Source: Actinomyces sp. 432
Lineage (GTDB): Bacteria > Actinomycetota > Actinomycetes > Actinomycetales > Actinomycetaceae
DNA length: 64,000 nucleotides
Assembly: GCF_009930875.1 (NCBI RefSeq)
Contig: NZ_CP025249.1
Coordinates: 1,860,001 to 1,924,000 of the forward strand
Reading direction: 5' to 3'
Shown here: piece after piece, positions 1 through 64,000 of the stretch
Numbering within the stretch: position 1 is the stretch's first letter
Layout of the letters: each line of letters starts with the position of its first letter
Program-made: the position numbers and the translations under genes
The notes under the pieces: generated by a model
Database searches by the model: none
The model's input: the letters and a program-made list of their open reading frames with translations, nothing else
What the model was told of the DNA's origin: nothing

Positions 1-34
1 GCAGGCTGCGCAGAATTGAAACGAGTGCCAGCAC
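1..34 (-). CDS. YggT family membrane protein, N-terminal fragment
   Basis: Only the first eleven codons are inside the window. A GTG at 32-34 on the minus strand follows a GAGGG ribosome-binding site and opens a hydrophobic start reading MLALVSILRSL. The YggT family (small membrane proteins of unknown function, often downstream of sepF in actinobacteria) typically starts this way. The call rests mainly on position, directly after sepF in the division cluster; the fragment is too short for certainty. Confidence 0.45.
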   Translation of the reverse strand, partial: MLALVSILRSL

Positions 35-46
35 CAGGCCCTCGGT

Positions 47-520
47 TCAGCTCTGGTTGAAGAAGCGACCGTGAGCGTCCTCCGAGCCCTCGCCGTCGTC
101 GATCTCAACCGAAGTCGGGGTCAGCAGGAAGACGCGGGGGGTGACTCGCTCGATGGCGCCGTGCAGGCCGAATACCAGGCCGGCAGCGAAGTCAACCATG
201 CGGCGGGCGTCGGACTCGCTCATATTGGTGAGGTTGATGATTACCGGAACCCCGTCACGGAAGGCCTCCCCGATCACGCGGGCCTCGTTGTAGGTGGAGG
301 GGTGTACCGTCACGATCCGGCGCAGGTCCGGGGCCTCGGCCGGTGCGGGCACCTCCTCGAAGGGGGCGTCGTAGACCTTGCCCTCATCTTCGCGATCGGC
401 ATACTCGCCGACCAGGTCCTGAGTGAAATCGGTGGGGACGGCCTCGGGGGCGTCTGCGAAGTCATCGTCAGTCGGCTCTGAATAGCCGAGGAAGTTGGTC
501 ATCTTGCGCAGTGCGCTCAT
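47..520 (-). CDS. sepF: cell division protein SepF
   Basis: 157 residues, normal for actinobacterial SepF, which tethers FtsZ filaments to the membrane and helps assemble the septal ring. The first 10-12 residues ([12 protein letters not shown]) fit the membrane-binding N-terminal helix. A variable acidic linker follows to about residue 65. The SepF core starts near [14 protein letters not shown] and continues with [10 protein letters not shown] and the [16 protein letters not shown] segment typical of the dimerising, FtsZ-binding fold. It lies downstream of pgeF and ftsZ and upstream of a yggT-like start, the usual actinobacterial arrangement. The ATG at 518-520 is preceded by GGAG. Confidence 0.95.
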
Positions 521-692
521 GGGGTGCTCCTTATCCGTCCGGTCCCTGCGATCCGGATGTGGCTGACGGTATCGGGCGCAAGCACTCCTGCCGCTGATTC
601 GCCGCGGCGTGTCACCGAACGCGCCGGGTGCGTTATGCCAGTACTCGCAGGGTCGCCCAGATCACTCACTCGGGCCGCGGGCGCGGAGTGCC

Positions 693-1493
693 TTAGGGCG
701 CCGGCACGACCACACCCGCCTGCCGCCCGGTGACGCCGTCGCGGCGGTAGGAGTACAGTCCTGGCTCCTCATAGGTGCACCGATCGACCCTGGTGATGCC
801 TCCCACCCCGGCACGCTCCAGCTGGGCGCAGACCCCTGCAGCCAGGTCTATGCCGGGAGTGCCCCATCGCGTAACCGCATGGCAGGCGGGCTCCACCGCC
901 GTCGCCTCGAGTCGCAACTGCTCAGGGATCTCGTAGCAGGCGCCGCAGATCGCCGGCCCCACCGCGGCGCAGATACCGGTGGGATCCACGCCGAGGTCCC
1001 CGAATGCCGCCAACACGGCCGGGACTATGCCCATCAGCAGGCCACGACGGCCGGCGTGGACAGCTGCCACCACGGCTCCGTCAGCGCCGGCCAGTAGCAC
1101 CGGCACGCAGTCCGCCACGAGCACCGCCGCAGCCGCCGCCGACGCCGGGGCGCGTGCGTCAAGCAGCAGCGCATCGGCGGTGGGCGCAGCACCCGCATCC
1201 GCGGCCGCAACGCCGGTGGAGTGCACCTGATTCATCCACGCAATGCCCGTGCGGTCACAACCGGAGGCAGAGCCGGTCGCATCCGGGGCAAGACCAATCG
1301 CCTGCGCGAGCCGATCCCGGTGGTCAGCAACCCGCGCCGTGTCATCGCCTACGTGGACGGCGAGGTTGAAGCCCGCGTACGGGCCGCCGTCCGAATCAGG
1401 CCCATCCGGCGCCGTGCGGGTGGTGAAGTAGCCGCGCGCGCCGGCCCCCAGGTCGGCTGGGATCAGGGCCGGGGAGCACACCTGCCCACCCAC
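693..1493 (-). CDS. pgeF: peptidoglycan editing factor PgeF (YfiH/laccase-domain protein)
   Basis: 266 residues of the Cu-oxidase_4/YfiH family. Characterised members correct misincorporated amino acids in peptidoglycan precursors; older annotations call them polyphenol oxidases or purine nucleoside phosphorylases. Visible family motifs are YFTTR near the N terminus, NQVHST around residue 105, ADCVPVLL, VHAGRRGLL and GPAICGACYEI, which supply the His/Cys metal ligands. The ending CTYEEPGLYSYRRDG is also typical. The gene begins with GTG four bases after the ftsZ stop, so it is probably co-transcribed with ftsZ. A GTG four codons further in is an alternative start. No yggS lies between pgeF and sepF here. 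Confidence 0.92.
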   Translation of the reverse strand: MGGQVCSPALIPADLGAGARGYFTTRTAPDGPDSDGGPYAGFNLAVHVGDDTARVADHRDRLAQAIGLAPDATGSASGCDRTGIAWMNQVHSTGVAAADAGAAPTADALLLDARAPASAAAAAVLVADCVPVLLAGADGAVVAAVHAGRRGLLMGIVPAVLAAFGDLGVDPTGICAAVGPAICGACYEIPEQLRLEATAVEPACHAVTRWGTPGIDLAAGVCAQLERAGVGGITRVDRCTYEEPGLYSYRRDGVTGRQAGVVVPAP

Positions 1494-1496
1494 TGG

Positions 1497-2729
1497 TCAG
1501 CGCAGGAAGTCGGGCAGGTCGATGTCATCCTTCTCAGCGTCGACGCCGATTACGCGGGGGACAGCCAGTTCGGGCTCAGCCTCCGGCACGGACTCATCCA
1601 CGTAGCTCGGCACCTCGGCCGTGACCGGCGCCGCTACCGCGGGCACGGGGCGCGTGACTGGGTTCTCAGCTGCGTGCGCACCGCGGGTCGGGGCAGCAGG
1701 AGCGGCGGCTCGCGCCGACCCCGCGGAGGAAGCCGCCCGCGCCAGGCCGGCCCCGCTCGACTCGGCGCGGGGCTCGACGGCGGGGTCCTCGTCAAAGCCC
1801 GCGGCAATGACGGTGACCCGCACCTCGTCGCCCAGGGCGCCGTCCACCACGTTGCCGAAGATGATGTTCGCCTCGGGGTGAACGGCCTCGCGGACGAGGT
1901 TGGCCGCCTCGGAGATCTCGAACAGGCCCAGATCGCTGCCGCCCTGGAAGAACAGCAGTACGCCGTGGGCGCCGTCGATGGAGGACTCCAGCAGCGGGGA
2001 TGCGATGGCCTGCTCGGTGGCAGTCAGCGCACGGTCCTCTCCCGTGGCGGAGCCGATACCCATCAGGGCGCTGCCGGCGTCCTGCATGACGGACTTGACG
2101 TCGTTGAAGTCGACGTTGATCAGGCCGGGGGTGGTGATCAGCTCGGTGATGCCCTGGACACCTTGGAGCAGCACCTGGTCGGCCTGCTTGAAGGCGTCAA
2201 CGACGCTGATGTTGCGGTCCGCGATCTGCAGCAGGCGGTCGTTGGGGATGACGATGAGGGTGTCGACCTCGGCACGCAGGTTGGTGACGCCGTCCTCGGC
2301 CTGAGTGGCGCGACGCCGTCCCTCGAAGGCGAAGGGCCGGGTCACCACCCCGATGGTCAGCGCACCGAGTGAACGCGCCACCTTGGCGACGATCGGGGCG
2401 GCGCCGGTTCCGGTGCCGCCGCCCTCGCCGGCGGTAACGAAGACCATATCGGCCCCCTCGAGGGCCTCCTGAATATCGTCCTGGTGGTCCTCGGCGGCCT
2501 TGCGGCCGATGCTCGGATCGGCGCCGGCACCCAGGCCACGCGTCAGGTTGCGGCCGACATCGAGCTTGGTATCGGCATCAGACATCAGCAGCGCCTGCGC
2601 GTCGGTGTTGACGGCAATGAACTCGACGCCGCGCAGGCCGGCCTCGATCATGCGGTTGACGGCGTTGACGCCGCCTCCGCCGACGCCCACCACCTTGATG
2701 ACTGCTTGATAGTGCTGCGATTCCGCCAC
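1497..2729 (-). CDS. ftsZ: cell division protein FtsZ
   Basis: 410 residues. FtsZ is the tubulin-like GTPase that forms the cytokinetic ring. The N terminus has the [13 protein letters not shown] nucleotide-binding loop and VNTDAQAL. The tubulin signature GGGTGTG is at about residues 104-110, followed by [10 protein letters not shown] and the T7 region NVDFNDVK. After the GTPase and C-terminal domains comes an Ala/Pro-rich linker (about residues 315-395). The protein ends in a short acidic, hydrophobic tail ([10 protein letters not shown]) that normally binds SepF and other partners. A 147-bp gap upstream separates it from ftsQ and contains an A/T-rich promoter-like stretch, so ftsZ probably has its own promoter. 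Confidence 0.98.
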
Positions 2730-2795
2730 TGTCTGCCTCCGCGTTTAGTGCCGAGCCCCAGGGGACTCCCCTCAACCTTCAACCTGAAGTCGAGG

Positions 2796-2801
2796 TCTAT
2801 A
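2796..2801 (-). promoter_or_regulatory. candidate -10 element of an ftsZ promoter
   Basis: In the ftsQ-ftsZ gap the minus strand reads ATAAGTATAGACC, an A/T-rich island in otherwise GC-rich DNA. TATAGA matches a -10 hexamer and lies about 67 bases upstream of the ftsZ start codon. A weak GTCATC stands 17 bases further upstream as a possible -35. This is an inference from base composition and spacing only. Confidence 0.4.
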
Positions 2802-2876
2802 CTTATGTCATTCTTCCGATGACGTGCCCAACGCTATGGGTCCCCCAGCCGCCCGCAGTGTATTTGGTTCGGCGTG

Positions 2877-3812
2877 TCAGGACGTGGTCGGACTGTGCGG
2901 GCTGGACACGTCGTAGGTGTCCGCCTCCTGCCGCAGCAGCACCGCCAGCACCCGAGCCTTGAGCTCATTGTCCGTGGACTGGCCCCACATCACCGTGGCA
3001 CCGCTCACCAGGGTCAGCGTCACCTGCCCGGTCTGCGAGACTCGCCCGCCGGAGACCTGCGTGCGTGTCTCCGGATCCAGGCTGCCAATCGCCTCCGTTA
3101 CGGCTGAGACCTGGGACTCCGACAGCTCCTGCCCGGGTTCCGCGGCGATAACCGCCAAGCCCTCCGGAGCCCGCTGCGCCGTCTCAAGGACCACCGCCTC
3201 GCCGTCAAGCACCTCGTAACCGGCGTCGACCTGCCGCACGGCGACCGGAATGCGCATGGTCAGGCGTACCGCCAGGCCGTGCGGCCATGAACGGGTCACC
3301 GCCGCAGACCTCACGGTCACCAGGGAGTCCGCCACCTCTTCACCGAGGGCGGTGACGTCCAGGCGCAGCAGGGACTGCCCGCGGTGGGGTGCAAGCACCG
3401 CCTGCACGTCACCCGCGTCCACGCTGCCGTCCGCACCCGTGACCGTGATTTCGTTGGGGCGCAGTCCCAGCAGCGGTGAGAACAGGCAGGCCCATACCAG
3501 CAGCGCGATCACCGCCGCAGCTCCCGCGGCCCGCACCAGCCGCCCGCGGCCCAGTCGCCTGCGGGCACGACGACGCTCCTCCAGCCGGTCGGACAAGCCC
3601 GAGGAGACCACCCGGTCCCGGCTCACCCCCCTGGGGCCCAGGGCGCGGGAGCCTTGGTCACCGCGAGCCTGCAGCGGTTCTACGGCAGCCGGGGCGGCGG
3701 CAGGGGCCTGTACGGGGTCGCCTGCGGCGTCGACGCGGGCGGGATCGGACGGTACGGATACGGATTCCACGGCTGCGCCGCGGGGCCTGGGGCGGCTCGG
3801 CTTGCGCATCAT
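2877..3812 (-). CDS. ftsQ: cell division protein FtsQ
   Basis: 311 residues. FtsQ is a bitopic divisome protein that links early and late division proteins. A long Arg/Pro/Ala-rich cytoplasmic tail (residues 1-90) precedes one transmembrane helix (AAGAAAVIALLVWACLF, about 94-112). A POTRA domain follows (LRPNEITVTGADG...VLAPHRGQSLLRLDVTAL), then the FtsQ beta domain (SWPHGLAVRLTMRIPVAV). The ATG at 3810-3812 overlaps the murC stop as ATGA, indicating translational coupling. It sits between murC and ftsZ as in other actinobacterial dcw clusters. Confidence 0.93.
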   Translation of the reverse strand: MMRKPSRPRPRGAAVESVSVPSDPARVDAAGDPVQAPAAAPAAVEPLQARGDQGSRALGPRGVSRDRVVSSGLSDRLEERRRARRRLGRGRLVRAAGAAAVIALLVWACLFSPLLGLRPNEITVTGADGSVDAGDVQAVLAPHRGQSLLRLDVTALGEEVADSLVTVRSAAVTRSWPHGLAVRLTMRIPVAVRQVDAGYEVLDGEAVVLETAQRAPEGLAVIAAEPGQELSESQVSAVTEAIGSLDPETRTQVSGGRVSQTGQVTLTLVSGATVMWGQSTDNELKARVLAVLLRQEADTYDVSSPHSPTTS

Positions 3813-5359
3813 GCCGGGTTCGCGCGCTCGGCCAGGTTGCGCAGGATTACCGGCCCCAGGCGGGTGACGTCGCCGGCACCGATGGTCAGTATCAGGTCAC
3901 CGGGTCGTGCCAGGCCGACGGCGGCCTCGGCGGCGGCCTCGGCATCGGCGATGTAGCGGCCGTCGCCGGGAATGCGGTCGACTACGCTCTGGCCGGTGAC
4001 GTCGGGGAAGTCGGCCTGGGTCTCACGAGCCGGGTAGATCGCAGTCACGATTACGTGGTCGGCGGCTGCCAGGGCGGCGCCGAACCGGTCTGCGAAGTTA
4101 CGGGTACGGGAGAACAGGTGGGGTTGGAACAGTGCGATAACCCGACCGCCGCGGGCGTCCGCGACCTCCCGCGCCGCGGCCAGGAGTGCCGCGATCTCGG
4201 TTGGGTGGTGCGCGTAATCGTCGATCACGCGGACGCCGGCCGCCTCCCCCCGGTGCTCGAAGCGACGGCCGGTGCCGGCGAAGGCGCCCAGGGCGGCGGC
4301 CATTGCCTCAGCGGAGACGCCGAGCTCGCACCCGGCCTCCCAGGCGGCGGCCGCATCTAGCGCGACATGGTCACCCGGAATCGACAGCTCCAGCGGCACC
4401 GGTCCCGAGCTGGAGCCGGCCCCGGAAATCGTGGCTGAGCCGACATCATCCCAACGGGTAATCAGGGCGCTGGTACCGGTAGCGCTGCGAGAGACGACCT
4501 CCACGCGAACGTGCGCCGCACCGGGCAGCGGACCGCCGGGAATGGCGGAGGGCTCGGTGGTGCCATAGGTGGTCACTCGGGTGCCGGCGGAAACCGCCTG
4601 CCGGGCCAGCCGCAGGGCACCGGGATCGTCGGCACAGGCGATCAGCAGCCCACCGGGGAGCAGGCGCTCAACGAAGGCTACGAAGGCCTGCGCAAAGGCC
4701 TCCGCGGTGCCGTAGTTGTCCAGGTGATCCGGCTCGATATTGGTAACGATCTCGACGGTGGGGGCATAGTTGAGGAAGGAGCGGTCGGACTCGTCGGCCT
4801 CCGCGACAAAGGCCCGCCCCCCGCCCAGGTGCGCACCGGTGCGCAGGGATCGCACCACTCCCCCGATGGCGAATGAGGGATCCTGACCGGCAACGGACAG
4901 CGCCTGGGCGAGCATTCCCGAGGTCGTGGTCTTGCCGTGGGCGCCCGCCACGGCAACGAAATCGCGTCCCCGGGCGGCCAGGGCCAGGGCCTGCGAGCGG
5001 TGGATCACGGTCTGGCCGCGCTCCCGCGCCGTCCTCAGCTCAGGGTTGGAGTCCTTGATGGCGGTTGACACCACCACGGTGGCCTCGGGCGGAACATTGG
5101 CTGCGGCGTGGCCCAGTCGCACCCCCAGACCCTGCTGACGCAGCTGCTCAAAAGCCTCTCCCCCGTTGGCGTCGGAGCCGGTGACAACGGCACCGCGCTC
5201 GGCCAGGATCTGCGCCACCACGCTCATCCCAGCACCGCCGACGCCGATCAGGTGGAAGGCCCGTCCGGTCAGTTCCTCCGCCGCCAGCGCCTGCTCCGGG
5301 AGCGGGCCGGTGCCTGCGGGGCTGACAGGGAGGGCATGGGACAGTTGATCATCGGTCAC
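3809..5359 (-). CDS. murC: UDP-N-acetylmuramate--L-alanine ligase MurC
   Basis: 516 residues. MurC adds the first amino acid, L-Ala, to UDP-MurNAc in the cytoplasm using ATP. The N-terminal UDP-binding motif GVGGAGMSVVA lies at about residues 38-48, and the Mur-ligase P-loop AGAHGKTTTSG at about 137-147. DESDRSFL and NIEPDHLDNYG form the central metal and ligand-binding region. DDYAHHPTEI and LFQPHLFSR mark the C-terminal domain. It starts at GTG in a GTGA overlap with the murG stop, and its own stop overlaps the ftsQ start, so it is tightly coupled on both sides. Confidence 0.97.
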   Translation of the reverse strand: MTDDQLSHALPVSPAGTGPLPEQALAAEELTGRAFHLIGVGGAGMSVVAQILAERGAVVTGSDANGGEAFEQLRQQGLGVRLGHAAANVPPEATVVVSTAIKDSNPELRTARERGQTVIHRSQALALAARGRDFVAVAGAHGKTTTSGMLAQALSVAGQDPSFAIGGVVRSLRTGAHLGGGRAFVAEADESDRSFLNYAPTVEIVTNIEPDHLDNYGTAEAFAQAFVAFVERLLPGGLLIACADDPGALRLARQAVSAGTRVTTYGTTEPSAIPGGPLPGAAHVRVEVVSRSATGTSALITRWDDVGSATISGAGSSSGPVPLELSIPGDHVALDAAAAWEAGCELGVSAEAMAAALGAFAGTGRRFEHRGEAAGVRVIDDYAHHPTEIAALLAAAREVADARGGRVIALFQPHLFSRTRNFADRFGAALAAADHVIVTAIYPARETQADFPDVTGQSVVDRIPGDGRYIADAEAAAEAAVGLARPGDLILTIGAGDVTRLGPVILRNLAERANPA

Positions 5360-6714
5360 CGGCTCTGCTCCTTGCCCTCGAAGTCATCGATATCCGCGAC
5401 GTCCTTAATCCCCGCGGGCTCCCCTGGCGCCGCGATACCACCGAAGTCCCCGGTAGCCGACCCGCTGCTCGGGTCGGCGGGCGCGCCGTTATCCGCTGCG
5501 GCGGCGGCATCACCGCAACCGACTGCGGCTACCTCGCGGATCAGCGCCGCCAGGCGCTGCGCCCCGTCACGCACGCCGGTGGAGGCTGCGGCCGCGGCAG
5601 CAGACCTGCGCCGGGACTCGTCGGTGAGCACCGCAGTGAAGCCGAGGATGTCCTCGGCGTCCAGATCGGCGTCGGCCACCAGTTGTCCCCCGCCCGCAGA
5701 CACGCAGTCCGCCGCATTCAGCCGCTGTTCCCCATTGCCTATGGGCAGGGGGACGTAGAGGGCGGGCAGCCCCAGGGCGGTCAGCTCGGCCACGGTGCCC
5801 GCACCGGAGCGGCAGATCACGCCGTCGGCGCAGGCGTAGGCCTGTTCCATCTCCGTCAGGTAGTCCAGGACGTGGTAGCGCTCCATCAGCCCAGGAGTGC
5901 GCGCGGCCGCGCGTTCCAGGGCGGCACGCACCGGCGCGTCCTTGCCCCGGCCCGTCAGGTGCAGCACCTGCAGGTCGGCGGGCAGCCGGTCGGCGCATTC
6001 ACACATGACCTCGTTGAGGTGCTGGGCTCCCAGGGAGCCGCCTGTGACGAGCACCGTAGTGGCAGCCGGGTCCAGTCCCAGCGCGGCGGCGCCATCCCGG
6101 CGGGCGCCGGCGGCATCGGCACGCTGCCGCTCCACCAGGGAGCCGATCGCCGGCCGCAGAGGCAGGCCCGTGACCTCGGTCCGGCCGTGAGCCGCAGCGA
6201 GGGGTGTGGAGGCGAAGGTGAGGGCGACGGCGGCCGCCCAGCGGGCCCCGAGCCGATTGGCCAGCCCGGGACGAGCATTCTGCTCGTGAATCACTACGGG
6301 CACGCCGACGCTCCTGGCCGCCAGGTAGGCGGGCGTGGAGACGAAGCCGCCAAAGCCGACCACGACGTCGGCGTCGACTTGCCTGATTGCCTCACCTGCG
6401 GCGGCGACGGCACCGCGCAGGCGGCGCGGCAACAGCAGCAGGTCGCCGGTGGGGCGGCGCGGCATGGGCACGCGGGGCACATGAGCCAGCTCGTAGCCCG
6501 CCTCCGGGACGAGCCGCTGCTCCAGTCCCTCCTTGGTGCCCAAGACCAGGATGCTGGTGCCGGGATCGCCCCCGGAGGCGGCGTCGCGCAGGGCGGCGGC
6601 CGTTGCCAGCAGGGGGTTGACGTGGCCGGCGGTGCCGCCGCCGGCCAGCAGTACCCGCAGTGGCCGACCCGCGCGGTCATCCGCAGCGGAACTCTGGGTG
6701 GGCATTTCAGGCAC
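5356..6714 (-). CDS. murG: UDP-GlcNAc:lipid I N-acetylglucosaminyltransferase MurG
   Basis: About 452 residues. MurG transfers GlcNAc to lipid I, making lipid II at the inner face of the membrane. The N-terminal GT-B motif LLAGGGTAGHVNPLLA is clear, followed by GFGGFVSTPAYLAA and HEQNARPGLANR. The second domain has VTGGSLGAQHLNE and the UDP-GlcNAc-binding GAGTVAELTALGLPALYVPLP. The reading frame stays open upstream to 6861, but that extension lies inside ftsW. I chose the GTG at 6714, which has AGGAGG four to five bases upstream and overlaps the ftsW stop; an ATG three codons later (6705) is the alternative. The C terminus carries an extra low-complexity tail of about 60 residues. Confidence 0.95.
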   Translation of the reverse strand: MPEMPTQSSAADDRAGRPLRVLLAGGGTAGHVNPLLATAAALRDAASGGDPGTSILVLGTKEGLEQRLVPEAGYELAHVPRVPMPRRPTGDLLLLPRRLRGAVAAAGEAIRQVDADVVVGFGGFVSTPAYLAARSVGVPVVIHEQNARPGLANRLGARWAAAVALTFASTPLAAAHGRTEVTGLPLRPAIGSLVERQRADAAGARRDGAAALGLDPAATTVLVTGGSLGAQHLNEVMCECADRLPADLQVLHLTGRGKDAPVRAALERAAARTPGLMERYHVLDYLTEMEQAYACADGVICRSGAGTVAELTALGLPALYVPLPIGNGEQRLNAADCVSAGGGQLVADADLDAEDILGFTAVLTDESRRRSAAAAAASTGVRDGAQRLAALIREVAAVGCGDAAAAADNGAPADPSSGSATGDFGGIAAPGEPAGIKDVADIDDFEGKEQSR

Positions 6715-7995
6715 GTTTCCTCCTGCGCGGTGCGATGACGGCCAGCGTACGGCGTACAGCGCCCGTACGGGAGCGCAGCGCCGCAGACGCGCCGGGCTCG
6801 TTGCGGGCGAAGGCGAGCAGCACCCCGACGGCGAGCAGCACCGACACCAGCGCGGAGCCACCCGCGCTGACGAGGGGCAACGGCACCCCCAGCACGGGCA
6901 GCAGGCCGACCACTACGCTCATGTTGATCAGGGCCTGCCCCACGATCCAGGTCATGATGCCGCCGGTGACCACCGCGACGTACAAGGACTGGCTACGGCG
7001 GACGATGCGCAGGCAGCACCAGGCGACCACAACGAATAGCGCTATTACGAACAGCGTGCCCACCAGGCCGAACTCCTCACCCAGGACGGCGAAGATGTAG
7101 TCGGAATCGGCCTGGGTCAGGTAGCCCCACTTCTGCCGTGAGGAGCCGGGGCCCACCCCCCGCAATCCACCGGTGCCCAGGGCGTAGCGCCCGTGCTGAG
7201 GCTGGTAGCCGACGTCAAGGGGGTCGTAGCGGTCCGGATGCAACCAGGCGAGGATGCGGGCCCGGCGGTTCGCGGAGAGCATCGACGCCGCCGCGAAGCC
7301 GAGCAGGCCGATGCCCCCAGAGCGGCGAACCAGCGCCAACCGAGTCCGCCCAGCCACAGCGCCCCGGCCACCAGTGCCGTGAGCACGATCACCGTGCCCA
7401 GGTCGCCCCCGGCCATCACCAGCCCGATGCCCAGGCCGGCCGGCAGCAGTATCCACCCCAGGAATCGCGCCAAGTCGCGCCCCGTGCGCACACCGCCGAT
7501 GAATGCGTCCCGGTGGCGGGACACCATCACGCCCAGGTACAGGCACAGCCCCAGCTTGATGAACTCCGACGGCTGGGCCGTGCCCAGGCCCGCGGGCAGC
7601 TGGATCCAGTTCCGGTTGCCGTATACGTCGATGCCAATGCCGGGAACGAACACCAGTAGCTGCAGGGCGAAGGATGCCAGCAGCGCCGGCCAGGCGAGTC
7701 GTTTCAGCGAACGCGGCCGCAAGCGCGACAGCACCCACATGCCGAGCAGCCCGATGACGGCGAAGACCAGGTACTTGGAGAAGGCGGTGAACGCATTGCC
7801 TCCGTCGGCCGCAGTCGTCACCGACTGCACCGAGAAGACCATGATCAGCCCGAAGGCGAGTAGTGCCAAGGTGGATACCAACAGGGCGTAATAGCTCAGG
7901 GTGCTGCTCTCGCCCTCGACCGGGCCGTCAGCGCCTCGCAAGAATCGCGCTCGCCTCGACCAGCGACGCGCGGGCGTCATGTCCGTCTCAGTCAT
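6707..7995 (-). CDS. ftsW: FtsW/RodA-family peptidoglycan polymerase FtsW, reading frame broken by a 1-base loss
   Basis: FtsW is the SEDS-family glycosyltransferase that polymerises lipid II at the septum. The first frame (from 7995) contains an N-terminal basic tail, several transmembrane helices, NWIQLPAG and QPSEFIKLGL, then loses homology after WRWFAAL. The next frame resumes at GIGLLGFAAASM and continues with the family features HGRYALGTGGLRGVG, YIFAVLGEEFGLVG, and GLLPVLGVPLPLVSAGGSA. The break coincides with the C5 run at 7314-7318; one more C restores a 429-residue protein. FtsW is normally required for division, so a sequencing error is likelier than a pseudogene. The ATG at 7993-7995 overlaps the murD stop. 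Confidence 0.93.
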
Positions 7996-9556
7996 CTCGG
8001 CGCCCGCCCTCGGCTGCGTCACCCGCTACCGCTTCTGATACCGCTTTTGATACCGCTGCTGACTGCGTCACCCGGGCGGCGGCGCGGGCAAACAGGTCGC
8101 CGCGTTGGGCGTAGGAGTCGAACTGATCCCATGAGGCGCATGCGGGGGCGAGCATCACGGTGTCTCCGGGTTCGGCCAGCGCGGCGGCCGCAGCCACCGC
8201 CGCGTCGGTTACCGCCTGCGGGGTGCCGTCGGGGACCGTGGTCACCGGCAGCTCCGGGGCCTGCTCGGCCAGCGCCCCCAGCACGGCGGCCTGGTCCCGG
8301 CCAATGACGACCGCGCCGCGCAAATGCGGCCTAACCGCGCGCACCAGCTCGTGGAAGGTGGCGCCCTTGGCATCACCACCCACGATCCATACGCCGCTAC
8401 CCCGCGGCAGGGCCATCAGTGCAGCCTGAGCGGCGTGGGGATTGGTGGCCTTGGAGTCATCCACCCAGGTGACCCCGTCATGCACGGCGACGGTGACGAT
8501 GCGGTGTGCGCCGGTGCGGTAGGCGCGTAGCCCGCGCGCGATGGCGGTGGGGTCCTGCGCCACGGCCTCACTGGCGAGGGCCAGCGCGGCGGCCGCCAGC
8601 GCATCGGCGACGATGTGGGCGGGCACATTGGCGGCCTCGCCACCGGGTGCCAGGTGCGCCAGATCGGCGAAGGTGGCCAGCTCCACCCCGCTGCTGCGCC
8701 GCTCGGCGTGGAACGCCCGGTCCACGAGCATGTCCTCCACGCAGCCGACCTGACCGAGCGCCGGCACCGCTGTGGTGAAGCCGACGGCGCGGCATCCTTC
8801 AACGACATCCGCCTGCTCCACCATCGTCATCGTGGCGGCGTCGGCGACGTTATAGACGGCCGCCCGGCGGGTACGGGCGTACACGCGGGCCTTGTCCGCC
8901 GCGTAGGCGGCCATGGACCCGTGCCAGTCCAGGTGGTCCGGGGCGAGGTTCAAGCAGGCCGCAGCCAGGGGGCTGAGCGTATGGGTGGAGTGCAGCTGAA
9001 AGCTGGACAGCTCTACGGCCAGGGCGTCGGCGCGTCCCTCGGCCACCGTGGTGATCGCGGGGGCGCCGATGTTGCCGACTGCGGGCGCGTTCAGTCCGGC
9101 GGCGGCGAGGATCTGCTCAAGCATGCCGACGGTGGTGGTCTTGCCATCGGTGCCGGTGACCACCAGCCAGGGCACGTCGGGGCGGGCGGAGGCACGCTGG
9201 AGCCGCCAGGCAAGCTCGATCTCGCTCCAGGTCTGCACTCCCGCGGCCCGGGCCGCGGCGAGCACCGGACCGGTAGCCGGTACACCGGGAGACACAATGA
9301 GCAGGCGCAGGTCCGCGGTAGTCAGGGCGTGCGCGATTGTGGAGTCATCGCCGACGACCGTGCCCTCCAGCCGCGCAGCCGTGCCGGCCCCGAGGGTATC
9401 CGCGAGGGCGTCGACGGCGGAGCCGGAGGAGTCGAATACGGTGACACGCGCGCCCAGGGACGTGAGCACGTCAACCACTGCCAGGCCGGTGCGGCCGATC
9501 CCTACGACCCCCACACGCGCCCCGGCCAGTGCCTCGACCTGTGTGCTGCTACTCAT
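7988..9556 (-). CDS. murD: UDP-N-acetylmuramoyl-L-alanine--D-glutamate ligase MurD
   Basis: 522 residues. MurD adds D-Glu to UDP-MurNAc-L-Ala. GVVGIGRTGLAV (residues about 15-26) is the UDP-binding loop. The P-loop is TGTDGKTTTVGML, NLAPDHLDWHGSM carries the conserved His/Asp, and DDSKATNPHAA together with WIVGGDAKG marks the C-terminal domain. ACASWDQFDSYAQRGDLF near the end is a MurD hallmark. The C terminus has a short Ala/Val extension overlapping the ftsW start by 8 bases. It starts at ATG 9554-9556, 84 bases downstream of mraY. Confidence 0.97.
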   Translation of the reverse strand: MSSSTQVEALAGARVGVVGIGRTGLAVVDVLTSLGARVTVFDSSGSAVDALADTLGAGTAARLEGTVVGDDSTIAHALTTADLRLLIVSPGVPATGPVLAAARAAGVQTWSEIELAWRLQRASARPDVPWLVVTGTDGKTTTVGMLEQILAAAGLNAPAVGNIGAPAITTVAEGRADALAVELSSFQLHSTHTLSPLAAACLNLAPDHLDWHGSMAAYAADKARVYARTRRAAVYNVADAATMTMVEQADVVEGCRAVGFTTAVPALGQVGCVEDMLVDRAFHAERRSSGVELATFADLAHLAPGGEAANVPAHIVADALAAAALALASEAVAQDPTAIARGLRAYRTGAHRIVTVAVHDGVTWVDDSKATNPHAAQAALMALPRGSGVWIVGGDAKGATFHELVRAVRPHLRGAVVIGRDQAAVLGALAEQAPELPVTTVPDGTPQAVTDAAVAAAAALAEPGDTVMLAPACASWDQFDSYAQRGDLFARAAARVTQSAAVSKAVSEAVAGDAAEGGRRDD

Positions 9557-9640
9557 CGGTGCCTATGACCTCCACTTCGCGGGTGACTGCTGGCGGCGCC
9601 GCGGCCCCTCGAGCTGGGCCCACGACGCTCGTGATCCCGA

Positions 9641-10728
9641 TCAGGAAACCAGGTACTCGGCGTAGAACAGGCCCAGCCCGAGCACTACGCACACGCCCGT
9701 GATGATCCAGAAGCGGATGACCACATTGACCTCGGTCCAGCCGCCCAGCTCGAAATGGTGGTGCAGCGGGGCCATGCGGAATACGCGTTTGCCGGTGGAC
9801 TTGAAGGACACCACCTGGATGATGTCGCTCATGACCTCGGCTACGAACAGCCCGCCGATGAGCACCGCCAGGAACTCGGTGCGAGTCAGAATCGACAATC
9901 CCGCCACGGCGCCGCCCAGGGCGAGCGAGCCGGTATCCCCCATGAAGATCTTGGCAGGGGAGGCATTCCACCACAGGAAGCCGAAGCAGGCGCCCATAAG
10001 CGCCGCCGCGATCATGGCCATGTCACGCGGATCCCGGGTCTGGTAGCACAGTGTGGCCACCACGTCGCCGTGGCCGTAGGTGCAGGACTGGTTGGTCTGC
10101 CACACGCCGATGAGCGTGTAGGCGGCGAACACCACGGCGGAGGAGCCGGCGGCCAGGCCGTCCAGCCCGTCGGTGAGGTTGACGGCGTTAGACCAGGCGG
10201 TAATGAGGAAGTTCGACCAGATGGTGAACAGGATGATGCCGCCGACGGCGCCGGCGAAGGCCAGGTCCAGGCTCGAGTCCCTGGCGAAGGAGATGCGGGT
10301 GGAGGCTGGGGTGAGCCCGTTGCGGTTAGCGAAGTTCAGCGCCGCTACCGAGAAGGTGATGCCGATGAACGCCTGGCCGAGGATCTTCTGCCAGGGGCTG
10401 AGCCCCAAGGAGCGCTGCTTGGAGATCTTCTCGAAGTCATCCAGGAAGCCGATGAGCCCGAGCCCCATGATGAGGAACAGCAGCAGCACGCCGCTGGTGT
10501 GTGGGGTACGCAGCTCAATCAGATTACCCACGGCGTATCCGAGCACCGTGGCGATGATGATTACCAGTCCCCCATCGTGGGCGTGCCACGCTTGGTGAAG
10601 TGCCCCTGGGGACCGTCCTGCCGAATGAACTGTCCGTATTCGCGTTTGTGGAGGAAGCGGATCAGCAGCGGCGTGCCGAGGAGCGTGGTCAGCAAGCCAA
10701 CCGCCGCAGAGACCAGGATTGCTGTCAT
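9641..10728 (-). CDS. mraY: phospho-N-acetylmuramoyl-pentapeptide-transferase MraY, reading frame broken by a 1-base loss
   Basis: MraY transfers phospho-MurNAc-pentapeptide to undecaprenyl phosphate, giving lipid I. Translation from the ATG at 10726-10728 gives a typical start ([13 protein letters not shown]) through [22 protein letters not shown], then hits a stop. The frame from 10546 continues with [23 protein letters not shown], the catalytic [10 protein letters not shown] and [11 protein letters not shown], and [12 protein letters not shown]. Adding one base to the C5 run at 10569-10573 joins them as TMGGLVIII and yields 362 residues, the usual length. The ATG overlaps the murF stop (ATGA). 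A sequencing error is the likeliest cause because the enzyme is essential. Confidence 0.94.
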
Positions 10729-12200
10729 TGGACGTCCCTCTCCTTCAAACTGTCCCTGAGGTGGTCTGCCACGCGCCAGGCGCCCGACCCATTGGACCCC
10801 TTGACCAGGACGACGTCGCCATCGCGCAGCGGGCCGTCCGGTGAGTCCAGAGCCGCAAGGACCGCATCGGCGTCGGCGAACTCGAGCGTGCTCACCCCGG
10901 CGGCGCGGGCCGCGGCCGCGGCTGGGGCGGCACCGGGTCCGACGGTGACCAGCAGCGCGACACCCGTGTCAGCGGCCAATTCTCCGGTACGGGCGTGATC
11001 CCGCACAGAGGATTCACCCAGCTCCAGCATCTCCGAGATGATGGCGACTCGGCGCCGGCCGCCGGCCAGGGAGCCGAGCGACTCGAAGGCGGCGGTCATG
11101 GAGTCTATGTTGGCGTTGTATGCATCGTCGATCAGCAGCAGGTTCCGCCCCAGGACAGTCACATCCATCCGGTGGGGACTCTCCAGGCGGGCCTGGGTGA
11201 GCTGGGCGGCGATGTGCTCGGGTGCAGCTCCGGCAGCCAGGGCCAGGCCCGCAGCAGCCAGGGCGTTGGCGACGTTGTGCGCACCAGGCACGGCCAGGCG
11301 CACCCTGCGCGGCCCGTCCAGACCGGGCAGGTACAGGTCGAAGACGGCGTGCGCGTCGGCGTCGAGCGTGACCTCCTGTGCCCGCACATCGGCCTGAGCC
11401 GTGCCTGAGGCGGAAAACGCCAGCGCTGCGGGAGCCAGCTGCGCCATGGCCGCAGTACGGGGGTCGTCCAGGTTGAGCACGGCTGTCCCCGTGGGCAGCA
11501 GGCCGCGGACGATTTCCGCCTTGGCCCGGGCGACTCCCTCCACCGAGCCGAAGCCCTCCATATGGGCATGGCCGACCATCAGCACGGCGGCGGCGTCAAG
11601 CGGGGCAATGTCTGTCAGGTAGGCGATGTGCCCGGGTGCGGACGCGCCCATCTCCAGCACCAGGAAGCGCGTATCGGCATCGGCCTCCAGGACCGTAAGC
11701 GGCAGGCCGATCTCGTTGTTGAAGGAGGCCACCGGGGCGACGGTGGGGGCCTGCGCGGCCAGCAGCTGGCGGGTCAGGTCCTTGGTGGTGGTCTTTCCCA
11801 CCGAACCGGTGACGGCGACGACGGTCAGCGCGCCGCCGCGCTGTACCGCCCGACGGCGCAGGTCGGCGAGGTGCTCGCGGGCCAGTGCCCCGAGCGCCGC
11901 CACGGTGTCCGGCACGACGATCAGCGGCAGCTCCGCTCCGGCGGCGCTCAGGGACGCGCGGGCGGCGGAGATATCACTGACCAGGGCTGCGGCGGCTCCG
12001 GCGGTGGCTGCCGCACCGACGTGGGCGTGCCCGTCGGTGCGCTCGCCGGCCAGGGCGACGAACAAGGCCCCGGGGCCGGCTCGGCGGGAGTCCGTAACTA
12101 CCGCGCCGGCGGCCGCCGCATCCACTGCGGGAGCGGCGTCGGCCGGCACCAGCGCGCCCTGCGTGAAGGCGGCGATCTCGGTCAGGGGACGGTCGATCAT
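10725..12200 (-). CDS. murF: UDP-N-acetylmuramoyl-tripeptide--D-alanyl-D-alanine ligase MurF
   Basis: 491 residues. MurF adds D-Ala-D-Ala to complete the UDP-MurNAc-pentapeptide. The N-terminal domain carries [15 protein letters not shown]. The ATP loop is [15 protein letters not shown], followed by [13 protein letters not shown], the MurF-type [22 protein letters not shown] and the C-terminal [26 protein letters not shown] is typical of the end of the family. I chose the ATG at 12198-12200, which overlaps the murE stop (ATGA) and has a GGGGGGAG site upstream; the in-frame GTG at 12215 lies within that site. Confidence 0.97.
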
Positions 12201-13822
12201 GCGCTCTCCCCCCACTTGGCGAGGACCGCCTCCCGCATGACGGGAGCATCGTTGTACCGGATGAATTCGTCGGCGATCTCCAGGAACGGCTCATGGCCCT
12301 TGCCGGTCACGATCACCGTGTCCTGCGGACCGCACAGCTCGACGCCGCGGCGTACCGCATCACCCCGCCAGCTGGTGATCTCCTCCACGTCGTGCAGGTC
12401 TGGGCGCACGGCACGCACGCCCTCCAGGATGGCGTCACGGATCGACTGCGGGTCCTCACTGCGGGGGTTCTCGTCGGTGACCACTAGCACATCGGCCAGC
12501 CTGGCGCAGACCTCGCCCAGCATGGGCCGCTTGCCGCGGTCGCGGTCGCCGTCGGAGCCGAATACCACGATGAGGCGCCCCGGGGTGATCTGCCGCACTG
12601 CCTTGAGGGTCAGCTCCATGGCGTCGGGAGTGTGGGCGAAGTCCACGATGCAGGTGCCGCGCACGCCGTCGCGCTGGCTGATGCGCTGCATGCGGCCGGG
12701 GATGTTGTGGGCGGTGGCCAGTGCCGCCACCGCGGTTTCGGACGGTACGCCGGCACGGATCGCCATGACCAGGGCGAGGGCGGCGTTCTGGACGTTCACG
12801 AGTCCGGGCAGCGGGCAGGCGGCGCTGATGGCCTCGCCGGCAGGGCCGTGCAGGGTGAAGGTGGTGGCGGAGTCAGTCATGGACACGGCGGCGTCGCTGA
12901 CCCACCAGTCGGTGCCGTCCGGCGCTGTGCCTGCCGCGCCATCTGCGTAGGCGCGCACCCGGTCCACCGGGATCCGCCCGGCTGCCGCGATGCGTCCGGC
13001 CAGCTGCGCACCCCACTCGTCGTCGACGCAGATGACGGCGCGGCGTGCGTGCTCGGGGGTGAACAACTGCGCCTTGGCATCCAAGTACTCCGGCATGGTC
13101 TGGTGGAAGTCCAGGTGATCACGCTGGAGGTTGGTGAATCCGGCTACGTCCACGACGAGCCCGTCCAGGCGGTGCAGCACGATGGCGTGGCTGGAGGCCT
13201 CCAGGCTGGCGGCCCCCACGCCCTGCTCGGCGGCCAGGGCCAGCATGCGCTGCAGCACGGGTGCCTCGACGGTGGTGCGGGGCGACTCCACTGATATATC
13301 ACCCACACTCAGCTCCACGGTTCCGGCGACCATGCAGGCACCCCGGTGTGCGGTCATGATTGCGTCCAGGAAGTAGGAGGTCGTGGTCTTGCCGTTGGTT
13401 CCGGTGACGGCGGTGGTGAGCAGCTGCGTGGCCGGCTGGTGGTAGACCGCCGCCGCCAGCGGCCCCACGACGGCGCGCGGATCGGGGTGGACCAGCACCG
13501 GGGTACCGGGGCAGTCCGCATGTACCATGGCGGCACCCGCCGAGTCGGTGAGCACCGCAACCGCGCCTGCGGCGACTGCCTGTGGGGCGTAGGCCGCGCC
13601 ATGGGTCCTGAATCCCGGCAGCGCCGCGAAGAGCTCGCCTGCGGCCACATCCGCAGAATCTACGCTGACGCCAACGATCTCCAGCCCGTCGACGCTGTCC
13701 ACACCGCCGTCCTCACGGGTTGCGGGGGTCAGTGAGAAGGTACGCGCGAGGTCGCTGAGGGTGGTGGGTGCGCACCGTTGCGGGCGCAGCCGGGCGGCCG
13801 ACTCGTAAGCGTGGTTGCTCAT
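12197..13822 (-). CDS. murE: UDP-N-acetylmuramoyl-L-alanyl-D-glutamate ligase MurE
   Basis: 541 residues. MurE adds the third, diamino, residue of the stem peptide. SVDSADVAAGELFAAL is the N-terminal signature, TGTNGKTTTSYFLDA the ATP loop, and EASSHAIVLHRLDG and TNLQRDHLDFHQTM the central motifs. VDFAHTPDAM and VFGSDGDRDRGKRPMLGEV lie in the C-terminal domain. The specificity loop reads DENPRSEDP. DNPR is the classic meso-DAP-enzyme motif and Lys-adding enzymes usually lack the Arg, but several actinomycetes incorporate Lys or Orn, so the substrate is left open. The ATG at 13820-13822 fits the family start; the open frame upstream lies in the ftsI tail. Confidence 0.95.
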   Translation of the reverse strand: MSNHAYESAARLRPQRCAPTTLSDLARTFSLTPATREDGGVDSVDGLEIVGVSVDSADVAAGELFAALPGFRTHGAAYAPQAVAAGAVAVLTDSAGAAMVHADCPGTPVLVHPDPRAVVGPLAAAVYHQPATQLLTTAVTGTNGKTTTSYFLDAIMTAHRGACMVAGTVELSVGDISVESPRTTVEAPVLQRMLALAAEQGVGAASLEASSHAIVLHRLDGLVVDVAGFTNLQRDHLDFHQTMPEYLDAKAQLFTPEHARRAVICVDDEWGAQLAGRIAAAGRIPVDRVRAYADGAAGTAPDGTDWWVSDAAVSMTDSATTFTLHGPAGEAISAACPLPGLVNVQNAALALVMAIRAGVPSETAVAALATAHNIPGRMQRISQRDGVRGTCIVDFAHTPDAMELTLKAVRQITPGRLIVVFGSDGDRDRGKRPMLGEVCARLADVLVVTDENPRSEDPQSIRDAILEGVRAVRPDLHDVEEITSWRGDAVRRGVELCGPQDTVIVTGKGHEPFLEIADEFIRYNDAPVMREAVLAKWGESA

Positions 13823-13895
13823 AGGACCCCAATCTATCGTGACAGGACGGTTACGACCGCCGGGCGTCGGGCGACACGTGCCAGGACGAGGGTAC

Positions 13896-15722
13896 TCATC
13901 CTTCCTCACCTGCGCTCTCGCCCTGGCCGGCCGCGACGACGGCGTCCGCCTCGGCTGCGGCCTGAGCGGCGATGACGCTGGGGTCCGGGGCGATGCCCAG
14001 GGTATGCATCGCAGCCAGGGCGACCTTGCGGAACACCGGCGCGGAGACGGTGCCACCGTAGGTGCCGTCCGGGCGATAGACGATAACGGCGACAGCGATG
14101 GCCGGGTCACGTGCCGGAGTGAAGCCGACGAAGGAGGCGACCGTGCCGTCCTCGGTGAGGATCTCCGTGGTACCGGTCTTGCCCGCAACCAGGTAGCCGT
14201 CGATGGAGGCCGCCTCGGCGGTCCCGCCCTCCTGCGTGACACCGATGAGCATGTCCGTCAGCGTCTGCGCAGTCGCCTCACTGATCACGCGCTCTCCCTG
14301 GGGCGTGTCCTGCATGATCTCGTTGCCCTCGGCGTCGATCCACGCGTCCACCACGCGCGGGGCCACGCGCACGCCCTTATTGGCGACCGTGGCGAGCACC
14401 TGCACGGCCTGCAGGGCGGTGCCGGCGATTCCCTGGCCGAACATGGTGGTGTAGCGGGTGCGGTCATCCCAGTCCGAGCTCGCGCTGAGGATGCCGGCCG
14501 ACTCGGCGGGCATCTCGATCCCGGTGACCTGCCCGTAGCCGAACCGCCTGAGGTAGTCGTAGCGCACCTGGTCGTCTAGCTGCTCGCCGATCTGGACGGT
14601 GCCGACGTTGGAGGACTCGGCCAGCACTCCGGCGGATGTGAGCGTCTGGGTATCGTGGTAGTGCGAGTCGCGGAAGGTCTGCCCGTTGGCCGCGGTCCAG
14701 GTGTAGGGAACCGTCCAGGTGTCCTGCGGATCCATGGTGCCCTCCTCAAGGGCGGCCGCGAACGTGATCACCTTGCCCACACTCCCGGGCTCGAAGATCG
14801 CCTGCACACTGCGCGCGTTACGCGACTCCTCCGGAGTGGCCCCCGGATCGGAGGGGTTCACGGCACCGGAGTCGGCGAGCACGAGCAGCTTGCCGGTGGC
14901 GGGCTCCATTACCACCACGCAGCCCCAGTCGGCTCCCTGCGCCTGGACCACCTCGTCAATGGCGTCCTGGGCGATCGCCTGCAAGTCAGGATTGATGGTG
15001 GTACGCACCGCCGTTCCCGCCGTGGCCGGCACCTCCTCCTGCCTGCCGGTGGGGATGATCGCCCCGAGCTTGCCGACTTCCACGCTCCCCTTCCCATTGG
15101 TTCCGGTAAGGGCGTCGTTCTGGGTTAGCTCCAGTCCAGCGGTGCCGACGAGGACGCGCCCCTCGTCCTCCTGGGTGTACCCCAGGACATTGCCTGCGAC
15201 GGAACCCGCAGGGTAAGTGCGCCGGGTGCGCTGATCCGGCTCCACCCCGGGGATAGCCAAGGCATTGATCCGCCGCCAGGTGTCCGGGGCGACGGCCTCG
15301 GCAATGATGGCGTAGGTGGATTCCCCCACCATCATGGCACCCAGCTCTTGAGCGTCCAGCTCCAGAATCTCCGCTATCTGCTCCGCTGCGGCCGCTGCTC
15401 CATGACCGACGAGCTCACTGACGGTCTGTCCCGTATCGGGGTCGGTACGTTCCTCCCAGCGCTCGTACTGGGCAATCTTCACCTGGTTCACGCCGATGTC
15501 GTAGGAGACTGCGGATGAGGCCAGGATCGTGCCGTCGCGGCCGAGAATGTCACCCCGGGGGGCGCGATTGACCCAGGTCACAGTACGTTCGGCCTGGGCC
15601 TGGGCAGCCAGCTCCGGGCCCCGCACCATTTGTAGCCAGGTTGTCCTGGCCGCCAGCGTCCCGAATCCTGCCAGCCCCATGAACTGCAGCAGACGACGCC
15701 TACTCGGGTTGACCGGGTTCAC
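13896..15722 (-). CDS. ftsI: septal peptidoglycan transpeptidase FtsI (class B penicillin-binding protein)
   Basis: 608 residues. It crosslinks septal peptidoglycan together with FtsW. A basic N terminus and one transmembrane segment (LLQFMGLAGFGTLAARTTWLQ) precede the dimerisation domain (NRAPRGDILGRDG). The three transpeptidase motifs are present: SVGK around residue 312, SSN around 370 and KTG around 513. FGYGQVTGIEMPAESAG is typical of division PBPs. The GTG start overlaps the stop of the FtsL-like gene (GTGA). An acidic C-terminal tail of about 40 residues follows the catalytic domain. Confidence 0.95.
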   Translation of the reverse strand: MNPVNPSRRRLLQFMGLAGFGTLAARTTWLQMVRGPELAAQAQAERTVTWVNRAPRGDILGRDGTILASSAVSYDIGVNQVKIAQYERWEERTDPDTGQTVSELVGHGAAAAAEQIAEILELDAQELGAMMVGESTYAIIAEAVAPDTWRRINALAIPGVEPDQRTRRTYPAGSVAGNVLGYTQEDEGRVLVGTAGLELTQNDALTGTNGKGSVEVGKLGAIIPTGRQEEVPATAGTAVRTTINPDLQAIAQDAIDEVVQAQGADWGCVVVMEPATGKLLVLADSGAVNPSDPGATPEESRNARSVQAIFEPGSVGKVITFAAALEEGTMDPQDTWTVPYTWTAANGQTFRDSHYHDTQTLTSAGVLAESSNVGTVQIGEQLDDQVRYDYLRRFGYGQVTGIEMPAESAGILSASSDWDDRTRYTTMFGQGIAGTALQAVQVLATVANKGVRVAPRVVDAWIDAEGNEIMQDTPQGERVISEATAQTLTDMLIGVTQEGGTAEAASIDGYLVAGKTGTTEILTEDGTVASFVGFTPARDPAIAVAVIVYRPDGTYGGTVSAPVFRKVALAAMHTLGIAPDPSVIAAQAAAEADAVVAAGQGESAGEEG

Positions 15723-16207
15723 TTGGCCTCGTCCGCCTCGCCCGCCTCGGCGGGCGCGCCGCCCGCCAGGGTGGAGTCGGACAGGTCGATGACTCCGGGT
15801 GCTGCGGCCGGGACCATGCCCAGTTTCGCCGCCCTTGCCGCCAACGTGTCCGCGGCCGAGGCCTCTTGCACGTCTGCGCGTACGGTTTCTATGTGGTCGC
15901 GCAGAACGTTGAGCTCAACCTGCGCGGTCTTCATCTTGTACGCGGTATCCGCCATCCGGGCGTTGAGCAGCATGGTTGATACCAGGGCGCATGCGAGAAT
16001 ACCGATCACCAGTGCCAGAAACGGCAGGGTGCGCGGCGAGGGCGCAATGCCCCGCACCACCCGCAGCTCGGGTCGGCCGGAGCTCTCGGCTGCGGGGCGC
16101 GTCTGCGGAGCACCCCTGCGGGCTGCCCGCGCGGTGGCACCGTCGGTCAGTGAGCGCCAGGACGGATTGGCCGTGGCGCTCCGGCGAACCTTGGCTGCGG
16201 TGGTCAT
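15719..16207 (-). CDS. FtsL-like divisome protein
   Basis: 162 residues. One transmembrane helix (TLPFLALVIGILACALVSTMLL, about residues 60-82) follows a basic cytoplasmic tail. After it comes a region with the length and heptad pattern of the FtsL coiled coil (DTAYKMKTAQVELNVLRDHIETVRADVQ). FtsL family sequences diverge widely, so the assignment relies on topology and position between rsmH and ftsI, where actinobacteria encode FtsL. Its role would be to stabilise the FtsQ-FtsB-FtsL complex and activate FtsW/FtsI. The start overlaps the rsmH stop (ATGA region) and the end overlaps ftsI. Confidence 0.8.
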   Translation of the reverse strand: MTTAAKVRRSATANPSWRSLTDGATARAARRGAPQTRPAAESSGRPELRVVRGIAPSPRTLPFLALVIGILACALVSTMLLNARMADTAYKMKTAQVELNVLRDHIETVRADVQEASAADTLAARAAKLGMVPAAAPGVIDLSDSTLAGGAPAEAGEADEAK

Positions 16208-17268
16208 CGGCAGTTCCTTCCTCGTGTGTTTCCGGCTGGGGCATATGCGTCATGGTTTGGGGCAGGAGCCTGGCCGACGGGCCGGGTGCGCACGGCAGCC
16301 CGTAGCCGGACGGAGGCGCTGCGGGGGTTGGCCTCCAACTCGGCTGCGTCAGCCTTCTGGGCACCGTGCGTGAGTAGCTCCAGGTAGGGCTGCAGATCGT
16401 CCGGGACGACGGGCAGGTCGGCCGGCGCCCCCGAGGTGGCGCCGGCCGCCAGCACCCGCTTGACGATGCGGTCCTCAAGGCTCTGGTATGACTCGACCAC
16501 CAGGCGGCCGCCTACCCGCAGGCTGTTCAGCGCCCGGGGCAGGGCGCGTTCCAGTAGCTGGAGTTCGCCATTGACGGCGATCCGCAGCGCCTGGAAGGTG
16601 CGCTTCGCGGGGTGGCCGCCGCGCCGACGGGCGGCGGCGGGGATGCTCGCGCGCACCAGCTCGGACAACTCGGCGGTGCTGGTTACGGGGCTGCCGGCGC
16701 TGCGACGTCTCACTATGGCTGCGGCGATACGCGCCGCGAAGCGCTCCTCGCCGTAGTCACGCAGGATGCGCGTGAGCTCTTGCTCATCGGCAGTGTCCAC
16801 GATGTCCTGGGCCGTGCGACCGGCTGACTGGTCCATGCGCATGTCCAGCGGGGCCGGGTGGGCGTAGGAGAAGCCGCGGTCGGCGTCGTCGAGCTGGAGG
16901 GAGGACACCCCCAGGTCCATCAGGACTGCGTCAACCGTTCCGTCCGGGCGCCGGGAGGCTTCGGCGGCGATTGCGTCGACGGCGTCGTACGTGGCCCGTA
17001 CGGCACGGAACCGGTGACCGAAACGCGCCAACCTCGCCGAGGCAAGCGCGATGGCCTGAGGATCCCGGTCAATACCCACCAGTGTCAGCTGCGGAAAGCG
17101 CTCCAGGGCGCCCTCGGCGTGCCCACCCATCCCGAGCGTGCAATCGATCATGACCGGCTCGGGGACGGTGAACGCTGGTGCAAGCAGTTCCAGGCAGCGT
17201 CCCAGTAGGACGGGCGTGTGGTGGTCGGCCGCGGCGGCCGCCTGCCCGTCCGCAGGGGTGTTGCTCAC
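16204..17268 (-). CDS. rsmH: 16S rRNA (cytosine-1402-N4)-methyltransferase RsmH
   Basis: 354 residues. RsmH (MraW) N4-methylates C1402 of 16S rRNA with S-adenosylmethionine. Motifs: HTPVLLGRCLELL at the N terminus, the SAM-binding IDCTLGMGGHAEGAL, LVGIDRDPQAIALA, LMDLGVSSLQLDDADRGFSY and PLDMRMDQ. KRTFQALRIAVN and SYQSLEDRIVKR are also present. The frame is open upstream to 17490, but the GTG at 17266-17268 has a good AGGAGGA six bases before it and gives the usual family length. It is separated from mraZ by 279 bases that include a hairpin. Confidence 0.95.
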   Translation of the reverse strand: MSNTPADGQAAAAADHHTPVLLGRCLELLAPAFTVPEPVMIDCTLGMGGHAEGALERFPQLTLVGIDRDPQAIALASARLARFGHRFRAVRATYDAVDAIAAEASRRPDGTVDAVLMDLGVSSLQLDDADRGFSYAHPAPLDMRMDQSAGRTAQDIVDTADEQELTRILRDYGEERFAARIAAAIVRRRSAGSPVTSTAELSELVRASIPAAARRRGGHPAKRTFQALRIAVNGELQLLERALPRALNSLRVGGRLVVESYQSLEDRIVKRVLAAGATSGAPADLPVVPDDLQPYLELLTHGAQKADAAELEANPRSASVRLRAAVRTRPVGQAPAPNHDAYAPAGNTRGRNCR

Positions 17269-17484
17269 GAGTGTCCTCCTTCCGGCCGGTAGTCGGTGCG
17301 GCGGCGTTACGACTGTCGCGGCGCCGCATGCACGGGCGTGTAAGTGGTGTTGGCTGCTCGGGACGCCGTCTACCGGCTCCGTCCTGCCAGGACTCCTCCC
17401 GCGGGTTCCGGCGCCGGGGAAGAGGCGTCGGACGCTGCGGCGGGCGGAGACCTCACGGAACGGAACCCGTATCCGGCAGTCCCC

Positions 17485-17518
17485 GGGCACCGGGAGGCAA
17501 CAGCCCTCCCGCGTGCCC
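17485..17518 (-). terminator. hairpin between mraZ and rsmH
   Basis: GGGCAC and GGGAGG on the left pair with CCCTCCC and GTGCCC on the right, around a short loop, just past the mraZ stop. No T-run follows. It could attenuate transcription between mraZ and the rest of the division operon; this is inferred from structure alone. Confidence 0.35.
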
Positions 17519-17547
17519 TGATGGCTCTATGAACTTGTGGCATCGGG

Positions 17548-17979
17548 TCAGAAGAACCCGGGAATGATCTCCTCCGCGGTATCGGCGAAGACCTGCTCCT
17601 GGGCGGCCAAGTAGGTCTCCCAGGCCCCCGCGTCCCAGATCTCCACGCGCGCGCCGGCGCCGATAACCGCCAAGTCGCGTCCGAGCCCGGCATAGGCGCG
17701 CAGCGGTGCGGGGATCGTGATACGTCCCTGCTTGTCGGGAATCTGCGAATCGGCGCCCGAGAGCATGACGCGCACGTAGTCGCGCGCCTGCTTCTGCGCC
17801 AGGGGAGCCTCGCGGAGCTGGGCGTACATGCGCTCGAACTCAGCGGCGGTGAAGGCGTAGATGCAGTGCTCTTGGCCACGGGTGAGGATCACTCCCCCGG
17901 CAAGCTCCTCACGAAACTTGGCCGGGAGTATGAGCCGTCCCTTGTCATCGAGGCGGGGAGCGTGGGTGCCCAGGAACAC
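17548..17979 (-). CDS. mraZ: transcriptional regulator MraZ
   Basis: 143 residues, the typical MraZ length with two AbrB-like (SpoVT/MraZ) DNA-binding repeats. The first reads [24 protein letters not shown] ([11 protein letters not shown]), the second [21 protein letters not shown] ([13 protein letters not shown]). MraZ is the first gene of the dcw cluster; in other bacteria it binds short direct repeats upstream of its own gene and controls the operon. Such 10-bp-phased repeats are present directly upstream (18015-18050), which supports autoregulation. Confidence 0.97.
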
Positions 17980-18584
17980 CGGACCTCACTCCTCTCCCCT
18001 CGACGACCGGTGCGCCCCACATTACTCCACTTCCCTCCCCTTTCTTCCACAATGCGGCCGCAAACCGGGGTCACGATCGCGTCGCCCCTGTCGAGGACCC
18101 ATGGTTTTCCCTGGAATTTCAGCAGTGGTGGGAGGTGGGGGACAGTGGAGGAAAATACGCGCGGCGTGGCGGGAGGCAGAGCGCCGACGTCGATGCGGTC
18201 CGGCCGACGCGCGTGGTCCGGGCGGATTCGCGCCCGCGGCCCAGGCGCGGGGCCGGGCGCTGGCTGCGCGGCGGAGCAACGGGCGCATCCGCTGCGCGGC
18301 GAACGTGTGCCCCGCGCAGGACGGCACTGTGGAATCACAGTGAAATCACAGTGGAATACGGCCCCGGACAATGACGGGTGGAGGGCAGCCGGTGGAGGAA
18401 AGTGGAGGGGCCGATGGGGCAGTTAACCGACACCTGCTATGCCTGGCCCGCTCGAACCGTGCCGACGGCAGCGGACGACGCCGATGTCGTCCGCGCAGCT
18501 AGCGCCGTCCCCGGCGTGGGGGTCCTGGTCGCGCCTGACTACTGGTGCCGGCCCCGGTGTGCGTGCGGTGGCCGGGCAACCGCG
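17980..18584. other. 605-bp gene-free region with extra MraZ-like boxes on the opposite strand
   Basis: No convincing coding frame. Besides the mraZ-proximal boxes it holds GTGG hexamers reading on the plus strand: GTGGTG 18125, GTGGGG 18135 and GTGGAG 18145 (10-bp phased); GTGGAA 18329, GTGAAA 18340 and GTGGAA 18351 (11-bp phased, within three near-identical 11-mers); and GTGGAG at 18378, 18392 and 18402. These face away from mraZ, and no plus-strand gene follows within the region. Confidence 0.55.
18015..18050 (-). promoter_or_regulatory. four 10-bp-phased MraZ-like boxes upstream of mraZ
   Basis: Read on the minus strand, boxes GTGGAA (18045-18050), GGGGAG (18035-18040), GTGGAG (18025-18030) and GTGGGG (18015-18020) are spaced exactly 10 bp apart and end about 36 bases before the mraZ start codon. 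Known MraZ operators are direct repeats of G-rich hexamers with the same 10-bp phasing. The site therefore probably autoregulates the dcw operon. Confidence 0.65.
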
Positions 18585-18959
18585 TTAGTTCTGTCCGTCG
18601 CGTCGCCTGTCCCAGCGCTCGGACTGGCGCTGCATGAAGGATGAGCGTCCGGCGCTGCGGGGAGTCTTCGGCTCCCCAGCACCACCGCGCGTGAGCATAA
18701 GCGTGACGCCCCACACGGCCAGGGCGAAGCCGAGCACCCCCAGCGCTATGGAGACGACGTCGTTGCCGATGGCAACACCGGCGATGACCACCGCCAAGCC
18801 GACCAGCAGCAGCGCAACTCCAGCACCGATACGGCGGGGCGAGGGCCGACGCAATGTCGTGTCGGCATGCTGCATGGTCTCAGCCAGCGACGGGTCCTCG
18901 TCATTGAGTTGTTCCTCCAGATCGCGGAGCACCTGCTGCTCACGTTCCGACAATGCCAT
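18585..18959 (-). CDS. DUF3040 domain-containing membrane protein
   Basis: 124 residues. The N terminus SEREQQVLRDLEEQLNDEDPSLA is the DUF3040 hallmark of small actinobacterial membrane proteins often found near the dcw cluster. Two transmembrane helices follow (IGAGVALLLVGLAVVIAGVA and IALGVLGFALAVWGVTLML), then a basic, polar C-terminal tail. The function is unknown. The ATG at 18957-18959 has a GGGAGG upstream. Confidence 0.85.
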   Translation of the reverse strand: MALSEREQQVLRDLEEQLNDEDPSLAETMQHADTTLRRPSPRRIGAGVALLLVGLAVVIAGVAIGNDVVSIALGVLGFALAVWGVTLMLTRGGAGEPKTPRSAGRSSFMQRQSERWDRRRDGQN

Positions 18960-19211
18960 GGCACGCCTCCCTTCCGCTTATGGGCTGAAACGAACAACCG
19001 GATGGATCGCCTCGGCCACCACCCACGAACGATATCCAGGATAAGCGGTTGTCGTCTCGGGAAGAAAACCGGAGCGTCCCTATACCTGGGCAACAGCATC
19101 CGGGACCTGGTTCTTCCCGCCGTTGCGGTGGACGCGGGAAGCCTGCCGAGCCCGGGAGGCACGCTGGGGCAACGCGGCCACGCACCCCGGGCACGCGTGG
19201 AGGGGCTGAGA

Positions 19212-20459
19212 TCAGCCCTCGGGACCGACGGCGGGGCCTGCGGACCCGGGCCGCGCCAGCAGACTGGCGGGCGCCAGCGCGCTTGTCCCCCAGCGCCTGC
19301 GCACGGCATCGGCCGTACGTTCGGGGGCGCCTCGCCGCGGGTCGTCGTCGAGCAGCAGCTGAACCCCGTCACCGGCGCGGGAAAGGCCCTCGACCCGCAC
19401 CCCGAGGAGGCGGAAGCCGCCTCCCGGGGTGGGTAGTGCGGTGAACAGGTCTTCAACCACTGCAAACAGGTCACGCGCCAGGTCCGTGGGCGCCGCCATG
19501 GTGCGCGACCGGGTGACGGTCTTGAAGTCGGCGCCTCGGGCCTTGAGCACCACGACTTTCCCGCGCAGCCCGCCGGCCCGCAGCCGCGCGGCGCACTGGT
19601 GGGACTGGTCTAGTAGGACCCGGCGGGCGTGCTCGCGATCGGTGATGTTGTCGAAGAACGTCGATTCAGTCCCAACCGATTTCTCCTCTCGCTGCGCAGT
19701 CACCGGCCGCGGGTCGATACCGTGGGACAGGTCGTGCAGGTGGCGCGCGGCCGCGGGCCCGAGGATGCGCTCGAGCCTACGCACGTCTGTGGCGGCCAGT
19801 TGCCGGACATCCTTGATCCCCCAGCGGCCGAGAGCCTCGGCGCTCTTCTCCCCCACCCCCCACATGGCGCCGACCGGCAGCACGTTCAGGAAGGCCTGCG
19901 TGGCGTCCGCCGGTATGAGTAGCAGGCCGTCGGGCTTGGCATGCGCTGAGGCGAGCTTCGCCACGAACTTGGTAGCGGCAATCCCGACCGATGCGGGCAC
20001 GCCCACGCGTCCCCGCACCTCCCGCCGAATCCAGTGACCGATGGCGACCGGGGAGCCCATACGGCGGCGGGCGCCGGACACGTCCAGGAAGGCCTCGTCC
20101 ACGCTGACCCGCTCGAGCACGGGCGTGACCTCGCCGAGGATGCTCATGACGTCCCGCGAGACAGCGGAGTACAGGCCGTGCCGCACCGGCAGTACCACGG
20201 CCTGGGGGCAGCGGCGTAGGGCCTCATTCATGGGCATTGCCGAGCTGACTCCGAAGGCCCTGGCCTCGTAAGAGGCCGCGGAGACCACACCGCGCCCGTC
20301 ACGTCCCCCGACGATGACCGGCCGCCCGGACAGCTCAGGATGCTCCAGCAGCTCTACCGAGGCGAAGAAGGCGTCCATGTCCACGTGCAGGATGGGGGTG
20401 GCGGAGTCGTCCTCACCCCAGGAACGGCGCGCAGCGTCAGCCCGTGGTGCCCTGCTCAT
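19212..20459 (-). CDS. dinB: Y-family DNA polymerase IV (DinB)
   Basis: 415 residues. This is a translesion polymerase of the DinB subfamily. The palm/active-site motifs ILHVDMDAFFASVE and SVDEAFLDVSG carry the catalytic acidic residues. VIVGGRDGRGVVSAASYEAR and GIAATKFVAKLAS are typical, and a helix-hairpin-helix segment (MWGVGEKSAEALGRWGI) follows before the little-finger domain. There is no obvious beta-clamp box at the extreme C terminus. The frame extends to 20489, but the ATG at 20457-20459 has an AGAGGAG site at good spacing. Confidence 0.93.
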   Translation of the reverse strand: MSRAPRADAARRSWGEDDSATPILHVDMDAFFASVELLEHPELSGRPVIVGGRDGRGVVSAASYEARAFGVSSAMPMNEALRRCPQAVVLPVRHGLYSAVSRDVMSILGEVTPVLERVSVDEAFLDVSGARRRMGSPVAIGHWIRREVRGRVGVPASVGIAATKFVAKLASAHAKPDGLLLIPADATQAFLNVLPVGAMWGVGEKSAEALGRWGIKDVRQLAATDVRRLERILGPAAARHLHDLSHGIDPRPVTAQREEKSVGTESTFFDNITDREHARRVLLDQSHQCAARLRAGGLRGKVVVLKARGADFKTVTRSRTMAAPTDLARDLFAVVEDLFTALPTPGGGFRLLGVRVEGLSRAGDGVQLLLDDDPRRGAPERTADAVRRRWGTSALAPASLLARPGSAGPAVGPEG

Positions 20460-20541
20460 GCCCGTCTCCTCTCCGCGCGCCCGCCCCACCAGCCCGGAAG
20501 CGGCACGACGGTGTACTACCAGGCCACGATAACGTGCCCCT

Positions 20542-21384
20542 GTGACACGCGGTCAATCCTCATCCCGCACCCGCGCCGGGCGCCGCGGCAGGCAGCGCCC
20601 GCCCCGGGTCCTGGACCTGCCCGTCGGGCCCATCCGAACCTCCTGCGCAACCGCACAGCTGGAGGTACGTGACACGGGGGTCCTCCTGCTCCTGGACGGG
20701 ACCGAGTCATCCTGGATCGACTTGCGCGACCCGACGCACCTGGACTTTGAGTACCTTCAGCAGATGGATGCGGTCCTGTCCGCTCTCCGCGGGCCGACGG
20801 CGCCCGTGCGCGCAGTGCACCTGGGCGGCGCCGGATGCGCTCTGGCACGCGCATGGGACGCCGCCCGCCCCGGTTCGGAGCAGCTGGCGGTGGAGATCGA
20901 CGCTATTCTGGCGAGCAAGGTGCGTGAGTGGTTCGACCTGCCCCGCGCTCCGCGCCTGCGCATCCGCGTGGGCGATGCGGCGCTGGCGGTGGGAACGCTG
21001 CGCCCCGGCGAGTGGGACGTCGTGGTGCGCGACGTGTTCGCCGGCGGAGCGGTTCCACCGACATGCGTCGGCCGTGACTTCCTGATGCAGTGCCGCCGGG
21101 CGCTGGCACCCGGCGGCATCTACCTGGCTAACGCCGCCTGCCCACCGCGCGCGGCCATCGCCGCGGAGCTGTCCGACCTGCACAGGGTATTCGACGCGGT
21201 GCTGGTAGTGGCCGATGCGGCCGTGGTACGCGGGCGCCGCCCGGGCAATATCGTGCTGCTCGCCCGCGCGCAGCCCTGGTCCGAGCACGAGCTCGACGCG
21301 GTGGAGCGGGCGGTGCGGCGCCTGCCGCTGCCCGTGCGCACCTGGCAGGAGGACGACCCGGCACTGCCGCAGCCGTCCTTCTGA
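20542..21384 (+). CDS. spermidine synthase-like SAM-dependent methyltransferase fold protein
   Basis: 280 residues, GTG start. The glycine-rich VHLGGAGCALARAW (about residues 90-103) and VEID match motifs I and II of the spermidine-synthase/methyltransferase fold. WDVVVRDVFAGGAVP corresponds to the catalytic aspartate region, and PGGIYLANAA is a late motif. Actinobacterial members of this group (often annotated fused MFS/spermidine synthase) are not proven polyamine enzymes, and this one lacks a transporter domain and an accompanying decarboxylase gene. It is convergent with the PAC2 gene, 27 bases away. Confidence 0.8.
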   Translation: MTRGQSSSRTRAGRRGRQRPPRVLDLPVGPIRTSCATAQLEVRDTGVLLLLDGTESSWIDLRDPTHLDFEYLQQMDAVLSALRGPTAPVRAVHLGGAGCALARAWDAARPGSEQLAVEIDAILASKVREWFDLPRAPRLRIRVGDAALAVGTLRPGEWDVVVRDVFAGGAVPPTCVGRDFLMQCRRALAPGGIYLANAACPPRAAIAAELSDLHRVFDAVLVVADAAVVRGRRPGNIVLLARAQPWSEHELDAVERAVRRLPLPVRTWQEDDPALPQPSF

Positions 21385-21411
21385 CGCGGCCCCGGACCGT
21401 AACTACTTCAG

Positions 21412-22328
21412 CTACTTCTGCAGCCCGTCGCCAGAGGTGTTCTCGTTCGCCTCCAGGAACGCCTCCAGACGGGCGCCGATCTCATCGGCGCTGGGCAGGT
21501 CGAGCGTTGGCGTACCCTCGAAGCTCAGGTTCTCGGTCTGCTGCAGCATGGCGTCGTACTGCGCCTCCAGCGCGGATACCACGGCGCCGACCTCGGGCTG
21601 TTGCGCCGCCTCGGCGTCGATCTCCGCCCGGTTAATGTTCGCGGCCGCCTCCAGGTCCCCCAGGGGAGGGCCAGCCCGGTGCCCTCGGCTACCGCGCGCA
21701 GTAGTGCCGCAGCACCCTGCGGGAAGTCGTCGCGGGCGATGTAGTGCGGGATGGACGCGGACAGGCCACGGGAATCGATGCCGGCCTCACCCAGCCGCAG
21801 CTCCAGGAAGGCGCTCATGGAGCCGGGCAGCTCCACCCGTCCGAACACCTCAGTCTGTGAATTGAGCTTGTCGGGCTGGGAACCGTGGATGTGCACGTAG
21901 GTGGGCCTGGTGTGCGGGATGGCCATAGGGATACCGCTGATGCCGACCGCGTGGCTGACTCCCATCGACACGGCCAAGTGGGTCACGGCGTCGGTGAACT
22001 CCTGCCAACGGTAGTCGGGCTCTGCTCCGTGGAGCAGCAGTACGTCCTCGCCCTCGTCGTCCTGGAGCAGGTCCAGGACGAGCTCAGGCATGGAGACCTC
22101 GGTGTATGTGTTGCGGTCGAAGGTCATCACCGGCCTACGCGCGCGATAGTCGATCAGGGAGTCGACGTCGAAAGTGGCCAGGCGAGTGTGGGGCAGGGTC
22201 ATGATGAGCTGTTCGACGGCGAGGGAGCCGGCGTGTCCGGCGTCCATGGCGCCCTCGAAGTGGTGCAGGAGCACGCGCGGCGAGACGGGCTCCCCCGCGG
22301 GGTGCTCCACAGTGAATAGCGGTCGCAT
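21412..22328 (-). CDS. PAC2 family protein, C-terminal frame broken by a 1-base loss
   Basis: PAC2 proteins resemble proteasome-assembly chaperones and are common in actinobacteria; their bacterial role is unknown. The N terminus has HPAGEPVSPRVLLHHFEGAMDAG, then RPVMTFDRNTY, LLLHGAEPDYRW, GISGIPMAIPHTRP and ASIPHYIARDDFP, all family features. The frame loses homology after EGTGLALP. One extra base in the G4 run at 21663-21666 (or its neighbours) restores LGDLEAAANINRAEID and an acidic C-terminal helix ending at 21412, giving 305 residues, the usual size. The ATG at 22326-22328 follows GAGGAGGAGC. A sequencing error is probable. Confidence 0.85.
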
Positions 22329-22746
22329 TGCTCCTCCTCTCGCGCTTTTGGCGCTCGTGTTCGTGATGCCGGCGTCACCGAGGCGGCTGCACGCCGCGCA
22401 GGTGAGGCCATGCGTCGGCTGGTGCAACATCCAGGGGCGTGCACGTGTTCCCACTCGAACGGGAGATCCGCAGCTCACCCCACCTGACTTCCCTCCTCGC
22501 GAACGGAAGGGGAGACGTGTGGATGCCGGCGCCGACGGGGAGATAATGAACGGCCCCGCGCATCGCGGATGCCGCCCCGCGCGGGCTGGGCCCGTGCCTG
22601 GCAACAACCACCGTACACGAACTACCGCAATACGCTTCCTGTCCGCCTGTTTCCGTTCCCCTCCGATCCGCGCCGCCTGGCGGCTCCCGTCCTCATCCGC
22701 CCCGAGCCAGGTCGCCACCCGACTAACACACTTCTAGCGAGGTCAT
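22329..22746. other. 418-bp intergenic region
   Basis: It lies between the divergent PAC2 and helR genes and should hold both promoters. I see no convincing coding frame, RNA gene or strong terminator, and I could not recognise the rifampicin-associated element reported upstream of some helR genes. Confidence 0.5.
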
Positions 22747-25350
22747 GTGAGCCAGCACCACTCCACCGACTCGACCCGGTCACCGCACTCCGCAGCCCCG
22801 CATGCACCTGTGGGACCGGCGTCTGCACCGTCCGCTCGGGAGCGGGAGGTCGCCGCGGAGCAGGCAGCCGTGGACGTCGCTTACGCCGAGCTGGACCGGC
22901 AGCTGTCTCAGGCCCGCCGCTCGCTGGCCTCGACCCAGGCCCGCGGCGCAAGCGGCACGCATCAGTCCCGTGGCGAGCGCGACGCATACGCGGCTCACTA
23001 CGCGGGCCTGGTCGCCTCTCTGGAGGGGGTTGAGGAGCGGCTGGTCTTCGGGCGCATGGATATGGCGCAGCCCGATGCCGACGCCGCCGAGCCCGGCGCT
23101 GACTCGGCGGCAAAGGACATGGCGAAAGACGTTGCGGCGGGCGGACGGCACTACGTGGGCCGTATCGGCTTGCAGGATGACCGCCGCCGGGAGGTCGTCC
23201 TGGACTGGCGCGCCCCCTTGTCCCGCGCCTTCTACCAGGCCACCGCCTCGGAGACGATGGGGCTGGTGCGGCGTCGGCATATCGACATGCGCGACCGCCG
23301 CGTCGTCGGGCTTGAGGACGAGCTGCTTGACGTGCATGCGGCCGCTGCGGCAGCGCTGACCGCACCCGGTGATCGGGACGCCGGTGCGAGCACCGCTGCG
23401 AGCACTGCCGCTAGCACTGTGAGCGTTGATGGGCTGCAGGGCGAGGGCGCGCTGATCGCGGCCATGTCGGCCGCCCGCGAGGGGCGCATGGGTGACATCG
23501 TCGCCACCATCCAGGCTGAGCAGGACCGGGTGGTCACCGGCGACGGCAAGGGCGTTTTGGTGGTGCAGGGCGGCCCCGGCACCGGTAAGACGGCGGTGGC
23601 CCTGCACCGGGTCGCCTACCTCTTCTACGCCGAGCGCGAGCGCCTGGAGCGCTCCGGGGTGCTGCTAGTGGGGCCCTCGCGCACCTTCCTGCGCTACGTG
23701 GAGCAGGTGCTGCCTTCGCTGGGTGAGACCGGCGTGGTCTCCACCACGTTGGCCGACCTGGTGCCCGGCGTGCACGCACGCGGTACTGAGCCGGCCGAGG
23801 TCTACGAGCTGAAGGCCCGCAGGGCGTGGGTGGATATCCTGCGCCGGGCCGTGCGTGACCTGCAGCGGGTGCCGCAGGAGCCGCGCGACATCGTGGTGCA
23901 GGGCACCCGCCTGCAGTTGTTGCCCGCGGACGTGCGCGAGGCGGCGGCCCGGGCCCGGCGCTCGGGCAAGCCCCACAACCTGGCGCGCGAGACCTTCGTG
24001 CTGTGGCTGCTGGAGAGGCTGACCGACCAGTTCGCCACCGCCACCCACCAGGATGCCGACGACGCCGATACGCGCGCCTGGATCCGGGAGGATATTCGCA
24101 CCGCCCGGGACGCCCGCCGGGAGATCAACCTGTGCTGGATGCCGACGACGCCGGTGGGCTTGCTGGAGCGGCTTTGGGCGCGTCCCGAGCTGCTGCGCCG
24201 ACTGGCACCAGAACTACAGGCCGACGAACGGCGCTTGCTGGAGCGGCCGGCGGGCGAGGAACTGACCGAGGCGGACGTGCCGCTGATCGATGAGCTGGCC
24301 GAGCTGCTGGGTCCTAGTGAGGATGCCGAGGCGCGCCGCGCCCGCCTGGAGGCACGGCGGCGGGAATCGCTCGTCGCCTACGCCGCCCAGGCGATCGAGT
24401 CCCAGGAGCTGGGGGGCGGCATGGTCACCGCCGAGATGCTGGCAGACAGGATGGAGGACACGGGGCCGTCCTTGACCCTGGCGGAGCGCGCCCGCGCCGA
24501 TCGCAGCTGGACCTACGGGCATATCGTCGTCGACGAGGCGCAGGAGCTGGGATACATGGCTTGGCGGGCCCTGGCCCGCCGCTGCCCGGTGCGCTCCTTC
24601 ACCATAGTCGGTGACCTGGCCCAGTACTCTGGCCCGAGCCGCCCGGGCTCGTGGCAGCGCGTGCTCTCGGCCCTGGGCACGCGCCCGGCCAGGCCCCGCG
24701 GCGGGCGCGGCTCACGTACGCCGCGGGCCGCGACGCCCCTGCGCGAGGAGGCACTGACGGTCTGCTACCGCACGCCGGCAACGATTATGCGGACGGCTGA
24801 GCAGGTGGCGGCCGGTCTCGGGCAGCCGGTCTCCCACCCGGTCACCTCGGTACGAGACTTGGACGACTGCCTGGCGGTGGACGACCTCTCGCGCGGGCCC
24901 GCGGCCGAGCGAGGCGATGCCGCACCCGCCGCCTGGGGGCGGGTCCTGCGCGAGGCGGTGGCGGCGGAGTCGGCCACATTGGATGCGGCTGTGGGCACAA
25001 GTGCCGGCCGTATTGCCGTGATCGCCCCGCAGCCACAGCAAGTTGCCGCCCAGCTGGCGCAGGATCCAGAGCTGGCGGCGGCGATGCAGGCGCCGGACGG
25101 CGACATCCTGCGCAGCCGCTTGGCGGTCATGGACCCGCACCTGTCCAAGGGGCTGGAGTTCGACGTCGTGGTTCTGGTTGACCCTGCAGCCATCGGGGAG
25201 GTCAGCCCCGGCGACCTGTACGTGGCGATGACGCGGCCGACGCGCCGTCTGCGGGTGGTGTCCCGGCTGCCGCTGCCGGCCGGTGTCCCGGCTGCCGCTG
25301 CCGGCCGGCCTGTAACCGGCTCACGGGCAGTACCCAGGGGGATCCTCTAG
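22747..25350 (+). CDS. helR: RNA polymerase-recycling motor ATPase HelR (HelD family)
   Basis: 867 residues. HelD-family ATPases (UvrD/Rep-like superfamily 1) dislodge stalled RNA polymerase; the actinobacterial HelR branch can displace rifampicin-bound polymerase. The N-terminal arm is a coiled coil (AAVDVAYAELDRQLSQARRS), followed by the family block VGRIGLQDDRRREVVLDWRAP with FYQATASE and RRRHIDM. Walker A VQGGPGTGKTAVALHR is near residue 275, HIVVDEAQELGYMAWRAL is Walker B, and TIVGDLAQYSG is motif III. LTVCYRTPATIM and the late KGLEFDVVVLVDP and YVAMTRPTRRL match motifs IV-VI. The Ala-rich insert near residue 215 is unusual but in frame. GTG start after GAGG. Confidence 0.92.
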   Translation: MSQHHSTDSTRSPHSAAPHAPVGPASAPSAREREVAAEQAAVDVAYAELDRQLSQARRSLASTQARGASGTHQSRGERDAYAAHYAGLVASLEGVEERLVFGRMDMAQPDADAAEPGADSAAKDMAKDVAAGGRHYVGRIGLQDDRRREVVLDWRAPLSRAFYQATASETMGLVRRRHIDMRDRRVVGLEDELLDVHAAAAAALTAPGDRDAGASTAASTAASTVSVDGLQGEGALIAAMSAAREGRMGDIVATIQAEQDRVVTGDGKGVLVVQGGPGTGKTAVALHRVAYLFYAERERLERSGVLLVGPSRTFLRYVEQVLPSLGETGVVSTTLADLVPGVHARGTEPAEVYELKARRAWVDILRRAVRDLQRVPQEPRDIVVQGTRLQLLPADVREAAARARRSGKPHNLARETFVLWLLERLTDQFATATHQDADDADTRAWIREDIRTARDARREINLCWMPTTPVGLLERLWARPELLRRLAPELQADERRLLERPAGEELTEADVPLIDELAELLGPSEDAEARRARLEARRRESLVAYAAQAIESQELGGGMVTAEMLADRMEDTGPSLTLAERARADRSWTYGHIVVDEAQELGYMAWRALARRCPVRSFTIVGDLAQYSGPSRPGSWQRVLSALGTRPARPRGGRGSRTPRAATPLREEALTVCYRTPATIMRTAEQVAAGLGQPVSHPVTSVRDLDDCLAVDDLSRGPAAERGDAAPAAWGRVLREAVAAESATLDAAVGTSAGRIAVIAPQPQQVAAQLAQDPELAAAMQAPDGDILRSRLAVMDPHLSKGLEFDVVVLVDPAAIGEVSPGDLYVAMTRPTRRLRVVSRLPLPAGVPAAAAGRPVTGSRAVPRGIL

Positions 25351-25418
25351 CCTGCCGCCGATCGGACCCGAGGTGAGCGGCAGACCACAGGTCGCATGCG
25401 CGTCACGCACGCACGCTC

Positions 25419-25447
25419 CTACGCGACCGTAGGTTACGGTTGCGTAG
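25419..25447. promoter_or_regulatory. 29-bp palindrome, probable operator of the acyl-CoA ligase pair
   Basis: CTACGC-ACCGTA on the left mirrors TACGGT-GCGTAG on the right with one mismatched position pair, centred about 74 bases before the first ligase start codon. The following GGCTACGAT could supply a -10. TetR-type lipid regulators often bind TACGGNNCCGTA-like palindromes; no regulator gene is adjacent. Confidence 0.5.
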
Positions 25448-25506
25448 GCTACGATCCTCGCCCGGTCGCCCGTCAGGCTCCGGCGGAATACTCGGGAAAG
25501 GCAACG

Positions 25507-27396
25507 ATGAGCAGTTTCAACCAGGCCACTGACGCCGACCGCCAGTCCCGCACCCGGGGTGACTCCACCGATTACCAGCGCCCCCATTACGCCCCCGGCA
25601 TCCCCAGCGTGATTGCGCCGGTAACCGAGCCGCTGTCCCGCATGCTCGACGACGCTACCCGCCGCTTCCCGGACCGGGTCGCCCTGGACTTCATGGGGCA
25701 GGCGACCACCTACCGGCAGCTGAGCGACCAGGTGGCAAGGGCAGCGGAGGCGCTGCGCCGCCTGGGCGTGGGCCGGGGCGACGTCGTCGGCGTGATCCTG
25801 CCCAACTGCCCCCAGCACGTCGTGATCGCCTACGCCGCCTGGCGGCTCGGGGCGATCGTGGCCGAGCACAATCCGCTGGCCCCCGCCGCGCAGATCCGCG
25901 AGCAGATCCAGATGCACCACGGCCGGGTGATCATCGCCTGGGAGAAGTCACTGGCGCGGATGGTGCAGGCCGTCGGCTCCCTGGACGCGGCAGGCATGGG
26001 CGGGGCGCGGGTGCTGTCCATGGACCTGTCCCGCGGGCTGCCGTGGACGAGCCGGCTGGCCCTGAGGCTTCCGGTGGCGGCCGCCCGCTCCCAGCGCAGC
26101 GAGCTGCGCGGCAAGGTGCCGGCCGGGGTGACCTCCTGGGACGACCTGGTCGCCACTACCCCGCCGCTGCCCTCGGGCCACCCGCTACCGGGCGTGGGCG
26201 ACGTGGCCGTGCTGCTGTACACCGGCGGCACCACCGGCACCCCGAAGGCGGTCCAGTTGACTCATGCCAACGCCCGCGCCAACGCGGAGATGAGTCTGGC
26301 GTGGGCCTCCCAGACCTGCGAGGTCGGCCAGGAGACCTTCTACGCGGTGCTGCCCTTCTTCCACGCCTTCGGCTTGAGCCTGTCGCTGCTGTGCGCCGTC
26401 GGGCTGGCCGCCACACAGGTGGTGCTGCCCAAGTTCGGGGCCGACATGGTGCTGGCCGCCTGGAAGCGGCGCCCCGCCACCTTCTTCCCGGGGGTGCCGG
26501 TCATGTTCGACCGGATCGTCACCCGCGCGCAGGAGGTCGGCGCGGACCTGTCCAGCTGCAAGATCGCCGTCTGCGGAGCGGCACCCACCCCCAAGGCGGT
26601 GGCCGACGCCTGGGAGGAGGCCACCGGCGGTGCCATCATTGAGGGCTACGGCATGACGGAGACGGCACCCATCATCCTGGGCAACCCGATCTCCCCCGAG
26701 CGGCGCCCAGGTGCGCTGGGCGTGCCCTACCCGTCCACCGACGTGCGGGTGGTCGACCCCGACCACCCCGAGGTGGAGGTGGAGCCGGGCCAGGTCGGCG
26801 AGCTGGTGGTGCACGGCCCGCAGGTGTTCGCCGGCTATTGGGAGAACCCGGAGGAGACGGACGCCGTCATGCTGCCGGGCGGTTGGCTGCGCACCGGGGA
26901 TCTGGTGCGCCAGGAGGAGGACGGCTTCTACGTGATGGCCGACCGACGCAAGGAACTGATCATCTCCGGCGGTTTCAACATCTACCCCAGCGAGGTGGAG
27001 GCGGCGGTGCGCTCCATGCCGCAGGTGGAGGAGGTCGCCGTCGTCGGGCTGCCGGCGGAGGCCGGTAACGAGTCCGTGGTGGCCGCCATTCTGCCCAAGG
27101 ATGGGCAGACGGTCACGCTCGACCAGGTGCGCGCCTGGGCGGAGAAGACCCTGTCCCACTACGCGTTGCCCCGGCAGGTGGCGATCCTGACGGAGATGCC
27201 GCGCTCCCAGATCGGCAAGGTGCTGCGCCGGGTGGTGCGCGAGGAGCTGCTGGCGGCCCGGGAGGCAGCCGCGGGCGCGGCGGCGACGGCGGCCGCCGCC
27301 TCCCAGTCCGCCGCCACCGCCCTGGTGGAGCGCCTGGGTGAGGTCGGCCGCGGTGAGCCCGGGCAGGCCGCCGGCGCCGGGGAGCAGGCCCGGTGA
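25507..27396 (+). CDS. long-chain fatty acid--CoA ligase (AMP-binding enzyme), first of a tandem pair
   Basis: 629 residues of the ANL superfamily, activating fatty acids to acyl-CoA via acyl-AMP. The P-loop-like LLYTGGTTGTPKA is at about residue 238, EGYGMTETAPI is motif A5, and GWLRTGDLVRQEEDGFYVMADRRKELI spans A7-A8. RSQIGKVLRR holds the catalytic A10 lysine. The conserved PCQHV-like NCPQHVVIAYAA and PFFHAFGLSLSL are typical of FadD-type enzymes. A low-complexity Ala-rich tail of about 50 residues follows the catalytic lysine. The ATG at 25507 lies 60 bases after a palindromic operator, and the stop overlaps the next gene. Confidence 0.9.
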   Translation: MSSFNQATDADRQSRTRGDSTDYQRPHYAPGIPSVIAPVTEPLSRMLDDATRRFPDRVALDFMGQATTYRQLSDQVARAAEALRRLGVGRGDVVGVILPNCPQHVVIAYAAWRLGAIVAEHNPLAPAAQIREQIQMHHGRVIIAWEKSLARMVQAVGSLDAAGMGGARVLSMDLSRGLPWTSRLALRLPVAAARSQRSELRGKVPAGVTSWDDLVATTPPLPSGHPLPGVGDVAVLLYTGGTTGTPKAVQLTHANARANAEMSLAWASQTCEVGQETFYAVLPFFHAFGLSLSLLCAVGLAATQVVLPKFGADMVLAAWKRRPATFFPGVPVMFDRIVTRAQEVGADLSSCKIAVCGAAPTPKAVADAWEEATGGAIIEGYGMTETAPIILGNPISPERRPGALGVPYPSTDVRVVDPDHPEVEVEPGQVGELVVHGPQVFAGYWENPEETDAVMLPGGWLRTGDLVRQEEDGFYVMADRRKELIISGGFNIYPSEVEAAVRSMPQVEEVAVVGLPAEAGNESVVAAILPKDGQTVTLDQVRAWAEKTLSHYALPRQVAILTEMPRSQIGKVLRRVVREELLAAREAAAGAAATAAAASQSAATALVERLGEVGRGEPGQAAGAGEQAR

Positions 27397-29147
27397 GCGG
27401 TGAGGAGGACGCCGATCGGTACCGGCGCCCCCACTATCAGCCGAATATCCCAGCCGTCATTGACGTCCCGGAGGGACCCCTGGGAGAGCTGCTGTGCACC
27501 GCGGCCGAGTTCTACGGGGACCGGGTCGCACTGGACTTCATGGGGGCGACCCTGACCTACCGTGAGCTGCTGGAGGCCTCCGAGCGCGCCGCGGGCCTGC
27601 TGCGGCGGGCGGGCGTCCGGGCCGGGGACCGGGTTGCTCTGCTCATGCCGAACTGTCCGCAGCACGTGGTGGCGATCTACGGGGCGCTGCGCCTAGGGGC
27701 GATCGTCGCCGAGCACAACCCGCTCGCCCCCGCGCAGGAGATCCGCGCCCAGCTCGCCCACCACGGCGCGCGGGTGGTGATCGCCTGGGAGAAGGGCGTT
27801 GAGCTGGTGCTGAATCCGGCGTCGAGAGCCGGCGGCACGGATGAGGAGGCCGACCCGCTGGACGGGCGCACGGTGTTCAGCGTGGACCTATCCTCCGCCA
27901 TGCCGGCCCGGTTGCGCGCCGCCCTGCGCCTGCCCGTGGCCAAGGCGCGTCGCACCCGCGCCTCCATGCGGGCCGAATCGCTACCCGCGGGCGTGCGCTC
28001 CTGGGACCGGGAGGTGGCGCGAGCCGAGCGGCTGGAGGCCTCCTGGCCGCATCCGGGCGGGGATGACCTGGCGGTGCTGCTGCACACGGGCGGCACCACC
28101 GGCATGCCCAAGGCGGCCATGCTCACGCACAAGAATCTGCGTACCAACGCGAACCAGGCGATCGCCTGGGTGCCGATGCTGCATGAGGGCGGGGAGACCT
28201 TCCTGGCGCTGTTGCCCTTCTTCCACGCCTTCGGGCTGACCTTCAACGTGTTCTGCGCGGTGCAGAAGGCGGCCACGCAGGTGATGCTGCCGAAGTTCTC
28301 GGTCAGCCAGGTGCTGGAGGCCCACCAGCGCCGCCCCTTCACGTTCTTCGTGGGGGTACCGGTGATGTTCGAACGGATTCTGCGCGGCGCCCAGAGGAAG
28401 GGCGTGTCCCTGAAGACCCTGCGCTACGGCGTGTGCGGGGCGGCCCCGATGCCACCGGCCGTGGGCGCGGAGTGGGAGGCCGCCACCGGCGGCTACTTCG
28501 TGGAGGGCTACGGCATGACCGAGACCAGTCCGATCGTCTCGGGCACGCCCATGGGGCCCAGCCGCCGCCTGGGGGCGCTGGGCCTGCCCTTCGCCTCCAC
28601 TGACGTGCGGGTGGTTGACCCGGACGCCCCGGACCCCGAGCGGGAGGTGCCCGACGGCGAGCCGGGCGAACTGCTGGTGCGCGGGCCGCAGGTCTTCGCC
28701 GGCTACTGGGACGACCCGGAGGCGACGGCGGCCGCCATGCTGCCCGGCGGCTGGCTGCGCACCGGGGACATGGTGCGCCGGGAGGACTCCTTCTTGTGGA
28801 TGGCCGACCGACGGCGCGAGCTGATCCTCACCGGCGGCTTCAACGTCTACCCCTCCCAGGTGGAGGCGGCGATCCTCACCATGGCGGGCGTGGCGGACGT
28901 CGCCGTCGTCGGGCTGCCGGGCGGGGCGAATGGGGAGCTGGTGTGCGCCGCGGTCGTCCTGGAGCTGGGTACGCCGGAGCACGCGATCACCCTGGAGGCG
29001 GTACGCGCACACGCCGAGCGGGTGCTCCCCCACTACGCCCTGCCGCGTCACCTGGAGATCATCGAGGAGATGCCCCGCTCCCAGATCGGCAAGATCCTGC
29101 GCCGCGTGGTGCGCGAGCAGGTCATCGGCCGCGCCAGCGCCGCCTGA
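27393..29147 (+). CDS. long-chain fatty acid--CoA ligase (AMP-binding enzyme), second of a tandem pair
   Basis: 584 residues, GTG start overlapping the previous stop (GTGA). It is clearly a paralogue of the upstream ligase: both share YRRPHYQPNIPAVI-like starts, DRVALDFMG, NCPQHVV, RLGAIVAEHNPLAP, PFFHAFGL and SQIGK. Its own motifs are LLHTGGTTGMPKAAM, EGYGMTETSPIVSG, GWLRTGDMVRREDSFLWMADRRRELILTGGFN and RSQIGKILRRVV. Compared with the first copy it has a shorter C terminus. The pair may differ in chain-length preference or activate successive substrates; that is inference. Confidence 0.9.
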   Translation: MSGEEDADRYRRPHYQPNIPAVIDVPEGPLGELLCTAAEFYGDRVALDFMGATLTYRELLEASERAAGLLRRAGVRAGDRVALLMPNCPQHVVAIYGALRLGAIVAEHNPLAPAQEIRAQLAHHGARVVIAWEKGVELVLNPASRAGGTDEEADPLDGRTVFSVDLSSAMPARLRAALRLPVAKARRTRASMRAESLPAGVRSWDREVARAERLEASWPHPGGDDLAVLLHTGGTTGMPKAAMLTHKNLRTNANQAIAWVPMLHEGGETFLALLPFFHAFGLTFNVFCAVQKAATQVMLPKFSVSQVLEAHQRRPFTFFVGVPVMFERILRGAQRKGVSLKTLRYGVCGAAPMPPAVGAEWEAATGGYFVEGYGMTETSPIVSGTPMGPSRRLGALGLPFASTDVRVVDPDAPDPEREVPDGEPGELLVRGPQVFAGYWDDPEATAAAMLPGGWLRTGDMVRREDSFLWMADRRRELILTGGFNVYPSQVEAAILTMAGVADVAVVGLPGGANGELVCAAVVLELGTPEHAITLEAVRAHAERVLPHYALPRHLEIIEEMPRSQIGKILRRVVREQVIGRASAA

Positions 29148-29186
29148 GCGCGGCGTGCGGGGCCGACAGCGCCCGAGTCGGCGAGT

Positions 29187-30083
29187 TCATAGCAGCCCGG
29201 CGGCGGCGAGGCTGTCACGCAGGGCGGCGACCTCGGCGGCGGTGGCGCGCACCAGGGGCAGGCGCACGGTGGCGCTGGGGATACGGCCCTGCAGGGCCAG
29301 CGCCTCCTTGGCCATCACCGCGCCCTGACCGCCGCCCATAATGGCCCGCACCACCGGACGCATGCGCTGGGCGACGGCGCGGGCACCGGGCAGGTCGCCG
29401 GCGTCGACCTCGCGGATCATCTCCCGCCAGGAGTGGGCGTCGGCGTGGGCGACCACGGAGACGACGCCGCTGGCGCCGTGGGTGAGCCAGGCGAAGTTCA
29501 GCCCGTCGTCGCCGGAGTAGTACTCCAGGCCGGTGGCTTCCATGCGCTCGAAGCCCTGCTCGACGTCGCCGGTGGCGTCCTTGACCGCCAGCACCCGCTC
29601 GTGCGCGGCCAGGCGGGCAAGGGTGTCGTCGGTGATCTTCACGCCGGTACGACCGGGGATGTCGTAGACCATGACCGGCAGGTCGGTGGCCTCAACCACC
29701 GCCATGATGTGCTGGTAGACGCCCTCCTGGCTGGGGCGGTTGTAGTAGGGGGCGTTGATGAGCAGGCCCTGAGCGCCGGCCTCCTGGGAGCCCACCCCGA
29801 TGCGTACCGCATGCGCGGTGTCGTTGGAGCCGGCCCCGGCCACGAGCATGGCCCGCCCGGCGAGTGCGTCCTTCACCTCACGCAGCAGGGTCTGCTTCTC
29901 CGGCAGGTGGGTGGTGGGGGCCTCGCCCGTGGTGCCGGCCAGCAGGATCATGTCGGCGCCGTCGTCGACCAGGGAGACGGCCAGCTTCTGGGCGGCCTCG
30001 ACGTCGATCTCCCCCTCCGGGGTGAAGGGGGTGACCATGGCTACGCCGACGGAGCCGAAGGAGCGGCTGGGGAGAGTGCTCAT
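29187..30083 (-). CDS. dapA: 4-hydroxy-tetrahydrodipicolinate synthase DapA
   Basis: 298 residues. DapA condenses pyruvate with aspartate semialdehyde in lysine/diaminopimelate synthesis. GTTGEAPTTHLPEK is the family signature, YNRPSQEGVYQH and VYDIPGRTGVKI supply the catalytic tyrosine region, and AVKDATGDVEQ holds the Schiff-base lysine. EYYSGDDGLNFAWLTHGASGVVSV is also typical. The frame is open to 30290, but the ATG at 30081-30083 gives the canonical MSTLPSRSFGSVGVAMVTPF start. dapB is nearby (31002) but separated by a plus-strand GNAT gene. Confidence 0.95.
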   Translation of the reverse strand: MSTLPSRSFGSVGVAMVTPFTPEGEIDVEAAQKLAVSLVDDGADMILLAGTTGEAPTTHLPEKQTLLREVKDALAGRAMLVAGAGSNDTAHAVRIGVGSQEAGAQGLLINAPYYNRPSQEGVYQHIMAVVEATDLPVMVYDIPGRTGVKITDDTLARLAAHERVLAVKDATGDVEQGFERMEATGLEYYSGDDGLNFAWLTHGASGVVSVVAHADAHSWREMIREVDAGDLPGARAVAQRMRPVVRAIMGGGQGAVMAKEALALQGRIPSATVRLPLVRATAAEVAALRDSLAAAGLL

Positions 30084-30229
30084 AGTGAGCAGCGTAACGG
30101 CATTGCCGCACGCATGTGGCGGGCGATCACAGGGTGGGCACGCCATTTGCGGGCAGCGGCCGATTGAGGACGTCCGGACCCGGGCGAGGCACGCACGGTG
30201 AAGTCGTGGGGACGCATAGGCTCGGTCGC

Positions 30230-30904
30230 ATGAACGACTTCCTCCGCCACAGCGACGATGCCCACGGTACGCCGCCCGCTTCGCAGACACCCACCCCCGG
30301 GGACTTCGTGCGTGAGGCCACCGCCGCGGACCTGGACGCGATCGGGCGGGTGCACGCCGCCGCCATGCTGGCCTCCCTGCGCGCCGCCCACGTCGCCGCT
30401 CATGAGGTGCCGCTGCCGGCGGGAGTGGAGGCGATGGTGGCGGCGCCGGTAATCGCGGCCGGCTGGGAGCAGGCCGTGGTTAGCCCGCCGTCACCAGCGC
30501 ACCGCGTGCTCGTGGCCGTGGGTGAGGGCGGCGAGGTCGTGGGCCTCATCGGCGTTGCCCCCTCCCCCGACGGCGCGGCTACGACGAATGCCGCGGGCGA
30601 GACGAGCCAAGCCGACGACGATGCGGCGGCAGACGCGGACGCCGCGAGCGGGCGGGGCATGGAGATCACCGCGCTCGGTGTGGCCCCGGAGCGGCAGCGC
30701 CGCGGGCACGGTTCCCGGCTGTTGGCCGCCGCCTCGGAGCAGGCGCGTGCCCAGGGGGCCGACGTGCTGCTGGTGTGGGCGGTGCGCGGGGATGAGTCCC
30801 TGGCCGGGTTCCTGCGCGGCGCCGGCCTGAAGCGCACCGAGTCGTTCCGTCGGCTGCCGGTCGGGCAGGGCGTCATCGAGGACTGCTGGGCGGCCGTGCT
30901 GTAA
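30230..30904 (+). CDS. GNAT family N-acetyltransferase
   Basis: 224 residues. The acetyl-CoA pyrophosphate-binding motif ITALGVAPERQRRGHGSRLLAAA is clear (R-R-G-H-G), followed by LLVWAVRGDESLAGFLRGAGLKR, the usual strand-helix end of the fold. The N-terminal part matches REATAADLDAIGRVHAAAM of many actinobacterial acetyltransferases. An Ala/Asp-rich insert of about 25 residues sits between strands 3 and 4. The substrate cannot be told. The ATG at 30230-30232 is the first good start; it lies divergent from dapA. Confidence 0.85.
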   Translation: MNDFLRHSDDAHGTPPASQTPTPGDFVREATAADLDAIGRVHAAAMLASLRAAHVAAHEVPLPAGVEAMVAAPVIAAGWEQAVVSPPSPAHRVLVAVGEGGEVVGLIGVAPSPDGAATTNAAGETSQADDDAAADADAASGRGMEITALGVAPERQRRGHGSRLLAAASEQARAQGADVLLVWAVRGDESLAGFLRGAGLKRTESFRRLPVGQGVIEDCWAAVL

Positions 30905-31001
30905 CCGCGTCGGACGACCGGGCCAACCCGGCACGCGTCGTCGTTGGTGCGCGCAATTGCCCCGAGTCGACGCGTGGCCGCCCGGGCAGGCCCGGGCGTC
31001 G

Positions 31002-31754
31002 TCAGAGGTCCAGCAGCTGGTCCAGGCCGATGGTCAGGCCCTCGCGTGCGCCCACCTCGCGCACGGCGAGCACCACGCCCGGCATGAAGCTGGCGCGGTC
31101 GAAGGAGTCGGTGCGGATGGTCAGCTGCTCGCCGGGGTTGCCAAGCACGACCTCCTCGTGGGCGGTGAGTCCGCGCAGGCGCACGGCGTGTACGTGCACG
31201 CCGTCGACCACTGCGCCGCGGGCGCCGTCCGGGTCGGTTTCGGTGGCGTCGGGAACCGGCCCCCGTCCCGCCTCGGCGCGGGCGGCGGCGATACCGCGGG
31301 CGGTGGCGATGGCGGTGCCGGAGGGAGCGTCGACCTTGTTGGGGTGGTGCAGTTCGATGACCTCGGCGGACTCGAAGTAGCGGGCGGCCTTCGCGGCGAA
31401 GGACATGGTCAGCACCGCCGACAGGGCGAAGTTCGGGGCGATGATGACGCTGCGGCCGGCCGCCTCCGGGCGGGCCAGGTGCTCGCGCACGCGCCCGTAG
31501 GCCTCGTCCGTCCAGCCGGTGGTGCCCACCACCACGTCCACGCCGGCGTCGATGAGGGCGTGGACGTTGTCCTCAGTGACGGCCGGATGGGTGAAGTCGA
31601 CGGCCACCTGGGCGCCGGCCAGGTTCGCGGCGGTGAGCTCATCGCCGATGTCGAGGCGGGCGACGAGCGCGAGCCCGTCGGCGTCCTCGACGGCCTGGCA
31701 GACGGTGGACCCCATGCGCCCCGCGGCGCCGACTACGGCAACAGCAATACTCAT
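31002..31754 (-). CDS. dapB: 4-hydroxy-tetrahydrodipicolinate reductase DapB
   Basis: 250 residues. DapB reduces the DapA product with NAD(P)H in the lysine/DAP pathway. The N-terminal GAAGRMGSTVC dinucleotide motif is followed by VDFTHPAV and VVGTTGW. The active-site signature ELHHPNKVDAPSGTA carries the catalytic His-His and Lys. The protein ends with FMPGVVLAVREV and GLDQLLDL, typical of the actinobacterial form. Length is normal. Confidence 0.96.
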   Translation of the reverse strand: MSIAVAVVGAAGRMGSTVCQAVEDADGLALVARLDIGDELTAANLAGAQVAVDFTHPAVTEDNVHALIDAGVDVVVGTTGWTDEAYGRVREHLARPEAAGRSVIIAPNFALSAVLTMSFAAKAARYFESAEVIELHHPNKVDAPSGTAIATARGIAAARAEAGRGPVPDATETDPDGARGAVVDGVHVHAVRLRGLTAHEEVVLGNPGEQLTIRTDSFDRASFMPGVVLAVREVGAREGLTIGLDQLLDL

Positions 31755-31794
31755 GCGGGCACCCTAGCAGCCTGTCGCCGCGAGGCGGCCACAT

Positions 31795-32556
31795 CTAGAA
31801 GTCGCCTCTGGTCAGTCTGCGGTGTCCCCACAGGAACAGGGGCAGACACCAGGCCACGGCCAGCAGCATCGTGGCCACTGGCTGCTCCAGCCACGAGGAG
31901 GCAGGCAACGCGGCTACACCCTGCAGCCTGGCAATGACCGCGTTGGGCATTACCACGTGCACCCAGTCGGGAAGCAGGACCGTCCAGGAACCCAGCGTTA
32001 GCAGTGCCGGAACCAGCATGGCCAGTATCTGGGCCGCCCCCACACCCAGTGCCAGAGTCATAACAGCAGTAGCTACCGAGCGCGTCCCCATCGCCACCAG
32101 GGCACCTGCAGCCGCGACTAAGGCCAGCACCAGCGCCGCGCGAACCACGGTTTCCAGACAAGCAGCCAGGTCGAACGGAACACCGCGGTAGTCCACGTAG
32201 GGCCTGGTCGTCAGAACGAGCCCCAGCATGAGCGCCAGCGCGGGAAGGGCCGTAACCACCGCGGCGCTGACCAGCTGCGCCCAGAACAGCCTGGAACGCC
32301 TGCCTACCGCCACCACTGTGGACATAATGGCACCGGAGGAGTACTCAGCACCAGCGGTCACCGCACCCGCCAGTCCGGCTGGCAGTGACGCGGCCTGAAC
32401 CCCAGGGACTCCGACCACGGCGGAGAAGAAGACGACAAGGCAGAGCTCGAGGGCGATCAGGACCTGCACCGAACGCGTCCTCGCCGCCTTGCCGAACTCG
32501 CTGACCAGGACCCGGCGCCAGGTCACCTCCTGCTGTGCAGCGCGATCACCGGTCAT
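31795..32556 (-). CDS. ABC-2 type transporter permease
   Basis: 253 residues with about six hydrophobic segments, for example VLIALELCLVVFFSAVVGV, LVSAAVVTALPALALMLGLVL and ALVLALVAAAGALVAMG. The N terminus WRRVLVSEFGKAARTRSV is the cytoplasmic start typical of ABC-2 permeases that work with a separate ATPase. Its ATG overlaps the stop of the upstream ATPase gene by four bases. Systems of this type export lipids or peptides or give immunity to antimicrobial peptides; no peptide or modification gene is adjacent, so the substrate is unknown. Confidence 0.8.
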   Translation of the reverse strand: MTGDRAAQQEVTWRRVLVSEFGKAARTRSVQVLIALELCLVVFFSAVVGVPGVQAASLPAGLAGAVTAGAEYSSGAIMSTVVAVGRRSRLFWAQLVSAAVVTALPALALMLGLVLTTRPYVDYRGVPFDLAACLETVVRAALVLALVAAAGALVAMGTRSVATAVMTLALGVGAAQILAMLVPALLTLGSWTVLLPDWVHVVMPNAVIARLQGVAALPASSWLEQPVATMLLAVAWCLPLFLWGHRRLTRGDF

Positions 32557-33449
32557 GGTTCCTGCTCTCCTTCCAGCACGTGAAAGAACCAGCCCTCAAG
32601 GGATCGTTTCGCTTCGCGCATCTCAGTGAAGAGGACCCCCTCGTCGAAGAAGGCCCTCTGCACCTCCTCGATACCCGCGTCTATGAGTACCCCACCCTCG
32701 CTGTCACCTGGTCGTTCCGCGGCTTCCACCTGCCAGTTCCGCGAGTGTGCCAGGGCGACAACCTGGGCGGGATCATCGGCGCGAACGATGACTCCGCCGG
32801 GGCGCCGCACCTGGTCAACGGGAGCCTGGGCCAGCACCCTGCCCTCCTTGAGAACGACGACGCGATCCGCAATGTCCTCGACCTCTCCGAGCAGGTGGGA
32901 GGAGACCAGTACAGCCCTGCCCTCATCGGCCAGCCTTCGCAGCAGGGAGCGCAGCCACCGAACCCCCTCAGGGTCAAGACCGTTGAAGGGCTCGTCCAGG
33001 ACCACGTTCTGCGGCTGGCCCAGCATCGCCGCCGCCAACGACAGGCGCTGGCGCATCCCCAGAGAAAAAGTCCTGACCTTGCGGTCCCCTACCGCCGCTA
33101 TGCCTGTCTCTTCCAGGCACTGGCGCACGCGGACCTCCGGAATGCCGCTGGTGCGGGCAATACCCATGAGGCACTGGAACCCTGTTCGGGAGCCCACCCA
33201 GTGGTCTGCTCCCAGAACCAGCCCCAGGCGTCCCAGCGGGTATGGCGACCTCCCCGGTGCGGCGCCGTCAACCCGGACCTCGCCTCCATCAGGACGCACA
33301 AGCCCGCCGATCGCCTTCAGCGCCGTCGTCTTGCCAGCACCGTTCGCGCCGACTAGGCACGCGACGAGTCCGTTAGGCACCTCAAAAGAGGCAGAAGACA
33401 GCCCACGTACACCGCCGTAATCCTTACTCACCTCACTCAGCGAGATCAT
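32553..33449 (-). CDS. ABC transporter ATP-binding protein
   Basis: 298 residues. Walker A GANGAGKTTALKAIGG (about residues 33-48), the ABC signature SLGMRQRLSLAAAML, Walker B NVVLDEPFNGLDPEG and the switch VLVSSHLLGEVE are all intact. The C-terminal 80 residues form the variable domain found in CcmA-type exporters. It is translationally coupled to the permease gene downstream (4-bp overlap), forming a two-gene export module. Confidence 0.92.
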   Translation of the reverse strand: MISLSEVSKDYGGVRGLSSASFEVPNGLVACLVGANGAGKTTALKAIGGLVRPDGGEVRVDGAAPGRSPYPLGRLGLVLGADHWVGSRTGFQCLMGIARTSGIPEVRVRQCLEETGIAAVGDRKVRTFSLGMRQRLSLAAAMLGQPQNVVLDEPFNGLDPEGVRWLRSLLRRLADEGRAVLVSSHLLGEVEDIADRVVVLKEGRVLAQAPVDQVRRPGGVIVRADDPAQVVALAHSRNWQVEAAERPGDSEGGVLIDAGIEEVQRAFFDEGVLFTEMREAKRSLEGWFFHVLEGEQEP

Positions 33450-33608
33450 TGCGCGCCCTCACCTCCTCGTGGCATCGACGGCTGAGCCATCAACACAAGC
33501 ACACCCTCGTAAGTTTACCACCCGCGAGCTCATAAACGGCATCAGCGCTCCTCAACGTAGAATCGCGATGTGTGGCACAGATAACCGGCGACCGGCTTTG
33601 CCGACACC

Positions 33609-33707
33609 CTGGGCGTCCACAAAGTCCTGCAACCCGGCCTGAAGCAACCGACGGAACACATCATCCTGAGCCAGGTCAGGGTCGGCCAGCACTTCCGCGA
33701 TCAGCAT
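33609..33707 (-). pseudogene. remnant of an IS256-type transposase N terminus
   Basis: The minus strand reads MLIAEVLADPDLAQDDVFRRLL and continues QAGLQDFVDAQ, resembling the N terminus of actinobacterial IS256/mutator transposases. Similarity ends there: no catalytic DDE region, no terminal inverted repeats and no sensible continuation are visible. About 430 bases around it (33450-33883) otherwise lack a gene. It is best read as a decayed insertion-sequence scrap; the match is from memory of the family and short. Confidence 0.4.
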
Positions 33708-33883
33708 GGACACGGCAGACTTGCTTGTTGGGCATCCTGGGTGAACCTTCCTAGTGAGTCTTGGTCGAGAATCTGGGCTCCCACGATGCCCCCTACCAGA
33801 GGGAACCCCTCGCGGGAATTGCCACCACACTGCGAGACCTACCCTTAGCGTTTGTGCCACCCCTCATATTCAAGGAAGCCTCC

Positions 33884-34276
33884 ATGTCGCAGCTCGGCCA
33901 TGACTCGTCATCCAGCGCATTCCAGGATCGGTCGCGCACGGGTCGGCAGATCGCACGCAGGCCGAGCGCCGTGTCATCGCTGTCTTTCGCCGCCGTCGCC
34001 GCCGTGTGTGCAGTTCTCATCCACCTGAACTGGGAGACCCCGCAGCGAGCACTCGCGATCGCCGTCGCAGTCTCCGCGACATGCACGGTACTGGCAGCCG
34101 TCACGGACCTTCGGATGCTGCGGATAATCGCCGCCGTGGCGCTCGGGGTCATGGCCACGATTGCCCTCACTCATCCCGCGGGTGCGTTAGGAGCGTGGGT
34201 CATCGGCGCGGTCCTCTGCTTCGTATTCGCCGTGCTTCGGCCCCATCGGTTTCGGATGAGGCAGCCGCAAGGTTAA
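33884..34276 (+). CDS. small hypothetical membrane protein
   Basis: 130 residues, family not recognised. A polar basic N terminus (residues 1-30) precedes four hydrophobic stretches: SLSFAAVAAVCAVLIHL, ALAIAVAVSATCTVLAAV, MLRIIAAVALGVMATIAL and GAWVIGAVLCFVFAVL. The C terminus is basic. I chose the ATG at 33884 because AAGGAAG precedes it; an open frame continues upstream but includes unlikely sequence. It lies next to the transposase remnant, convergent with the M16 peptidase gene. Confidence 0.6.
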   Translation: MSQLGHDSSSSAFQDRSRTGRQIARRPSAVSSLSFAAVAAVCAVLIHLNWETPQRALAIAVAVSATCTVLAAVTDLRMLRIIAAVALGVMATIALTHPAGALGAWVIGAVLCFVFAVLRPHRFRMRQPQG

Positions 34277-34345
34277 AACCAGATGCTCGCCGTATCCTCA
34301 CTCGCCGCGATCACGGTTGAGGTGAGGGCGTCGGCTGAATCTGTT

Positions 34346-35707
34346 TCAGGCACCCGGTCCGACCACTACGCGGCAGCGCTCCTGGGCGGCGAGCTGGGCG
34401 GCCAGTGCGCGCACGTCGTCGGCCGTGACCGCGTCCAGGCGCCGCAGGTTCTCCTCCATGGAGCGCAGGCGGCCGGTGACGACCTCGGCGCGGCCCAGCC
34501 GCCCCATGCGGGCCAGAGAGTCCTCTCCCCCGAGCACCATGGAGCCACGGATCTGCCCGCGGGCGCGCTCCAGCTCGCGCTCGGTTACGCCGTCGGCGGC
34601 CAGCGACTCGAACTCGCCGGCCATGACGGTCAGCACCTCATCGACGTCGCCCGGGGCGCAGCCGGCGTATAGACCGAAGGCGCCGGCTCCCGCGTAGGGC
34701 GTGTCGAATGCGTAGGTGGAGTACGCCAGGCCGCGCTTCTCGCGGATCTCCTGGAACAGGCGCGAGGACATGCCGCCGCCGAGGATGGTGGTGAGCACAC
34801 TCATGGTCCAGCGGCGCTCGTCCAGCGCCGGAATGCCCTGGCAGGCAAGGTATACGTGGGACTGCTCGGCGTCGCGCTCCAACGTGATGTCGTGAACCGT
34901 CAGCTCTGCCGCGGGTTCCGTTTCGAAGCGGCGCGGGCGCGGGGCGACGACGCCGGTGGTGTCCCAGCCGGCGGCGGCCAGGTCGGCCGCGACCCGCTCG
35001 CAAATCTCGTCGTGGTCTACGGCGCCGGCGGCGGCGACCACGAGCGTGTCGGAGGCGTAGGTGCGCTGGTAGTGCTCCCAGACGGCGTCGCGGGGCACCG
35101 CCGACACGGTCGCGTAGGTGCCGCCGATGGGGCGCCCCAGCGGGGTGTCATCACCGAAGGTGGCGCGAGCGAAGGCCTCCTGGGCGATCTCGGCGGGGTC
35201 GTCGGCGGCGTCGGCCAGCTCAGAGACGATCACACCCCGCTCGGTCTCCACCTCTCCCGGGTCCAGGCGAGAGGAGGTGACCATGTCGGCGAGCACGTCC
35301 AGGGCGGTCAGGTCGTCCGGTCCCAGGACGCGGGCGTAGTAGGAGGTGTGCTCCTTGGCGGTGGCGGCGTTGGACTCGCCGCCGATCATGTCGAAGGCCT
35401 CGGCGATGTCGTGGGCGCTGCGCGTTGCGGTGCCCTTGAACAGCAGGTGCTCCAGGAAGTGGGTGGATCCCTCCTGACCGGTGCACTCATCGCGGCTGCC
35501 GACGCCGAACCACATGCCCAGCGAGGCCGAGCGCAGCGCCGGAACGTGCTCGGTGATCACGCGCACGCCTCCGGGGAGGATGGAGCGACGGATGGTGGCG
35601 CCGTCGTCGACGAGGCGGAGTTCGGTGCCGGGGGCGCCGGCGGGTGCGCGGTCGAGTGCGGCTTCGCCGAAGCTGGTTTCGGGGCCGGTCGGGGCGGGAG
35701 TGGTCAC
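34346..35707 (-). CDS. M16 family zinc metallopeptidase (PqqL/MPP-beta-like)
   Basis: 453 residues. The inverted zinc motif HFLEH occurs in STHFLEHLLFKGT (about residues 83-87), with the distant Glu region ERGVIVSELADAADDPAEIAQE. The late glycine/tyrosine block KRGLAYSTYAF is also typical. Single-domain-pair M16 peptidases directly downstream of pnp are a common actinobacterial arrangement; they are thought to degrade short peptides. It lies 180 bases after pnp on the same strand, with a 23-bp repeat array and a strong hairpin in between. Confidence 0.9.
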   Translation of the reverse strand: MTTPAPTGPETSFGEAALDRAPAGAPGTELRLVDDGATIRRSILPGGVRVITEHVPALRSASLGMWFGVGSRDECTGQEGSTHFLEHLLFKGTATRSAHDIAEAFDMIGGESNAATAKEHTSYYARVLGPDDLTALDVLADMVTSSRLDPGEVETERGVIVSELADAADDPAEIAQEAFARATFGDDTPLGRPIGGTYATVSAVPRDAVWEHYQRTYASDTLVVAAAGAVDHDEICERVAADLAAAGWDTTGVVAPRPRRFETEPAAELTVHDITLERDAEQSHVYLACQGIPALDERRWTMSVLTTILGGGMSSRLFQEIREKRGLAYSTYAFDTPYAGAGAFGLYAGCAPGDVDEVLTVMAGEFESLAADGVTERELERARGQIRGSMVLGGEDSLARMGRLGRAEVVTGRLRSMEENLRRLDAVTADDVRALAAQLAAQERCRVVVGPGA

Positions 35708-35735
35708 CGCACGAGCCTAAACGACTGGCCTCGAT

Positions 35736-35804
35736 GCGTCATTTCCACCGGTTTCGACGCGTTACGAGTGCCGGTCTCGGCGTGTTACGAGTGCCGGTCT
35801 CGGT
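35736..35804 (-). repeat. 23-bp-period repeat array (three units) downstream of pnp
   Basis: Plus-strand units begin GCGTCA at 35736 (degenerate), GCGTTACGAGTGCCGGTC at 35759 and GTGTTACGAGTGCCGGTC at 35782, exactly 23 bp apart. The same unit, read in the sense of the upstream gene as GAGACCGGCACTYGTAACRC, occurs at 46331 and at 57494. Confidence 0.75.
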
Positions 35805-35811
35805 GAGAGGA

Positions 35812-35860
35812 GAGGGCCGGGCTCCGGTTGATCGTCGTGATCGCGCGGAGCCCGGCCCTC
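35812..35860 (-). terminator. strong hairpin downstream of pnp
   Basis: GAGGGCCGGGCTCCG (35812-35826) pairs perfectly with CGGAGCCCGGCCCTC (35846-35860) around a 19-base loop, 27 bases after the pnp stop. There is no T-tract, as is common for GC-rich actinobacterial terminators. Confidence 0.7.
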
Positions 35861-35886
35861 GGTTGTTACCGGGTCAACCGGATTGG

Positions 35887-38256
35887 TCACTCCTCCTCGG
35901 AGGACTCCACGGTGCGCATGCGGCGGCGGCGCGGGCGACGCTCACGGCGCTCGCCGTCCTCGTCGGTGCGCTCACGGCGGCGGCGCGGGCGGCGCTCACC
36001 GTCACCCTCACCGCGCTCGGCGCGGTGCGCCCTCGCCTCGTCCTCGGCGGCCTGCTGCTCCTCGTTGAGGACGGCGTGCAGGCTGAGCTTGCCGCGCTGG
36101 TCGATCTCGGCCAGCTCGACCTCGACCTTGTCGCCCACACCCAGCACGTCCTCCACGTTCTCCACGCGCTTACCGCCGACCAGCCGGCGGATCTGGGAGA
36201 CGTGCAGCAGGCCGTCCTTGCCGGGGGTCAGCGACACGAAGGCGCCGAAGGTGGTGGTCTTGACCACGGTGCCGACGAAGCGCTCGCCGATCTCCGGCAT
36301 CTGCGGGTTGGCGATGGCGTTGACGGCGTCACGGGCTGCCTCGGCCGACGGGCCGTCGGAGGCACCGATGTAGACCGTGCCGTCGTCCTCGACCGTCAGC
36401 TCGGCGCCGGTGTCCTCCTGGATCTGGTTGATCATCTTGCCCTTGGGGCCGATGACCTCACCGATCTTGTCCACGGGGATGTGCACGCTCAGCACGCGCG
36501 GGGCGGTCGGGGCCATCTCGTCGGGAGAGTCGATCGCCTGGGCGAGCACGTCCAGGATGAACAGGCGGGCGTCGCGGGCCTGGGCGAGGGCGCCGGCCAG
36601 CACGTCTGAGGGCAGACCGTCCAGCTTGGTGTCCAGCTGCAGGGCGGTGATGAAGTCACGGGTACCGGCGACCTTGAAGTCCATGTCGCCGAAGGCGTCC
36701 TCGCTGCCGAGGATGTCGGTGAGCGTGGCCCACTTGGTCTCGCCGTCGATCTCCTCGTGCATCAGGCCCATGGCGATGCCGGCCACCGGGGCGCGCAGCG
36801 GCACGCCGGCGTTGAGCAGCGACAGGGTGGAGGCGCACACCGAGCCCATGGAGGTCGACCCGTTGGAGCCGAGCGCCTCGGAGACCTGGCGGATGGCGTA
36901 GGGGAACTCGTCGCGGCTGGGCAGCACCGGCACCAGGGCGCGCTCGGCCAGGGCGCCGTGGCCGATCTCGCGGCGCTTGGGGGCGCCGACGCGGCCGGTC
37001 TCACCGGTGGAGAAGGGCGGGAAGACGTACTGGTGCATGTAGCGCTTGTGCTTGATCGGCGAAAGATCATCAACCTGCTGCTCCATGCGCAGCATGTTCA
37101 GGGTAGTAACGCCCATGATCTGGGTTTCGCCGCGCTCGAAGATGGCCGAGCCGTGCACGCGGGGCAGCACCTCGACCTCGGCGGCCAGGGTGCGGATGTC
37201 CTTCAGGCCGCGGCCGTCCATGCGCACGCCCTCGGTGAGGGTGCGGTGACGCACGAGCTTCTTGGTCACGGAGCGGAAGGCCGCCTTGAGGGCCTTGGCG
37301 TCCTCCTCGGCCGGGTAGGCCTCGGCCAGGTCGGCGAGCACCGCGTCGCGCACGGCGTCGGTGGCCTCGTCGCGGGCCTGCTTGCCCTCGGTGGCGATGG
37401 CGGCGGCCAGGTCGTGGGCCTCGGCGGCCTTCTCGACGGCGTCGTACTGCTCGTCGGTGTAGTCCAGGTAGAGCGGGAAGTCGGCGGTGGGCTTGGAGGC
37501 GTGCTTGGCGACCTCCAGCTGCGCCTCGCACAGAACCTTGATGTGCGGCTTGGCGGCCTCCAGGGCCTCGGCGACGACGGCTTCGGTGGGGGCGGTGGCG
37601 CCGGCGGCGATTAGGTCCCAGGCGTTCTCGGTGGCGCCGGCCTCGACCATCATGATGGCGACATCGCCGTCCTCCAGCACGCGTCCGGCCACCACCATGT
37701 TGAAGGTGGCGCGCTCGAGCTCGGAGTAGCGGGGGAAGGCCACCCAGTGCCCGTCGATAAGGGCCAGGCGGGTGCCGGCGACGGGGCCGGCGAAGGGCAG
37801 GCCCGCGATCTGGGTGGACATGGAGGCCGCGTTGATGGCCAGGACGTCGTAGGCGTCGTCGGGGTGGATGGACAGGACGGTCTCAACCACCTGCACCTCG
37901 TTGCGCAGGCCCTTGACGAAGGAGGGGCGCAGCGGGCGGTCGATCAGGCGGCAGGCGAGGATGGCGGAGGTGCCGGCGCGGCCCTCCCGGCGGAAGAAGG
38001 AGCCGGGGATGCGGCCGGCGGCGTACTGGCGCTCCTCCACGTCAACAGTGAGCGGGAAGAAGTCGAACTGATCCTTGGGGTGCTTGCCGACGGTGGTGGC
38101 CGACAGGACGGTGGTCTCCCCGTCCAGGTAGGCCATGGCGCTGCCGGCGGCCTGCTTGGCCAGGCGCCCGGTCTCGAAGCGGACCACGCGCTTGCCGAAG
38201 GGGCCGTTGTCGATCACGGCCTCGGCGGCCGTGACCTCGGGGTCGTCAAGGAACAT
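35887..38256 (-). CDS. pnp: polyribonucleotide nucleotidyltransferase (PNPase)
   Basis: 789 residues from the chosen start. PNPase degrades RNA 3'-to-5' using phosphate and can also act as GPSI-type guanosine pentaphosphate synthetase in actinobacteria. Two RNase PH-like domains are present: [29 protein letters not shown] and DRPLRPSF in the first, [21 protein letters not shown] and [18 protein letters not shown] in the second. KH ([13 protein letters not shown]) and S1 ([18 protein letters not shown] [11 protein letters not shown]) domains follow. The C terminus ends in an Arg-rich, acidic tail. The frame is open to 38352, but the ATG at 38254-38256 gives the family-like [21 protein letters not shown]. 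Confidence 0.97.
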
Positions 38257-38772
38257 ATTTAGCGTGTCTCTTTCTATGTCGATCGTCAGGCCGGCCGTGG
38301 CCTTCGATCGAGGCCCACGGAGCTGCGCACGCGCTGGTCCGGAGGCCACCACCGAAAACCGACGGGCCGTGCCGTCCGGTTACCGGGTCTGTCCCGGCCA
38401 CCGGGTCCACTCCCCTGTAGCTGCCATCCCGGGCCGACGACGCCGCTGCAGGCGCGTCCGCATCCGGTAGCGCGGGCTGTTCCCGGAGCCGATCCGGGAG
38501 GGCGTGTTCAGCAGGGCACCTGTCGGCACCCGGGAAACGCACTGCCACTGCCACTAGCTTGAGGATGAACGGCTTGATCCTACCGTGGCGCCCGCGAGCG
38601 CGGGGGTCACGGAACGACCGGGAGACGTGAAATAGGACGCGCCCACCGGCTCGGGACCTTCGGGCCTTCCGCATGAGAACAACCTCATGAAATCGTTTCA
38701 AGCACGGGGTTGGCCCACGGCGGACCACCCACAGAACTCGCCATGCCAAGCTGCACCAAGGGAGCGCACTCA
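38257..38772. other. 516-bp divergent intergenic region between pnp and fucO
   Basis: No gene seen. It should contain promoters for pnp (minus) and fucO (plus). The recognisable site is a LacI-family-like operator at 38688-38700; the remainder shows no clear structure. Confidence 0.5.
38688..38700. promoter_or_regulatory. LacI-family-like operator upstream of fucO
   Basis: TGAAATCGTTTCA has arms TGAAA/TTTCA around TCG. LacI/CcpA-type sugar regulators bind TGAAA-CG-TTTCA palindromes. It lies 73 bases before the fucO start codon, in the right place to repress or activate that gene. The regulator is not in the window. Confidence 0.5.
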
Positions 38773-39923
38773 ATGACCTACCGCATGATCTTCAACCAGA
38801 CCGGCTACTTCGGACGCGGCGCCATCGCCAACATCCCCACCGAGATCACGGCCCGCGGCCTGAGCAAGGCGTTCATCGTCACCGACCCGGTCCTGGCGGA
38901 CAACGGCACCGCCGCACGCATCACCGACCTGCTCGACAGCGCCGGCATCGCCTGGGAGATCTTCTCCGACGTCGTACCCAACCCGCCGGTAGAGAAGGTG
39001 CAGGCCGGCCTGGCCGCCTTCCGCAACTCGGGCGCCGACATCCTCATCGGCCTGGGTGGCGGCAGCCCGCAGGACACCTGCAAGGCGATCTCGGTGATCG
39101 CCACCAACCCCGAGTTCGAGGACGTGCTCAGCCTGGAGGGGGCCTCCCCACGAAGAACCCGGGCACCCCCATCATCGGCGTGCCCACCACCGCGGGCACC
39201 GCCTCGGAGACCACCATCAACTACGTCATCACCGACACCGCCAACCAGCGCAAGTTCGTGTGCGTGGACCCGCACGACATCCCGGTGATCGCCGTGGTGG
39301 ACCCCGACCTGATGGACGGCATGCCGCGGGGGCTGAAGGTCGCCACCGGCCTGGACGCGCTCACCCACGCCATCGAGGGGTACATCACCCCCGGCGCCTG
39401 GGAGCTGTCCGACGCCCTGTGCCTGCGCTCCATCCAGATGATCGCCAAGAACCTGCGTAAGGCGGCCGAGGGCGACGCCGACGCCGTGGAGCAGATGGGA
39501 CTGGCCGCCTACATCAACGGCATGGCCTACTCCAACGTGGGCCTGGGCCTGGTGCACGGCATGGCGCACCCGCTGGGCGGGCGCTACAACGCCCCGCACG
39601 GGGTGGCCAACGGCATCCTGCTGGCTCCGATCATGGCCTTCAATGCCGAGTACACCGGTGAGAAGTACCGCGACATCGCCGAGGCCTTCGGGGTGGCCGA
39701 CGCCCAGGCCATGCCGCTGGACCAGGCGCGCCAGGCCGCCGTCGACGCCGTCGCCCAGCTGACCCGCGACCTGGGCAACCCCACGCGCATCAGCGAGGTG
39801 GGCGTGGATGAGTCCGGGATCGCCGCACTGACCGAGGACGCCTTCGCCGACGTGTGCACGCCGGGCAACCCCCGCCCGGCCACCCGGGAGGACATTGAGG
39901 CGCTGTACCGCTCGCTGCTGTGA
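38773..39923 (+). CDS. fucO: lactaldehyde reductase / 1,2-propanediol oxidoreductase FucO, reading frame broken by a 1-base loss
   Basis: This is an iron-dependent (group III) alcohol dehydrogenase. FucO interconverts L-lactaldehyde and L-1,2-propanediol in fucose/rhamnose use. The first frame contains MTYRMIFNQTGYFGRGAI and ADILIGLGGGSPQDTCKAI, and breaks after SLEGASP. The second carries VPTTAGTASETTINYVITD, KFVCVDPHDIP, DALTHAIEGYITPGAWE and GLVHGMAHPLGGRYNAPHGVAN, which holds the metal-binding His residues. One extra C in the run at 39146-39149 restores SPTKNPGTPIIGVPTT and 383 residues, nearly the length of E. coli FucO. A probable sequencing error. The ATG at 38773 follows GGGAG. Confidence 0.88.
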
Positions 39924-39931
39924 TCTGCCCC

Positions 39932-39967
39932 GGCGCGCCGATGCCGCCTGGTGGACGTCGGCGCGCC
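39932..39967 (+). terminator. hairpin downstream of fucO
   Basis: GGCGCGCCGA (39932-39941) pairs with TCGGCGCGCC (39958-39967) across a 16-base loop, starting 8 bases after the fucO stop. Perfect 10-bp GC stem without a T-tract. Confidence 0.6.
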
Positions 39968-39982
39968 CCGCGGCAGTGGGTA

Positions 39983-40060
39983 GTGCCGAACCGTCGGGAA
40001 AATGTGCGAGCCGTCGGCCTGGAAGTACGAACTGTCAGGTGAAGGTACGCACCCACAGTT
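39983..40060 (+). repeat. half copy of the 20/21-bp-phased dyad repeat
   Basis: Four units in the right-arm orientation: GTGCCGAACCGTCG, GTGCGAGCCGTCGG, AGTACGAACTGTCAG and GGTACGCACCCACAG. The unit cores start at 39988, 40008, 40029 and 40049 (spacing 20, 21, 20), the same spacing as the right arms of the full elements near 46.1 and 57.8 kb. The left arm is missing. It lies between the convergent fucO and rpsO genes. Confidence 0.75.
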
Positions 40061-40153
40061 CCCCGCCCCACCGTAGTGGGCACCGCGGGTGCTAGGTGCG
40101 GGATCAATTCGCCCGGGATCCGGCAACGTATGGCCAGACAACCACCACGTGCA

Positions 40154-40186
40154 GGGCCCGGCCTCCAATTCTGGAGGCCGGGGCCC
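40154..40186 (-). terminator. rpsO terminator hairpin
   Basis: GGGCCCGGCCTCCA pairs with TGGAGGCCGGGGCCC (one bulged G) around a 4-base loop, about 28 bases after the rpsO stop on the minus strand. Confidence 0.65.
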
Positions 40187-40213
40187 GGACTTACGCGCAA
40201 CTGGCGCTGTCGC

Positions 40214-40482
40214 TCAGCGGCGGATGCCGAGGCGGGCGATCAGCTTGCGGTAGCGCGTGATGTCCTCACGCTCGAGGTAGTCCAGCAGGCGGCGGCGCTT
40301 ACCGATCAGCAGGTACAGGCCGCGGCGCGAGTGGTGGTCGTGCGCGTGGGACTTGAAGTGCTCGGTCAGGTTGGAGATCCGCTCGGACAGAATGGCGACC
40401 TGGACCTCCGGGGAGCCGGTGTCGCCCTCGTGGGTGGCGTACTCGGCAATGAGCTCCTGCTTGCGCTCGGGGAAATCGACAC
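40214..40482 (-). CDS. rpsO: 30S ribosomal protein S15, start region broken by a 1-base loss
   Basis: S15 binds 16S rRNA and bridges the subunits. The core [50 protein letters not shown] and [13 protein letters not shown] is unmistakable. In the open frame no start codon lies near the expected N terminus. A GTG at 40480-40482 with CAGGAG upstream begins MSIS in the neighbouring frame. Adding one base to the G4 run at 40469-40472 joins it as [12 protein letters not shown], giving exactly 89 residues, the canonical S15 length. A sequencing error is the likely explanation. It is followed by a hairpin terminator. Confidence 0.95.
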
Positions 40483-40757
40483 GATGACTCCTGATTCTCG
40501 TTGCGCGGAGCGCCGGGGCTGGTTCTCCCGGGCTTGACACATCCGCGGCCGATCGACGGCTGGGCAACACTATCAGCCGATATGGCCCGGGTTCTCCCGT
40601 GGCCGGTGGCATCGGGCACATGTTTCAGCCCGTCGGCGGCGCGCGGCTGCTACGCTGCTGTTACTCAGCTCACTCGCACCACCTATCGCCTCCGGCTTCC
40701 CTTCCAGTGTCCATCCGCCCTCCGGCTTCCCCAATCGGTCTTCACCAAGGAGTCCCA

Positions 40758-41831
40758 ATGTCCCGCCCTGAGCCCCCTGCATCAGCGTCCCCGCGTAAGC
40801 GGCTACTCACCCTCGCCTGCCTGCTGACCGCCGGGCTCACGGCGCTCGCATCCTTCACCATCACCGGATGCGGTTCCCGGCAGTCCGCGCCGAGCTCAAC
40901 CAACTCCGCGGTCCCGGTGTGCGCCCGCACGCTGTCCGGCACCCAGACCGTCGAGGTCGCCTTCGACGGCGAGACGTACCCGGTGCGGGTGCACGTGCCC
41001 GAGGGCGCCGATGCCACCACGCCGGCGGCGCTGGTACTCGATCTTCACGGCTCGAATTCCAATGGCACTGCCCAGGCAGGGATCAGCGGCCTGGACGCCG
41101 TAGCCGACGCCGACGCGGAGGGCTTCGTCGTCGCCGAGCCCACCGCCGCTATCGCCCTGGACACCGACGATCCGCTGCCTGACGGGAACTGGGCGTGGAA
41201 CGTGCCCGGAGTGCCGACCACGGCGGGCGAGTACCCCGCCGACGATGCCCGGGATGACATCGCCTTCCTGACGGCGGTCATCGACACCCTGACCGAGCAG
41301 GCGTGTGTGGACCCCACCCGCGTGTACGCCACCGGGTACTCCGGCGGTGGTCGTATGGCCAGCGCCCTCGCCTGCGAGCGCCCCGACCTGATCGCAGCGA
41401 TCGCGCCCGTGGCAGGGCTACGCGCCGGCAGGGCCGCCGCCGGTGACGTGGCCTCACTCGATCCCTCGACCTGCACCCCGGCGCAGCCGGTATCCGTGCT
41501 GACGTTCCACGGCACCGACGACGTGGTCAACCCCTACGACGGCAACGACGACCCGCGCTGGGGGTACGGCGTGGAGGCGGCCGTGAGCGCCTGGGCGCAG
41601 CTGGACGGCTGCAGCGCCGAAGCGACCACCGAGCAGGTGAGCGACCACGTGTCCCTGACCCGCTACGGCTCCTGCGAGGGCGGCACCGAGGTGGAGCTGT
41701 ACACGGTGGATGCCGGCGGTCACACCTGGCCGGGCACCAGCGCCGACCTGTCCGCCCTGGGCACAGTCACTCAGGAGATCAACGCCTCGCAGCTGATGTG
41801 GGAGTTCTTCTCCGCCCACCCGCGGCAGTGA
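40758..41831 (+). CDS. LpqC/poly(3-hydroxybutyrate) depolymerase-like esterase, lipoprotein
   Basis: 357 residues. The signal peptide (KRLLTLACLLTAGLTALASFTITGC) ends in a lipobox-like cysteine near residue 38, so it is probably a surface lipoprotein. The alpha/beta-hydrolase features are LVLDLHGSNSNGTAQ (oxyanion), the nucleophile GYSGGGRM with Ser in G-Y-S-G-G, FHGTDDVVNPY (acid) and AGGHTWPG (His). The family includes PHB depolymerases, feruloyl esterases and mycobacterial LpqC; the real substrate is unknown. The ATG at 40758 follows AAGGAG. A perfect 19-bp stem lies just downstream. Confidence 0.85.
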   Translation: MSRPEPPASASPRKRLLTLACLLTAGLTALASFTITGCGSRQSAPSSTNSAVPVCARTLSGTQTVEVAFDGETYPVRVHVPEGADATTPAALVLDLHGSNSNGTAQAGISGLDAVADADAEGFVVAEPTAAIALDTDDPLPDGNWAWNVPGVPTTAGEYPADDARDDIAFLTAVIDTLTEQACVDPTRVYATGYSGGGRMASALACERPDLIAAIAPVAGLRAGRAAAGDVASLDPSTCTPAQPVSVLTFHGTDDVVNPYDGNDDPRWGYGVEAAVSAWAQLDGCSAEATTEQVSDHVSLTRYGSCEGGTEVELYTVDAGGHTWPGTSADLSALGTVTQEINASQLMWEFFSAHPRQ

Positions 41832-41867
41832 CCCCCCGCACGGAACGGCATACATAGCCGGGTGTCC

Positions 41868-41909
41868 CCGCCCTGAGGACGTCACCGGGCGGTGACGTCC
41901 TCAGGGCGG
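41868..41909. terminator. bidirectional terminator overlapping the ribF stop codon
   Basis: The 19 bases 41868-41886 and 41891-41909 are perfect reverse complements around a GGGC loop. The right arm encodes the last codons of ribF on the minus strand, so the stem contains the ribF stop; on the plus strand it is 37 bases after the lipoprotein gene. Confidence 0.75.
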
Positions 41910-42922
41910 ATAGGCTCGGGCACGGGCACGTTCAGCACCGCGGCGGTGTCGACCACGTCCTGACGCATCTGCACCAGCAGCGGCTCCAGGCCGTCGAAGG
42001 CGAGCATGGGGCGCAGCCGCTCCACCAGCTCGATCACCACGACCTCCCCATACAGGTTCAGGTCCGCGCGTCCCAGGACGTGCGCCTCCACGGTGCGGTC
42101 TGGCACGTCGTCGAAGGTCGGATTGGTCCCGATCGAGATCGCGGCGGGCAGGCGCTCCTCCCCCGGCCCTCCGGCCACCCCAGCCTGTGGGGAGCGCACC
42201 AGCCAGCCCGCATAGACGCCGTCGGGCGGGACCACGCCGGCAGTGGCGGCGTCCAGGTTCGCGGTGGGGAAGCCGAGTTCGCGGCCACGGCGGTGCCCAT
42301 GGATGACCGTGCCGCGCAGCCGGTGGACGTGGCCGAGGACCTCGGCCGCACCGCGCATGTCGCCGTCCTCCAGCAGTTCACGCACCCAGGTGGAGGACCA
42401 GCGGCGGCCGCTGGAGGCGACGACGTCGGCGACGATCTCCACGTCAATGCCATCGGCGTGCCCGATCCGGCGCAGGGTGGCGGCATCGCCGCTATTGCCG
42501 CGTCCGAAGCGCACGTCGTCACCTACCACAATCGCACGCGCCCCGAGCACGCCCTCAAGCCAGTCGCGCACGAACTCCTCCGGCCCCTGGTCGGCGAAGT
42601 CGAGGGTGTAGTGGACCACGAGCACCGCGTCCAAACCGGTGTCCGCCAGGGACTCCATCCGGTCTGCCAGCGAGGTGATCATGGGCAGCCGCGCCTCGGG
42701 GCGGTGCACCGCCACCGGGTGCGGGTCGAAGGTCAGTGCGATCGCGCGTGGCCGGCGTCCGTCGGGGGTGGCCGCATGGTGGGCGCGCTCAACAACCCGG
42801 GCGAGGATCGCCTGGTGACCGCGGTGCACGCCGTCGAACACGCCAACCGTGACGATGCTCCCGGGCCCGGATGGATCCCTCAGGGCTGCGGGCACCTGCT
42901 CGGCGCCGTACCAGATCTTCAC
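41882..42922 (-). CDS. ribF: bifunctional riboflavin kinase/FAD synthetase RibF
   Basis: 346 residues. RibF converts riboflavin to FMN and then FAD. The N-terminal nucleotidyltransferase domain has GVFDGVHRGHQAIL (GxFDGxHxGH) and LTFDPHPVAVHRPE, then VVGDDVRFGRGNSG and SSTWVRELL. The C-terminal flavokinase domain has VIHGHRRGRELGFPTANL (with PTAN), PPDGVYAGW and SIGTNPTF. The track extends to 42958, but the GTG at 42920-42922 gives the usual VKIWYG start with GAGGCGG upstream. It follows truB, in the rbfA-truB-ribF order common in bacteria. The 3' end is part of a terminator stem. Confidence 0.95.
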   Translation of the reverse strand: MKIWYGAEQVPAALRDPSGPGSIVTVGVFDGVHRGHQAILARVVERAHHAATPDGRRPRAIALTFDPHPVAVHRPEARLPMITSLADRMESLADTGLDAVLVVHYTLDFADQGPEEFVRDWLEGVLGARAIVVGDDVRFGRGNSGDAATLRRIGHADGIDVEIVADVVASSGRRWSSTWVRELLEDGDMRGAAEVLGHVHRLRGTVIHGHRRGRELGFPTANLDAATAGVVPPDGVYAGWLVRSPQAGVAGGPGEERLPAAISIGTNPTFDDVPDRTVEAHVLGRADLNLYGEVVVIELVERLRPMLAFDGLEPLLVQMRQDVVDTAAVLNVPVPEPIRPEDVTAR

Positions 42923-43035
42923 GGTGCGCCGCCTCAATCCGCGTCGCCGAGTTGCCACGGAATGCGGGCGATCGTGGTCTGGCTCAAAGGTGTCTCCTGG
43001 TTTGAAGGTGTCCGGGCGGGCTCGGGGCTACCCAA

Positions 43036-44049
43036 TCAGTTCGGCAGTACGAGCACGGGGCGGGTGTCCCCTCCCTTGTGGGTCAACAGTGCCACGAGCC
43101 CGCCCGCAGGGTCGAAACCGGCGGCCACGCCCGGCGCGGCGGCCTTGGGGATAACCGGATGCTCCGGGGCCTGTGCCCGGTCTAGCACCGCGGCGGGCAG
43201 GCGCTGACCGTAGCGCAGTGCACGTGCCTCGGCCTCGTCCAGGTCCACGGCGGGAAAGCAGCGGCGGGCCACGGCGGCCAGAGGCAGCACGGGCAGGGCC
43301 TGCCCGGCGGCGACCACGGCGGACAGGGAGGCGATGGTGGCGGCATCGTCGACTGTGAAGGGGCCTGCCCCGGTGCGGCGCAGGGAGGTCAGGTGGGCCC
43401 CGCAGCCCAGGGCGGCACCGAGGTCACGAGCCAGGGCGCGCACGTAGGTGCCCGAGGAGCAGTGCACCCTCAGGTCGAGGTCAACCAGGGCGGTGCCGTC
43501 AGCGGCAGTGGAGGGGCGTATCTCGCCTACTCGTGTCAGGGCGTGAATAGTCACCGGACGTGCCGGCAGGGCAACGTCCTCACCGCTGCGCACGCGCGCG
43601 TAGGAGCGCACGCCGTCGATCTTGATGGCGGAGACCGCGGAGGGCACCTGCATGACTTCCCCCGTGAGTCCGGTTAGCACCGTATCGACGCGGGCGGCCA
43701 GGTCGGCATCAGCCGTGCACCCGGGGGCGGCGGTCACCTCGCCGTCGGCATCCTCCGTGAGCGTGGTCTGGCCCAGGCGGGCCGTGGCCGAGTAGTTCTT
43801 GTCCGCGCCCACCAGATAGGTCAAGAACCGGGTGGCCCGACCGATGCCGAGCAGCAGTACCCCGGTAGCCATGGGGTCCAGGGTGCCGGCGTGGCCTACC
43901 TTGCGGGTAGCCGCCATGCGTCTGGTCATGGCTACGACGTCGTGACTGGTCACACCGGCAGGCTTGTCCACAATCAGCAGGCCATCCGGGGAGGTGACGG
44001 AGCCGCGGGGAACGTCGATGCGGCGTCCGGCGGGTTGACCAGTGGTCAC
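43036..44049 (-). CDS. truB: tRNA pseudouridine-55 synthase TruB
   Basis: 337 residues. TruB makes pseudouridine 55 in the T-loop of tRNAs. LLIVDKPAGVTSHDVVAMTRR and the catalytic GHAGTLDPMATGVLLLGIGRATR (Asp in GTLDP) are at the N terminus. The family also shows KNYSATARLGQTT, VPSAVSAIKIDGVRSYARVR and CSSGTYVRALARDLG. The C-terminal extension matches the actinobacterial TruB_C domain. The start overlaps the rbfA stop by four bases. Confidence 0.96.
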   Translation of the reverse strand: MTTGQPAGRRIDVPRGSVTSPDGLLIVDKPAGVTSHDVVAMTRRMAATRKVGHAGTLDPMATGVLLLGIGRATRFLTYLVGADKNYSATARLGQTTLTEDADGEVTAAPGCTADADLAARVDTVLTGLTGEVMQVPSAVSAIKIDGVRSYARVRSGEDVALPARPVTIHALTRVGEIRPSTAADGTALVDLDLRVHCSSGTYVRALARDLGAALGCGAHLTSLRRTGAGPFTVDDAATIASLSAVVAAGQALPVLPLAAVARRCFPAVDLDEAEARALRYGQRLPAAVLDRAQAPEHPVIPKAAAPGVAAGFDPAGGLVALLTHKGGDTRPVLVLPN

Positions 44050-44549
44050 GCCCCGGTCTCCTCCTCGTCGACGTCGGCCTCGTACGGCTCGTAGTCATCG
44101 TCGTCTACGGCCTCGTAGTCGTCCTCGTCCTCGTCGTCGTGGCGGTAGGGGTCGGCGTCGCCGGCGTAGCTGGCCCCAGCATAGGTGCGCGCTATCTCCT
44201 CGTCCCGGGCACGCGCCTGTGCCAGGGCGTCCTCAATGGCCTGCGCCTGGGTGGGCAGGGAGTCCAACTGGAAGGTGATCGACGGGGTTAGCCGGATGCC
44301 GAGTGCCCGGCCGACTTCCGAGCGGATCAAGCCGGTGGCAGAGCGCAGCGCGGCGGCGGTGTCCTGGCGCTCCTCATCGGTTCCGTAGACGGTGTAGAAG
44401 ACGGTTGCCTGCTGCAAGTCGCCGGTCACGCGCACGTCCGTGATAGTGATGAAGCCGATGCGGGGGTCCTTGATTCTTCCCTGCAGGAGGCGGGCGACGG
44501 TCTCCTGGATGTGGTCGGCGACCTTGCGGACGCGGGCGGCGTCGGCCAT
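44046..44549 (-). CDS. rbfA: 30S ribosome-binding factor RbfA
   Basis: 167 residues. RbfA helps mature the 16S rRNA 5' end. Visible signatures: ARVRKVADHIQETVARLLQ, DPRIGFITITDVRVTGDLQQATVFYTVYG, and RLTPSITFQLD. The KH-type core ends near residue 115. A long strongly acidic tail follows (DDEDEDDYEAVDDDDYEPYE and on), which is longer than in most RbfA proteins. The ATG at 44547-44549 follows GGAG; the frame is open further up but without family sequence. Confidence 0.94.
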   Translation of the reverse strand: MADAARVRKVADHIQETVARLLQGRIKDPRIGFITITDVRVTGDLQQATVFYTVYGTDEERQDTAAALRSATGLIRSEVGRALGIRLTPSITFQLDSLPTQAQAIEDALAQARARDEEIARTYAGASYAGDADPYRHDDEDEDDYEAVDDDDYEPYEADVDEEETGA

Positions 44550-44908
44550 TGGGGCTCCTTGCGAATCGAGTACTGCGAGTGTCAGTGGATGAGTGTCAGT
44601 GGATGCTAGCGCGGCACGCGGAGGGTGACCGCAGCCGCAACCGGCGGACGGATTATTGTGCACCACCACCCGCGCAATCGCCAGGGGCAGGGCGGCGTCC
44701 CTTACCAGCGCCCGTGTCGCCTACACCAGTGCGGGCAGCCCGCCGGTGTTCGGCCCGGGCGGCCTCCCGGCGCGGGTGCCCGCCGCTGACGCGTGTTCAT
44801 GATGCGCTGCGCGCTAACGTTCATGCCGATAACTCGACTCCTGCGGGTGCCGCTGCCGCGCGATCAGTGCGCGTGCACGCTGCCTTCCGCCGACTATGAA
44901 AGCCGCAC
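44550..44908. other. 359-bp divergent intergenic region with a 14-bp tandem duplication
   Basis: It lies between rbfA (minus) and rarD (plus). The only structure seen is a perfect tandem duplication of GAGTGTCAGTGGAT (44577-44590 and 44591-44604) just upstream of rbfA. No credible coding frame. Confidence 0.5.
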
Positions 44909-45895
44909 GTGACTGACTCCGTCTCCCCCGCCCCCGAGTCCCGCGCCGTCGGCGCGGCGACGCCCGCTCCGGCGCGAACTGCCGCCAGCACCGGTGATGC
45001 CCCGGGTGTGGCCATGGTGCTCTCCTGCTACTTGCTGTGGGGCCTGTTCCCGCTGTACTTCCACCTGCTGCACGCCGCCGGCAGCGTGGAGATCATCGGA
45101 CACCGCCTGGTATGGACCCTGGTTACCTGCCTGGGGCTCACCGCTGTGCGCCGCTCCTGGCCCGCGCTGCGCGCAACCGTGACCACGCCGCGACTCTGCG
45201 GCACGCTAGCGGTCAGCGGTCTGCTGGTGTCGGTGAATTGGTTGGTGTACGTCTACGCGGTCAACTCCGGCCGCACCGCGGACGCGGCCCTGGGCTACTT
45301 CATCAACCCGCTGGTAACGGTGGTGCTCGCGGCGATATTCCTGGGTGAGCGGCTGCGCCGCGCCCAGGGTATCGCCGTCGGTATTGCGGTGGTGGCCATC
45401 ATCGTGCTGGTGGTGGCTCAGGGGTCACTGCCGTGGATCTCGCTGTCACTGGCCCTGTCATTCGGCCTGTACGGGCTGGTGAAGAAGCGCGTGGGCGCAC
45501 AGGTGGATGCGCTCACCGGACTCACGGTGGAGAGCGGCTGCATGACGCCGGTAGCGCTGGCCTATTTCGCCTGGCTTTACGCCGGCGGGCACGGGGCGCT
45601 TCAGGGGGAGACGGCGTCTACGGGCCTGGCGGTGGGACTGGTACTGGCGGGCCCGGTGACGGCGACGCCGCTGCTGCTGTTCGCCGCGGGCACGCGCCGG
45701 GTGCCGCTGTCTATCGTGGGGCTCAGCCAGTACATCACCCCGGTCATACAGTTCCTGCTTGCCTGGGCCGTGTTCCGCGAAGAGATCTCGCCGGCACGCT
45801 GGGTGTCGACGGCGCTCGTGTGGGTGGCAGTGGTCGTATTCGTCACCGACCTGCTGTGGCAGCTGGCGCGCCGACCGCGCCCGGCCAAGCACTGA
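44909..45895 (+). CDS. rarD: EamA family transporter RarD
   Basis: 328 residues with about ten transmembrane helices in two EamA repeats. GVAMVLSCYLLWGLFPLYFHLL, IIGHRLVWTLVTCLGL, SVNWLVYVYAVNSGRTADAALGYFINPLVTV and FLGERLRRAQGIAVGIAVV are typical of RarD. The second half has ASLALSFGLYGLVKKR-like LALSFGLYGLVKKR, PLSIVGLSQYITPVIQFLLAW and REEISPARW. The substrate of RarD is not established. GTG start; the gene lies opposite to and between infB and rbfA, splitting that conserved series. Confidence 0.9.
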   Translation: MTDSVSPAPESRAVGAATPAPARTAASTGDAPGVAMVLSCYLLWGLFPLYFHLLHAAGSVEIIGHRLVWTLVTCLGLTAVRRSWPALRATVTTPRLCGTLAVSGLLVSVNWLVYVYAVNSGRTADAALGYFINPLVTVVLAAIFLGERLRRAQGIAVGIAVVAIIVLVVAQGSLPWISLSLALSFGLYGLVKKRVGAQVDALTGLTVESGCMTPVALAYFAWLYAGGHGALQGETASTGLAVGLVLAGPVTATPLLLFAAGTRRVPLSIVGLSQYITPVIQFLLAWAVFREEISPARWVSTALVWVAVVVFVTDLLWQLARRPRPAKH

Positions 45896-46021
45896 GGCTT
45901 CGCGTAGGACCGACTGCGCCTGGTCCCGACCGATCAGGTCGAAGGCTCCACCGCAGGCCTCGGAGCACTTCACAACGTTCATTCCCCGGCGAATCGTGCC
46001 CTCCGGGTCATGCGCTCGTGT

Positions 46022-46155
46022 GGCGGTTCGTACCTTCGCGCGACGATACGTACCTTCCGGTCAACGATTCGTACTCTCCTGCGACGGTACGTACCTGTGA
46101 GTGCCGAACCGTCGCAAGAAAGTACGAATCGCCGGTGCAAAGGTACGAACCGTCG
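46022..46155 (+). repeat. 20/21-bp-phased dyad repeat, seven of eight units
   Basis: Left-arm units start at 46022 (GGCGGTTCGTACCTTC), 46042 (GACGATACGTACCTTC), 46063 (AACGATTCGTACTC) and 46083 (GACGGTACGTACC). Right-arm cores start at 46106 (within GTGCCGAACCGTCG), 46126 (AGTACGAATCGCC) and 46147 (GGTACGAACCGTCGG). Offsets 0, 20, 41, 61, 84, 104 and 125 give exact dyad symmetry about 46098.5. The eighth unit is unrecognisable. It lies between convergent rarD and infB. Confidence 0.8.
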
Positions 46156-46267
46156 GCCCCAGCGCATACGGCCCCGGACGCATGCTTGCCCCGCAGCACA
46201 CCGGAATCCAACACATGCGCATAGACAGCCCAGTCACTCTGGCCCACCCCGGCGCCCGGGTGCCAAA

Positions 46268-46313
46268 TGACGTCGGCGCTGCCGCCCCGAGGGGAGCAGC
46301 GGCGCCGACGTCA
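46268..46313 (-). terminator. hairpin downstream of infB
   Basis: TGACGTCGGCGC (46268-46279) pairs perfectly with GCGCCGACGTCA (46302-46313), extended by partial CTGC/GCAG pairing. It is placed to end infB transcripts on the minus strand and possibly rarD transcripts on the plus strand. Confidence 0.65.
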
Positions 46314-46330
46314 GTTCTGGCGGTCACGGC

Positions 46331-46376
46331 GCGTCACAGGTGCCGGTTTCGGTGCGCGACGGCGCCACCGGCATCT
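46331..46376 (-). repeat. 23-bp-period repeat, one clear and one degenerate unit, after infB
   Basis: GCGTCACAGGTGCCGGTTTCGG at 46331 matches the 23-bp unit near pnp. A degenerate unit (GCGCGACGGCGCCACCGG) starts exactly 23 bp later at 46354. The infB stop is at 46392-46394, so the repeat lies in its 3' flank in the same sense as at pnp. Confidence 0.6.
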
Positions 46377-46391
46377 GCGCGCAATGACGAG

Positions 46392-49301
46392 TCAGTCGCG
46401 GGGCTTCTCGCGCATCTCCCAGGTTTCGATGACATCGCCCTCGGCAATGTCACGGAAGCTGAGGTTGATACCGCATTCGTAGCCCTCACGGACCTCGGTG
46501 ACATCGTCCTTCTCGCGGCGCAGTGTCTCGACCGTGAGGTCTCCGGCCACCACGACGCCATCGCGCACCAGCCGTGCCTTGGCACCGCGCTTGATGACGC
46601 CCGAGCGGACGATCGAGCCGGCGATCGAGCCGAACTTCGAGGAGCGGAAGATCTGCCGGATCTCTGCCGTACCCAGCTCGACCTCCTCATAGATCGGCTT
46701 GAGCATGCCCTTCATGGCTGCCTCGACGTCCTCGATGGCGTTGTAGATGACGGTGTAGAACTTCATGTCCACGCCCTCGCGATCGGCCAACTCGGCAACC
46801 CGCACCGCGGGTCGTACGTTGAAGCCGATGATCACGGCGGAGTCCACCGTCGCCAAGTCGACGTCGCTCTGCGTGACCGCGCCTACGCCGCGGTGGATGA
46901 CCCGCAGGGCCACCTCGTCGCCGACGTCGATCTTGAGCAGCGAGTCCTCCAGCGCCTCGACCGCACCGGAGCTGTCACCCTTGAGGATGAGGTTGAGGGT
47001 GTCAACCTTGCCTTCCTTGAGGACATCGGAGAGGTTCTCAAGAGACACGCGCTTACGGCGCTTGGCCAGCTCCGCAGCCCGCCCCGCGGCCTCGCGCCGG
47101 TCGGCAATCTGCCTGGCGGTGCGGTCGTCAGGGGCGACGATGAAGGAGTCGCCCGCACTGGGGACACTGGTCAGACCAAGCACCTGGGCCGGCCGGGCCG
47201 GGCCGGCCTCCTCCAGCGCATTGCCGTGCTCATCGAACATGGCACGCACGCGCCCGTAGGCGCTGCCGGCGACGATCGGGTCCCCGACGTGGAGCGTGCC
47301 GCGCTCCACCAGGACCGTGGCGACGGCGCCGCGACCACGGTCCAGCTTCGCCTCCACGGTGACGCCACGGGCGTCCGTACTCGGGTTGGCGCGCAGGTCC
47401 AGCGCCGCATCAGCGGTCAGCAGGACCGCCTCCAGCAGGCCGTCGATGTTGGTGCGCTGCTTGGCGGAGATGTCAACGAACATCGTCTCGCCGCCGTACT
47501 CCTCGGGCACCAGACCGTACTCGGTGAGCTGGCCGCGGATCTTCTCCGGGTTGGCGCCCTCCTTGTCGATCTTGTTCACGGCGACCACGATCGGCACGCC
47601 GGCCGCCTGGGCGTGGTTGAGCGCCTCAACGGTCTGCGGCATCACGCCGTCGTCCGCGGCAACCACCAGGATGGCGATATCGGTCACCTCGGCACCACGG
47701 GCACGCATGGCGGTGAAGGCCTCGTGACCGGGGGTGTCGATGAACGTAATCGGGCGCGTTTCGTCGCCTAGGTTCACGCGCACCTGATAGGCGCCGATCG
47801 ACTGGGTGATACCGCCGGCCTCGCCCGCAACCACGTCGGTGGAGCGGATGGCGTCCAGCAGCTTGGTCTTACCGTGGTCGACGTGGCCCATCACGGTTAC
47901 CACCGGCGGACGCGGCAGCAGCTCGGCGTCGTCCTCGCCGGCCTCCTCGGCCTCCAGGTCAATGTCGAAGGACTCCAGCAGCTCGCGGTCCTCGTCCTCC
48001 GGAGAGACGATCTGCACGTCGTAGCCGAGCTCCGCGCCCAGCAGGGCGAAGGTGTCCTCGTCCAGCGACTGGGTGGCGGTGGCCATCTCACCCAGGTGGA
48101 AGAGAACGGTCACCAGCGCCGCCGGGTTGGCGTTGATCTTCTCGGCCAGGTCGGTCAGCGTGGCGCCCTGGCGCACGCGTACCGGGGTGGAACCGTCACC
48201 GCGGGGGACGACGACGCCGCCGATCGTCGGCGCGCTCTGCTGCTCGAACTCCTGGCGCTTGGCCCGACGCGACTTGCGTCCGCGGGGAGCACCGCCGCCG
48301 CGCCCGAAGGCGCCCTGCGTCGAGCCGCGGCCGCCACGGCCCCCACGGGGACCGCCGAAGCCGCCACGCGGGCCGCCACCGCCGGTACCTCCACGGCCTC
48401 CAGAACCGGGGCGTCCGCCTCGGCCTCCCTGACCGCCGCGGGCCGGAGCGCCGGGCCGCGCAACTGAGGAGCGGCCGGGCATCATGCCCGGGTTCGGCCG
48501 GGGTCCTGCGGAGCCGCCGGGACGCGGCCCCGGGCGCGGACCGCCCTGACCTGAGCGGGCTCCCTGCGGACGCGTACCACCGGAGCCGCCGGGACGCGGC
48601 CCCGGGCGCGGACCGCCCTGACCTGGACGGGCTCCCTGCGGACGCTGGCCGCCGGAGCCGCCCGGCCGGGGCATCCCCTGCGAAGTGGCGTAGGGATTGT
48701 TTCCCGGACGCGGCGCACCCGGACGCGGCCCCTTGCCGCGACCGCGGCCGCCGGAACCGCCCGGCCGGGGCATGCCCTGCGAAGTGGCGTAGGGATTGTT
48801 TCCCGGACGCGGCGCACCCGGACGGGGCCCGGGTGTGGGGGCGGCGGGGCGCGGTCCCGGAGTCGGTGCGGCCGGGCGGGGCTGCTGGTCGGCGCCGGGC
48901 GCCTGCGTGGGTGCAGGAGCGGGCGTAGGCCGCGACGGCTTGGGCCCGGCAGGCTTGGGTGCGGCTGCCGGCTTGGGTGCGGTGCCCTGCGGCTTCGGGG
49001 CCGCAGCCCTCGGCGTAGGCGCGGCTGGGCGCGCCCCCGGCTTGGGCGCCGCCGGCGTCGGCTTCGGTGCGGCGCTGGAGGCGGGAGCGGTTGGCTTCGC
49101 CGCTGGCTTGGGCGCCTTGGCCTCGCCCTGGGCGGCGAAGTGCTCGCGTACCCGGCGAGCAACGGGGGGCTCAACGGTGGAGGATGCCGCCTTGACGAAC
49201 TCCCCCTGATCCTTGAGCCAGGCCAGAATCACCTTGGAGGTGATCTTCTTGCCAGTGGGGTCGAGCTCCTTCGCGAGCTCATGAACGCGTGGTTTTGCCA
49301 C
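46392..49301 (-). CDS. infB: translation initiation factor IF-2
   Basis: 969 residues. IF-2 is the GTPase that delivers initiator tRNA to the 30S subunit. The N-terminal IF2_N domain ([31 protein letters not shown]) is followed by a very long Pro/Gly/Arg/Ala-rich linker to about residue 345. That linker contains two near-identical blocks ([20 protein letters not shown]) and duplicated Gly-Pro-Arg units. A second IF2_N-like domain precedes the G domain: G1 GHVDHGKT near residue 468, DTPGHEAF, and [11 protein letters not shown]. Domain II and the C-terminal part end normally. It is followed by the repeat and hairpin near 46.3 kb and preceded by ylxR. Confidence 0.97.
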
Positions 49302-49391
49302 TTTTCTCCTGTCCGGTTGCCCACCCCGAACAGGGTGGGCGCTAGTAGAGGCAGCTCATCGCCGGGTACTCATCGGGTGCCCATCAGCTTC

Positions 49392-49775
49392 CTACCCGCC
49401 TTTGCTATCGGTCTGCCGTTCCCCGGTCGGGGACGGTGTGCACGCGCGACCGCTGTCCGCCCTGTGAAGGCGAACCCAGTCGCGCACGCGGGTCACCTCG
49501 GGTGATCCGCGCATGCGTAGGGCGCGCCCGAAGGCGCGCCTGCGCTCGGCGAGGTCGACGCACTCAGGGTCCGGGTGGATCCATGCGCCCCGCCCAGGCA
49601 TGATGGCCCGGGCGTCGACGGCCAGCTCACCACTGTCCGTCAGGACCAGGCGCAGCAACTGCGCCCGGGGGGCCTTGCCACGGCAGCCGATGCAGGTGCG
49701 TTCGGACACGTGGGGGATACTGACCACCGGCTGGACGCGTCCTTCCGCTCGCTGTCGCCTACCGCCGCGAGTCAC
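49392..49775 (-). CDS. ylxR: YlxR family RNA-binding protein (DUF448)
   Basis: 127 residues as an open frame. The core reads [48 protein letters not shown], which is the YlxR fold with the conserved C-x-x-C and GRGA(W/Y) motifs. YlxR sits between nusA and infB in most bacteria and affects transcription or RNase P; its function here is inferred. The real start is uncertain: GTG at 49775, 49727 or 49709 are all possible, and the last would give a family-like MSERTCIGC start without a clear binding site. Confidence 0.85.
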
Positions 49776-49836
49776 CGGGCGGAGGCCCGGTGCATGCCCG
49801 CAGGCAGGCCGAGGTCCAGTGTAGCGGGGTTGGCGG

Positions 49837-50883
49837 TCAGTCCTCAGCGCCGGGTGCTGAGGGACCAGTCACGTCGTCGGCGCGGGAATCGCGCCCGGGG
49901 GTGACGTCACCGGACTCGGTGTCTGCGTGGATGTCGATCTTCCAACCTGTCAGCCTGGCCGCCAGGCGTGCGTTCTGCCCCTCCTTGCCGATCGCAAGCG
50001 AGAGCTGGAAGTCCGGGACGATGGCACGGGCGGAACGCTCATCGGCGTCGAGCACCGTTACGGAGGCGACACGAGCCGGCGAAAGGGCGTTGGCGACGAA
50101 GCGGGCTGGATCCTCCGAGTAGTCGACGATGTCGATCTTCTCCCCGCCCAGCTCCGCCATGACCGCGCGCACCCGCTGCCCCATGGGGCCGATGCAGGCA
50201 CCCTTCGCATTGACGCCGCGCACGCGTGCGCTGACCGCGACCTTGGTGCGGTGCCCGGCCTCGCGCGCTACCGAGACGACCTCGACGTCGCCGGCGGCGA
50301 TCTCCGGCACTTCGCGCTCGAACAGCTTGCGCACCAGGCCCGGGTGGGTGCGGGACAGGATGATCTGGGCGCCCTTGGGGCCGCGGGACACCTCGGTGAC
50401 GTAGGCGCGAATGCGGTCACCGTGCTTGTAGTGCTCACCGGGGACCTGCTCGTGCGGAGGCATGATCCCCTCGTGCTCGTCATCCAGGCGCACGTAAACC
50501 AGGCGCGGGTCGCGCCCCTGCTCGACGGTTCCGGAGATGAGCTCGCCGGCCTTGTCCTTGAAGGCACCCAGGACCTCGAAGTCGCGACGGTCCTGGATGC
50601 GCTGCACGATCACCGAGCGGGCAGTGGCCTGGGCGATGCGGCCGAAGTCCTCGGGGGTGTCGTCGAAGTACTCGCCGGTGGGCTCGTCGTTCTCGTCGAC
50701 CTCCGGGGCAAGCACTGTCATGTGTCCGCTGCGGCGGTCGATCTCCACGTGCGCGCCGCGGATGGCGCCGGGGACCTTGCTGTAGGCGCCCAGGATGGCG
50801 TCCTCGATGGCGGGCAGCAGATTGTCCAGGTCGATGCCCAGCTCGTCGGCTGCACCGCGCAGCTCCGGCATGTTGATGTCCAT
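49837..50883 (-). CDS. nusA: transcription termination/antitermination protein NusA
   Basis: 348 residues. NusA binds RNA polymerase and RNA to control pausing and termination. The N-terminal domain starts [18 protein letters not shown] and includes [22 protein letters not shown]. The S1 domain spans about [33 protein letters not shown] domains follow, with [27 protein letters not shown] and [34 protein letters not shown]. The length is typical for actinobacteria, which lack the acidic C-terminal repeats of E. coli. It is preceded by rimP on the same strand. Confidence 0.96.
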
Positions 50884-50976
50884 GATTCCTAGATTCCTAA
50901 TTCCCTTGTCTCGTCTGGGTGCGGTCGGCGTCGCCGGCTGGGTCCGGGCGGGGCGCCGGGGCGGGGCTGGGGCCGC

Positions 50977-51444
50977 TTACATGCTCACGACCATACGGGC
51001 GGCGGTGATGTCAGCGAGCGCGATGGTGCGGGGCGAGTCGTCGACGGAAAGGGTCACGGTGTCGGCGTCGGCGGCGGTGACCTCGCCCTGCAGCGTCTGC
51101 TCCTCGGCGGTGGTGATTACCGCGCTGTGGCCGACGGCGCGGCGGAAGTGGCGGGGCGTGTGCAGTTCCCGCTCGGCGCCGGGGGTTGTCACCTCCAGCG
51201 TGTACTGGCCGGCCACCGGGTCTGCTGCGTCGACGGCGTCGGAAATGGACTGGGTGACCTCGCCGAGGGTCTCCAGGTCGAGGTCACCGGGGCCGTCGGC
51301 GAGGTCTACAACTACCCGCAGCGTGGTGTACTTGCCGGCGCGGGCCAGGCGCACGTCCTCCAGGAAGAGCCCGCTCTGCTCGACGATGGGGGCGAGCAGC
51401 TGGCGCAGGCCGGGCTCCTGGCTCCGGACGGAGGCGTCGGTCAT
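50977..51444 (-). CDS. rimP: ribosome maturation factor RimP
   Basis: 155 residues. RimP assists 30S assembly. LRQLLAPIVEQSGLFLEDVRLARAGKYTTLRVVVDLADG is the N-terminal domain, with SQSISDAVDAADPVAGQYTLEVTTPGAERELHTPRHFRRAVGH bridging to the C-terminal SH3-like part (LQGEVTAADADTVTL). It is the first gene of the rimP-nusA-ylxR-infB operon. The ATG at 51442-51444 follows GGAGG. The frame extends upstream but encodes low-complexity sequence there. Confidence 0.92.
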   Translation of the reverse strand: MTDASVRSQEPGLRQLLAPIVEQSGLFLEDVRLARAGKYTTLRVVVDLADGPGDLDLETLGEVTQSISDAVDAADPVAGQYTLEVTTPGAERELHTPRHFRRAVGHSAVITTAEEQTLQGEVTAADADTVTLSVDDSPRTIALADITAARMVVSM

Positions 51445-51552
51445 GTGGAGGTTCCTCCCGTAGTGGGCCCGGTGAGGGCGGATTGTGTCTGAGTTCTTCA
51501 AGTCGGATCGGTTGATCGCCACCATGCTACCCGCCCGTGCGAGGATGGCCAG

Positions 51553-52590
51553 GTGACACCGACGCCCGCCATCGTTTCTGCCGCGCCCTCCCCAAAGCCT
51601 GACCAGTGCCGCGCTGCCCGCGACGGCGGGGCGCATCGGCCCGGATCGGCTGCGGCGGGGGCACTCCCCCGCAGGGTGCTGCTGCGACGGGCGGGCGCGC
51701 TGGCGGCGGCCGTTGCCGTGACCGCCGCCTGCGGGGTCCGCTTGGGCGAGGGCTCGCCGGCCTCGTTGCCGACGGTGCCGGCGCAGGAGTCCATGCGGGA
51801 CGCACTGGCGCGGCAGGCGACACTGATCGGCTCGACCGCGGAGGTGATCGCCCGCTCCGGCGTGCCGCAGTCCGCCCAGGCGGACGTGATCGCCACGGCC
51901 GCTCAAAACCAGCTGGAAGCCCTGGGCGGAGTGTGGGACCCGTGGGCGACGCCGGTGCCCACCACCTATGAGACGGTCCCCCCGGTGCCCTCTGCCGCCG
52001 CAGACGCCGACGCCGCCGATCTGGTGGCGGTCCTGGCCGACGGGGCCACGATGGCGCGCGATGCGGCTGCGTCTTGTGATGACGCCGTCTCGGCCCGCCT
52101 GTACGCCTCCCTCGCGGTGGCCTGGTCACTGGCGGCCTTGCGGCTGGACGAAACCGCGGTGGCCTCCTCCGGACGGGATGCGACCGCAGTGTCCGAGGCG
52201 CTACCCGGTGAGTTGCTGGCCGCCTACGACGCGGTCCGCTACGCGCTGGAGGAGGTGGGTGCGCGCTCGACGGATGCGGCCCGCGCCCGCGCTGAAGCTG
52301 ATGTGGCCTATGCCAAGGCGGTCATCAGCGCATCCCTGGCGTTGGGCGGGGAGGACACCCGCCTGGCGGCCTACGCCGCACCGACCGAGGCGGCGGACTC
52401 GGCCACCTCCCTGGACGTCACCTGGGCCAGGCAGGCGTGGCTGCGGGTGGAGGAGGTTGAGTTGGTGCAGGTCGCCGCTGCAGGCGGTGAGGCCACCGAG
52501 ATGGCGATCGCCGCGGCCCTGTATGCGGCCGAGCGCGCCCGCGCCTGGGGCGCGGATGTGGACGCCCCCTTGCCCGGTTACGCCGACTGA
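51553..52590 (+). CDS. DUF4439 domain-containing lipoprotein
   Basis: 345 residues, GTG start. A twin-arginine-like signal region (PRRVLLRRAGALAAAVAVTAAC) ends in a probable lipobox cysteine near residue 60. The downstream part, with repeated helix patterns (LAAYDAVRYALEEVGARS, AEADVAYAKAVISASLALG), fits the ferritin-like DUF4439 domain of actinobacteria, especially LLAAYDAVRYAL. Its role is unknown. It is divergent from rimP, 108 bases away, and convergent with the histidine kinase. Confidence 0.75.
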   Translation: MTPTPAIVSAAPSPKPDQCRAARDGGAHRPGSAAAGALPRRVLLRRAGALAAAVAVTAACGVRLGEGSPASLPTVPAQESMRDALARQATLIGSTAEVIARSGVPQSAQADVIATAAQNQLEALGGVWDPWATPVPTTYETVPPVPSAAADADAADLVAVLADGATMARDAAASCDDAVSARLYASLAVAWSLAALRLDETAVASSGRDATAVSEALPGELLAAYDAVRYALEEVGARSTDAARARAEADVAYAKAVISASLALGGEDTRLAAYAAPTEAADSATSLDVTWARQAWLRVEEVELVQVAAAGGEATEMAIAAALYAAERARAWGADVDAPLPGYAD

Positions 52591-52649
52591 GCGGCTCGAT
52601 TCCTGCCAGGTGGGCTATCGTCCCGCCGACAGGTCGCGAGCTGAGACAA

Positions 52650-53639
52650 CTAAGGATGTCTGTTCCCCTGGTCGGTAAGACTCAGGGTTATGTTAACGTC
52701 CCCCTTGTCTGCCGCGTACTTGATGATATTGACGGTGGCCTCCCGCAGCACGAGCCCGAGCAGTTCATCATCGGTAGCGGCGGATCGCTCCTCGCTAACC
52801 GTTTTCTCGGTCTCTATATCAACGTCAAACCCATGCGCACGCAGTAGTTCTGCGCATTCATCCGCCGCCGCCCGTAGATCTCGCCGCAGGGACTTGTCAG
52901 TTGCGGGCCGCAGCACGGCTACGACAGTACGAACGTGTTGCAACGCCACACGGGCATCATTCTCGATCTCTGACATGACCGCCGCGGATGACTGCCTGTT
53001 TCCTGCAGCAATTTGGCACCGCAGTACGATTTGCGTCAGATCGGTAGCTACCGTGTCATGCAAATCGGCGCCAAGCGTCGCTCGTATCCTGGATTCAGCG
53101 AGTTGTTGTTCGAGCTCGAGCACGTGTACACGCTGCGCCATTCGGTCCCCACGACGCTGGTATTCGCCAATGAGGTAACCGGATGTTCCGCAAAGAAGTA
53201 CGGTAATCAACGCGCTCTCAACAAATGCTGACACGCTCGGAAACGAGGCGAACACGGCGCCCCGCAGAACCATAACACCCGTACCGAACAGCAGGCACCG
53301 CCTCCTGGACGCCCACAGAGCCAACACCAAATAGCCCAATTTTAGAATGGCCCTCGAATCCGCGATTTGCTCCGGCAGAAGCTGAACCAGCCCACACGTG
53401 GCCACGAGTAGCCCTCCGCCGATTCCCGGACATATTCCCGCTGCCACCCCGAGAAGCGCCAGGAGAATTGTGCTCCACAACGCGGATGTCAGCCCGCGCT
53501 CGAGTGTCACGGACACGAAATCGAGTATTGAAAGGAAGGCTGTGGCGGCCAGGAAAAACCAAAACTGCCCGGACAGGTTGGGCACGCGAGACCGCAGTTC
53601 CAGCATATTCACCTGCGCAGCCATGGCATTATGTAGCAC
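52650..53639 (-). CDS. sensor histidine kinase, C-terminally truncated
   Basis: 329 residues. About five or six hydrophobic segments fill residues 25-155. The HisKA_3 dimerisation region follows, ADLHDTVATDLTQIVLRC, with the phospho-acceptor His near 194. The N box of the ATPase domain (REATVNIIKYA, Asn near 304) is present, but the protein ends 25 residues later, before the D/G boxes needed for ATP binding. Restoring one C in the run at 52664-52667 would add only about 12 residues (EQTSLVVSARDLSAGR), still without a G box. No response-regulator gene is adjacent. Probably a decaying or non-catalytic kinase in a patch of lower GC. Confidence 0.7.
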   Translation of the reverse strand: MLHNAMAAQVNMLELRSRVPNLSGQFWFFLAATAFLSILDFVSVTLERGLTSALWSTILLALLGVAAGICPGIGGGLLVATCGLVQLLPEQIADSRAILKLGYLVLALWASRRRCLLFGTGVMVLRGAVFASFPSVSAFVESALITVLLCGTSGYLIGEYQRRGDRMAQRVHVLELEQQLAESRIRATLGADLHDTVATDLTQIVLRCQIAAGNRQSSAAVMSEIENDARVALQHVRTVVAVLRPATDKSLRRDLRAAADECAELLRAHGFDVDIETEKTVSEERSAATDDELLGLVLREATVNIIKYAADKGDVNITLSLTDQGNRHP

Positions 53640-53803
53640 ACAGGCACGCTTCCACTATACGAGAGAACGGGCGCACCAGGCTTTCTGCGGGACCGCCACA
53701 GGCCAACCCAGTTGCCGTCGCAGCTGCGGCCAGTGTTGTCACAGCACGTCGACCTTACGAGAGACATACACCCCGGCACCCGCCGAGCCCTAAGTCCAAG
53801 GAA

Positions 53804-54094
53804 TTACTTGGGCGCGGGAGCAGTACCTCGCATTCCCGCCGACACGCCACGATCGTAGGCACGATATACCGCCACCGTGGCCCCAATTGCGACCACTAAG
53901 CTGAGCAGGAACCACCAGGCCTCCCACGACACCAGCAAGTTATTACTCGCAGCACCGGGATTAAGATCGGCTTCGTACCCGAACGCGACCATCGCGCCGA
54001 CGGAACCGGCAAGCGAGAGAAAAGCAAGCACTAGAATCATCAAGCGGGAGAGGAAACTAGCGAACATATCTATCCAATCTACATTCAGTTGCAT
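53804..54094 (-). CDS. small hypothetical membrane protein
   Basis: 96 residues, family not recognised. Two hydrophobic helices (MILVLAFLSLAGSVGAMVAFGY and WWFLLSLVVAIGATVAVYRAY) flank a short polar loop containing NPGAASNN. The C terminus is basic and Ala/Pro-rich. It precedes the truncated kinase on the same strand by 164 bases and shares its lower GC content, so the two may have arrived together. Confidence 0.6.
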   Translation of the reverse strand: MQLNVDWIDMFASFLSRLMILVLAFLSLAGSVGAMVAFGYEADLNPGAASNNLLVSWEAWWFLLSLVVAIGATVAVYRAYDRGVSAGMRGTAPAPK

Positions 54095-54291
54095 CGAGAT
54101 GCCACATTACGGCGTGGGAACCACAATTATGACGTGCGCGGCATTCTAAGGCCCTGAGTCATTGTTCGGCTCCTTCACCAGGGATCAGATGGCCTGCGAT
54201 GTTGGCCACTACGATTCTAAGGGGAAGCCGCAGTAACCTCAAGGGGTGTCAACATATGTCGACACCTCCGACGCGATGCGACACCTGCGCC

Positions 54292-56136
54292 TCAGACGCC
54301 TCGTTCGTCTCCGTCCAAGGCGGTGAGAGCTGCGCGCACGGCCTCCACAACCTGCCCGGCAGCGTCGGCGACCGGCACCGAAACCCGTTCGCCGCTGCGG
54401 CGGTCACGGATCTCCACGGTGCCATCCTTGGCCAGGTCGCGGCCAACCACCACCGTGTAGGGCATGCCGAGCAGCTCGGCATCCTTGAACTTTACACCGG
54501 CACTGACCTTGCGGCGGTCGTCGTACAGGACCTCCACCCCGGCCGCGTCCAGCGCACCGGCCAGCTCGGCGGCGGCCTCGAAGACGGCGTCGTCCTTGCC
54601 GGTTGCCAGGACCTGCACCTGGTAGGGAGCCACCTGGATGGGCCAGGCCAGTCCCTGCTCGTCGTGGTTGGACTCGGCCAGGGCCGCCAGTGCGCGGGTG
54701 ACGCCGATGCCATAGGAACCCATCGTGACGATACGGGACTTGCCGTTCTCGTCCAGGACGGTAAGGCCCAGGGCGCGCGCGTACTTGCGTCCCAGGGCGA
54801 AGATGTGCCCGAGCTCGATGCCGCGAGCCAGGTGCAGGGGGCCGGAGCCGTCGGGGGCGGGGTCGCCCTCGCGGATCTCCGCCGCCTCAATGGTGCCGTC
54901 GGCGGTGAAGTCGCGTCCGGCCACCAGGTCAAGTACGTGCCGCTGGGGGGCGTTGGCACCGGTGACCCAGGCGGTGCCGGGCACCACCCGCGGGTCGAGG
55001 AGGTAGCGCACCGAGCCGGTGAGCACCTCATTGCCCTCTGCGTCCCGCTCCACGCGGCGCTTCGGCGAGTTGGGGCCGATGACGGCGGGGCCGATGTAGC
55101 CGCGCACCAGCTCGGGGTGGGCGGCGAAGTCGGAGTCGGTGGCAATCTCCACCTCGGCGGGGGCGACGGCGGCCTCCAGGCGCCGCATGTCGACGTCGCG
55201 GTCTCCGGGAATTCCGACGACCAACAGCTCGCGCTCACCGTCGGGATGAGTCAGGGCGACGACGACGTTCTTGAGCGTGTCCGCAGCGGTCCAGGCGCGC
55301 CCGTCGGAACGCGGGTGGACAGCATTGATGAAGTCCACCAGGGTCTCGATGGTGGGAGCGTCGGGCGTGTCCACCTCCCGGGCCGGGCCGACCCCGGAGG
55401 CGTCGACATCGGCGGGAACGGGAGTGGTTACCGCCTCCGCGTTGGCGGCATAACCGCCGTCGGTGCGCACGAAGGTGTCCTCGCCGATGGGCGAGGGGTG
55501 CAGGAACTCCTCGGAGTGGGAGCCGCCCATGGCACCACTCATGGCGTTGACGATCACGTACTCCAGACCCAGCCGCTTGAAGATGCGCTGGTAGACGGCG
55601 CGGTGCGCCTGGTAGGAGGCCTCCAGGCCGGCGTCGTCGATGTCGAAGGAGTAGGAGTCCTTCATGACGAACTCGCGGCCGCGGATTACGCCGGCGCGCG
55701 GGCGGGCCTCGTCGCGGTACTTGGTCTGGATCTGGTAGATGGACACCGGCAAGTCCTTGTAGGAGGAGTACAGGTCCTTGACCAGGAGGGTGAACATCTC
55801 CTCGTGGGTAGGCGCCAGCAGGTAGTCCGCGTCCTTGCGGTCGGTCAGCTTGAACAGGGTGGGCCCGTAGTCGTCCCAACGGCCGGTGGCCTTGTAGGGC
55901 TCCGCAGGCAACAGCGCCGGGAATAGCACCTCCTGGGAGATGGCGTCCATCTCCTCGCGGACGATCGCCTCGACCTTGCGCAGGGTGCGCAGTCCCAGCG
56001 GCAGCCAGGTGTAGACGCCGGGTGCGGTGCGGCGGATGTAGCCGGCGCGCACCAGCAGCTTGTGGCTGGCGACCTCGGCGTCGGCGGGGTCCTCGCGCAG
56101 AGTACGGATGAAGGCCTGGGACATCGTCTGAAGCAC
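54292..56136 (-). CDS. proS: prolyl-tRNA synthetase
   Basis: 614 residues, class II. Motif 1 is in [31 protein letters not shown]. Motif 2 is [25 protein letters not shown], and motif 3 has [18 protein letters not shown]. An editing (YbaK-like INS) domain sits between motifs 2 and 3 (about residues 225-385), so this is the long bacterial form. The C-terminal anticodon-binding domain has [14 protein letters not shown] and [33 protein letters not shown] start, with [25 protein letters not shown] matching actinobacterial ProS. Confidence 0.96.
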
Positions 56137-56200
56137 GGAGTGATCTTACGTGCTGCCGGCCCATGCGCGCGTCCGGCGGCCGTGGTCCGAACACCACATG

Positions 56201-56257
56201 GTTTGCACAACAAACTAGTTGGTGTAGACTGGTCGTATCGGTTTGTTCAACAAACTA
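56201..56257. promoter_or_regulatory. two palindromic operators, with promoter, for the membrane protein/regulator pair
   Basis: GTTTGCACAACAAACTA (56201-56217) and GTTTGTTCAACAAACTA (56241-56257) share GTTTG-n5-CAAAC arms and stand exactly 40 bp apart. TTGCAC (56203-56208) inside the first site and TAGACT (56225-56230), 16 bases downstream, could form a -35/-10 promoter. The regulator encoded just downstream is the obvious candidate ligand. Confidence 0.65.
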
Positions 56258-56282
56258 CTTTGAACCGAAAGAGGATGAGGTC

Positions 56283-56957
56283 ATGTCCCCCGCAGCGCCA
56301 CCTCCCGCAGACAACACCAGCCACTTCAATGCCGCCGACGCGCTGGCCGCCATCAGGGAGCAGCAATACACCTATCGGCGTCGCATAGAGGTCCGCTCCG
56401 CACCCCTCTACACCGCCTGGGGCCTGGCCTGGCTGATCGGGTACGGCGTTTGCGGCCTCAGCGTCGGCGGCGACTATGCGCTGGCGCTCGGACCGTTTCT
56501 GGTCTTCATGGGCTGCCTCGTGGCCGCCGCCGTCTTTACCTGCGTATACATCGCCCGGCGCTCACGTGGGCTGCGTGGCCGCAGCACCTGGGTCGGCACA
56601 CTGTACGGGCTGGCCTGGGCGGGCGGCATGATCCTGGCTTTCACCACCTCCTCCCGGGTGGGCGCCTTCCTGAGCGAGCTGGGCACCGCCCAGGCGACGA
56701 ACATGGGCGCGATCCTCTCTAACGCCCTGCCGTGCCTGGTGGTCGGGGTGCTGTTCCTGGCCGGGGCCGCCATCTGGGAGGAGACCTCGCTGGCCGTCAC
56801 CGGCGGCTGGGTCCTCGTGACCACCCTGGCGGCTACCATCGTCGGCGGACACGCGCTGTGGGCCATCATGGCGCTTGCCGGCGGAGGCGGCCTGCTGGCG
56901 GCAGGGATCACGACGGCGCTGCTTGGCCGCCGCCAGAGCGCACCCGTGCGGGACTGA
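56283..56957 (+). CDS. hypothetical membrane protein co-transcribed with a winged-helix regulator
   Basis: 224 residues. The cytoplasmic N terminus contains ADALAAIREQQYTYRRRIEVRSAPLY, then about six hydrophobic helices follow (AWGLAWLIGYGVCGLSV, LALGPFLVFMGCLVAAAVFTCVYIA, GTLYGLAWAGGMILAF and others). Proteins of this type paired with a small ArsR/MarR-like regulator are common in actinobacteria, but the function is unknown. The ATG at 56283 follows GAGGATGAGG and lies 25 bases after the operator. The next gene starts 2 bases after the stop, so they form one operon. Confidence 0.7.
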   Translation: MSPAAPPPADNTSHFNAADALAAIREQQYTYRRRIEVRSAPLYTAWGLAWLIGYGVCGLSVGGDYALALGPFLVFMGCLVAAAVFTCVYIARRSRGLRGRSTWVGTLYGLAWAGGMILAFTTSSRVGAFLSELGTAQATNMGAILSNALPCLVVGVLFLAGAAIWEETSLAVTGGWVLVTTLAATIVGGHALWAIMALAGGGGLLAAGITTALLGRRQSAPVRD

Positions 56958-56959
56958 CG

Positions 56960-57265
56960 ATGCCCAGCACCAGCGAACCGCTCGACCCGGTCATTCACGC
57001 CCAGTCCCGCCTGCGGATCATGGCCACCCTGGCCGCGGTCCCCCGGGGAGACGCCCTGGTCTTCCCCCGTCTGCGCGAGCTGCTGGGCATGACGGCGGGC
57101 AACCTGTCCACCCACCTGTCACGGCTGGAGGAGGCGGGTTACGTGGAGCAGAACAAGACCTTCTCCGGACGCATGCCCGCCACCTACGTCTCGCTCACGC
57201 CTCGAGGCCGCGCGGCCTTCACCGAATACACCCGGCAACTACGCGCCTTGCTGGATGCCGAGTGA
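56960..57265 (+). CDS. winged-helix transcriptional regulator (ArsR/MarR-like)
   Basis: 101 residues. The fold is a winged helix: LRIMATLAAVPRGDALVFPRLRELLGMTAGNLSTHLSRLEEAGYVEQNKTFSGRMPATYVSLTPRGRAAFTEY. The recognition helix is MTAGNLSTHLSRLEEAGY and the wing is NKTFSGRMPATYVSLT. This one-domain type is usually encoded next to a membrane protein and probably binds the two palindromes upstream of the operon, giving autoregulation. Confidence 0.85.
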   Translation: MPSTSEPLDPVIHAQSRLRIMATLAAVPRGDALVFPRLRELLGMTAGNLSTHLSRLEEAGYVEQNKTFSGRMPATYVSLTPRGRAAFTEYTRQLRALLDAE

Positions 57266-57423
57266 CGGCGACGCCCGCTATGAGTGCGCCAGACTCCTGG
57301 TGGCGGATCTGACGCGTCAACTCGAGCCCGAGCCACCCCTAGAGATCGATCCGGAGACCGGTATTCCGGCTCTTCCAGTTTGGGATGTGGTGGTTCGTCG
57401 GGTGGTGTGACGCGTATCTGGAG

Positions 57424-57471
57424 TGGAGGGTGCCTGGGTTGGAGGACGCCTAGGTTGGAGGGTGCCTGCAT
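57424..57471 (+). repeat. three 16-bp tandem units
   Basis: TGGAGGGTGCCTGGGT, TGGAGGACGCCTAGGT and TGGAGGGTGCCTGCAT follow one another without gaps (57424, 57440, 57456). No match elsewhere in the window was seen. Confidence 0.7.
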
Positions 57472-57493
57472 GGCTGGGCTCGGCGGGTTGGCC

Positions 57494-57585
57494 GCTGAGA
57501 CCGGCACTTGTAACACGCTGAGACCGGCACTTGTAACACGCTGAGACCGGCACTTGTAACACGCTGAGACCGGCACAAGTAACGC
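57494..57585 (+). repeat. 23-bp repeat array, four units
   Basis: Units beginning GCTGAGACCGGCACTTGTAA start at 57494, 57517, 57540 and 57563, exactly 23 bp apart. The first three are identical; the fourth ends CACAAGTAACGC. In sense relative to the upstream plus-strand gene it matches the repeats after pnp and infB. Confidence 0.85.
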
Positions 57586-57671
57586 ACCGAGGTAGGTAGA
57601 CGTTACCGGTGCCTAGTGTTTGAGGGCGTGTTGGCCTCGGGGTTCGTGTGTTGCCGTGACCGCGTGGGCGT

Positions 57672-57825
57672 GACGGTTCGTACCTTCGTGTCAGGGTTCG
57701 TATGTTCTGGTCGGCGATTCGTACCTTCTTGTGACGGTTCGGCACCTAGGGGTACGTACCGTCGTAGGAAGTGCCGAAGCGTTGATGCCAAGTGCCGAAC
57801 CGTCATCGGAAGTGCCGAACCGTCA
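57672..57825. repeat. complete 154-bp dyad element, eight units phased 20/21/20
   Basis: Left units start at 57672 (GACGGTTCGTACCTTC), 57692, 57713 (GGCGATTCGTACC) and 57733 (GACGGTTCGGCACC). Right cores start at 57756, 57776, 57797 and 57817 (the last two within AAGTGCCGAACCGTCA). Offsets 0, 20, 41, 61, 84, 104, 125, 145 are symmetric about 57748.5. Read in reverse, its units match those at 46022-46155 one by one, so it is an inverted copy of that element. Confidence 0.85.
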
Positions 57826-57895
57826 CCCCGGGGTACGCGGGCGCACACGCCAGACCAGCGCCCTGGCCGTCATGCCTGCACCCTGGGCGGTTATG

Positions 57896-57930
57896 TCTTG
57901 ACCCCGGGGGGTGTTGAGTAGGGGTCAAGA
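57896..57930. terminator. hairpin in the repeat island
   Basis: TCTTGACCCC (57896-57905) pairs with GGGGTCAAGA (57921-57930) around a 15-base loop. It could end transcripts from either side or be an operator; no gene touches it. Confidence 0.4.
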
Positions 57931-58030
57931 TCACCGGTGTGCGTTGTCGATGGTCGCGGTCCCGTTCCGGCGCCCAGATGCTCCCAACGGTCCTGACGAG
58001 TCGTCCCCGCGAGCCAACAACGGCCCGCCC

Positions 58031-58130
58031 GAGAACGACCTCACCCGCCTGAGAACGACGCTGGTTCAGTGAGTACGTGCTCGTACGTCCGAGAACGACC
58101 CTGGTTCGGCGAGAACGTCCTTATCAGCCC
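58031..58130 (+). repeat. 20-bp-period array, five units
   Basis: Units start with GAGAACG (or GAGTACG) at 58031, 58051, 58071, 58091 and 58111, exactly 20 bp apart; the best pair reads GAGAACGACGCTGGTTCAGT and GAGAACGACCCTGGTTCGGC. A degenerate unit (GAGCCAACAA) may precede at 58011. The family is unrelated in sequence to the other two. Confidence 0.75.
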
Positions 58131-58428
58131 CAGACGCTCTCGAACGTGGAGGGCGTGGGGATCACGCGGTCGTACTCGCCAGATCGGCACCCACCGACAA
58201 CAACCACCCGCACCCTCAAAACAGAAGAGCCCTTATCCGCGAACGTGTTATTTTCATCGGCATCATTGTTGGAACCTGAACGCTCTTGAGCATTGCTCGG
58301 TCACTAAGTGAAATGGCGCGCATGCTGCTGCATCAGGACGAGTCAAATAGATCGAGGCGCCAGCAGACTCGTTACCAGCGATGAGCCGCGGCTCCCGCGC
58401 AGAGACACACGCACGCGCTTGTTAGCGC

Positions 58429-59408
58429 TCACAGTAGCACAGTGGCGTAGGTGCCTACGCGGCTGAAGCCCAGGCTGCGGTACAGGCCCAGACCCGCTGC
58501 GTTGAAGGAGTTCACATACAGGCTCACATACCCATCGGCGCCCACGTGGTCGCGCCGCACCGCATCCACCACGGCCGCGAGCGCCACCGAGCCGATGCCG
58601 CGCCCGCGCACATCCGGGCGGGTCCATACGCCGGTCAGCTGCGCCACCGAGCCGCCCGGACGCAGCCACAAGGAGCCCACGTCAACCTTGAAAGCCACAG
58701 CCACTCCCCAGAGGCGGCCGCACCCGGAGCGGACGGACCGCCGGCGCCGTCGTCGAGCAGCACATAGCTGCGACCGGAGGCGACCAGCCAGTTCACGTGC
58801 CGGGCGTAGGAGGAGCCGGAGGTGGTCGGGTCGTAGCCGAGCTCGCCAGTAAACATGTCCACGCTGGCCGGCAGCACCAGTGCCTCCTCCTCAGGGGTCG
58901 CGAGGTGCACGCCCGCAGCCGCCCAGGCCAGTCCGGGACGCCGTGACAGCGCCGCGCCGGCCAGCGTGCCGCCGTCGCTCTGCGGCGCCACCAGCAGGGG
59001 CTGCTCCCAGCGCTCCTCACGCGAGTGCATGCCGACCGCGGCCAAGTGCTCCCAGACGGCCTCCACATCCTGCGCCGGTCCCGCGACTGAGCCGTGGCTG
59101 GTCAACCGCTTGTAGGTGTGCTCCGCAAGCGCGTGGGCGACGTAGTCACCTGCACCGGGGTGTCCCAGTGCTGGTCGGGGCGCCAGGCCAAAGGGCATCA
59201 GTGAACCAGTAGCCCACGCGCCTGCCGCCGGGCGCCACCGGTCGTCTGCGACTACATCCCCCCGGGCCCATGCCGGCCAGCGCAGTACCTGATGCGCCAG
59301 GGAAACACCCGCGACGGGATCGATGGCGCACAGTTGCAGCAGCCCGCTCAACTGGCTCGGGTCAAGCGCGGTGAGCGGAGGCGGCAGGCGGCGGCCAAGT
59401 AGGTTCAC
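58429..59408 (-). CDS. GNAT family N-acetyltransferase with DUF4081 domain, reading frame broken by a 1-base loss
   Basis: The first frame gives a DUF4081-type N-terminal half: LGRRLPPPLTALDPSQLSGLLQLCAIDPVAGV, then GANLMPF-like GSLMPFGLAP, EHLAAVGMHSREERWEQPLLV, and SVDMFTGELGYDPTTSGSSYARHVNWLVASGRSYVLLD. The second frame supplies the acetyl-CoA-binding half: VAQLTGVWTRPDVRGRGIGSVALAAVVDAV and VSLYVNSFNAAGLGLYRSLGFSRVG. One extra base in the C4 run at 58706-58709 joins them (SGGVAVAFKVDVGSLW) into 326 residues. Such proteins lie between ispG and proS in actinobacteria. The start (GTG at 59408) is provisional. A sequencing error is probable. Confidence 0.85.
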
Positions 59409-59450
59409 GGGCAAGAAGCGTTCATCCAGCGGACGTGGTGCCTACCGCCC

Positions 59451-60632
59451 TCAGGCGGAGGCGACCACGCTCGGGGAAGTGCCGGCCAGGGCCTCCTCCC
59501 CGAACTCCGAGCGCATCTGCTCGGCCATGTCCTGGGCGTACTCCAGCAGCGTCTCAACCACCTGGTCCTCGGGAACAGTCTTGACCACCTTGCCGCGCAC
59601 GAAGATCTGGCCCTTGCCGTTGCCCGAAGCACAGCCGAGGTCGGCCTCACGGGCCTCCCCGGGGCCATTGACCACGCATCCCATGACGGCCACGCGCAAC
59701 GGAGCCGTCAGGTCCTTCAGGCCGTCCTCCACGGACTCGGCCAGCGACCACACGTCCACCTGGGCGCGCCCACACGACGGACAGGAGACGATCTCCAGCT
59801 TGCGCTCGCGCAGCCCCATGAACTCCAGCAGCTTGGTGCCGACCTTGACCTCCTCCACCGGCGGAGCGGACAGGGAGACGCGGATAGTGTCGCCGATGCC
59901 CTGCGCGAGCAGGGTCCCGAAGGCGGCGCAGGACTTGATGGTGCCCTGGAACGCGGGGCCGGCCTCGGTCACACCCAGGTGCAGTGGCCAGTCCCCCCGC
60001 TCGCTGAGCAGCTGGTAGGCCTGCACCATGGTGACCACGTCGTGGTGCTTAACGGAGATCTTGAAGTCGTGGAAGCCGCACTCCTCGAACAGGCTCGCCT
60101 CCCACACGGCGGACTCCACCAGCGCCTCGGGGGTGGCCTTGCCGTACTTCTTCAGCAGGCGCGGGTCCAGGGAGCCGGCGTTCACACCGATGCGCAGGGA
60201 GGTGCCGTGGTCAGAGGCGGCCTTGCAGATCTCGGCGACCTTGTCATCGAACTTGCGAATGTTGCCGGGGTTTACGCGCACGGCCCCACAGCCGGCCTCG
60301 ATCGCGGCAAACACGTACTTGGGGTTGAAGTGGATATCGGCAATCACGGGGATGCGCGACTGCTTGGCGATCACCGGCAGGGCGGCGGCATCCTTGTCCG
60401 TGGGGCAGGCCACTCGCACGATGTCACAGCCGGCCGCGGTCAGTTCCGCGATCTGCTGCAAGGTGGCGCCGATGTCGTGGGTTTTGGTGGTGGTCATCGA
60501 CTGCACCGAGATCGGGGCATCACCTCCGACATCGATATCACCGACACGGATCTTGCGAGTGGGCTTGCGCGGGGCCAGGACCGCGGGCTCCTCACGCACG
60601 GTCGGCATACCAAGGGAGATCGCTTCTGTCAC
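59451..60632 (-). CDS. ispG: (E)-4-hydroxy-3-methylbut-2-enyl-diphosphate synthase IspG (GcpE)
   Basis: 393 residues. IspG is the [4Fe-4S] enzyme of the MEP isoprenoid pathway, forming HMBPP from MEc[24 protein letters not shown] is the N-terminal signature, followed by [31 protein letters not shown], a TIM-barrel block. The cluster-binding cysteines are in CPSCGR and [17 protein letters not shown]. The frame is open to 60872, but the GTG at 60630-60632 gives [12 protein letters not shown]. It follows rseP and dxr, another MEP gene, on the same strand. Confidence 0.96.
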
Positions 60633-60733
60633 GGCCCCAGTATGGCACCGGTGGCGCCTGGACGCCGTGCCGGTCGGATCACAGCGGTGCGCGCCCCGGG
60701 GTCGTCCGCTCCCCGCGGAAACTGCGCCGCCAC

Positions 60734-62050
60734 CTAGATGGGCGCAACGATGTCCACCCAAATCAGGACCACCGCCATGACGATCAGCAGGTAGAAGACC
60801 ACCTGCCCCACCGGCAGCATCCTGGCGGTATCGGCATAGCCGGGATCGGGGTTGCCGCGGGCACGGGCCCACAGCCGGCGAAGGCCCTCCCAGCAGGCGC
60901 CGGCGACGTGCCCGCCGTCCAGCGGCAGCAGCGGTACGAGGTTGAAGGCGAACAGGGCCAGGTTCAGCGATCCGAGCAGGCTCAGCATGTAGAACAGGCG
61001 CATCGAGAAGGGCAGGCCCGCGTCCGTACCGGTGCCTGCGCTGGATACCTCCCCGGCGATGCGCCCCACCCCGACCAGGCTGACCAGTCCCTCGGCGTTG
61101 CGTTCCTCCAGGCCAAGTCCGGCGGCGACGGCGTGGTACAGGCCCGCCGGCAGGGTGGCAATCGCCTTCAGCGTCAGGCCGACGGCGGATCCCACCACCT
61201 GCGGGATCTCGCCCGGCGGCGTGCGCACCGTTCCCAATGCGGGGCCGATGCCCACGTAGGGGCGCAGCTGCTTGACAACCTCGCCCTCGGCATCGGTGGC
61301 GGGGACGCCGTCGGCGTTATAGACGGTGCGGGGCACCTCTACGGCGGTGACGGTCAGGGTCAGCTCCTCCCCGTCCCGCTTCACGACGACGACGGCGGGC
61401 TCGGTTCCGGCAGCACCAATGGCGGTCTGCACATCCGCCCAGGTGGAGGTGGTCTCGCCGTCCCAGGAGACGATCGTGTCTCCGGCCCGGAGCCCCGCTG
61501 CGGCTGCCGGGGAGGCGGGGTCGGCGTCGGTGCATGCGGCGCCGGCGTCGATGTCTGAGGATACGCACTCGGCCACCGAGGTAAGGGTGGAGGTGAGGGC
61601 GGGCTGGCCGATCACTCCCAGGGCGAGTGTCAGGCAGATGATGCCCAGGGCGAGGTTGGTGAGGATGCCGCCGGCCATGACCAGCAGCTTGCGGGGCGTG
61701 CTCAGGCGGTAGAAGGCGCGATCCTGCTCGTCGGGGCCGAGCTCGGCCAGGGATTCCGCACGGGCCTCGGCAACCATGGAGCCCGGCTTGTCCGGGTGGC
61801 CGGGCCGGGCGGGAGGCAGCATGCCCAGCAGCCGCACGTAGCCACCCAGCCAGATGGCCTTGATGCCGTACTCGGTCTCGCCGCGTCGGGTAGACCACAG
61901 CCTCGGGCCGAAGCCGATGAAGTACTCGGGCACCTTCACGCCGAAGTGCTTGGCGGGCAGCATGTGGCCCAGCTCGTGCAGGGCGACGGACAGGCCGATG
62001 CCGATGATGAGTATGACGATGCCCAGGATGTAGGCGAGGGTGTGGCTCAA
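60734..62050 (-). CDS. rseP: site-2 membrane metalloprotease RseP (M50 family)
   Basis: 438 residues. The zinc motif HELGH is at about residues 26-30 in the first transmembrane helix ([20 protein letters not shown]), and the third ligand Asp is in [45 protein letters not shown] and one PDZ domain ([16 protein letters not shown]) are typical. Such proteases (Rip1 in mycobacteria) cut anti-sigma factors and other membrane proteins. It lies between dxr and ispG, the usual actinobacterial order. Confidence 0.94.
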
Positions 62051-62075
62051 GGGGTCTCCTGGTCGGCGGGTACGG

Positions 62076-63377
62076 TCAGCGGGTGCGGGCGGCGATCAGC
62101 TCGTCGGCGCGGGCGCGCGCCCAGGCGTCGGCGGCCAGCACGTCATCGAGTCCGGGCTCGGGCTGCCCGCAGTGGGCCTCCAGCACGGCGGCGTCGATGG
62201 CGACGATGTCCAGCCAGCGCAGGCGCCCGTCGAGGAAGGCGGCGACGGCCTGTTCGTTGGCGGCGTTCAGCACGGCGGGGTGAGTGGCGGAGGCGGCCAC
62301 GGCCGCACGGGCGAGATCCACGGCCAGGAAGGTTTCGGCGTCCAGCGGCTCGAAGGCCCAGGCGGTGGGCTCAGACCACGCTTGGGGGGTCACCAGGCCG
62401 GCCAGGTCGGGGCGGTGGGGCCAGGTCAGCCCCAGGGCGATGGGCAGCCGCATGTCCGGCGGGGAGGCTTGGGCGATGGTGGCGCCGTCAATGAACTCCA
62501 CCATGGAGTGGACCACGGACTGGGGGTGCACCACCACGGTGATGTCTGCGGGGTGGACGTCGAACAGCAGGTGCGCTTCGATCAGTTCCAGGCCCTTGTT
62601 GACCAGGGTGGAGGAGTTGACGGTAACCACCGGGCCCATCGCCCACGTGGGGTGGGCCAGTGCCTGGGCGGCAGTGACGTCCGCGAGTTCGGCGCGGCGG
62701 CGGCCGCGGAAGGGCCCGCCGGAGGCGGTCAGGATAAGGCGCCGCACCTCACTGCGGCCGGTGAGGATGGGGCTGGTCAAGCCCTTCTCGTGCACGCCGG
62801 AGCGCAGTGCCTGCGCGATGGCCGAGTGCTCGGAGTCGACGGGCACGACCTGCCCGGGGCGGCGCAGGGCCCGTTTTACCAGGGCGCCGCCCACCACCAG
62901 GGACTCCTTGTTGGCCAGGGCCAGGGTGGCGCCGGAGCGCAGGGCGGCCAGGGTGGGGGCTAGGCCCACCGAGCCGGTGATGCCGTTGAGGACCACGTCC
63001 CCCTCCCCCACGCCTGCGGCGGCGATCAGGTCGGTGGCGGCATCGGGGCCGGTCAGGATCTCGGTGACGGGGTCGGGGCGGCCCGCGCGGGCGGCGGCGT
63101 CGGCCAGGGCGGCGCGCAGGCGGGGTATGACGTCGGTGCCGGCGGCGGAGACGGCTAGGCGGGGCACGGCGTGCGTGACGGCCTGCGCGGCAAGCAGATC
63201 CAGGCGGCCGCCGCCCGCAGCCAGGCCGACCACGCGGGGCGTCGGCACCCGGCCGGGCTCGCCCGGGGCCCCGGGGTGGGCTCCCAGGTGGGCGATCACG
63301 TCCAGCGCCTGGGTGCCGATGGAGCCGGTGGAACCGAGTACGACTACGGCGCCGGAGCCCGCAGCTGTGACAGTCAC
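62076..63377 (-). CDS. dxr: 1-deoxy-D-xylulose 5-phosphate reductoisomerase Dxr
   Basis: 433 residues. Dxr makes MEP from DXP with NADPH. The NADPH motif VVLGSTGSIGTQALDVI is at the N terminus. NGITGSVGLAPTLAAL, LALANKESLVVGG and PVDSEHSAI carry active-site residues. ILTASGGPFRGRRRAEL and HPTWAMGPVVTVNSSTLVNKGLELIEAHLLF are further signatures. The frame continues upstream into the DivIVA-like gene; the GTG at 63375-63377, 7 bases after that stop, fits with GAGGGG before it. Confidence 0.95.
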   Translation of the reverse strand: MTVTAAGSGAVVVLGSTGSIGTQALDVIAHLGAHPGAPGEPGRVPTPRVVGLAAGGGRLDLLAAQAVTHAVPRLAVSAAGTDVIPRLRAALADAAARAGRPDPVTEILTGPDAATDLIAAAGVGEGDVVLNGITGSVGLAPTLAALRSGATLALANKESLVVGGALVKRALRRPGQVVPVDSEHSAIAQALRSGVHEKGLTSPILTGRSEVRRLILTASGGPFRGRRRAELADVTAAQALAHPTWAMGPVVTVNSSTLVNKGLELIEAHLLFDVHPADITVVVHPQSVVHSMVEFIDGATIAQASPPDMRLPIALGLTWPHRPDLAGLVTPQAWSEPTAWAFEPLDAETFLAVDLARAAVAASATHPAVLNAANEQAVAAFLDGRLRWLDIVAIDAAVLEAHCGQPEPGLDDVLAADAWARARADELIAARTR

Positions 63378-63384
63378 GCGCCCC

Positions 63385-63930
63385 TCACTCCACCGACAAC
63401 AGGACCTCGACGGCCCGGGCGAGGAAACGGTCCACACTGGCCTCGTCGTAGGCCTTGTCCCCACGCGCTGCGGGGAACACGGCGGCACGCACCTGAGTGG
63501 AGGTCAGGGTGCCGTCGGAGTCGAAGTAGGCGGCGATGCGGTCCATGAGCGCGTCCACGGCCTGCTTGTCATACCCCTGCCTGGTGGCCGACGCGAAGCG
63601 CTCACCGGCCGGGCGCAACAGCCGCGGGTACAGGGTGGTGGCCAGCTGCGCCACCTGGTCCATCCAGGCCTTGCGGCCGTTGGCGGCCACGTACTCGGCA
63701 CGGCGGCGCTGCAGGAAGGCGGCCTCGAGGCGGTCCAGGGCAGCGTCGACGGCATCGGGCCGGTAACCGCCGTGGACGATGTCGAAGGCGACCGTGCGCA
63801 CCCCCTCGGAGTCCATCTCAGCCAGTTCGCCGGCGTCGTAGATCTCGTGGGCGGTCTCGAAGTAGCCGTCCACCTGCTCTACGCGGTAACCCTGCTTAAG
63901 CAGGCCGACCTTGGGGAACATGTCGCTCAT
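63385..63930 (-). CDS. DivIVA-domain repeat protein
   Basis: 181 residues. Four short DivI1A-type repeats with G/A-Y-x4-V-D spacing are visible: LKQGYRVEQVDGYFE, HGGYRPDAVDAALDRLE, RQGYDKQAVDALMDRI and KAYDEASVDRFLARA. Proteins of this kind are encoded beside dxr in actinobacteria and may have a role in polar growth or division; the function is not established. The ATG at 63928-63930 overlaps the rlmN stop (ATGA). Confidence 0.85.
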   Translation of the reverse strand: MSDMFPKVGLLKQGYRVEQVDGYFETAHEIYDAGELAEMDSEGVRTVAFDIVHGGYRPDAVDAALDRLEAAFLQRRRAEYVAANGRKAWMDQVAQLATTLYPRLLRPAGERFASATRQGYDKQAVDALMDRIAAYFDSDGTLTSTQVRAAVFPAARGDKAYDEASVDRFLARAVEVLLSVE

Positions 63931-64000
63931 CGGGTGTGCGCCGCCCTTTCCTGGTTGAGCGCCTCGGTGGCCAGCTGGCCGCAGGCGCCGTCAATATCGC
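63927..64000 (-). CDS. rlmN: 23S rRNA (adenine-2503-C2)-methyltransferase RlmN, C-terminal fragment
   Basis: Only the last 24 codons are inside the window. They read DIDGACGQLATEALNQERAAHTR then a stop, matching the RlmN C terminus with its conserved CGQLA near the catalytic cysteine. The stop overlaps the next start by four bases. The fragment is short, but the ending and the position before a DivIVA-like gene and dxr support the call. Confidence 0.8.
   Translation of the reverse strand, partial: DIDGACGQLATEALNQERAAHTR

Follow-up and report, generated by a model that had tools for sequence, protein, structure and literature searches.

A family of REP-like intergenic dyad repeats found across the genus Actinomyces is rather likely to be the two-fold symmetric target of a dedicated IS481-like transposase. 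The member at which the analysis started, an array of eight phased units, lies in a 64,000-nucleotide stretch of the genome of Actinomyces sp. 432 (the window; genome G000), where it is carried inside a larger mobile element with ISL3-type ends.

Geometry and distribution of the dyads

The window dyad consists of eight 13-bp units, four on the forward strand followed by four on the reverse strand, at offsets 0, 20, 41, 61, 79, 99, 120 and 140, which gives a spacing of 20/21/20 bp in each arm and 18 bp between the starts of the inner units (Table 1). The first-pass annotation of this DNA had described eight units with 20/21/20 spacing, an observation that is confirmed here; its offsets of the forward units stand, whereas those of the reverse units (84, 104, 125 and 145) were 5 bp too far, as would follow from the use of a shorter core, and the spacing itself is unchanged. 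The dyad had also been called exact, which is true of the layout but not of the letters, since 92 of the 153 bases equal the reverse complement. When all 153-mers of the window were scanned, the two most symmetric ones were a second dyad at 46022 (94) and the one at 57672 (92), against a mean of 44 and a maximum of 84 at the 63,237 positions outside both. A spaced pattern of four core hexamers, with up to 2 mismatches, had two matches in the window, at these same two dyads, and none in 100 dinucleotide-type shuffles of the window (6.4 million bases).

Table 1. Features of the two dyads and of the enclosing mobile element, in window positions
Feature	Positions	Strand	Remarks
Non-autonomous ISL3-type mobile element, 864 bp, carrying the dyad	57368..58231	.	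Inverted ends GGCTCTTCCAGTTTG / CAAAACAGAAGAGCC
Left terminal inverted repeat	57368..57382	+	1 mismatch to GGCTCTTCCGGTTTG
Second array: four 23-bp direct repeats CGCTGAGACCGGCACTTGTAACA, the fourth with 3 differences	57493..57584	+	Related repeats in G005 element copies
Eight-unit phased dyad	57672..57824	.	Feature reported by the first-pass annotation
Unit 1 GACGGTTCGTACC	57672..57684	+	
Unit 2 CAGGGTTCGTATG	57692..57704	+	
Unit 3 GGCGATTCGTACC	57713..57725	+	
Unit 4 GACGGTTCGGCAC, inner	57733..57745	+	
15-bp centre GGCACCTAGGGGTAC between facing cores	57741..57755	.	Empty in the window dyad; in sister dyads, IS481-like insertions have duplicated the equivalent position
Unit 5 GACGGTACGTACC, inner	57751..57763	-	
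Unit 6 AACGCTTCGGCAC	57771..57783	-	
Unit 7 GACGGTTCGGCAC	57792..57804	-	
Unit 8 GACGGTTCGGCAC	57812..57824	-	
Third array: degenerate 20-bp GAGAACG repeats	58031..58120	+	
Right terminal inverted repeat	58217..58231	-	2 mismatches to GGCTCTTCCGGTTTG
Second dyad of the family	46022..46173	.	L024; pattern, covariance model, symmetry scan

A BLAST search rendered 50 matches in the genome of origin, and matches in 5 of the 59 relatives searched, that genome being counted among them. A generic four-hexamer pattern (RCGNTTC type, fixed gaps, at most 2 mismatches) was found at 154 places in seven of 49 Actinomyces genomes (G000, 19; G014, 30; G030, 34; G005, 22; G064, 7; G012, 18; G066, 24) and at none in the remaining 42, and the reversed control pattern had no match in any of the 49. 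With a covariance model, for which at most 62 candidates per genome were scored, there were at least 45 matches in G000, both strands counted, and matches in at least 13 of the 49 genomes, six of these with only 1-4. When the centre distance was left free (74 to 87 bp), 79 bp was obtained in 74 of 77 scored placements, register-shifted duplicates included, and when the units were allowed to float by 5 bp to either side the inner six kept their expected offsets in 63 or more of the 64 dyads; the inner units are constant, and the outermost ones vary in number and decay. The 64 dyads had been gathered for their likeness to the element in the window, with scoring at fixed offsets; this choice has the least influence on the free centre distance and on the generic patterns. 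The proposal that further copies exist in the genome with conserved gaps, and that the layout recurs at other loci while the sequence drifts, is thus borne out by the 19 pattern copies in G000, by the placements above, and by the 154 generic matches together with the shorter forms with other letters found elsewhere.

These shorter forms have 2+2 units and a length of about 71-77 bp, with different units in the same geometry, and A. oris is among their carriers. The pattern GTTC, GTTC, 15 bp, GAAC, GAAC (at most 1 mismatch) matched 19 of 200 family genomes, a sample of the larger family that does not hold every genome of the genus; as classed from the matches listed, 14 of the 19 were dyad-bearing Actinomyces, in which the units were often different ones, and five had single look-alikes, the same number of genomes as was matched by the control pattern. 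Short-form copies numbered 30 in G003 (10 of them read), 6 in G004 and 3 in G025. The flanks seem unrelated between copies in G004, G025 and G067, and several G003 copies have some left flank in common; the 77-bp unit alone also matches elsewhere in G023 and G001.

With heuristic gene calls, 36 of 38 placeable dyads are intergenic, a further five being too close to the edge of their locus for placing. They lie in 17 convergent, 16 tandem and 3 divergent contexts, compared with 4, 10 and 4 for window gaps of at least 150 bp, so that the bias toward convergent gene ends that had been suspected is weak, orthologues having been kept in the count. No neighbour genes common to the G000 dyads were found among the best 25 rows of an all-against-all protein comparison, which were frames through repeats or IS. 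By eye, dyads seemed denser toward the ends of the G000, G005 and G030 contigs, perhaps the origin, but the same is seen for ISL3 copies in G005; this density is probably not dyad-specific, and an origin bias was rejected.

IS481-like insertions at the dyad centre

The genome of the window holds six full copies of a 1.46-kb element, each with one transposase (rve plus helix-turn-helix) of 431 residues. Its best NCBIfam family is transpos_IS481, at 200 bits and under the cut-off of 224, for which reason we call it IS481-like; the TGT..ACA ends and the integrase-core (rve) transposase are as in the IS481 family. Each of the six is inserted in a dyad, at the centre in five cases and one unit step off it in the sixth (L042), which points to a preference for the centre, not a requirement. 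Between copies of equal length there are no more than 3 differences in 1456 bp, whereas 170 bp of their dyad arms differ by 16-83 (15 pairs, better orientation), and the IS has therefore entered existing dyads independently. Fragments of the IS at contig ends adjoin dyad centres in eight of eight cases (six of six in G014, one of one in G066, and one of one, decayed, in G012), two G014 fragments with a common duplication being perhaps one insertion. A homologue of 61-62% identity in A. oris WE8B-23, G003 and G007 is inserted centrally in the local dyad version at all 5 loci, which are the A. oris/G003 locus and the sites of the four close copies of G007.

Exact 15-bp duplications flank seven of the 11 complete insertions (L038, L041, L042, L275, L276, L282, L287); L152 shows the duplication of L276 as seen on the other strand, and the two enter the count as one. 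The remaining four depart from this by a single mismatch (L037 and L040), by inversion of one copy (L039) or by a one-base gap (L285). In central insertions the duplication covers the 15 bp that separate the facing cores (in the commonest form, GACGGTTC and GAACCGTC), which places the staggered cuts at the inner edge of each of two inverted sites; at L275 the facing cores are 16 bp apart.

We read the repeat family as a symmetric target used by co-diverging transposases. Its working part would be the two inverted arms of phased units, about two helical turns apart and with a core that is usually (G/A)TTCG, around the 15-bp centre; the dedicated transposase would cut at the inner edges of the facing cores, insert, and duplicate the centre, and the IS would thereby come to rest in intergenic DNA, where its landing is presumably neutral. 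The units would be read by the transposase itself, not by a helper or a host protein. The position of the duplication suggests a two-fold symmetric complex that would hold both cores, and the phasing would allow cooperative binding, to which the outer units could add. The off-centre position of L042, the inverted duplication of L039 and the imperfect one of L285 speak against the dyad as a landing pad.

Most dyads are empty, with 19 uninterrupted by pattern versus 6 interrupted in G000. Among 16 genus genomes searched, a close homologue of the IS was found only in G003 and G007, and none in the dyad-bearing G004, G067, G010, G065, G026 and G011; another search of relatives rendered no match in G030 and only distant ones in G005 and G064. 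Sister IS481-like loci with transposases 31-37% identical (L043, L044, L132, L136, L137, L140) are not at dyads as read, and neither are L278, L283 and L289. At four of these loci (L043, L044, L278, L283) the element ends in repeated units about 25 bp long and has 15-bp duplications at unrelated targets.

In a tree of 37 IS481-like proteins, whose rows were chosen from more loci and leave out L276 and L137 for want of a clean frame, one starred group consists of the three dyad-targeting rows and another of 21 rows with tRNA or T-arm sequence at the right end, and 13 rows belong to neither. L154, from Brevibacterium sp. S111, groups next to the dyad-targeting clade and lies in a long palindrome with a 13-bp duplication. 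As counted by eye, 34 of 80 IS481-like loci (L152-L231) have a tRNA gene on the other strand, at a distance of 206-373 bp beyond the match to the transposase, and in the eight loci that were read a 15-16-bp duplication is directly followed by T-arm sequence. A broad IS481-like clade inserts at the 3' ends of tRNA genes; we found no description of IS481-like elements at tRNA ends in open-licence PMC papers.

The ISL3-type element around the window dyad

Comparison of near-identical copies in G005 and G030 shows the dyad to be part of a larger element, which has the ends GGCTCTTCCGGTTTGAGGGTGTG and is flanked by 8-bp duplications. At 28 loci both ISL3-type ends are present, and eight of these have exact 8-bp duplications (L064, L074, L076, L077, L080, L081, L083, L084); the 8-bp flanks of the window copy, GGTATTCC and CTTATCCG, do not match. 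In G005 (10 equal-score matches), in G066 and in others there is an autonomous member of the ISL3 family whose ends are similar and which likewise has 8-bp duplications; its ends have 2-3 mismatches to the motif in G005 and 0-1 in G066, and the ISL3 search of genomes found no match in G000, G012 or G014. The first-pass annotation had seen the dyad and missed both this enclosing element and the role as an insertion target, although its suggestion of REP/MITE-like behaviour is supported by the G005 and G030 copies, with their inverted ends and exact 8-bp duplications, and by the autonomous ISL3.

As in ISL3-family miniature elements, the ends and the 8-bp duplications are those of the autonomous ISL3 of the genus, but the dyad appears here as cargo, and many dyads have no such ends, including the second one in the window, around which none were found in the 3-kb locus L024. 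ISL3 as the owner of the dyad was rejected, since the autonomous copies in G005 lack the unit array and other dyads lack ISL3 ends. In the window's clade, then, the dyad also rides in a non-autonomous ISL3-type element, which the ISL3 transposase would move in trans. As to the other arrays of the element, 23-bp repeats with a GAGACCGGCACTTGTAAC core, four of which are in the dyad element, occur twice on the opposite strand at window positions 35761-35801, and degenerate 20-bp repeats similar to its GAGAACG repeats lie beside dyads at other loci.

Conservation, alternative readings and described repeat families

Orthologous dyads persist at four groups of loci (L002/L055/L059, L015/L092, L025/L063 and L004/L049/L051), and several species keep them without any IS, which is not explained by a pure landing pad. 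They are often, not always, better conserved than their surroundings, which leaves room for a role in the host. Dyad identity is 149/153 in L002/L055; in L049/L051 it is 133/153, versus 71/99 just outside, and there, as in L004/L051, the dyad is conserved above much of the surrounding element. In L002/L059, on the other hand, the dyad (121/153) does not beat the flank (124/149), because one dyad half has been replaced; half-switching is visible at L002/L055/L059. Indels inside orthologous dyads are few, and of about one unit (19, 19, 20 and 15 bp). A dyad at a gene end is kept in G003, G006, G065, G007 and G010, with altered letters and nearly the same spacing (one extra centre base in G065), and half-kept, interrupted by an insertion, in G027; at that locus it was not seen in G011, G026, G069, G061, G023 or G001. 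Its differences between species are symmetric, GTTC..GAAC versus GGTC..GACC.

It is possible therefore, albeit in our judgement unlikely, that the dyad is primarily a binding array of a conserved host protein, a regulator or nucleoid protein, which the IS481-like element exploits as a safe intergenic mark. The persistence at these loci, the conservation above the surrounding element with indels of unit size, and the symmetric changes would all fit such an array. It agrees less well with the patchy presence of the repeat, which lacks RCGNTTC-type matches in 42 of 49 genomes and was not seen at the gene end in six, with units that differ between species, and with the pair L002/L059; no candidate protein was found, and the layout could also be maintained by gene conversion among the copies.

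Two further observations concern single loci. At L025/L063 the 15-bp centre appears inverted between species with the arms unchanged, which suggests inversion or template switching at the facing cores. At one orthologous locus in G005, G030, G014 and G012 (L248, L249, L250, L092), two dyads enclose a DUF559-like gene, assigned by family score in G005 and G030 and by eye in G014 and G012, where the frame appears interrupted in G012; the enclosing gene pair resembles what we take to be folD and xthA. The same locus in G000 (L015) has one dyad and no DUF559-like gene, which would fit a deletion of the gene by recombination between dyads. A DUF559 endonuclease as homing partner was rejected, given this single locus in four genomes and the lone dyad in G000, and DUF559 matches are mostly not between dyads.

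A function as RNA or single-stranded DNA, be it a hairpin, a bidirectional terminator or a REPIN-like hairpin, is very unlikely. It draws on the short forms, of which those of G004 and G025 are near-perfect palindromes with fold z-scores of -9.6 and -14.5 (-3.0 to -5.4 in three others), and in 32 of 33 short dyads, which could be aligned, pairs covary (0.109 versus 0.038 when shuffled, 0 of 500), a signal that relatedness and arm-to-arm conversion can mimic. In the eight-unit form no covarying RNA pairs were found (50 of 64 dyads aligned), and standard pairs are fewer than in shuffles both in units (73.0 versus 76.7%) and in spacers (58.1 versus 62.5%) in 500 of 500 cases, so that the terminator or RNA hairpin proposed by the first-pass annotation is not supported there. 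Pairing of the long form is highest in register (73%, versus no more than 45.5% on sliding), which is expected of any dyad, and the 141-nt fold of the window dyad is somewhat better than its shuffles (z -2.7). Rfam 15 had no match at gathering score in six dyad loci, and no Y1 transposase of the RAYT type (Y1_Tnp, PF01797) was found in 17 dyad-bearing genomes with a search that was positive in 5 of 14 control genomes. Least probable of all, the dyad would be the joined ends of an undiscovered multi-unit-end IS, a miniature element with the outer units as tips, as the repeated end units of about 25 bp in IS481-like elements here and the common dyad with partly unrelated flanks at L015 and L092 might suggest; yet it is the outermost units that vary and decay, the paired whole dyads in four genomes bracket the DUF559-like locus and not a transposase, and the six half-dyad pairs examined in G000, with about 1.5 kb between the halves, were shown by alignment all to enclose the separate IS481-like element, so that the earlier view of these half-dyads as the ends of a parent IS was rejected.

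The reading of the dyad as a target of the IS481-like transposase places it beside known repeats. The statement that no described family has this layout holds for Rfam (the six loci) and for the literature searched (open-licence PMC papers), in which no phased dyad repeat was found. The family is akin in kind to IS-targeted REPs, with a geometry of its own, no RAYT and a 15-bp duplication. The part consulted of Tobes and Pareja 2006 (PMC1525189) presents REP repeats as short intergenic inverted repeats that are hot spots for specific IS elements; the dyads likewise are many, dispersed and intergenic inverted repeats targeted by a specific IS, but REP, REPIN and BIME sequences are built on one short hairpin, in contrast to phased units of 13-20 bp around a 15-bp centre, and RAYT-associated REPs and REPINs differ also by the Y1/RAYT gene that the 17 genomes lack. 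In Pseudomonas fluorescens SBW25, according to the excerpt seen of PMC11708052, an IS481-family element inserts into REP sequences with a 4-bp duplication. A fixed position inside a repeated palindrome is thus common to both cases; the duplication is of 4 bp within the REP there and of 15 bp, equal to the centre of a phased dyad, here, and beyond what that excerpt describes we find two diverged IS lineages, each using the local version of the dyad. The CGTC-tagged REPs have, in the portion consulted of PMC3733652, stems of 8-9 bp, loops of 4-5 bases and a list of five phyla without Actinobacteria; like the dyads, whose outer ends read GACG..CGTC, they are palindromic repeats without a dedicated transposase, but the 13-bp units and 15-bp centre fall outside those stem and loop sizes. 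Tn5053, which a passage of PMC11406308 lists as targeting plasmid resolution sites, and Tn7-like elements also choose a particular DNA target; the IS considered here is, by comparison with what that passage gives, a single-gene element with no separate targeting protein seen.

It can also be the case, although we advance it only tentatively, that phased dyads are kept as dedicated landing pads, with the spacing tuned to the 15-bp double cut of the transposase and the unit letters co-diverging with it, in a truce between host and IS under which insertions occur at harmless sites. If true, this would be a bacterial parallel to the homing of retrotransposons to safe sites. The dyad family gives a clear natural case of a repeat geometry that outlives its sequence, with two transposase lineages each following the local version of one target. 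The target choice of IS481-like elements becomes testable with simple DNA, the family offers a set of site-preferring transposases, and repeats of this kind met in genome scans may be targets, not regulators.
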